DNA of 34,795 bases, from NCBI GenBank assembly GCA_947165195.1, contig CAMUZJ010000003.1, positions 1-34,795 on the forward strand, read 5' to 3'. Positions 1-34,795 of the stretch are shown here, one piece after another; position 1 is the stretch's first letter; every line of letters begins with the position of its first letter. Position numbers and translations under genes: made by a program. The notes beneath the pieces were generated by a model, which did not search any database, had not been told where the DNA came from, and saw only the letters and a list, made by a program, of their open reading frames with translations. Source of the DNA: an uncultured Bacillota bacterium (GTDB lineage: Bacteria > Bacillota_I > Bacilli_A > RF39 > UBA660).

Positions 1-512
1 TGTTGATAATTTGTTTCTTGTGGCTGTTGATTACTAGGATTTTTATTTGTATTTTTATTAAAGATACCTTCTATCCATTCAAAAACTGGATCTTGCATTG
101 GTCTTGCTCCTAGATATTTACTTTCTCCAAATCCTAATATTGGATAGAATATAACAGGAAGGAGATAGTTTCCTATAGCAAATGTATCACTTTTTCCAAA
201 GCTTCTTGCTAGACTAACTGCTAAAATTACTCCAAAATAAATACTTGATGCTAACCATAATAATTGTCCAATTACTGGAATGGATGACAAAGCACTGCCA
301 ATAAATACGATAAGAATCCAATAAGGACTGATTCCAACTATTTTACATAATGTAATTGCATTATAGATTGGAACAATTGCTTTCCATCCCTCTTCCCCCG
401 CTTTTGTAAATATTTTCCATAATCCTATGATTAATAAAATTATAAGCGGTAACATAAATAACATTGACACAAAAAGACTTGCAAACAATAGTGTTAAAAA
501 TTCTTCTGTCAT
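1..512 (-). CDS. DUF5684-like multi-TM membrane protein, C-terminus truncated by window edge
   Basis: Reverse strand reads MTEEFLTLLFASLFVSMLFMLPLIILLIIGLWKIFTKAGEEGWKAIVPIYNAITLCKIVGISPYW..., open to the window edge; AGEEGWKAIVPIYN motif is typical of DUF5684. Not in the ORF track because it is incomplete. Confidence 0.75.
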   Translation of the reverse strand, partial: MTEEFLTLLFASLFVSMLFMLPLIILLIIGLWKIFTKAGEEGWKAIVPIYNAITLCKIVGISPYWILIVFIGSALSSIPVIGQLLWLASSIYFGVILAVSLARSFGKSDTFAIGNYLLPVIFYPILGFGESKYLGARPMQDPVFEWIEGIFNKNTNKNPSNQQPQETNYQ

Positions 513-523
513 TTTTTTACTCC

Positions 524-1792
524 TTATTCATTTTCTAAAATTTTTTCTACGGCTTTCATTAAGCCAAGTTTTCCATATGGATAAGTAAGAGATCCTTGCA
601 TATATGCAATATATGGTTCTCTAATTGGTCCATCGCAAGATAATTCAATAGATGATCCTTGTGTAAAGGCACCAGCTGCCATAATTACTTTACTAGTATA
701 CCCTGGCATATCAGAGGCCTCTACGATAGCATTAGAATCAATTGGAGATGCTTCTTGAATTCCTCTTGTAAATTCTATTAGTTTTTCTGGATTTCTAAAT
801 ATAATGTTTTGAACAATATCTGCTCTTTCTTCATTATATTTAGGTTCCACATCATATCCTAATTTTTCTAATACTTTGCTGGTTAAAATAGCTGTTTTTA
901 AAGCACTAGCAACTACACTTGGTGCCATAAACAATCCTTGTAATATTTGTTTATTAATTCCTAAACTTGGTCCTACTTCTCTACCTTCTCCAGGAAGAGT
1001 TAATCTTTCTGCACATAATTCTACTAAGTCATGACGTCCTGCAATATAAGCACCATTAGGAGCAATACCACCTCCTAAATTTTTAATAAGAGAACCTACC
1101 ATAATATCAGCTCCTACTGCTACTGGTTCTACCTTACTAACAAATTCACAATAACAATTGTCTATCATAATAATGATATCATTATCTATCTCTTTTATAA
1201 AGCGAATTATCTTTTCTACTTTGTCAATTGTCAAACTTTTTCTGGTAGAGTAGCCTTTACTTCTCTGGATTTCTATTACTTTTACTTTATGTGTTGTAAT
1301 ATAGTCTTTTATTCTATCATAATCGAAGTCGTTATCTACTAAATCTATTTGATCATATATAACTCCAAAACTTTTTAAAGAAGATGCGTTTTCTACAATT
1401 CCTATGACTTCATCTAAAGTATCATATGGTTTTCCGCAAATACTTAACAAAACATCCCCTGGTCTTAAAAGTCCAAAGAAGCATACTGTTAAGGCATGAC
1501 TTCCAGAAATAAACTGACTTCTAACCAAAGCATCTTCACATCCAAAAATATCAGCAAATATTTTCTCAATTGTATCTCTTCCTAAATCATTATAGCCATA
1601 TCCAGTTGTTGCATTAAAATGTGCTTCACTTACTTGAAATTTATGAAAGCTACTTAATACTCTTAAACTATTATAATCACAAAGTTTATCTATTTGTTGA
1701 AACTGTTCTTGTAATTCTTTATCACATTCATTAATTAAATGAACTGTTTTTTCTGTTATTCCTAATTCTTCATACATGAATAAAACCCTCAC
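524..1792 (-). CDS. Methionine gamma-lyase family / aluminium resistance protein (PLP-dependent)
   Basis: 422-aa ORF; FNATTGYGYNDLGRDTIEKIFADIFG, VRSQFISGSHAL, GGGIAPNGAYIAGR, SCDGPIREPY motifs of the Met_gamma_lyase family. The GTG at 1792 overlaps the SDR stop; internal ATG at about 1777 (MYEELG) may be the true start. Confidence 0.88.
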   Translation of the reverse strand: MRVLFMYEELGITEKTVHLINECDKELQEQFQQIDKLCDYNSLRVLSSFHKFQVSEAHFNATTGYGYNDLGRDTIEKIFADIFGCEDALVRSQFISGSHALTVCFFGLLRPGDVLLSICGKPYDTLDEVIGIVENASSLKSFGVIYDQIDLVDNDFDYDRIKDYITTHKVKVIEIQRSKGYSTRKSLTIDKVEKIIRFIKEIDNDIIIMIDNCYCEFVSKVEPVAVGADIMVGSLIKNLGGGIAPNGAYIAGRHDLVELCAERLTLPGEGREVGPSLGINKQILQGLFMAPSVVASALKTAILTSKVLEKLGYDVEPKYNEERADIVQNIIFRNPEKLIEFTRGIQEASPIDSNAIVEASDMPGYTSKVIMAAGAFTQGSSIELSCDGPIREPYIAYMQGSLTYPYGKLGLMKAVEKILENE

Positions 1793-2532
1793 TATTCATT
1801 AAATTTTCCACCATCGACACGAATAATAGAATCATTTACATAACTAGCTTTTGAACTAGCTAAAAAAACTACTACTCTAGCGATTTCTTCTACTTCTGCA
1901 AATCTATGCAAAAGGATTTTCTTATTATATTCCTCTACTTGTTCCATTGTCAAATCTTTATTCATATCTGTCTTAACCCATCCAGGGCATACACAATTTA
2001 CTTGGATATAAGGAGCAAATTCTCTTGCTAGATTGTGTGTTAGAGAAATAACTCCTGCTTTAGAGGCATCATAATCACAGCTTTCCGGATAATACGTATC
2101 AATGGCATTTGTTGAGGAAATGTTGATAATTTTTCCTTTTTTTAATTCTTTCATAATACGTCCTACATATTTACTACATAAATAAGTTCCTATTAAATTA
2201 ACATCTAATATTCGTCTAAAATCATTCACTGTTTTATCCATTAATAAGGAATCTTTACATATGCTTGCATTATTTACTAATATATCTATTCCCCCGAAAG
2301 CATCACATACATCATTTACCATTTTTTCTACTTCTTCTTCATTAGAAATATCGCATTGCACTACCATTACAGATACATTATATGTATTTGAAATATATTT
2401 TTGAAACTCAATTGCCTCTTCTTCATGATGACAGTAAGTAATAACAACATCTAAGCCACATTTAGCAAATTCTTCAATAATTGCTTTTCCGATACCTCTA
2501 TTACTCCCTGTTACTAGTGCTACTTTTTTCAT
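1792..2532 (-). CDS. Short-chain dehydrogenase/reductase (FabG-like)
   Basis: TGSNRGIG nucleotide-binding motif, NNAS, YDASK catalytic motif, C-terminal DGG. Confidence 0.92.
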   Translation of the reverse strand: MKKVALVTGSNRGIGKAIIEEFAKCGLDVVITYCHHEEEAIEFQKYISNTYNVSVMVVQCDISNEEEVEKMVNDVCDAFGGIDILVNNASICKDSLLMDKTVNDFRRILDVNLIGTYLCSKYVGRIMKELKKGKIINISSTNAIDTYYPESCDYDASKAGVISLTHNLAREFAPYIQVNCVCPGWVKTDMNKDLTMEQVEEYNKKILLHRFAEVEEIARVVVFLASSKASYVNDSIIRVDGGKFNE

Positions 2533-2546
2533 ATATTTCCTTCTTT

Positions 2547-2972
2547 CTATTTTGCTAATTTATAATAATCTATGAAGTTTTGTAATTCTTCTAAATCATT
2601 TATATTAAATAAGTTAGAATACATTTTTCCTTTTTGAAAATATAAAATACCAGACTCAATCTCATCTGTACTAGTAATATTATATTCTTTATATAAGTCA
2701 TCTGCTGTACTACTTTTACTATTTATTTTTTGATAATCTGTACTATTCTTATTTAAAATAGACTCTATTTCTTTACAATTTTTACAGTCTTTCGAATAAA
2801 GATAAATGACATAAGTATTATTTTTGGATATATCATTTTGAACATTTTTAGTAAAACCATACATTCTATAGATTATCACTATCATTAATAAGCTAAATAC
2901 TATTGCTAAAAAAAGTCCTAATAGAAATCTATTTCTATATTTTTTATATTCTGGATCTTTATTTCCTTTCAT
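2547..2972 (-). CDS. Membrane-anchored thioredoxin-like protein
   Basis: N-terminal TM segment (LLGLFLAIVFSLLMIVIIY) followed by YSKDCKNCKEIE, a CxxC redox motif in thioredoxin-like context. Confidence 0.7.
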   Translation of the reverse strand: MKGNKDPEYKKYRNRFLLGLFLAIVFSLLMIVIIYRMYGFTKNVQNDISKNNTYVIYLYSKDCKNCKEIESILNKNSTDYQKINSKSSTADDLYKEYNITSTDEIESGILYFQKGKMYSNLFNINDLEELQNFIDYYKLAK

Positions 2973-3085
2973 AGGATAAATCCCCTTTCTGCTAACTTAC
3001 TTTTATTCTATTGTATCATATATTAAAATATTTTAAAGTTTTAATAATAATATTAGAAAAAATATAAATACTATTATTGTAGTTA

Positions 3086-3114
3086 TTGCCTAGTTAAAAA
3101 TTTTATTATAAAAT
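3086..3114 (+). promoter_or_regulatory. Putative sigma70-type promoter for the glutamine amidotransferase gene
   Basis: TTGCCT - 17 nt - TAAAAT, about 20 nt before the GGAGGAG ribosome-binding site and ATG at 3137. Confidence 0.45.
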
Positions 3115-3136
3115 AGTAAAAAATGGAGGAGTTAAT

Positions 3137-3844
3137 ATGCCGGTTATTGGAATACCAGTCAGATATGATTATAGTAAGGATGAAGAAAAGTCTATTTTAT
3201 ATATTTATGAATCTGTTAGAAGAAGTATTCAACAAGCAGGGGGAGATATTTTTTTATTACTGCCCATTCAAAATATTGATTATATGAAGGTAAAAAATAG
3301 TGACTTTCCACCTTTTTCTAGGAAAGAAAAGGAGAAGATACATTCTATGTTAGATAGGTGTGATGGACTTTTTTTACCAGGGGGAATTAAGTTTACACCA
3401 TTTGATAGATACATTTTAGATTATGCTATTAAAAAGGATATTCCTACTTTAGGAGTTTGTTTAAGTATGCAAATGATGTGTTGCTATAAGAAAAAGATTT
3501 TTCTTAAGGAGATTAGTTCGACAATTAATCACCATCAAGCGGATGAAGATTATGTTCATTCTATAAAGATTGATAAGACTTCTAAATTATTTGAAATAGT
3601 TGGAAAAGAGGAGATAATTGTCAATAGTAATCATAAATATGAAGGAGGAGAAAATCCTATTTATAAGATAACTGCTAAAGCTCCTGATGGAGTAATTGAA
3701 GCCATTGAACATCCTAATTGTACTTTTCATATAGGATTACAATGGCATCCTGAAAAAACTTATTTTACGGATACATATTCTAAAGCAATTATTGATCGAT
3801 TAATTGAGGAAGCAAATAAATATGCTACTAGAAAAAGAAAATAG
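3137..3844 (+). CDS. Class I glutamine amidotransferase-like (gamma-glutamyl-gamma-aminobutyrate hydrolase family, peptidase C26)
   Basis: PVIGIPVRYD start, GLFLPGG, nucleophile GVCLSMQ, QWHPEKT. Confidence 0.88.
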   Translation: MPVIGIPVRYDYSKDEEKSILYIYESVRRSIQQAGGDIFLLLPIQNIDYMKVKNSDFPPFSRKEKEKIHSMLDRCDGLFLPGGIKFTPFDRYILDYAIKKDIPTLGVCLSMQMMCCYKKKIFLKEISSTINHHQADEDYVHSIKIDKTSKLFEIVGKEEIIVNSNHKYEGGENPIYKITAKAPDGVIEAIEHPNCTFHIGLQWHPEKTYFTDTYSKAIIDRLIEEANKYATRKRK

Positions 3845-3871
3845 ATAGTTTCAAGCTATCTATTATTTTTC
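3841..3871 (+). terminator. Intrinsic terminator between convergent genes
   Basis: ATAGATAG-TTTCAAG-CTATCTAT stem followed by TATTTTTC. Confidence 0.65.
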
Positions 3872-4360
3872 TCTAGAAAAATCTATTGTTCTTTTTGTTT
3901 TTTGTTTATTATGGGAATTACTATTTCTTTGTTTTCTAGCTTGAGCTTCTCTACTTTTTTGTTTACGAATGGCTTTTTCTAAAATATTACATATTCTTTG
4001 TTCCTCTTCTGTTTTTACTTTTTTACCATTTAATCCCATTTCTATTTCTAGTCCTAAAATATCTGTCCAATCTTTGGTTGCTAGATATTGTTCCTGACAC
4101 CCCATCTCTAAAGATCTGTTAAATATTTCTATATTTCTTCTAGAAATTACTCTATTAGCTTGTTCTATTTTATAACTAAGTTCTTGATTATTTTGTGATG
4201 CATAATATTGAAGAGATTGTCTAACTATGAATGGAAATTCTAAAATTCTCTCAGCTATTTGATTTTGATTTGCAGCTTTTAAATTAAGCATTTCTACAAT
4301 ATTTTTTATATTATTTTGCATTTTTTCACTTTTATAAATTTCTTCTAGTTCTTTTTTCAT
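3863..4360 (-). CDS. Hypothetical protein, charged/coiled, basic C-terminus
   Basis: 165-aa ORF, no recognised motif; ATG preceded by AGGGAGTGA ribosome-binding-like sequence. Confidence 0.7.
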   Translation of the reverse strand: MKKELEEIYKSEKMQNNIKNIVEMLNLKAANQNQIAERILEFPFIVRQSLQYYASQNNQELSYKIEQANRVISRRNIEIFNRSLEMGCQEQYLATKDWTDILGLEIEMGLNGKKVKTEEEQRICNILEKAIRKQKSREAQARKQRNSNSHNKQKTKRTIDFSREK

Positions 4361-4401
4361 TTATGTCACTCCCTGAAGCAGTATTTTACCACATCTAATG
4401 A

Positions 4402-4447
4402 AAAATAAAAAGCCTAATTTCTTAAGATTTGAAATTAGACTTTTTTT
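4402..4447 (-). terminator. Intrinsic terminator of the ileS operon
   Basis: Reverse strand AGTCTAATTTC-AAATCTTAA-GAAATTAGGCTTTTTATTTTT. Confidence 0.75.
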
Positions 4448-4450
4448 GTT

Positions 4451-7400
4451 TTATATTCTTTCTACTTTTATAACAACTTTTTCATCATTTAATTCTTCAA
4501 TTGGCTCATCACTAGTAACTATTAATTCATCTCCTAATACTTCACCCATTACATAATCTTTGTATTTTTCAATCATCTTCTTAACATTATCAGTACCATT
4601 ATAGAATACTTTAATATGATTCGTAATTTCAAAGTCAGATTCTTTACGAAGAGCTTGTACTTTACGAACAAATTCACGGGCAAGTCCTTCTAAGATTAAA
4701 TCTTCTGTCAAAGTAGTATCAATTACTACACAATTTTTTTCATTTACAACGGATGCATATCCATCTTTTTGTTGTAGAGTAATAATTACTGTATCTTCTG
4801 TTAAGGTAAATTCTTCTCCTTCTAGAGAGATTGTTTTTCCACCATTTCGAATTTCCTCTACTTCTTTAGAACCATAATTTTTCATAACATCTTGAAGTAA
4901 TTTTATCTTTTGTCCTAATACTTTTCCTAATTCTTTAAAGTTAGGTTTTACAGTATAATCAAGATACTCACTCATATCTTTTTTATATTCAATATTTTTA
5001 ACATTCAATTCTTCTTTGATAACACTATCTAAATTACCAATTATTTCTTTATCAGATTCTGGTAATATTAAGTTACTAATAGGTTGACGTACTTTGATAT
5101 TTACTTCTTCTCTAGCAAATCTACCTAAAGAACAAATATCTCTTACTAAGTCCATTTTTTCTTCTACTTCTTCATCTATTAATTTCTCATCATATACTGG
5201 ATACGTTTTTAAATGTACAGATTCTTCGCCAGTTAATTTTTGATAGATTTCTTCTGTAATAAATGGAGTAAGTGGAGCACATAATCTACATAAGGTTTCT
5301 AATACTTCATAGGTAGTTAAATATACTGCTTTTTTAGATTCTGTTAGTTCTGAGTCCCAGAATCTTCTTCTATTACTTCTAATATACCAGTTAGATAAAT
5401 CATCATTTAAGAATGGAATAATATATTTCGTTGCTTTATTTAAGTCATACTCTTCCATAGCAGTACCAACATTTTTAATAAGCTTATTTAATTTTGATAA
5501 TAGCCATCTATCAATTAATTCTCTTTTTTCTACTGGTATATTATCCCCCCTTGGATCGATATGGTCAGCATTGGCATACATTTCAAAGAAGGAATATGCA
5601 TTTTTTAAAGTTGAAATATATTTTGAATATACTTCTTTTACTCCTACCTCATCAAATCGAAGTGGTGTCCATACAGGAGAAGTATATAACATATAAAATC
5701 TAATTGTATCTGCTCCGTATTGTGTCATAATCTCTATTGGATTAATAATATTACCAACAGATTTAGACATTTTCTTACCGTGAGCATCTAGCATCATGTC
5801 ATTTACTACTACATTTTTAAAGCTTGCTTTTCCACTGATTAGGGTAGAGATTACAAGAAGTACATAGAACCATCCTCTTGTTTGATCGACACCTTCTGCA
5901 ATAAAATCAGCTGGAAATTGATTTTCAAATAGCTCTTTATTTTCAAATGGATAATGATACTGTGCATATGGCATAGCACCTGAGTCAAACCATACATCCA
6001 TAACATCTAATACTCTTGACATCGTATTACCACATTTAGGACAATGAATATGAATATTATCTACATATGGTCTATGTAATTCCAAATTATCATCTATTTT
6101 TTCAATTGCTTTTTCTTTTAATTCTGCAACAGATCCAATTGTCTCAAAATGACCACAGTCACAAGTCCAAATTGGTAGAGGGCATCCCCAATATCTATTT
6201 CTAGAAATTCCCCAATCAATCATATTTTCAAGCCAATTGGCAAATCTTTTTTCTCCTACATAATCTGGATGCCAATGAATTTTTTTATTTTCTTCTATTA
6301 TCTTTTCTTTATAGGCAGTATTATGTAAGTACCATGCAGGTTTTGCGTAATAGATTAATGGTTGTTTACATCTCCAACAGTGTGGATAATCATGTGTTAT
6401 TTTTACTTTTTTAAATAACTTATCTTCGCTATGTAGATATTTTATAATATCAATTTCTAGTTCTTGTTCTGTTACTAATCTACCTGTCCATGGACCTTCT
6501 GTATAGCATCCATCTTTTCCTACTGGGTTAACAAAAGTGATACCATTTGCTTTACAAACACGATTATCATCTTCACCAAATGCTGGAGCCATATGAACAA
6601 TCCCTGTACCATCACTGGCAGTTACATAATTATCGGCAAGGATTTCAAATGCTTTTCCTTCGACTTTAATAAAAGGCATTAGTTGTTCATATTGTTTACC
6701 AACTAAATCTTTTCCTTTATAGGTTTCTAATACTTCGTATTCTTCTCCTAGTACTTGATTTGCTAAAGTTTGAGCCACTATAAAGTGATACCCTTTACTA
6801 GCTGCTTTTACATAGGTTAAATCAGGATTGACACATAAAGCAACATTAGCAATTAGTGTCCAAGGGGTAGTTGTCCAAACAAGTACATACGTATCTTCTT
6901 CTTTTAATTTAAATGGGACAATAACTGTATTTACAGAAACTTCTTTATATCCTTGTGCCACTTCAAATGATGAAAGTTCTGTACCACATCGATAACAATA
7001 TGGTAATACTTTATTACTGTGATAAATTAGTCCTTTTTTATTTAATTGATCAATAATCCACCATTCTGTTTCAATATATTCATTACTACAAGTAACATAT
7101 GGATTATCACTATCAATAAATTGTCCCATCATATCGGTAACTTTTCTTACTTCATCGATATTGGTTGCTGTTTCATTTTTACATTCACGACAGAAATTTT
7201 CAACTCCTAATTTTTCAATATCTGCTTTTGATTTAAATCCAAGTTTTTTTTCGACATTAACCTCTATTGGTAATCCATGAGTATCAAGACCGATTTTTCT
7301 TAAGACACGGTATCCTTGCATCGTTTTATATTTACAAAAACTATCTTTTATAGTTTTAGCAAATACATGATGAATTCCAGGTTTTGCATTTGCATAAATT

Positions 7401-7540
7401 GGTCCATCATAGAAAACAAAGTCTTCTCCATCTTTTCTTGTTTCGATACTTCTTTTTAATATATCAATCTTTTTCCAATAATCTGTGTATTTTTTTTCTA
7501 CTTCAGAAACTGTTCCTTTCTCTAATTTTTGAAATTCCAT
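4451..7540 (-). CDS. ileS: Isoleucyl-tRNA synthetase, IleRS2 type
   Basis: 1029 aa; FYDGPIYANAKPGIHHVFAKTIKD, GLDTHGLPIE, editing-domain TTTPWTL and DGTGIVHMAPAFGEDD, KMSKSVGN. The DTHGLP and GIVHMAPAFGEDD motifs and length fit IleRS2. Confidence 0.95.
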   Translation of the reverse strand: MEFQKLEKGTVSEVEKKYTDYWKKIDILKRSIETRKDGEDFVFYDGPIYANAKPGIHHVFAKTIKDSFCKYKTMQGYRVLRKIGLDTHGLPIEVNVEKKLGFKSKADIEKLGVENFCRECKNETATNIDEVRKVTDMMGQFIDSDNPYVTCSNEYIETEWWIIDQLNKKGLIYHSNKVLPYCYRCGTELSSFEVAQGYKEVSVNTVIVPFKLKEEDTYVLVWTTTPWTLIANVALCVNPDLTYVKAASKGYHFIVAQTLANQVLGEEYEVLETYKGKDLVGKQYEQLMPFIKVEGKAFEILADNYVTASDGTGIVHMAPAFGEDDNRVCKANGITFVNPVGKDGCYTEGPWTGRLVTEQELEIDIIKYLHSEDKLFKKVKITHDYPHCWRCKQPLIYYAKPAWYLHNTAYKEKIIEENKKIHWHPDYVGEKRFANWLENMIDWGISRNRYWGCPLPIWTCDCGHFETIGSVAELKEKAIEKIDDNLELHRPYVDNIHIHCPKCGNTMSRVLDVMDVWFDSGAMPYAQYHYPFENKELFENQFPADFIAEGVDQTRGWFYVLLVISTLISGKASFKNVVVNDMMLDAHGKKMSKSVGNIINPIEIMTQYGADTIRFYMLYTSPVWTPLRFDEVGVKEVYSKYISTLKNAYSFFEMYANADHIDPRGDNIPVEKRELIDRWLLSKLNKLIKNVGTAMEEYDLNKATKYIIPFLNDDLSNWYIRSNRRRFWDSELTESKKAVYLTTYEVLETLCRLCAPLTPFITEEIYQKLTGEESVHLKTYPVYDEKLIDEEVEEKMDLVRDICSLGRFAREEVNIKVRQPISNLILPESDKEIIGNLDSVIKEELNVKNIEYKKDMSEYLDYTVKPNFKELGKVLGQKIKLLQDVMKNYGSKEVEEIRNGGKTISLEGEEFTLTEDTVIITLQQKDGYASVVNEKNCVVIDTTLTEDLILEGLAREFVRKVQALRKESDFEITNHIKVFYNGTDNVKKMIEKYKDYVMGEVLGDELIVTSDEPIEELNDEKVVIKVERI

Positions 7541-7553
7541 ATAAACCCTCCTT

Positions 7554-8503
7554 CTAACTGAATATTACATAGCTATAATATATCGCAAATATTGCTAAAA
7601 ATATAATTCCATGTGTTTTATTCAACTTATAATTTCTAAATGAGAATACAAATAATAAGATAGATGCTAATAACATAACAGCTAAGTCTATGTAACTGAA
7701 GGCAATTCTTCCAATTCCACCAAATAATGCGACTGGAAGCGCTACTACTAAACCAATGTTGAAGATATTACTTCCCACTACATTTCCGATTGCTATATCA
7801 TATTCTCCTTTACGAGTTGCTGCAACAGATGTAACTAACTCTGGTAAACTTGTACCTAAAGCAATGATAGTTAAACTGATCATTCTTTGACTTACTCCAA
7901 AGAATCTAGCGATTTCTGATGCTGAGTCTACTACAAAGTTACTTCCTAAGACAATACCAACTAGTCCTAATACTGTATAGATAGCAGCTTTCGACATAGG
8001 CATTATTTCACTATCTTCCTCTTCTTCTGTTGTTTTATTTCTCATCATGGTAAATAAATAATATAAATATACTAAGAAGAAAAGCATTAGTACAATACCA
8101 TCTCCTCTAGTAAACATATTAGGTGCTTTATCGTATAAGCCATCTGTTAATAATACAGCAAATAAAGCAGTTATTAACATAGTAATTGGTAATTCTTTTT
8201 TAACAGTTGCATTTTTTACATTTAAAGTATGTACTACAGCTGAACAACCTAATATTAATAAAATATTTAAGATATTACTACCAATAACGTTTCCAAGGAC
8301 CATATCTCCATTATGAGATAGTAAAGATTTTATACTTACAGCAAACTCTGGAGCAGATGTACCAAAGGCTACTATTGTAAGACCTATTAGCATTTTGGAT
8401 ACTTTGAAGTTAGCAGCTACACTACTAGCACCATCTACAAAAATATCGGCACCTTTAATTAATATGACAAAACCAACAATTAATAAAATAACACTTATAA
8501 TCA
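7554..8503 (-). CDS. CaCA-family sodium/calcium exchanger (YrbG-like)
   Basis: Two alpha repeats: GTSAPEFAVSIKSLLSHNGDMVLGNVIGSNILNI and GTSLPELVTSVAATRKGEYDIAIGNVVGSNIFNI; multi-TM. Start placed at 8503 (MIISVILLIVGF) because GGAGGAATATT precedes this ATG; the ORF-track start at 8591 lies in the T-box terminator. Confidence 0.92.
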
Positions 8504-8539
8504 TAATATTCCTCCTTATTATTTTTTTATGAATAAAAC

Positions 8540-8775
8540 AAAAAAAAGGTAATATCCAAAGGACAGAAACAGACAGTTCCTGTGGTACCACCTTACTTTA
8601 TAAGAACAAAGTTCTTACCTCTATACTATAACGCGTAACCGTATTTATCTTATCCATAAATCGCAACTTGGAAGTGATCTAAATATTTCTTCATAACTTA
8701 TTTTCACCAACCATAAGTTCTCTACGTAATCCAAAATATTCCGTCTTCCGCACTTGCTTTACAGTGACTAATATA
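8540..8775 (-). promoter_or_regulatory. T-box leader, apparent isoleucine (ATC) specifier
   Basis: Reverse strand: stem I GGAA...AATATTT...AGAGAACTTATGGTTGGTGAAAATAAGTT...AAATATTTAGATCACTTCC, canonical antiterminator AAGGTGGTACCAC (about 8581-8593), then a terminator hairpin ending in TTTTTTTT. ATC at 8676-8678 lies in the specifier-loop position. Confidence 0.93.
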
Positions 8776-8808
8776 CCACAATTTGATATAAAATACAACA
8801 ATTATATT

Positions 8809-8836
8809 TTGAAAATATTTTATTCTGTGTTAGAAT
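8809..8836 (+). promoter_or_regulatory. Putative sigma70-type promoter
   Basis: TTGAAA - 16 nt - TAGAAT upstream of AAAGGAG and GTG start at 8868. Confidence 0.5.
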
Positions 8837-8867
8837 ATAGCTCGGACTTATAAAGGAGACAACTAGA

Positions 8868-9203
8868 GTGAGTGAAAAAAATAATATTGAAAAGCAGAGA
8901 TTATGTCAAATCTCTAAATATAAACTTAGTACTGTACTGCATCTTTCTTCTGATATTGCAATGGTAGGATTTTCTACTTTTGGAGCAATAGTCGCTGCTA
9001 AAAACTTTACAAAAGCTATAACAGAAGACAATTTTAATATCACGGGAATAGGACATGGAATATTTGCTGTTATATTTACAGCATCTACTATTTATGCTGG
9101 AGTATGTGCATATAATGAAATAAAAGATCATCAAGAAGTAATGAAGCTTTTAAAAGATAATACTGAAGAAAAGCAGCCAACTCAAAAAGTATTGAAAAGA
9201 TAA
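8868..9203 (+). CDS. Small membrane protein of unknown function
   Basis: 111 aa with two hydrophobic segments; GTG start with AAAGGAG ribosome-binding site and a promoter-like sequence. Confidence 0.65.
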   Translation: MSEKNNIEKQRLCQISKYKLSTVLHLSSDIAMVGFSTFGAIVAAKNFTKAITEDNFNITGIGHGIFAVIFTASTIYAGVCAYNEIKDHQEVMKLLKDNTEEKQPTQKVLKR

Positions 9204-9256
9204 TAATAATACTTGATTTTAAATAATAAAGTTTTTTTGCTAAAAAAAGACAATTT

Positions 9257-9706
9257 CTAAAAGAAATCATCTTCACTACTATTCTCATCTTTTCTTCGAT
9301 TATTAGATTTAGAATTTGACTGATTAGCTTCATCAGAAATACTTCCTTCTAATTTAACATTATTAGGAGTACATAGGAAGATTCCTCCTCCTAATTTTTG
9401 AATATCTCCATTGATTGCAAAGATTGTACCATATAAGAAGTCTACAATTCTTTTTGCAACATCAGGGGTTACTCGTTTTAAATTAACAATGACTGCTACC
9501 CTATCTTTCAAATATTTAGCAATCTGTTGGCTTTCTGAGTATGCACATGGTTCTAATAAAATCATTTTAGAACCAGCAATTCCATTTTCTACATGATATT
9601 CTTCTTTACTCGTTGTATAATATTGATCTTCTACTGACTCTTCTGGATCTGATTTATCATTATTACCTAAGAATCCTTTAAATCCTCTTAATTTATTTAT
9701 ATCCAT
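9257..9706 (-). CDS. sepF: Cell division protein SepF
   Basis: MILLEPCAYSESQQIAKYLKDRVAVIVNLKRVTPDVAKRIVDFLYGTIFAINGDIQKLGGGIFLCTPNNV is a clear SepF (DUF552) domain. Confidence 0.93.
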   Translation of the reverse strand: MDINKLRGFKGFLGNNDKSDPEESVEDQYYTTSKEEYHVENGIAGSKMILLEPCAYSESQQIAKYLKDRVAVIVNLKRVTPDVAKRIVDFLYGTIFAINGDIQKLGGGIFLCTPNNVKLEGSISDEANQSNSKSNNRRKDENSSEDDFF

Positions 9707-9803
9707 AAAATTCCTCCATCATTTATTTAAATTATTCTATCTTATTTACTATATTTTATCATAACTTTATGTAATGGTAAATAAAAATATATCCATTATC
9801 TTT

Positions 9804-11843
9804 CTATTCACCTATATTAGATTGGGGAATAGGTTGCATAATTGGTTCTTGATTCGTATTTGCATAGTTAGGTGCAGAAGGTGGTTTAACGGTTGCAGTA
9901 GCTAAATTCATCCCTGGTAAATAACCACCCTGTTGCAAGGAATTATTTCCCATATGGGACATTGGAACTACTTCTGGCATTGGAGTAATATTGGTCATTA
10001 CTCCAGGACCTCTTTGTGATGCATCAGCATCTAGTAACTGATTTGCTCTTTGTACAGGTACTTCTTGTTTTATTTCTTGATACCATACACTCTTTAGATC
10101 TACATTATTCGATAATGGTGTTGGATTTGGTATATCAATATACATAGGAATTGGTACTTTAAAAGCACTACCAAAAGCAATGCAATTTCCCGGTTTTAAA
10201 TTCTTTAATTGAGAGACTATCTCAGAGGAAATACTAGGTACCATTTCACCAATATAGGCTAGATCTTTCGGATGAAGTGTCCTTAATATAATGAAATTCA
10301 TACATTGAGATACACAAGTATCAGAAAGTTCACTAGGCCTTTGGGTAATTAGTGCTAAAAACATTCCATATTTTCTTCCCTCTTTAGAAATTCTTTCAAA
10401 TATATTGTAGCCTAAAATTTCTATATCGGAGTCATGTTGAACATATCGATGAGCTTCTTCAATTACTATATGAAAAGCTCTGCTTCCCCTTGGCCTCAAA
10501 GTAGAAGTCTTTAAGAATAACATTCTAGAGATAATTTTCGTAAACACTTTGGCTAATCTATCATCTACATAATTAATATTAAAGTTTACAATTTGACACT
10601 TATTACCTGTTGATCTATCCGTTAATAATTGTTCTATATACTCATCTCTTGTTACATAGTTAGGATAATTAAAGTATTCTTTATTCTCACTAGTACATAG
10701 AGTATGCAATCTTACACTTAATACATTGGCATAGTCAAATACTTTCTCACTTTTTAATATTCCTTCACTAATTAAAGCAAAATCCATAGCAAGCTCTAAA
10801 TCATTTAATGTATAGAATTTATTTAATTCGCTCTCTGTGATTTCAATATCTTCTTCCATAATATAGCCTCTAATAAACTCTACTACGGTTTCCATCTCTT
10901 GCATTTTACCTGTTTTATCAATATATAGGCATTGTTTTAGAGTACGTACATATCCAGGTTGTACTATTTGACTTTCTAGATTTAATTCTGGAGTATTATA
11001 TTTGGTAAGTACTGCCATTACCTGGTCTCTAATTTTTGTAGAATCGTTTCCACTAAGTAAAATATCTTGTAGGGCACGAGCTATAATATCATTTTTTCTT
11101 TTTATAATATTGGGAGAAGTTCCTGTTAGAATGGATACTAGTTTTAATGTTTTCTCTAAGATAGGTAACTGTGTTGGAGTAGTAACATCTAATAAAAGAG
11201 CTAAATCATCAACATCTAGTAACCAGATTGGTATTCTTAATACTTCTCCTTCTGGATACTCAGTATTGGTTGTATAGGTTTTATAATATACTGAGTTATT
11301 TACTTCATGCAATTTGGAAAAAGCATTGGTATATTCTCCATACGCATCAAAAAAGAAGAAATTAGAGTGCACTGGAGCTGTTGTATTGGTTGCAAATAAT
11401 TTCTGTAAAATAGATGCAACTGTACTACTTTTTCCTGATCCACTATTTCCTAGTATGGAAAAATGATTACTAAAGAACTCATTAATATCTACGTTAATCT
11501 TATAACCATCATAGACATTACTAGTACCAAAGTTTGCTGTTCCAAATTGAATTTCCGAATCTCCTAAGAATAATTTTAATTCATCCATTTTAACAATTCT
11601 AGGCTTAGATTTAAATGATGGCTTAGATGTAGCTCCTGGAGTAAATACTCCATTATTAATTTCTCCTACAATATTGACATGCATCATTGTCTGATTACAG
11701 TTAACAATTTGTCCTATTACTTTTCTATTACTTCCATCATCAAATACGACATGTAAATTGACTAAGTTAGGTTGACTATTAATATCTATGGAAAGTTTTA
11801 CTGTGACGGTATTATCGATTATTTCACTAATTTTACCTAACAC
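9804..11843 (-). CDS. HerA-like ATPase (DUF87/FtsK-HerA superfamily)
   Basis: N-terminal beta-barrel-like region, Walker A GNSGSGKSST, FFFFDAYGEY, Walker B FHIVIEEAHRYV, EGRKYGMFLALITQRPSELS, RTLHPKDLAYIGEMVP. Confidence 0.88.
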   Translation of the reverse strand: MLGKISEIIDNTVTVKLSIDINSQPNLVNLHVVFDDGSNRKVIGQIVNCNQTMMHVNIVGEINNGVFTPGATSKPSFKSKPRIVKMDELKLFLGDSEIQFGTANFGTSNVYDGYKINVDINEFFSNHFSILGNSGSGKSSTVASILQKLFATNTTAPVHSNFFFFDAYGEYTNAFSKLHEVNNSVYYKTYTTNTEYPEGEVLRIPIWLLDVDDLALLLDVTTPTQLPILEKTLKLVSILTGTSPNIIKRKNDIIARALQDILLSGNDSTKIRDQVMAVLTKYNTPELNLESQIVQPGYVRTLKQCLYIDKTGKMQEMETVVEFIRGYIMEEDIEITESELNKFYTLNDLELAMDFALISEGILKSEKVFDYANVLSVRLHTLCTSENKEYFNYPNYVTRDEYIEQLLTDRSTGNKCQIVNFNINYVDDRLAKVFTKIISRMLFLKTSTLRPRGSRAFHIVIEEAHRYVQHDSDIEILGYNIFERISKEGRKYGMFLALITQRPSELSDTCVSQCMNFIILRTLHPKDLAYIGEMVPSISSEIVSQLKNLKPGNCIAFGSAFKVPIPMYIDIPNPTPLSNNVDLKSVWYQEIKQEVPVQRANQLLDADASQRGPGVMTNITPMPEVVPMSHMGNNSLQQGGYLPGMNLATATVKPPSAPNYANTNQEPIMQPIPQSNIGE

Positions 11844-11893
11844 ATAACCACCTCTATTCTAGAAATAAGTATATCATAGAATAAAAGAAAAAA

Positions 11894-11914
11894 GAATGAC
11901 TTTTTTAGTCATTC
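11894..11914 (-). terminator. Intrinsic terminator
   Basis: Reverse strand GAATGAC-TAAAAAA-GTCATTC followed by TTTTTTCTTTT. Confidence 0.7.
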
Positions 11915-11999
11915 CAGAATAAAATTATAGTTTAATTTTATCCTGAAGTGACTTTCCAGAAATATTTGTATAGAAAAAAAGAATCTATTTTAGACCCTT

Positions 12000-12611
12000 T
12001 TATCCTTCATATAATCCATGTATCTTTTGAATATCTACATCAGTTATATCTTCTACTACCCATTCATTATCTATTTTTGTTAGGTAGAAAGTCATTGTAT
12101 AAGTAGTAGTATTGGTTACTCCTTTTAAATTCTTGATTTTATAATCTATAAAACTAGATATATTATCAATAGTATCTACTATTCCTTCTCCAATATCATT
12201 TGCTATCCCATCATTATTACTATCTTGATTTGAATTATCCTCATTCTTTTTTTCAAATTCTTCTACATGATTTCTATAATAAATTCTAGATTCATTAATA
12301 TTAGAAGCATAATCTAATACTTCAATTTCTACTTCCACTTCTGCTTCATTTTCTACTATATTTTCATCATTTACTTTATAAGATAAATTTTTATATTGAT
12401 TAATCATTAAATCTCTGTAATCTTTCTTTTGCTCATTACTCATACTACCATCACTAGCAATTACTTTATCTAATTGATCTAATACCTCTTTATCCATGTT
12501 TTGATATTTTCCTAAAAACTCTTCTACTGCTCCTGTTGGAGTATTTAATGTAGTTCCACATCCTGTCAAAAATATTATAGTTGCTCCTAGTATTATTAAT
12601 GTTTTCTTCAT
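12000..12611 (-). CDS. Lipoprotein of unknown function
   Basis: Signal peptide and lipobox MKKTLIILGATIIFLTGCGTT; C-terminal region resembles small lipoprotein beta domains (YTMTFYLTKIDNEWVVEDI). Confidence 0.8.
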   Translation of the reverse strand: MKKTLIILGATIIFLTGCGTTLNTPTGAVEEFLGKYQNMDKEVLDQLDKVIASDGSMSNEQKKDYRDLMINQYKNLSYKVNDENIVENEAEVEVEIEVLDYASNINESRIYYRNHVEEFEKKNEDNSNQDSNNDGIANDIGEGIVDTIDNISSFIDYKIKNLKGVTNTTTYTMTFYLTKIDNEWVVEDITDVDIQKIHGLYEG

Positions 12612-12615
12612 ATAA

Positions 12616-12657
12616 AAAATCCTCCCATTTATATAATGAGAGGATTATTTTATTTTA
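12616..12657 (-). terminator. Intrinsic terminator downstream of the PP2C gene
   Basis: Reverse strand AATCCTCTCATTATATAAATGGGAGGATT followed by TTTTAT. Confidence 0.65.
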
Positions 12658-13503
12658 TACAATATTTTTTATAAAAATTACACCACTAGCATTATCTTTT
12701 CCATTCTTTGGTACATAAAATGGTTCCCTAAAATTTCTTTTTACCCTAGGTGGAACTCGTAAATTTTGTTCTACATAAACAGCTTCTTGTATAATTCGAT
12801 CTAATATTTCTTTCTTTTTATGTTTGGTAATTAACTCTTTTATTTTAGCATCCGTTAATAAATCGGTAACCCCATCTGTTAAAAGTAGTAAAATATCATA
12901 ACTGTCATTATCTAATATAGTAGTAGTACAATTACATAAATTGCTACTAAGACCAATACAAGCATTAATGATATTGCTAGTTGAGAAAAATCTTAAATCT
13001 TCTTTATTAGCAATTCCACTTTTATAATAGGTCCATACTTGGGAGTCATCTTCTGTTACTTGGGTTAATTTATTATTTTTATATATATAGCATCTCGAAT
13101 CTCCTATATTTAAGACAAGAGTTTGATTTTCTAATACTATAGAAAGTGTCAAAGTAGTCCCTAATCTATTATTTCCATATTTTTCAATTAACTGATTATT
13201 CCATTTTGAAATCATTTTTTTTAAGGAATCTTCTAATTTTTCGGTGTTATTTAAAAAATCTATTTTTATATTGGTAAACCAGTCACTGATACTTTTGATA
13301 ACAAAATTAGAAGCAACCTCTCCTAAGTCTTTTCCACCCATTCCATCGGCAAGTGCTAAAAGTTTTATATTTTTATTTTTTGGATGATTTATGGCTAATA
13401 CAGCATCTTCATTATTTTCTCTTATTAATCCAATATCACTTTTCTTTTGTAAAATAAAATCATTCATATCTTGTACCCCAATCGATGTCATTATAACATA
13501 CAA
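12655..13503 (-). CDS. PP2C-family serine/threonine phosphatase, canonical motifs
   Basis: SDIGLIRENNEDA, LALADGMGGKDLGEVAS, LNIGDSRCYIY, LLTDGVTD, KDNASG. True start may be 13467 (MNDFILQ), preceded by GGGG. Confidence 0.92.
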   Translation of the reverse strand: MYVIMTSIGVQDMNDFILQKKSDIGLIRENNEDAVLAINHPKNKNIKLLALADGMGGKDLGEVASNFVIKSISDWFTNIKIDFLNNTEKLEDSLKKMISKWNNQLIEKYGNNRLGTTLTLSIVLENQTLVLNIGDSRCYIYKNNKLTQVTEDDSQVWTYYKSGIANKEDLRFFSTSNIINACIGLSSNLCNCTTTILDNDSYDILLLLTDGVTDLLTDAKIKELITKHKKKEILDRIIQEAVYVEQNLRVPPRVKRNFREPFYVPKNGKDNASGVIFIKNIV

Positions 13504-13592
13504 TCCTATGACAGTGCAAAGATGTCGTTAGTATTTTCTTATCTTTACATATATTCTTTGCAGAATGAATTTACTTTATACTTCTTATTTTC

Positions 13593-14213
13593 TTATGGCA
13601 ACTTATAAAATTTCATAAACTCATCTATAATCTCTTCTTTATCTTTAAAAAAACGGTTACAACATATAAGTTTTTGTCTAAAACTTAAGTGATATTTTAA
13701 ATAGGAAATAGAGTTAACTTGATATTGAACCCCTTTGGCTCTTAAATAAGGACAAGTATAAAGTTTACAAGTAATACATTTTATCGTACATATTTTTTGA
13801 TTATTGTCAAAATATTTACATGGTTGATTATTAGTATTTCTAACGCAACAGCTAGAGACTATATTCTTATCTTTTTCTCTGTTACAGATGCAAATATCCT
13901 TTTTAAAGTCACATAATTTCTTATTTTGAAACTCATTATCTAAATAGAAACAAGCATAATCATATATAAGATTATATTTTTCTCTTTTCTTCCTTGTATT
14001 TAAAATGTCTAAATTTTTTAATACTTCATCAATTTCTTTATCATGCCTTTTCTTACTATTTTCAAATAACTGATTTTCATAATTTATATAAATCTTAAAT
14101 CCTAACTTAGCGTAAAACTTTAATAGCCACATTTTTTTATACAAAACATTTATATTTTCTTTTTGAATAGGAATTATTTTCTTCATATTCTCACCTATTA
14201 TACATTTTATCAT
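13593..14213 (-). CDS. Cysteine-rich protein of unknown function (possible metal-binding)
   Basis: 206 aa; 16 Cys in the C-terminal half in pairs and clusters (CDFKKDICIC, SSCCVRN, CKYF, CTIKCITCKLYTCPYL, ICCNRFF). Confidence 0.75.
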   Translation of the reverse strand: MIKCIIGENMKKIIPIQKENINVLYKKMWLLKFYAKLGFKIYINYENQLFENSKKRHDKEIDEVLKNLDILNTRKKREKYNLIYDYACFYLDNEFQNKKLCDFKKDICICNREKDKNIVSSCCVRNTNNQPCKYFDNNQKICTIKCITCKLYTCPYLRAKGVQYQVNSISYLKYHLSFRQKLICCNRFFKDKEEIIDEFMKFYKLP

Positions 14214-14219
14214 ATAAGA

Positions 14220-14241
14220 AAAAGATTACCGAAATAATCTT
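14220..14241 (-). terminator. Intrinsic terminator downstream of the GH3 gene
   Basis: Reverse strand GATTA-TTTCGG-TAATC followed by TTTTTC. Confidence 0.6.
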
Positions 14242-14249
14242 TATAATCT

Positions 14250-15422
14250 TTAATATAATTTGTAAGCCTTTTTCCAAGAAAGAATTCTTTGTACAGCATA
14301 ATCAATAGTATCTTCACTTATTGAACCATCTTTTACTTTTTGCAATAATTCCTTATACATATTTACAAAGTCACTGGTTATGATAAGGTCTGCTCCTGCA
14401 TTGATTGCGAGTGTTGCTGCATTTTTATTTTCTGCATAAGATGTAACAGCATCCATATCTAAATCATCGGTAATAACAATTCCTGTATAGTGTAATTTTT
14501 CTCTTAACTCTCCTGTAATTACTTTTTTACTTAGGGAGGATGGATATTCTGGATCAACCGATGTAATAATATTATGAGATACTAAAATACAAGGAACCTT
14601 CTCTTCTATTCCACTTATAAATGGAAGATAGTCATTTTCTACAAAATTTTCATAGTTTCTGTTATCAATTGCCACTCCTGTATGAGTATCTAAATTATTT
14701 CCATATCCTGGAAAATGCTTTAAGCAAGAAGATATATTTTCTTCATTTGCATAGTGAACCATATGCTTTATAAAAAGAGAGGTTTCATTTGCATTGTGTC
14801 CAAAACTTCTATTATAAATAAAATCATCTTCATTAGTAGAAATATCGGCTACTGGTGCCAAGTTTAAATTTATTCCTAAAGATAATAGAAGTTGTGCTTT
14901 TTCTCTTTCTGTTTTTTCTAATAATTCATATCCACCCTGTTCAAAATAATCTTTAGGTGATAAAAATTTACTTTCTCTAAAAGCTAAATATTTGCTAACT
15001 CTTGTAACATATCCCCCTTCTTCATCAACTGCATAGATAAGAGGATATTTACTAGTTTTTAAATGATGATTCAATCCTTGCTTTATAGATTCTTTCGTAT
15101 GATTTTGAAAGTCTTTTGCAAATAAAATAAATCCTCCGGCATGATAATTTTTAATATAAGAGTCTACTAGGTTAGAATCATAACGTACTAAAAATAACTG
15201 ACCTATTTTCTCTTCTAAGCTCATCTTTTCTATATCTTTTTTGGTTTCTTTGTAGTATTTACCAAATATATACTTTGAATAATCTTCTTCAATTTCTTTA
15301 GTGCTATTTAATTCATTTTTATTTTTATTTGCTTCATTATTTTCAGAAATTAGTAAATAAGATATTGTAATAATTAATAAAGTAATTATAATTGCTAATA
15401 TCAAAACCAACTTTTTTTTCAT
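14250..15422 (-). CDS. Glycoside hydrolase family 3, beta-N-acetylhexosaminidase (NagZ-like), membrane-anchored
   Basis: N-terminal TM anchor, IGQLFLVRYD, AVDEEGGYVTRV, CLKHFPGYGNNLDTHTG, ILVSHNIIT, GIVITDDLDMDAV. Confidence 0.92.
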   Translation of the reverse strand: MKKKLVLILAIIITLLIITISYLLISENNEANKNKNELNSTKEIEEDYSKYIFGKYYKETKKDIEKMSLEEKIGQLFLVRYDSNLVDSYIKNYHAGGFILFAKDFQNHTKESIKQGLNHHLKTSKYPLIYAVDEEGGYVTRVSKYLAFRESKFLSPKDYFEQGGYELLEKTEREKAQLLLSLGINLNLAPVADISTNEDDFIYNRSFGHNANETSLFIKHMVHYANEENISSCLKHFPGYGNNLDTHTGVAIDNRNYENFVENDYLPFISGIEEKVPCILVSHNIITSVDPEYPSSLSKKVITGELREKLHYTGIVITDDLDMDAVTSYAENKNAATLAINAGADLIITSDFVNMYKELLQKVKDGSISEDTIDYAVQRILSWKKAYKLY

Positions 15423-15425
15423 AAA

Positions 15426-16277
15426 TTACCTACCCATTATTCTTTTAAATTCTTGTGGATTTGCTGTCTCAAATAATATTTCTTTCTTAATATTAGGATA
15501 ATAAATTTTTAAGCGATTTGCATGTAAATATAGTCTAGATTCTTTATCTGATTTATCTCCATACTTTTTATCTCCTACTATAGGATTTCCTAAGGTTTGA
15601 AAAGCCACTCTTATTTGATTTTTTCTACCTGTTTCTATTTCTATAGAAACTAAGGAGAAGTTTTGTGTTTCTTTTACTACTTTATAATTAGTGATTGCTT
15701 CTTTTGCATCAGCACTTTTACTAACATAAACTAAGTTTGTTTTTGTCTCACTTAATTTTTGAATCAAACGGTCACTACTTTTCTTTAATTTCCCATGAAC
15801 TACTGCTACATACTCTCTCAAACTAACAAATTCATTCCAATTTTCTTGTAGCATATTTTTTGTTTTTTCATCTTTTGCAAGTACTACAATTCCACTTGTA
15901 TCCTTATCTAATCTATGGACTATAAAAACTTTAGCTTTTTTATCTTTACTAACTAAATACTCTCTAACAATATGGTATAAAGTCTTTTCTTTTTCTTTTG
16001 TTGTAGCAATGGTTAGTAAGCCACTAGGCTTATTAACTACAATAATATGCTCATCTTCAAAAAGAATTTCAAAAGGTAGTTCTTTTTTATTTTTATTATC
16101 TGTATCAATTAAAATATTCATACCTGGAACTATCCTGTAGTTATATTGCTTTACTCGATTATTATTTACAAATATAGCTCCATGAGTTAAATATTGCTTA
16201 ATTTTTTTCTTAGGCATATCTAAATTCTCGTATAAATAAGCTAATAATTCCCCTTCTTTTTTTACAACTAATTTCAT
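15426..16277 (-). CDS. RluA-family pseudouridine synthase
   Basis: N-terminal S4-like domain, VVNKPSGLLTI, VHRLDKDTSGIVVLAK, TGRKNQIRVAFQTLGNPIVGDKKYG. Confidence 0.95.
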   Translation of the reverse strand: MKLVVKKEGELLAYLYENLDMPKKKIKQYLTHGAIFVNNNRVKQYNYRIVPGMNILIDTDNKNKKELPFEILFEDEHIIVVNKPSGLLTIATTKEKEKTLYHIVREYLVSKDKKAKVFIVHRLDKDTSGIVVLAKDEKTKNMLQENWNEFVSLREYVAVVHGKLKKSSDRLIQKLSETKTNLVYVSKSADAKEAITNYKVVKETQNFSLVSIEIETGRKNQIRVAFQTLGNPIVGDKKYGDKSDKESRLYLHANRLKIYYPNIKKEILFETANPQEFKRIMGR

Positions 16278-16330
16278 AAATATCTCCCCTCTAAATAAGC
16301 TTATTATAATATAATTTTATAAAAAAGAAA

Positions 16331-16351
16331 AGATTAAGAATTTTCTTAATC
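16331..16351 (-). terminator. Intrinsic terminator downstream of the HAD gene
   Basis: GATTAAGAA-TT-TTCTTAATC dyad; reverse strand continues TTTTCTTTTTT. Confidence 0.65.
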
Positions 16352-16390
16352 CATTTCGGTAGTTTTTGTTTCAGATTGATTCATTTAATT

Positions 16391-17185
16391 TTAAGTATTT
16401 GATGAAAAATCATTTAAATATTTTTTAATTGCTAATTCTACTGCTTTTTCATTATTAGAAACTGTTATTTCACCAGCTACTTTTTTTAGTCTTTTACTAG
16501 CATTATCTACAGCAATAGACATTCCTACACTTTTATAGGATTCTATATTATTTAAATTAGCACCTATAAAAACTACTTCCTGTAGGGAAAAATGATTTTT
16601 TTTACAAATTTTTTCAATTGCTAGTAATCTACTGCAACCTTTCATAAAAATTTCTACAAAATAATCTTTTTCTTTCTTTGCTTGAATTTCTATATCTAAA
16701 TCCATTTCCTCTAATTGGCTAATAATAGAAAGCTGATTTTTTTTAGAAGAAGTATGGATTTCTATTTTAAATATATTATCCTTATGAAATTTACTAAATA
16801 CATTAAAATCTCCAATTTTTCTTTGATTTTCTTTATTAATTTCTTTTTTTGTGTAGTTGCACCAGTCTAATGTATAAAAACATAAATTATATAAAGCAAA
16901 ATTCTTTTGAATTTTTTTAATAATAGATATTCCTATATTTTTATGAATGAGTACTTTACTTTCTTTAGCATCATAAACATATGCACCATCCATACAAATA
17001 ATATAATCTACAAAAGGAAAATCTTTATTATATTCAAGGATTGACTTGAAACTTTTATTGGTTATTACAGTAAAAGGTATATGACAAGTTCTCATTTTAT
17101 CTAAACTAAGCATAGTAGATAATGGTATAGCATCCTCATTATCTATTAATGTATCTTCGAAATCACTAATTAATATTTTGTACAT
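16391..17185 (-). CDS. HAD superfamily Cof-type protein with degenerate catalytic motifs
   Basis: Fold-level similarity to Cof hydrolases: ILISDFEDTLID N-terminus, VITNKSF motif II, GCSRLLAIEKI, VVFIGANLNNIESYKSVGMSIAVDNASKRLKKVA. Confidence 0.82.
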   Translation of the reverse strand: MYKILISDFEDTLIDNEDAIPLSTMLSLDKMRTCHIPFTVITNKSFKSILEYNKDFPFVDYIICMDGAYVYDAKESKVLIHKNIGISIIKKIQKNFALYNLCFYTLDWCNYTKKEINKENQRKIGDFNVFSKFHKDNIFKIEIHTSSKKNQLSIISQLEEMDLDIEIQAKKEKDYFVEIFMKGCSRLLAIEKICKKNHFSLQEVVFIGANLNNIESYKSVGMSIAVDNASKRLKKVAGEITVSNNEKAVELAIKKYLNDFSSNT

Positions 17186-17792
17186 TTTCTTCTACACCAC
17201 CTAAAATGTTTTTACTAAGATGAATCGTAATTAATAATTGAGCAAAACCTAAAATAATCCCACCTAATACATCACTAGCATAATGGACTCCTACGTATAT
17301 TCTACTAATACAGATACTGAAAATAAGAAAAGAAAGAAGAATACTCAAACATACTTTTATATATTTTTTTAAATTGCTATTGATTACTAAGTATAGTAAA
17401 AATCCATACAAGGTAATGGATATCATCGAGTGTCCACTAGGAAAAGAATATCCTCCAACATCAATTAATCTCAATTCATCAGGTCTACTTCTTCCAATAA
17501 AATATTTTATAATTGTATTGGTAATTATGCAATTGAGTGCTAATATGTCAGCTAATATAGCATTTTTTTTTGATAAAAATATATTTAGCAGTATTAATAA
17601 GATAATAATAGATGTTGCATTTCCTAACGAGGTAACAGTTTTGAAAAAGTTATCAAAAAAGTCACTTCTTATAAAGGTTATAGTTTTATATGCGGTTGCA
17701 TCAAATCCTATTATCATACTGGTTGTTACTAATATGACATCTATTACAAATAAGATAAGTAGTATTGTTACTATTTTATACGTTCTATTCAT
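17166..17792 (-). CDS. PAP2-family phosphatase, multi-TM
   Basis: KYFIGRSRPDE, PSGHSMI, SRIYVGVHYASDVLGG: the three PAP2 motifs. Confidence 0.93.
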   Translation of the reverse strand: MNRTYKIVTILLILFVIDVILVTTSMIIGFDATAYKTITFIRSDFFDNFFKTVTSLGNATSIIILLILLNIFLSKKNAILADILALNCIITNTIIKYFIGRSRPDELRLIDVGGYSFPSGHSMISITLYGFLLYLVINSNLKKYIKVCLSILLSFLIFSICISRIYVGVHYASDVLGGIILGFAQLLITIHLSKNILGGVEENVQNIN

Positions 17793-17795
17793 ACT

Positions 17796-18968
17796 TTATA
17801 ATGTAATATTATTTTTTACTTCTTTTTTATAAACTTCAACCCCTGGCTGATTAAATGGATCTATACAAAAAAGTAGTCCACTAAATGCTGCACTTAACAT
17901 AAAGAAGTACATTATTTCTCCTAGATATTTTTCATTTAATTCTGGTAAAGTAATCATCATACTTGATACATTTCCTGAATGGTGTGCTACTCTTACAGAA
18001 TCTAATACAATATTATTTATCTTATGTAAATCATTTTTATGAAATTCTATCTTATTAGATTTTTCTATTTTTATAAATGTTTCAAAAATAATCTTATTTC
18101 CCTCTTGAATAAATTGTCCTAAAGAATGTAAATCTCTTGTATGTACGGTTGAAGTTGGTAATATTCCTACTCCTTCTTTTCCTTCGCTTTCTCCAAATAA
18201 TTGCTTTAACCATTCACTAAAATAACTTAGTTTTTCTTCATATACCACATAATTTTCTACTACTTTCCCTGCATCAAATAAACTTTTACGACAAACTGCA
18301 TAATCGAATGCTTCATTTTGATAATTTTGTCCATTATAATATCCCTCTATAAATTTTTTTAAATCTATATTAAAAGCCAATGGAAACAAATGAGCGGCTG
18401 TCATAATAGAATATCTTCCTCCAATATCATCTGGTATTTCATAGGATTTATATCCTTTTTCATTTACTTCTTTTCGTAGTGTGCCCTTTACAGGATCTGT
18501 TGTAATAATAATTCTCTTTTTTAATTCTTCTTCTGAATATTTTTCTTCCATCAATTGTTTTATTAATTGATATGCAATTGTTGGCTCCATTGTAGTACCA
18601 CTTTTACTTATTACATTAATAGAAAAATCTATATCTTTTAAATAATCTAATAACTCACTAATATAACTACTACTTAAATTTGTTCCTGCATAAAGAATTT
18701 CAAATTTATTTTTCTTAAAATAAGGAGCTAGTGCCTTTTCTACCGAATAACTTCCTAAAAAAGAGCCTCCTATTCCAATTACTACTAAGCAAGAAGAATG
18801 TTTTTTTACTTCTTCGCTTGTTTTGATAATATCTTCTACTAAAGAATTATCTATTTTCCTAACCCATCCCGTCATATAGCTATTTTTAAATTTATCTAAT
18901 ATTTCTTCTTTTCTATTCAATAATGTTTTATCTATATGACACATACTTTTAAAATCAAAACTTATCAT
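17796..18968 (-). CDS. pgi: Glucose-6-phosphate isomerase
   Basis: VIGIGGSFLGSYSVEKAL, VISKSGTTMEPTIAY, GGRYSIMTAAHLFPLAF, GILPTSTVHTRDLHSLGQFIQEG, NQPGVEVYK. Confidence 0.95.
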   Translation of the reverse strand: MISFDFKSMCHIDKTLLNRKEEILDKFKNSYMTGWVRKIDNSLVEDIIKTSEEVKKHSSCLVVIGIGGSFLGSYSVEKALAPYFKKNKFEILYAGTNLSSSYISELLDYLKDIDFSINVISKSGTTMEPTIAYQLIKQLMEEKYSEEELKKRIIITTDPVKGTLRKEVNEKGYKSYEIPDDIGGRYSIMTAAHLFPLAFNIDLKKFIEGYYNGQNYQNEAFDYAVCRKSLFDAGKVVENYVVYEEKLSYFSEWLKQLFGESEGKEGVGILPTSTVHTRDLHSLGQFIQEGNKIIFETFIKIEKSNKIEFHKNDLHKINNIVLDSVRVAHHSGNVSSMMITLPELNEKYLGEIMYFFMLSAAFSGLLFCIDPFNQPGVEVYKKEVKNNITL

Positions 18969-18996
18969 GTCAAAATCCTCCTCAATTCTAACTATA

Positions 18997-19002
18997 ATTA
19001 TA
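18997..19002 (-). promoter_or_regulatory. Putative extended -10 element for pgi
   Basis: Reverse strand TGATATAAT, about 30 nt upstream of the pgi ATG. Confidence 0.4.
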
Positions 19003-19021
19003 TCACAAGTTAGTTATAGAG

Positions 19022-19058
19022 CAATAAAAAGATAGAGAGCTTGCATTACTCTCTATCT
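19022..19058 (-). terminator. Intrinsic terminator of the glucan synthase gene, overlapping its stop codon
   Basis: Reverse strand GATAGAGAG-TAATGCAAG-CTCTCTATC followed by TTTTTATT; the TAG stop (19053-19055) is inside the 5' stem arm. Confidence 0.8.
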
Positions 19059-22000
19059 TATATAAACTACTACTTGATGTTCAATTCCATCATTTGTTAA
19101 TTCAATTGTATTATTTGTTTGCTGTTTGTTGTCTAGTAATACTTCATCATGATTATCTTTGATAATACTAATGTGATATTCCGTATCTATATATCGGTAC
19201 GTTATTTCACATCTATCCCATGAAATTGGCAATTTAGGAGTAAGCTTCATAGATGTACCTGATTTATGTAATCCTAAAAGTTCTTCAGTACCAACCCTAT
19301 AAAACCAACCAGCAGATCCCGTATACCATGTCCAACCGCCACGGCCTTCATGATTTTTTGCGGAATAAATATCGGCAGCTATTACATAAGGCTCTGTTTT
19401 ATAATGCTCTACTGATTCTTTATTCTTTGATCGATTAACTGGATTAATCATTTGATAATATCGATATGCTCTATCATGATATCCACATTTTATTAGGGCC
19501 ATTAAGTACCATGAGACAGAATGGGTATATTGTCCACCATTTTCTCTAATTCCCCTTGGATAATTCATAATGTATCCAGGATTATTTAAAGAACTATGGA
19601 AAGCTGGAGTAAGTAATTTAATAATTTTACTATTATCATCTACTAATTTTTCTTCTACAGAAGTAATGACCTGTTGTTGCCTATCTTTCGGAGCAACTCC
19701 ACTAAGTATAGAGAAACTTTGAGATATTAAATCAATCTTACATTCTGTATTTTCATTACTACCTAATGGGTCTCCATTATCAAAGAATGCTCTTAAATAA
19801 TGGCTTCCATCCCATGTTTTTTTATTTAGATTTTCTTTTAGTTTTTCATTGAATTCTATGTATTCTGAAACATCAAAGTCTCTGTAATGAACTTTCATAT
19901 ATTTAGTAAATTCATCAATAATCAAATATAAGAAGAATCCTAACCAAACACTTTCTCCTTTTCCTTTGATTCCTACTCTATTCATACCATCATTCCAGTC
20001 ACCACCACCCATTAAAGGTATTTTATGATGTCCAAGGGAATGCATAGATAGTTTTAAAGCTTTTATACAGTGTTCTAATAGGCTTTCTGAATAATTAGAA
20101 TAGTTAAAGACCATTCCTTTCTCATTTTCATATTCACTTAAAGTATCTCCTAAAACATAAGGTACTTGTTCTTCTAAAATACTACTATCCTTAGTAATTT
20201 TCAAATAATGTAAGGTAGCATAAACAAGCCATAAGTAATCATCTTTATATTTACTTCTAAGACCAAATCTATTCTTCTCATGCCACCAGTGGAATACATC
20301 TCCTTCTTTAAATTGATGAGCAGCATTGATTAATATTTGATTTCTAGCTAATTCTGGTTTTATCATCGCAACATTCATAGAATCTTGTAGTTGATCTCTG
20401 AAACCAAAAGCTCCACTAACCTGATAGAAACCACTTTTTGCTAGTATTCTAGAAGATAATGTTTGATATAGATACCAACCATTGATCATATAATCAAAAC
20501 TAGTATCAGCAGATTTTACTTTAACAGTGCTTACTGTTTTATACCAGTAGTCTTTAACATCTTTTAATTCACGTTTTACTGTGCTTATATCACTATATTT
20601 CTTTATTAGTTTTAAATTTTCTTCATCACTCATTCCACATCCTAAAGCAAATACTATATATTTTTCTTCTTTAGGTTGCAAGGTAATAGAGGAATTTATA
20701 GATTTTACTAGAATTTTATTTATTTCAGCAGAGTTTATTGGTAGAGAGGATGTCATAAATACATTCACATCACCATAGTTGATGCTATAAACATTACGCA
20801 TCTTTAGATAATTATCATCTCCCATAAATTCTGTCAAAATATGTCTAGCTGTTTTTTCTTCAAAATTACCAAAGGTTGGATTTATCCAAAATTCAATATC
20901 ATAGTCTATTTTTATATTTTCTTTATTGCTTAGTTTCATTAAATATAATTTGACATTATCCTTTAAAGCTACAAACTCTGTTACTTCTGTAATTTTTTCT
21001 TCTGTTTCGCTTGATAAAATAGAATATCCAAATCCATGGGTACATTTCATAGGATCAAAAATTCTTCCATTGAATTTAAATCCTTCACTTTTATCATTAC
21101 ATACCATATCATTTGTCCATGAAGTAATTTTGAACTCTCCTGAATTAAATGCATAAGTAAATCCGCAGCCATTATTTGTAATAATCGTTCCAAAATTCTT
21201 GTTTGCAATAATGTTAGCCCAAGGGGTAGGTGTATCTTTATTGTAGATTACATATTCTCTACCTTCATTTTTAAATCCACCATATCCGTTATCTAATGTT
21301 AATTTTTCAGAATTTGGCAATTTGAGATTTACCTCATACTTCATTCTACTATAGTCACTTACAAAGTTATTACTTTGTAACTCTTCAATAGCTTCTTCTA
21401 ATGTTTGATGATCATCAATATTAAAATGAATTCTGGCAACAACTTGTAATAATGTATATTCCTCTGCTGATATTTGACTATTATCTATTACAGTAATTCC
21501 CCCTGGAGTATGATAGAAATTATTTAATGTATACATACGATACATTTCATCATCTATTTCTTTATTTATAATTTTATTATATTGACTATTTTCTTTATTC
21601 AAGATGATTAAATCAATAAATATAGAATGATTTTTATAATATTCAAATGCTTTTAATACATCATATACAAAGCTCATATCACTAATATCACTGATTTCTA
21701 CCAATACAATTGGTCTATCACCACTGATTCCAAATTTCCATAAACCAGATTGTCCTAAAGCATTCTTTCTTAATAATTCCATTCTTTCATTAGTTACACT
21801 AATTCTAGTTGTTTGATATAGATAATTAAGCATAATATTAAACATTCTCATGGTTTGTCCATTAATATTTAAATCTTTTGTATTAGTAATACTCATTAGA
21901 GTCGCTACTTTAAAGACATTACTAATAGTTCTTTCATTATCATAACTTTTTATAATATCTGATATTTGTTCTTTACTTCTTCCAAATCCTACAATTAAAT

Positions 22001-25000
22001 AAACTGTCTGACTTGCCCCTGGATACACATCAATTGTATTTCTAATACTAATTACTGGATCAAGATTATCGCCACAATAATTACTCAACGTATTATTCAA
22101 AGCTATTGGATTTGTAGTAGTATGATTTCTTCCTACAAAATTAATCCTTTCTGTTTCATAAGAGTAATCATCTGTTGGATTTTGTATTAATAGTCTATGT
22201 ACCATATAACTATTGATATTGGTCTCTCCTCTAGACTTTCTTCTAGCAATTAATGAATTAGTCTTTTTATCATATTCTGTTGAAATAAACATACTATTGA
22301 AAGCTCTATGACTAACATCATCCATGTTATCAGAAAGAATTGGTTCTGTATAACTAGTTAATTCCAAATGTTTAGTTTCATTTGTATTATTTTTAAATGT
22401 AACTTTTCGAATTTCTGCATTATGATTTTTACAAACGATTATTTCTGTTTTTGTTGTTATTCCACCATCAACTCTAGAATACTTTATTCTGTCACTAGCG
22501 AAAACCACTTCATATCTTTCAGGTTTTTCATTAATAGGTGCAAAGGTATTACTCCATATTCTATCGCTATTTAAATCCTTAATATATAGGAAAACACCAT
22601 AATCTTGTTCTGTTATTTTTCGATATCTATTTAACTGAAGTGTTCTATATCTTGAGAAGCTATTTCCTCTATCATTCATTAATAAGCAATATTTTTTATT
22701 AGATAAAACCGATACTTCTGGTAAATAGGATATGTAGTCAAATGCCCTAATATCATTTTCAATAGTTTCTTTTTCATAATCGTATTTTTTATATTTTACC
22801 ATCTTCATATCTATACTAGTTTTTACTTGAACTTTTTCTTTTAATAAAATATCAAAGGTTTTTATATATAAATTTTGATGGAAATAATTTTTGATAATGT
22901 TAGGCCTTAAGTAATTTGCAATTCCTGCTAAAATCATCCCTTGGTGATGAGCAAAATATGCTTCAACTACCCCTTTATTATCATAATCATAAGATTCATA
23001 AAAACCATACTTATCATACATTTGTAATTTTTTGAACTTTTCCATATTATCATAAACGTCTTCTGGAAATAATTCTAAAGCCATGATAGACGCATATGGA
23101 GATAGTACAATTCTATTATCTTTATCTTCTTTTGCCTTTAGATAAGGAGTAGAAAAAGCTTTATATTTATAATTAAGAGCATTATCCAATTCATTATAAG
23201 CGGCTTCACTAATCCCCCAAGGGAGGTTTTTAGAAACACTTTCAATATAGTCTTTTTGACAAAATCTAGCAAATTGATAAGATTCATCTAACAATGTATT
23301 TGGATAATTTTTCATAAATAGTAGTGGCATGTAATATTCAAAAGAAGTTCCTGACCATGAAATTAACCCTTTATGACCTTTGTATGTTGTAAGGGATTTA
23401 TCTAGGCAGAACCAATGTTTTGATGGTGCATCTCCTAAACAGATTGCTATATAACTTAATAATCTTGATTCGCTAGCAAATTTATTATAATTATAAATGG
23501 ATAATTTTCCTTCATCATCATCATAACCTATACTAAATACTTCTTTTTTTGTATAAAGTTTCCGAAAATTTGTATTATTAATTAAATTATCGCAGAGTTT
23601 AATCACTTTTGGATTGTCAAACTTTCGTAAGAATTCTCCTGTTACAATTAAACTTGCTACAAAATTACCAGAATCTACTGATGATATAAATCTACCTGGT
23701 AAAACTTTCTTATTTTTAATATCATACCAATTATATAAGTGCCCATGCCATTTTTCTAAAGAATCGACAGTCTTTAGTATATTTTCAATTAGGAATAAAG
23801 CATCTTTTTCTTCTATAAATCCTAATTCGTATGCTGATACAATACTAGTTAAAGAATATCCAATTGCTGTAGGAGATGTTCTTAAATCTAGTTTTTGTTC
23901 TCTATTTTCTTGGTAATTATCTGGAATTAAATAATTATATTCCTCTTTTAAATTTTCCTTGAAATAATTCCATGTTCGAAGTGCTAAATCTTCGATTTCT
24001 TTTACCTTCTTTTCACCTAGTTCTATACGATCATGTTCTATATCGCGACTTACATAATATAGTATGAAAGGTGCAGATAAAAATACAAGTGATAGAAGAT
24101 ATGCAAAATAATTATTTGCAATAAAACCATATATAATTAGTAGAAAAACTAATATTATGTTTGGAGTAAAATTTTTTAGGTAACTTACAAAATCTCCTCT
24201 AACCGTTTTTTCTACTTCTTCTGCTGTTATCCAATTTAATAGATTTTTATGGCTTATAAACAATCGGTATAAAGTCCTAAAAAATGCATCCATATATAAT
24301 TTTGTATAAAATGGAAGGTTGCAAAAAACAATATAGCATCTAGCTACTAGGCTTTTTCCTCCGAAGAATAAGTTTTTATAGTAAACTGTTGTTTTTTCTC
24401 TATTTTTTATATTCATTTTGCTTTTTAGATAAAATATAATAGGAAGTGCTATTTCCAAAACTACAAAAGCAAACCACCAAAGTGGTGATACAACTCCACA
24501 TACTAGAGATAATAATAAGATTAGCAATAACATAGGATGTAAAAACATTCTAATAATATTATCTAATATTTTATATTTTCCTAGTAAATTAATTGGATTT
24601 TTTATTTTGTTTCCGTTTTTATCTGGTACCTTTGTTAGGAGCCACTCTATAATTTGTACATCTCCTCTAGCCCAACGATGATGTCTTGTTATATCTGTTA
24701 AGAATTTTGATGGAAAGTCATCAATAAACTCAATATCTGATACATATCCACATCTTAAATAGTTTCCTTCTAACAAATCATGGGAAAGAATTAAATTATC
24801 TGGAAAAGCGTTCGATAACACTTTATCAAATACTTCCAAGTCATAAATGCCTTTTCCTACAAAACTTCCTTCATGAAAGCAATCTTGATAAACATCAGGT
24901 ACAACAGCTGTATATGTATCAAATCCTCCTATTCCAGCAAAAATTTGGCTATATAAGCTTTTATTAGTAGCTTCAATATCTACACTTACCCTAGGTTGCA

Positions 25001-26708
25001 TTAATCCATATCCAGAAATAACCTTGTTCCCTTCTTTATTTAATACAGGTTTGTTTAATGGATGAGACATACATCCTACTAAATTTAATACAGTATTTAA
25101 TACAACCCTTGTATCCGTATCTAAAGTAATTACATACTTAATGTTTAAATCATGTTCATGTAGCATGTTAACGTTAAAGTATTTTTCTTCAGATTCTTTG
25201 TCTAATTTATTTAAAAGAATCTTATTAAAATGTAGTAGTGCCCCTCTTTTTCGTTCATATCCTAAAAATGTATTTTCTTTTTCATTCCAAATTCTTTTTC
25301 TATAAATGAAGTAAAATAATTTCTTTTTATATTTCGAATTTAATTGATTAGCATATTCTTCACCATATTTTGAAATTTCTTCATCATAATCGCATATTTC
25401 TGTATCACTAGCTTTTACATCTCCTAATAAAGTAAAGTATAAATTATTAGATTTATTTATTACATAGAACATTTCTAATGTATCAAACATTTCTTTTATC
25501 TTTTGCTTATTAGATACAATAGTCGGGATTACCACCATTGTACTAGCACTTTTAGGAATACCTTTAGAATAGTCTAACTTTGGAAGTACTTTGGTCGGTA
25601 CAAATCTAATTAATAACTGATTTAATATTTGGACAAACAATTGGCTTACTGGTATTAATAAAATTAAGAAGCCTAATACTTTGTATTTAATAAAGTATTT
25701 AGAAAGTATAAAACTAACTAATATTGTAAATATAAGTATCGTAAAAATATAGGATATTACTTTTATGTTGTTGTTATTGTTTCTTTTAAATAATTGGAAA
25801 CCTATATGGTAGTTTTTACTGTCAGCTTTACTTAAAAGACTGTCTAAATATTCTACTTCATGACAATGGTTTTTCTTTGCTAAATGTAATAACCTTTTTC
25901 GATATAAATCTTTAGATTCAGCTGTCATTTTATCGTAGATTTCATCTTCCATTAGCATTTTTTCTGTTTTACTAATTTTTTCAAATAAATCTTCTTTAGA
26001 ATATTCAAAAAATTCTTTTAAATCTCCAAAAATATTTGATACTAATATATCACTGTCAATTTTCTTTTGATATTCATCATTAATCAATTCTTTTAAGATA
26101 ATTTGTTTCTTTTCAAGTAATTCATTTAACTGTTTAAATAACTTATTACTTCTACTGCCTAGCTCTTTCAATTCTTTATTTAATTCAAATATGTAATTAG
26201 AATTTTCTTCAATAGAAAAATCATCTTTAATAAAGTGATGAAGTTCAATTTCTTTATCTTCTCTTTCCTTTATAGTTGATAATATTTGTTCTTTATCTAT
26301 TAACTTTTTATGTTCTTCTTTACAAATTTGACTTAATTTTTCTATATATATAAATAATAATACTTCTTTGATACTTTCTATCTCTAAATAAGATAGATAA
26401 GTATTATTATTTTTTTGATATTTTTTTAATTCATCAGATAATAGTTTTAAGCTAACATTATAATTATTCTTTATTACTATATCTTTTATACAAAAATAAA
26501 TACTGCTTATATTTCTTGTTCGTTTTTTTATACTTCGTTTATTATGTATAAAATTAGTTTTATGTTCAACTACTAAATAAAAATTATCTATTAGCCATTC
26601 ATTAGTAATTCCTACATATTCTTTATTTTTTGTTTTGTTAACTAAAAAATTATAATAATCGCTTATATCATTAATCTCGGATATAAATTTTCTAAAAAAA
26701 TTAGCCAT
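19053..26708 (-). CDS. Cyclic beta-1,2-glucan synthase-like protein (NdvB/Cgs-like: GT84 + glycoamylase-like + GH94)
   Basis: 2551 aa. YVITLDTDTRV and HDLLEGNYLRCGYVSDIEFIDDFPSKFLTDITRHHRWARGDVQIIEWL (GT84); GTSFEYYMPLLF...PWGISEAAYN...VVEAYFAHHQGMIL (glycoamylase-like); GAFGFRDQLQDSMN, MGGGDWNDGMNRVG and GRGGWTWYTGSAGW (GH94). Confidence 0.93.
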   Translation of the reverse strand: MANFFRKFISEINDISDYYNFLVNKTKNKEYVGITNEWLIDNFYLVVEHKTNFIHNKRSIKKRTRNISSIYFCIKDIVIKNNYNVSLKLLSDELKKYQKNNNTYLSYLEIESIKEVLLFIYIEKLSQICKEEHKKLIDKEQILSTIKEREDKEIELHHFIKDDFSIEENSNYIFELNKELKELGSRSNKLFKQLNELLEKKQIILKELINDEYQKKIDSDILVSNIFGDLKEFFEYSKEDLFEKISKTEKMLMEDEIYDKMTAESKDLYRKRLLHLAKKNHCHEVEYLDSLLSKADSKNYHIGFQLFKRNNNNNIKVISYIFTILIFTILVSFILSKYFIKYKVLGFLILLIPVSQLFVQILNQLLIRFVPTKVLPKLDYSKGIPKSASTMVVIPTIVSNKQKIKEMFDTLEMFYVINKSNNLYFTLLGDVKASDTEICDYDEEISKYGEEYANQLNSKYKKKLFYFIYRKRIWNEKENTFLGYERKRGALLHFNKILLNKLDKESEEKYFNVNMLHEHDLNIKYVITLDTDTRVVLNTVLNLVGCMSHPLNKPVLNKEGNKVISGYGLMQPRVSVDIEATNKSLYSQIFAGIGGFDTYTAVVPDVYQDCFHEGSFVGKGIYDLEVFDKVLSNAFPDNLILSHDLLEGNYLRCGYVSDIEFIDDFPSKFLTDITRHHRWARGDVQIIEWLLTKVPDKNGNKIKNPINLLGKYKILDNIIRMFLHPMLLLILLLSLVCGVVSPLWWFAFVVLEIALPIIFYLKSKMNIKNREKTTVYYKNLFFGGKSLVARCYIVFCNLPFYTKLYMDAFFRTLYRLFISHKNLLNWITAEEVEKTVRGDFVSYLKNFTPNIILVFLLIIYGFIANNYFAYLLSLVFLSAPFILYYVSRDIEHDRIELGEKKVKEIEDLALRTWNYFKENLKEEYNYLIPDNYQENREQKLDLRTSPTAIGYSLTSIVSAYELGFIEEKDALFLIENILKTVDSLEKWHGHLYNWYDIKNKKVLPGRFISSVDSGNFVASLIVTGEFLRKFDNPKVIKLCDNLINNTNFRKLYTKKEVFSIGYDDDEGKLSIYNYNKFASESRLLSYIAICLGDAPSKHWFCLDKSLTTYKGHKGLISWSGTSFEYYMPLLFMKNYPNTLLDESYQFARFCQKDYIESVSKNLPWGISEAAYNELDNALNYKYKAFSTPYLKAKEDKDNRIVLSPYASIMALELFPEDVYDNMEKFKKLQMYDKYGFYESYDYDNKGVVEAYFAHHQGMILAGIANYLRPNIIKNYFHQNLYIKTFDILLKEKVQVKTSIDMKMVKYKKYDYEKETIENDIRAFDYISYLPEVSVLSNKKYCLLMNDRGNSFSRYRTLQLNRYRKITEQDYGVFLYIKDLNSDRIWSNTFAPINEKPERYEVVFASDRIKYSRVDGGITTKTEIIVCKNHNAEIRKVTFKNNTNETKHLELTSYTEPILSDNMDDVSHRAFNSMFISTEYDKKTNSLIARRKSRGETNINSYMVHRLLIQNPTDDYSYETERINFVGRNHTTTNPIALNNTLSNYCGDNLDPVISIRNTIDVYPGASQTVYLIVGFGRSKEQISDIIKSYDNERTISNVFKVATLMSITNTKDLNINGQTMRMFNIMLNYLYQTTRISVTNERMELLRKNALGQSGLWKFGISGDRPIVLVEISDISDMSFVYDVLKAFEYYKNHSIFIDLIILNKENSQYNKIINKEIDDEMYRMYTLNNFYHTPGGITVIDNSQISAEEYTLLQVVARIHFNIDDHQTLEEAIEELQSNNFVSDYSRMKYEVNLKLPNSEKLTLDNGYGGFKNEGREYVIYNKDTPTPWANIIANKNFGTIITNNGCGFTYAFNSGEFKITSWTNDMVCNDKSEGFKFNGRIFDPMKCTHGFGYSILSSETEEKITEVTEFVALKDNVKLYLMKLSNKENIKIDYDIEFWINPTFGNFEEKTARHILTEFMGDDNYLKMRNVYSINYGDVNVFMTSSLPINSAEINKILVKSINSSITLQPKEEKYIVFALGCGMSDEENLKLIKKYSDISTVKRELKDVKDYWYKTVSTVKVKSADTSFDYMINGWYLYQTLSSRILAKSGFYQVSGAFGFRDQLQDSMNVAMIKPELARNQILINAAHQFKEGDVFHWWHEKNRFGLRSKYKDDYLWLVYATLHYLKITKDSSILEEQVPYVLGDTLSEYENEKGMVFNYSNYSESLLEHCIKALKLSMHSLGHHKIPLMGGGDWNDGMNRVGIKGKGESVWLGFFLYLIIDEFTKYMKVHYRDFDVSEYIEFNEKLKENLNKKTWDGSHYLRAFFDNGDPLGSNENTECKIDLISQSFSILSGVAPKDRQQQVITSVEEKLVDDNSKIIKLLTPAFHSSLNNPGYIMNYPRGIRENGGQYTHSVSWYLMALIKCGYHDRAYRYYQMINPVNRSKNKESVEHYKTEPYVIAADIYSAKNHEGRGGWTWYTGSAGWFYRVGTEELLGLHKSGTSMKLTPKLPISWDRCEITYRYIDTEYHISIIKDNHDEVLLDNKQQTNNTIELTNDGIEHQVVVYIR

Positions 26709-26732
26709 TAATATCTACTCTCCTAAACAAAG

Positions 26733-26756
26733 TATAACATAAATCATTTTGTTATA
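26733..26756. promoter_or_regulatory. Dyad symmetry upstream of the glucan synthase gene (candidate operator)
   Basis: TATAACA-N10-TGTTATA perfect 7-bp arms, 25 nt upstream of the ATG at 26708; no adjacent T-run in the reading direction. Confidence 0.4.
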
Positions 26757-26814
26757 ACAGTCAATTTTTTAACTAGTTTATAAGTTATATAATTGAAAAA
26801 TTTTTTTATCTAAT

Positions 26815-28314
26815 TTATTTTTTTATGTAACAACATCCTGTAACATCATCGTGTCGTGCTTGAGTAGTCGCAGCCTGTATTATAATCTTTCGCAATATTT
26901 CATTGCCTTTGTTCCCTTGTGCAATTAGACTCATAGTTTGATCACTTAAGTTATCTGTTACACCATCAGTAAATAGAAATAGTTTATCATAATCAATATT
27001 TTTTATTTTATACAAGTCTGGTACCCCTTCTTTTTTTCCTAAATACCTTGTAAGTACAGAGCCCTTTTGACACCTTAATGCCTCTTCTTTTGAAATTTGA
27101 TTTTTGCGATATAAATCCCATACTATTGTATTATCTAAAGTTACAGGATAAAATTGTTCATTTTTCGTTACGTAAATTCTAGTATCTCCATAATTTATAA
27201 GATACGTATCATTTTCTGTAATTAGTGCTAATCCAATTGCTGACCCAATCACTCGAATACGTGATTCTTGCGTGTTTCTTTTTATTCTTTCAACCCTATT
27301 TGTTATAAAAGAATTAATTGCTATAATTTTTTTACCTAATGATTTAATTATCTCTGCTTGATCTGTTATTTTTGGAGCATCTAAATTCAAAAACCATTTT
27401 TCCAATTCAACAGATATTATTTCTTGAAATTTCTTATGTAATCTGGAACCATTAACAAAATCTGTAACACATAATAACTTCAAATCATTTTTGGTTGGAT
27501 GCGTAATCGCTAAATAATTTTCTTTATTATAATTATTTTTACCTTTTATTGATAATCCACTTACAATAAAATCATCTGATTTGTCTAATGTAATGCTAGA
27601 GCCGTTCAACATATAGATATCTTTATAATCTTCTTTTTTATTAATAAGCTGTATATCATAAAAATATTGATCTGCCACATCATAAAAATACCTATCATAT
27701 TCATCTCTGCTTAATTGTGGGTATCTTTTATTGAAAAACATTGAGATTTTTTCTATTGCCTTATTATAATCCTCTTTTTGTCTTTCTTTCATTTTTATTT
27801 TATATAAAAAATCACCTATTACCTCGTGATCTTCTGAATAATACTTTTTCTGCATATTAAAATTTTCTTTATTTACAAAAGCTTCGTAATCTACTACACC
27901 ATTACTTTTTATAGATAAATATCGATAATTGTTGTATTCTTGATTTTTTGAATAATCCTCATATAATCCATTGTGCCCTACTTCAAATTGATTATTGGAA
28001 AAAATATAATTAACATAGGTAGATGGTAGTAATGAACATCTCAAAGCAGAGCTTGGTGTGTCAAACATATCGTATACTTTTTCTTTTACTTTAAACAGTT
28101 CATTTTCTCCGCAATAAAATTTATATATATTATTATCTTTTTTTATATATATAGGTTTTATAATTTTATTTTTCTCTATTATATCTTTAGCAAATAGCGT
28201 AGCTACCCCGTTATTAATAAATGTACCAAAACTTTCGGAAAGTCCTTTAAGCAATTCTACTAGTGTCATATCCATTTCATTATTGTATTTAGTAATTATT
28301 TTTGATAAGTCCAT
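26815..28314 (-). CDS. PP2C-like protein with a long N-terminal extension and divergent metal-site motifs
   Basis: C-terminal PP2C features: LAITHPTKNDLKLLCVTDF, YLINYGDTRIYVTKNEQF, LFLFTDGVTDNLSD, ARHDDVTGCCYIKK; about 250-aa N-terminal region without a recognised domain. Confidence 0.8.
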   Translation of the reverse strand: MDLSKIITKYNNEMDMTLVELLKGLSESFGTFINNGVATLFAKDIIEKNKIIKPIYIKKDNNIYKFYCGENELFKVKEKVYDMFDTPSSALRCSLLPSTYVNYIFSNNQFEVGHNGLYEDYSKNQEYNNYRYLSIKSNGVVDYEAFVNKENFNMQKKYYSEDHEVIGDFLYKIKMKERQKEDYNKAIEKISMFFNKRYPQLSRDEYDRYFYDVADQYFYDIQLINKKEDYKDIYMLNGSSITLDKSDDFIVSGLSIKGKNNYNKENYLAITHPTKNDLKLLCVTDFVNGSRLHKKFQEIISVELEKWFLNLDAPKITDQAEIIKSLGKKIIAINSFITNRVERIKRNTQESRIRVIGSAIGLALITENDTYLINYGDTRIYVTKNEQFYPVTLDNTIVWDLYRKNQISKEEALRCQKGSVLTRYLGKKEGVPDLYKIKNIDYDKLFLFTDGVTDNLSDQTMSLIAQGNKGNEILRKIIIQAATTQARHDDVTGCCYIKK

Positions 28315-28339
28315 TCTTTCACCTCAAAGTAAGGACTAT

Positions 28340-28675
28340 TATATCATGTATGCTTTTAGATGTAAAACGCTATCCAAAATTTGAATATAAGAAAGTTTAT
28401 ATAAATTTGCTAGTGCTTTTTTTCTATCCCTAAAATGAGCAAAAAAAAATTCTCACTTTCATTATCACTAAGTGGAATTTATTTTATCTATTTGATACTT
28501 TGAAACTTAAAGTTTCCATTTTTTGGTGGTATTTCTAATGTCATATCAATATAATCAACACAGGCAATGCATTTTATTTGTAACTGCTAATTATAATATT
28601 TAATGTCAAAAAGAATTTTATTGTTAAATCCAAATTGGCTATTAGACTGATTCTTATATTTTTGCAAAAAAAATC
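28340..28675 (-). pseudogene. Possible decayed coding remnant
   Basis: One reverse frame reads ...NQSNSQFGFNNKILFDIKYYN*QLQIKCIACVDYIDMTLEIPPKNGNFKFQSIK*IK*IPLSDNESENFFFAHFRDRKKALANLYKLSYIQILDSVLHLKAYMI**, with far fewer stops than expected for such AT-rich DNA. Confidence 0.25.
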
Positions 28676-28703
28676 GTTGATATATACGATATATACAACG
28701 ACA
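28669..28703 (-). terminator. Intrinsic terminator of the four-tRNA operon
   Basis: Reverse strand TCGTTG-TATATATCGTATATAT-CAACGA followed by TTTTTTTT, directly 3' of tRNA-Ser. Confidence 0.75.
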
Positions 28704-28715
28704 AAATTCAAATGG

Positions 28716-28803
28716 CGGAGTAGGAGAGATTCGAACTCTCGCGTCAGTTGCCCGACCTACACCCTTAGCAGGGGCGCCTCTTCGGCCTCTTGAGTACTAC
28801 TCC
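28716..28803 (-). tRNA. tRNA-Ser(GCT)
   Basis: Cloverleaf with long variable arm; anticodon loop CTGCTAA; GAGTTCGAATCTC T-arm. Confidence 0.95.
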
Positions 28804-28947
28804 AATTGACTTCCGCATATATAATGTTACAGTAAATTAATGTAAATGTCAACAAAAAGTATAGGTAGTTATAATATTTTGTGTAACTATTCACAGCCTA
28901 CAGCCTATGAAATAAAAAACCTTGACTAACAAGGTTTAAAATCTAAT

Positions 28948-29024
28948 TGGTGACGAGTACGGAATTCGAATCCGTGAGTGCTGCCGTGAAAGGGCAGTGT
29001 GTTAAGCCGCTTCACCAACTCGCC
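28948..29024 (-). tRNA. tRNA-Glu(TTC)
   Basis: Acceptor GGCGAGT/ACTCGTC, anticodon stem-loop CTGCC-CTTTCAC-GGCAG, encoded CCA. Confidence 0.95.
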
Positions 29025-29028
29025 ATAA

Positions 29029-29105
29029 TGGCGCCCCAACTAGGACTTGAACCTAGGACCCCTTGATTAACAGTCAAGTGCTCTAACCAACTGAGCTATT
29101 GAGGC
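29029..29105 (-). tRNA. tRNA-Asn(GTT)
   Basis: Acceptor GCCTCAA/TTGGGGC, anticodon loop CTGTTAA, encoded CCA. Confidence 0.95.
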
Positions 29106-29109
29106 ATAC

Positions 29110-29186
<77 letters not shown>

Positions 29187-29527
29187 GTACAAACAAGTAC
29201 TTCTTAAGTTTACACTATTTTTTTTTATTTTGCAAGAGAAAATTTATTTTTTTAATTTATTTGTTGTTCTTTCTCAATTGCAAATATAGAATACTATAAA
29301 ATATATGTTAAAGTCAAGTCATTTTTATAATTTTTATTTTTTTTATTCATTCTAATAATATAAGATAATATAATATTTAGCACTTATTATTAATAATTAA
29401 ATTACTAACCTTTCAAAATTATAATACAACATAAATAGGTATTCATAACTAATAATTTTCTTTTATATTAAATTTACGGTTTTAATACTAAAAACTACTA
29501 ATTTATATATAAATTTAAAAAAATCTC

Positions 29528-29556
29528 TTGAAAATATTTTCTTTTTGATATAGAAT
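29528..29556 (+). promoter_or_regulatory. Promoter for tRNA-Lys
   Basis: TTGAAA - 17 nt - TAGAAT, 19 nt before the tRNA 5' end. Confidence 0.65.
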
Positions 29557-29575
29557 AAATATGCAGTTTGTGAAT

Positions 29576-29651
29576 GGGCTGTTAGCTCAGTTGGTAGAGC
29601 AACTGACTCTTAATCAGTGGGTCTAGGGTTCGAATCCCTAACAGCCCACCA
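29576..29651 (+). tRNA. tRNA-Lys(CTT)
   Basis: GGGCTGT...ACAGCCC acceptor, anticodon loop CTCTTAA, encoded CCA. Confidence 0.95.
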
Positions 29652-29668
29652 TTTATAATTGTGTCTAA

Positions 29669-29692
29669 GGCATCGTTAGATGCTTTTTTTTG
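29669..29692 (+). terminator. Intrinsic terminator of tRNA-Lys
   Basis: GGCATC-GTTA-GATGC followed by TTTTTTTT. Confidence 0.75.
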
Positions 29693-29730
29693 TTGTATGT
29701 GCGTAAATATTATAGATATATACTTATAAA

Positions 29731-29767
29731 AAGGAGCTATAAAAATTTTTATAACTCCCCTTTTTTA
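29731..29767 (-). terminator. Intrinsic terminator downstream of ddl
   Basis: Reverse strand AAGGGGAGTTATAAAAATTTTTATAGCTCCTTTTT. Confidence 0.75.
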
Positions 29768-29779
29768 TATATAATATAT

Positions 29780-31006
29780 TTATCTTAATTTTTCTTTAAA
29801 TCCTTTTGAACCTCCATTAGCAGAAAAACCTTGTAATATATTACTTTCAAAAGAATATGTTTTACTCATTCGTTTCTTATAGTTCTTTATTCCTATTTGT
29901 ATCATATTATCTAACATAGTTGCAAAATCTAGCCCCTTGGCATCCCATAAATAGAAAGCTAAGCTACCTGGGATTGAATTAATTTCATTTATATAAACTT
30001 TTTGACTCTTTTTATCTATTAAAAAGTCTATTCGTGAATTACCTGAACATCCTAAGGATTTAAAAGCTAAAACAGCTATATTTTCTATTTCCTTTCTAGT
30101 ATTTTCTGATAATTCAGCTGGTAATTTTCGACTAGTAGATGCCATTCCTTTTGAAGAAGTAACTTTAAGTTTTTTTGCTCCTTTAATTTTACCTTTTCCA
30201 TCCCCAATATATTTATCACCAAAAGTTAAAAATTTATTTGCAGATATTACTTCTTCTATCTCACTTAATTTTTGATGCTCATAATTTCCCATAACAGCAA
30301 TATTTACTTCCATTAGGTTTTCTACAACTTCCTCAATAACGATTTTCTTATCATATTGTATAGCATCATCAATACCTTTTATTAATTTTTCTTCATCTTC
30401 ACATACACTTATTCCGACAGAAGATCCTGTACATGCAGGTTTAACTATGACAGGATAATTTAATTTTGAAACTTTTTCTAATATTTTAGTAGGATCATTT
30501 CTATAATCACTATCATAAAACCACACATATTTAGTTATTGGAAGATTAGAATTTGTCCAAATATTTTTCATAAATACTTTATCTTGCCCAACAACAGATG
30601 CATAAACATCACTTCCTACAAAAGGAATTCCTATGGATTGTAAATACCCCTGCAAAACTCCATCCTCTACATTGGTACCATGTACAATTGGGAAGGCAAT
30701 ATCTATTTCTTTTACAACAGATTTAAGTATTCCCTTTTTATTTTGTAAAATAAAATTACCATCTTTATTGTAAAGAACAACATTTTTACAATATTTTTTT
30801 ATTAATCCAAAATCTTGATAAACTTCAATATCTTTTAATAAATCCCCAGTATACCATTCACGATTTTTTGTAATATATATCGGTATAACCTCATATTTTT
30901 CTAAATCCATTTTATTCATAGCTTGAATAGCAGAAATTATACTAACTTCATGCTCTACTGATTCTCCACCAAAAATAACCCCAACTTTAATTTTCATAAA
31001 AATCAC
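29780..31006 (-). CDS. ddl: D-alanine--D-alanine ligase (Ddl family)
   Basis: VGVIFGGESVEHEVSIISA, PVIVKPACTGSSVGIS, EEVVENLMEVNIAVMG, SRIDFLID, YINEINSIPGSLAFYLW. Confidence 0.93.
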   Translation of the reverse strand: MIFMKIKVGVIFGGESVEHEVSIISAIQAMNKMDLEKYEVIPIYITKNREWYTGDLLKDIEVYQDFGLIKKYCKNVVLYNKDGNFILQNKKGILKSVVKEIDIAFPIVHGTNVEDGVLQGYLQSIGIPFVGSDVYASVVGQDKVFMKNIWTNSNLPITKYVWFYDSDYRNDPTKILEKVSKLNYPVIVKPACTGSSVGISVCEDEEKLIKGIDDAIQYDKKIVIEEVVENLMEVNIAVMGNYEHQKLSEIEEVISANKFLTFGDKYIGDGKGKIKGAKKLKVTSSKGMASTSRKLPAELSENTRKEIENIAVLAFKSLGCSGNSRIDFLIDKKSQKVYINEINSIPGSLAFYLWDAKGLDFATMLDNMIQIGIKNYKKRMSKTYSFESNILQGFSANGGSKGFKEKLR

Positions 31007-31008
31007 TC

Positions 31009-32622
31009 CTATTCATTATATGTATCCGGTAAATCATTTTCAAATAATGCATAAACTTCCTGTTTTTGAGACAAATTTCCTATAAATGGGTAAGCCTCTC
31101 TAACATCATTAAATACAACTATTTTTTCTTTAGCAAATCCCTTTTCTAATAATCCTTCATATATTGGTTTTGTTCTATTTCTACCTATCAGTACTGCATA
31201 ATCAACTTTTGCTATTTCAGCAATCTGATTACCAAAAATTTTATTATATTCATATTCCTTGTTACCTAATTCAATCATCCCAGGAGTAACTATTACTTTC
31301 ATACCTGGCATCATACCTAAAACTTTACATGCATTTTTAGCACCAACTGGATTAGAATTATAGGCATCGTCAATCTGATAGAAATTCCCCAATCTTTTTA
31401 GCTCTAACCTATGTTCTACTGCTTTTACTTCTCGAACAGCCCTAATCAAATCATCAATTTCAATACCAAATTCTATACCGCAAGCTATGCCAGCTAATAT
31501 ATTATATACGTTGTGATCCCCAAGCAATTTGGTAGTAAATGTATATTTTTCAGTCATTCCTTTTATTATTACATCAAAAGTAGTTCCTTGATTAGAGCAT
31601 TTAATATTTGTAGCTCTGACATCTACATTTTCATTATTGATACCTATCCAAATAGTTCGAACCTTATTCTTTAGTTTATATCTAACTTGTTTTGAATCAT
31701 CACCATTTAAAATTGCAAAACCATCTTCAGGTAAAGATTCAATAAGTTCAAACTTTCCATCAATAATATTTTGTTCGCTACCAAACGATTCTAAATGAGC
31801 TGTTCCTATTGTTGTCAATATACCGTATTGTGGATGTACTAACTTACATAATCCTTTTATTTCTCCTTTTACATAAGCTCCCATCTCTGCTATAAATATA
31901 TCTGTAAACTTATCCATATAATTATTTACGGTCATAATTAAACCATTGTATGTATTAAGGTTCTTTGGGGTTGGTAATGCATTATATTTTACATTTAATA
32001 TATCGCCTAATATATTTTTACTGCTTGTTTTTCCATAGCTTCCAGTTATTCCTATTATTTTTAAATTACTCATTGATTTCAATTTACTTTGAGCCATTCT
32101 TTTAAAATGGAGATAAACACATCTTTCTATTGGAAAATTCATAATATTTGCAATAAAAACAATAATATTGTTAAACCAAATCATTGCACTAAGTGTTAAA
32201 AGTAAAGTCCATGTTAATTGAACATTGTTACTAAATATTAAAAATACAGTTGGAATGATATATAGTATTGAAATGGTAAAAATTAATCTTTTTATCCTTG
32301 CTGTTATAACAAGAGGCTTTTTATTTTGATCATTTTTTAAGCGGATTTTCCATTTTAAACTTAAAATTAAAGCAATTACTGCAAGTAAAATCATACTAAT
32401 TTTCGATATAATTTCTGTATCATAAATTACATATGTTCCAAAAATACTGATACACATAATAGCTAAATCCAAGTCAAAAAACAGTTTATAGTTTTGATTA
32501 ATCCATTTTAAATATCTATTATTTTCATTATATAAGTTTTGCTGTAGCATATGTAAATTTCTTTTGCATTTATAATAAGTCAAAAAAAAGTAGCTAATTA
32601 TGATTAATAAAATATATATCAT
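31009..32622 (-). CDS. Membrane-anchored MurF-like ligase (UDP-MurNAc-tripeptide:D-Ala-D-Ala ligase)
   Basis: N-terminal TM region, GITGSYGKTSSKN P-loop, EMGAYVKGEIKGLCKLVHPQYGILTTIGTAHLESFGS, DDAYNSNPVGAKNA, GMIELG. Confidence 0.92.
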   Translation of the reverse strand: MIYILLIIISYFFLTYYKCKRNLHMLQQNLYNENNRYLKWINQNYKLFFDLDLAIMCISIFGTYVIYDTEIISKISMILLAVIALILSLKWKIRLKNDQNKKPLVITARIKRLIFTISILYIIPTVFLIFSNNVQLTWTLLLTLSAMIWFNNIIVFIANIMNFPIERCVYLHFKRMAQSKLKSMSNLKIIGITGSYGKTSSKNILGDILNVKYNALPTPKNLNTYNGLIMTVNNYMDKFTDIFIAEMGAYVKGEIKGLCKLVHPQYGILTTIGTAHLESFGSEQNIIDGKFELIESLPEDGFAILNGDDSKQVRYKLKNKVRTIWIGINNENVDVRATNIKCSNQGTTFDVIIKGMTEKYTFTTKLLGDHNVYNILAGIACGIEFGIEIDDLIRAVREVKAVEHRLELKRLGNFYQIDDAYNSNPVGAKNACKVLGMMPGMKVIVTPGMIELGNKEYEYNKIFGNQIAEIAKVDYAVLIGRNRTKPIYEGLLEKGFAKEKIVVFNDVREAYPFIGNLSQKQEVYALFENDLPDTYNE

Positions 32623-32634
32623 ATATAAATCCTC

Positions 32635-33366
32635 CTATAAAAAGTTATCCAAGATACTTATTACGCGATTTAAATTTTCTATATAAGCATAATGTGTTCC
32701 TTTCAATGTTATCAATGCAGCATCAGGCATTATTTTTTCAAGTAAAGAAGCTTCTGATATAGGGGCTTCAGTATCATTTTCTCCCCAAATTAACAAAGTA
32801 GGCTCCTCTATTTTTTTTGCATATTCAGATAAATCTTCATTAACTACATTAACTAATGTTTGACGCATTATTGGGCTAGCAGCCTTATAATCTCTAGATC
32901 CTATATACCTTTTCATATAATCTCCAAAATTATTTAAAAATGGCATCTTTTTAATTGTTTTTAACACTTTAACATGTAATGGCAATTTTTTTTGAATTCT
33001 AATACAAGGAGCTCCAAATAATACAACTTTTTCTACTGGATGATTAGCAGAATAACGAATAGCTAGTCTTCCACCAAAAGAATGTCCTATTATTATTGGT
33101 TTTTCTATGCCAACCAGTTGATTAAATTCTTCTAAAAAATCTGAATACCTTGTCATATCCCAGGCTATTTTTGGCTCTCCACTACTACCAAATCCAGGTA
33201 AATCTAGTATAGTTATTCTGTATCTGTTAGCAAATGGATCTCCTAGCATCCTCATCATTTCAATATTCTGTCCCCATCCATGTAATAATAAAATATCTTT
33301 CCCTTCCCCATATTGTATGTAATTAATATCAACATTTTTAACTTTTATTTTCAATTCTATCACCAC
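32635..33366 (-). CDS. Alpha/beta hydrolase
   Basis: LLLHGWGQN, GHSFGGRL nucleophile elbow, GENDTEAP acid, GTHYAYIEN histidine. Confidence 0.92.
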   Translation of the reverse strand: MVIELKIKVKNVDINYIQYGEGKDILLLHGWGQNIEMMRMLGDPFANRYRITILDLPGFGSSGEPKIAWDMTRYSDFLEEFNQLVGIEKPIIIGHSFGGRLAIRYSANHPVEKVVLFGAPCIRIQKKLPLHVKVLKTIKKMPFLNNFGDYMKRYIGSRDYKAASPIMRQTLVNVVNEDLSEYAKKIEEPTLLIWGENDTEAPISEASLLEKIMPDAALITLKGTHYAYIENLNRVISILDNFL

Positions 33367-33743
33367 ACTTTGATTATAACATATTTATTTTCTTTTCATA
33401 TATATAATAAACTGAATAAAATAAGAAAATATACATATTAATTATCTTTAATGTAAAATATTGTAAAAATCATCTTTATCCATATATTCTAAATAAACAT
33501 AGAAAATATTTTTTTATTTTGAAGTTCTCCCATTATGATTATAAACCTTGCAACTTTACTCAATTAATTTTTTTTGAACTTACGATACATCTTTATTATT
33601 GTAGCCAAATCTATTATAGCCCATATACCCATTTTTTTTGAATACTTCTATTTTTTCTTAAATAAACTTTTTATTAAAGTTATCACTAATTTTATTTTGT
33701 AATTTTAATTTAACATTGAATAATAAAATTAGGGGGTGATAAA

Positions 33744-34484
33744 ATGAATGGATATCAAAATGAGATAGACTTTGTCAATTGTTTAAATAGAAAGTATGTC
33801 AGTCAATTAAGCAATAATATGAAAGATTTTTTATATGACTTATTTGATAATTTAAATGATAGTGATTATATCATTTGCTGGAAAAACAGTATTAATCAAA
33901 AGTCTGATATTTTTATTAAGATAAATAAATACGTAAAAGGTGTCAGTCTGAAATTAGGTCATGATAATTCAGTTCATAGTGAATCTATTCAAAATTTTAA
34001 AATATTTTTGGAAGATTTAGAAATTCCTTATAAAGTTATTAACTACTATATAAATTATCATTATGGTATAAAAAAAGAAAATGATAAAGTTATTGGAAAG
34101 TATACTGCTGAGGAATACAAAAAAAGTCATATAGAAGAGTTACGAATTCTAAACAAATATCTTAATAGGACGAAAGGAATAATATCAAGTGTTGATAGAT
34201 TTTTAGTAAAAAGTGCTAATAGTAGATATGATATATCAGCTATTGTAAGTGGAAATCCAAATAATTTCACATGGATAAAAAAAGACGATTTATATGATTT
34301 AGTATTGTCTCATCAAAGCGATTATACCACTACACCACATATTGGTAATTTAATAATTCAACCTAAAATTAGAAATTTATCAGGTAACTGCAAAAATCCT
34401 AAAGATATTTTTATTGTGCAAATTAAGTGGTATTTAGTATTTGAAGATATTGAAAATTTTAAAAAAAGAAGAAATTATAGTTAA
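33744..34484 (+). CDS. Hypothetical protein; possible PD-(D/E)xK-type nuclease-like family
   Basis: 246 aa; AGGGGGTGA ribosome-binding site; NQKSDIFIKINKYVKGVSLKLGHDNSVHSESIQNF resembles D-x(n)-[ES]-x-K nuclease cores. Family assignment is inference. Confidence 0.7.
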   Translation: MNGYQNEIDFVNCLNRKYVSQLSNNMKDFLYDLFDNLNDSDYIICWKNSINQKSDIFIKINKYVKGVSLKLGHDNSVHSESIQNFKIFLEDLEIPYKVINYYINYHYGIKKENDKVIGKYTAEEYKKSHIEELRILNKYLNRTKGIISSVDRFLVKSANSRYDISAIVSGNPNNFTWIKKDDLYDLVLSHQSDYTTTPHIGNLIIQPKIRNLSGNCKNPKDIFIVQIKWYLVFEDIENFKKRRNYS

Positions 34485-34543
34485 AAAGAGTATTAATAAA
34501 TTGATGAAAAATTATAATTCAATTTATTTATAACTCTTTTTTG
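34484..34543. terminator. Long imperfect bidirectional terminator hairpin
   Basis: AAAAAGAGTTATTAATAAATTG...CAATTTATTTATAACTCTTTTTT. Confidence 0.7.
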
Positions 34544-34639
34544 CTTTTTTATAAAATGGAAAATTTATAAACAAAAAAAATCTATCTTTCGATAGAATTA
34601 TATGCCAAACTCGGTAATGGTTCCGAGCAGATTCCTCAA

Positions 34640-34714
34640 TGGAGCGAACGAGGGGAATCGAACCCCCATCGCAGCCTTGGCAAGGCCGCATTCTAACCAT
34701 TAAACCACATTCGC
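34640..34714 (-). tRNA. tRNA-Gly(GCC)
   Basis: Acceptor GCGAATG/CGTTCGC, anticodon loop TTGCCAA, encoded CCA. Confidence 0.95.
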
Positions 34715-34741
34715 ATAAATTGATAAACATAAATAAAATAA

Positions 34742-34795
34742 TGGAGGGGCCTAACGGATTTGAACCGATGATCAGGGTGTTGCAGACCCACGCCT
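34742..34795 (-). tRNA. tRNA-Cys(GCA), 5' part cut off by window edge
   Basis: 3' part visible: anticodon loop CTGCAAC, T-arm GGTTCAAATCC, U73 discriminator plus CCA. Confidence 0.8.

What the first reader, a model, noticed from the sequence alone, without database searches (positions are those of the whole stretch)
7367..7378. IleRS2 with swapped class-I signature: GIHH in place of HxGH
The translated sequence is YANAKP-GIHH-VFAKTIKD. Aligned to normal class-I synthetases (YANGxxHIGHxxNKxLKD), the first and third positions of HIGH are exchanged, giving GxHH. I read this directly on the DNA (ATGATGAATTCC on +). The rest of the protein looks intact (DTHGLPIE, editing domain, KMSKS), so this is not a pseudogene. 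From established knowledge, a naturally occurring HxGH-to-GxHH swap in some IleRS2 enzymes is linked to extreme mupirocin resistance without loss of catalysis. This would be an instance in an apparently gut-type, AT-rich Firmicute lineage.
Basis: partly seen in the sequence, partly recalled or inferred. Interest (0 to 1): 0.8.

Follow-up and report, generated by a model that had tools for sequence, protein, structure and literature searches.

The report
Known swapped-motif isoleucyl-tRNA synthetase
An uncultured gut-type bacterium makes its isoleucine-charging enzyme with two key catalytic residues swapped, a variant already described in 2023 that probably makes it naturally almost immune to the antibiotic mupirocin; here it is the ordinary housekeeping enzyme of most of the bacterial family.

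Summary
Window 7367-7378 (minus strand) encodes Gly-Ile-His-His, residues 55-58 of an intact 1029-aa isoleucyl-tRNA synthetase (4451-7540). No HxGH occurs elsewhere in the protein. It is not an error or a pseudogene: all 126 IleRS2 genes of this type in the same family carry G[I/L/V]HH, and dN/dS against three near relatives is about 0.13. The biology is published. Brkic et al. 2023 (PMC10485003) described G/AXHH in 86 of 163 prokaryotic IleRS2 and linked it to millimolar mupirocin Ki. Natural examples are Streptomyces griseus and Deinococcus radiodurans; I also read the motif in Acetoanaerobium, Riemerella and Nonomuraea. This work adds little: the enzyme is the only IleRS detected in this genome, in four same-genus genomes and in most family members, whereas most sampled relatives in the class use IleRS1. 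It is a chromosomal lineage trait, not an acquired resistance gene. Mupirocin resistance itself is inferred, not measured. In passing I found a KXHH motif (Lys at position 1) in a divergent IleRS2 clade of five species of the same family, outside the published G/AXHH description.

The parts
4451..7540 (-). ileS2: isoleucyl-tRNA synthetase type 2, 1029 aa
   Evidence: TIGR00392 920.5 bits, cut-off 621.4; Pfam PF00133, PF08264, PF19302; best PDB matches are P. megaterium IleRS2 structures, about 960 bits, against about 350 for IleRS1
7367..7378 (-). non-canonical class I signature GIHH, residues 55-58
   Evidence: direct reading; aligns to HVGH of wild-type and GVHH of mutant P. megaterium IleRS2
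7262..7285 (-). DTHGLPIE active-site block, residues 86-93
   Evidence: alignment, coordinates
6854..6874 (-). TTTPWTL of the CP1 editing domain, residues 223-229
   Evidence: alignment, coordinates
5759..5773 (-). KMSKS second class I signature, residues 590-594, canonical
   Evidence: alignment, coordinates

Best explanation
The gene is the housekeeping, chromosomal ileS of an uncultured gut-type Bacilli-related bacterium. It encodes a type 2 IleRS with the known GXHH signature. Shown here: an intact, conserved gene; GIHH at the HxGH position; IleRS2 membership; the sole IleRS detected in this genome, in its same-genus relatives and in most family members. Inferred from the published P. megaterium and D. 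radiodurans work: the third-position His takes over the catalytic role of the missing first His, which is tolerated because the IleRS2 motif helix is shifted away from the adenine, and the same His clashes sterically with mupirocin, giving a Ki in the high micromolar to millimolar range. The organism would then be intrinsically mupirocin resistant as a property of its housekeeping enzyme.
For: Motif and intactness. Closest solved structures are PmIleRS2, the GVHH mutant 8c8w scoring best by a small margin. 126 of 126 family IleRS2 of this type are G[ILV]HH. Sole IleRS: own genome and same-genus G578, G650, G707, G759. Kinetics and structures: DrIleRS2 ALHH Ki 6.6 mM, falling 823-fold when changed to HVGH; GVHH raised Ki from 1.08 to 460 uM in PmIleRS2 (PMC10485003). 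The gene clusters with Acetoanaerobium noterae GIHH IleRS2, apart from HXGH IleRS2 including MupA.
Against: No enzyme or strain of this lineage was assayed. The genome is a MAG, 80.5% complete with 4.2% contamination, so a second IleRS could be missing, although same-genus genomes up to 95% complete also lack one. Mupirocin Ki varies widely among GXHH enzymes (35 uM for the engineered T. thermophilus mutant to 6.6 mM), so 'extreme' resistance is not guaranteed.
Confidence: 0.9

Rival explanations
1. It is an acquired mupirocin-resistance determinant, like plasmid-borne MupA, beside a sensitive IleRS1.
For: The MupA model scores 966 bits and MupA plasmids are relatives at about 45% identity.
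Against: MupA itself carries HAGH, not GXHH, and falls in another IleRS2 branch. No second IleRS in the genome or in same-genus genomes. The score is far below MupA's cut-off of 1900. Neighbours are ordinary chromosomal genes: Na/Ca exchanger, SepF, HerA-like ATPase, methionine gamma-lyase. The same enzyme type occurs through the family.
Confidence: 0.04
2. The GXHH motif reflects the ancestry of this IleRS2 clade and is not currently maintained for resistance; low mupirocin affinity is incidental. This is compatible with the best explanation and differs only on why the motif is kept.
For: The motif is fixed in a clade spanning many genera, with no reversion among 126 sequences, and it occurs in unrelated settings such as Acetoanaerobium, Riemerella and Nonomuraea.
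Against: Cannot be decided from sequence; selection by a natural IleRS inhibitor is equally possible.
Confidence: 0.5
3. Sequencing error, pseudogene or a non-synthetase paralogue.
For: Loss of the first motif His would normally cripple a class I synthetase.
Against: 126 of 126 family homologues share the motif, dN/dS is about 0.13, the other motifs are intact, and it is the only IleRS found.
Confidence: 0.01

Closest known systems
G/AXHH IleRS2 (Brkic et al. 2023, PMC10485003): Streptomyces griseus and Deinococcus radiodurans IleRS2
   Same: Same swapped signature at the same site, IleRS2 type
   Different: Different lineage; D. radiodurans has ALHH; no kinetics exist for this enzyme
Acetoanaerobium noterae (Clostridia) IleRS2, locus L268
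   Same: GIHH, 52% identity over the whole length, same clade
   Different: Cultivated Clostridia member; outside the window's family
Priestia megaterium IleRS2 (PDB 8c8u, 8c8v, 8c8w, 8c9d)
   Same: IleRS2 fold and length, closest solved relatives; the engineered GVHH mutant mimics this motif
   Different: Wild type has canonical HVGH, and the organism also has IleRS1
MupA (Staphylococcus plasmids)
   Same: Mupirocin-resistant IleRS2 relative, about 45% identity
   Different: HAGH motif, plasmid-borne, additional to a native IleRS1

Membership tests
Isoleucyl-tRNA synthetase (TIGR00392) | Scores above the curated cut-off over the full length | tested here: met
   920.5 bits against 621.4
IleRS type 2 | Groups with IleRS2, not IleRS1 | tested here: met
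   PDB scores about 960 (PmIleRS2) against about 350 (PmIleRS1, SaIleRS1); tree, IleRS2 side 100% SH-aLRT
GXHH IleRS2 (Brkic 2023) | Gly or Ala at position 1 and His at position 3 of the class I signature | tested here: met
   GIHH, residues 55-58; no HxGH elsewhere
GXHH IleRS2 (Brkic 2023) | Otherwise intact active site (KMSKS, DxHGLP) and editing domain | tested here: met
   alignment blocks
GXHH IleRS2 (Brkic 2023) | Mupirocin Ki far above canonical IleRS2, with catalysis retained | not testable with these tools
   needs enzyme kinetics
MupA (NF000257) | Score above the MupA exception cut-off of 1900 bits; plasmid location | tested here: not met
   966 bits; ordinary chromosomal neighbours

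The most novel reading that the evidence does not exclude
Within the same bacterial family a divergent IleRS2 clade has gone beyond the published G/AXHH swap: five species carry KXHH (Lys at position 1), with an altered second signature (KFSKT where that part of the gene was read), while their nearest relatives keep GXHH. If these enzymes are active, only positions 3 and 4 of the signature are essential once His has moved to position 3, and position 1 is free to change.
Probability: 0.5. Interest if true: 0.4.

Novelty: new member of a known kind. Interest (0 to 1): 0.2.

Why it matters
It adds a large uncultured gut-associated lineage in which the swapped-motif enzyme is the only IleRS found, so intrinsic mupirocin resistance can be predicted for it from sequence. 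The KXHH side observation offers a direct test of the published idea that the third-position His replaces the first.

Tried and rejected
Rfam at gathering thresholds found only tRNAs in the window and no T-box ahead of ileS. Plasmid and phage searches showed no mobile close relative: the best plasmid-collection hit is the 2.6-Mb Acetoanaerobium record, chromosome-sized. An apparent HFHH pattern hit (G584, L305) is not an IleRS and was discarded: no match to the IleRS query, and G584 has an IleRS2 elsewhere. Four blank motif labels in the first tree came from my trimming past the motif; with the labels, the tree needs only 2 changes among the HXGH, GXHH and KXHH states, the minimum for three states. 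The acquired-MupA reading was rejected. Naming the lineage precisely was not possible: the guess of RF39/UBA660-like Bacilli is from memory and untested, and the closest relative with a genus name is Candidatus Faecisoma. No structure prediction was run because solved close homologues exist.

Full report
What is there. The plus strand at 7367-7378 reads ATGATGAATTCC; its reverse complement GGA ATT CAT CAT gives Gly-Ile-His-His, residues 55-58 of an uninterrupted 1029-aa ORF at 4451-7540 on the minus strand, with an ATG start and AGAAGGAGG just upstream. The protein scores 920.5 bits to the curated ileS model against a cut-off of 621.4. Pfam gives the class I catalytic domain, the anticodon-binding domain and DUF5915. 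The motif aligns exactly on HVGH of wild-type P. megaterium IleRS2 and on GVHH of its engineered mutant.

Real rather than error. I fetched the gene from relatives. Of 146 genomes searched at order level (all reported under one family code), 126 carry this IleRS2, 12 carry an IleRS1 with canonical HXGH, 2 carry a distinct IleRS2 with KIHH, and 6 show no full IleRS. The 126 motifs are GLHH 72, GIHH 45, GVHH 9, with no HXGH. Among 80 loci from the named genome collection, 79 are GXHH and one is truncated before the motif. Against three near relatives dS is 0.92-1.16 and dN 0.12-0.15. The editing-domain TTTPWTL, DTHGLPIE, ISRNRYWG, DQTRGWF and KMSKS blocks are intact.

Which type, and is it the only one. 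PDB comparison gives about 960 bits to PmIleRS2 and about 350 to IleRS1 structures. In the tree the gene lies on the IleRS2 side (100% SH-aLRT), in a clade with Acetoanaerobium noterae (Clostridia, GIHH, 52% identity). HXGH IleRS2, including plasmid MupA (HAGH), lie outside that clade. The window's genome has no other IleRS; it is only 80.5% complete, but same-genus G578 (95% complete), G650, G707 and G759 also have only a GIHH IleRS2. In a phylum-level sample of 291 genomes, nearly all outside this family have only IleRS1-like matches; two others (G338, G261) have an IleRS2, both with HIGH. Neighbouring genes are ordinary chromosomal ones.

How it works. The mechanism is taken from Brkic et al. 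2023 (PMC10485003). In IleRS2 the tip of the motif helix is displaced, so a His at position 3 fits without hitting the adenine and occupies the place of the catalytic first His. When mupirocin binds, the motif moves back and that His would clash with it. DrIleRS2 (natural ALHH) has a Ki of 6.6 mM, falling 823-fold when changed to HVGH; GVHH in PmIleRS2 raises Ki from 1.08 to 460 uM. Applied here this predicts an active enzyme and intrinsic mupirocin resistance. That step is inference.

P. megaterium IleRS2 is not a natural GxHH enzyme; the wild type is HVGH. The motif is also common: 86 of 163 IleRS2 in the 2023 survey are G/AXHH, and I read it directly in Acetoanaerobium and Riemerella (GIHH) and in Nonomuraea (GVHH).

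Side finding. In the same family a divergent IleRS2 clade (motif context ITANN-x-M-[GK]-x-HH, KFSK for KMSK; in the KXHH members read in full also DGQGLW for DTHGLP and EQIRLWF for DQTRGWF) includes four genomes with GXHH and five with KXHH. The five are four species of one genus (G017, G033, G512, G513) plus G573, and they form one clade (100%). The Lys codons differ between species (AAA, AAG), so it is not a shared error. In G017 and G033 (94-95% complete) no other IleRS was found. The 2023 paper reports Gly or rarely Ala at that position; its supplement was not open to me, so I do not claim that no one has seen Lys there.

Verdict. A correct observation of an already described enzyme variant, in a lineage where it is the family norm. 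Interest is low; the KXHH variant is the only part a specialist might not expect.

Noticed in passing
L214 (G033), L215 (G017), L276 (G512), L277 (G513), L311 (G573): Divergent IleRS2 with KXHH signature (Lys at position 1) and, where that part was read, KFSKT in place of KMSKS; one clade of five species next to GXHH relatives.
   Followed up: partly
L216-L227 (12 genomes of the same family): Twelve family genomes carry IleRS1 (HXGH) and no IleRS2 in the search; these IleRS1 form one clade (98%), suggesting a lineage-level exchange of housekeeping IleRS.
   Followed up: partly
L308 (G653), L309 (G557), L310 (G691): Genomes with the divergent GXHH IleRS2 plus a second IleRS; the three divergent copies are near-identical and the MAGs are 3-5% contaminated, so co-occurrence may be contamination.
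   Followed up: no
window 19053-26708 (-): 2551-aa ORF that looks to me like a cyclic beta-glucan synthase / NdvB-type protein, very large for a 1-Mb genome; not tested by profile search.
   Followed up: no
window 9804-11843 (-): HerA-like (DUF87) ATPase of 679 aa beside sepF.
   Followed up: no
window 3863-4360 (-) and 33744-34484 (+): Two ORFs (165 and 246 aa) without any Pfam match.
   Followed up: no
L255 (G418): IleRS1-like protein with motif HAGT in context YPNGDIHAGTAL, fourth motif His lost.
   Followed up: no
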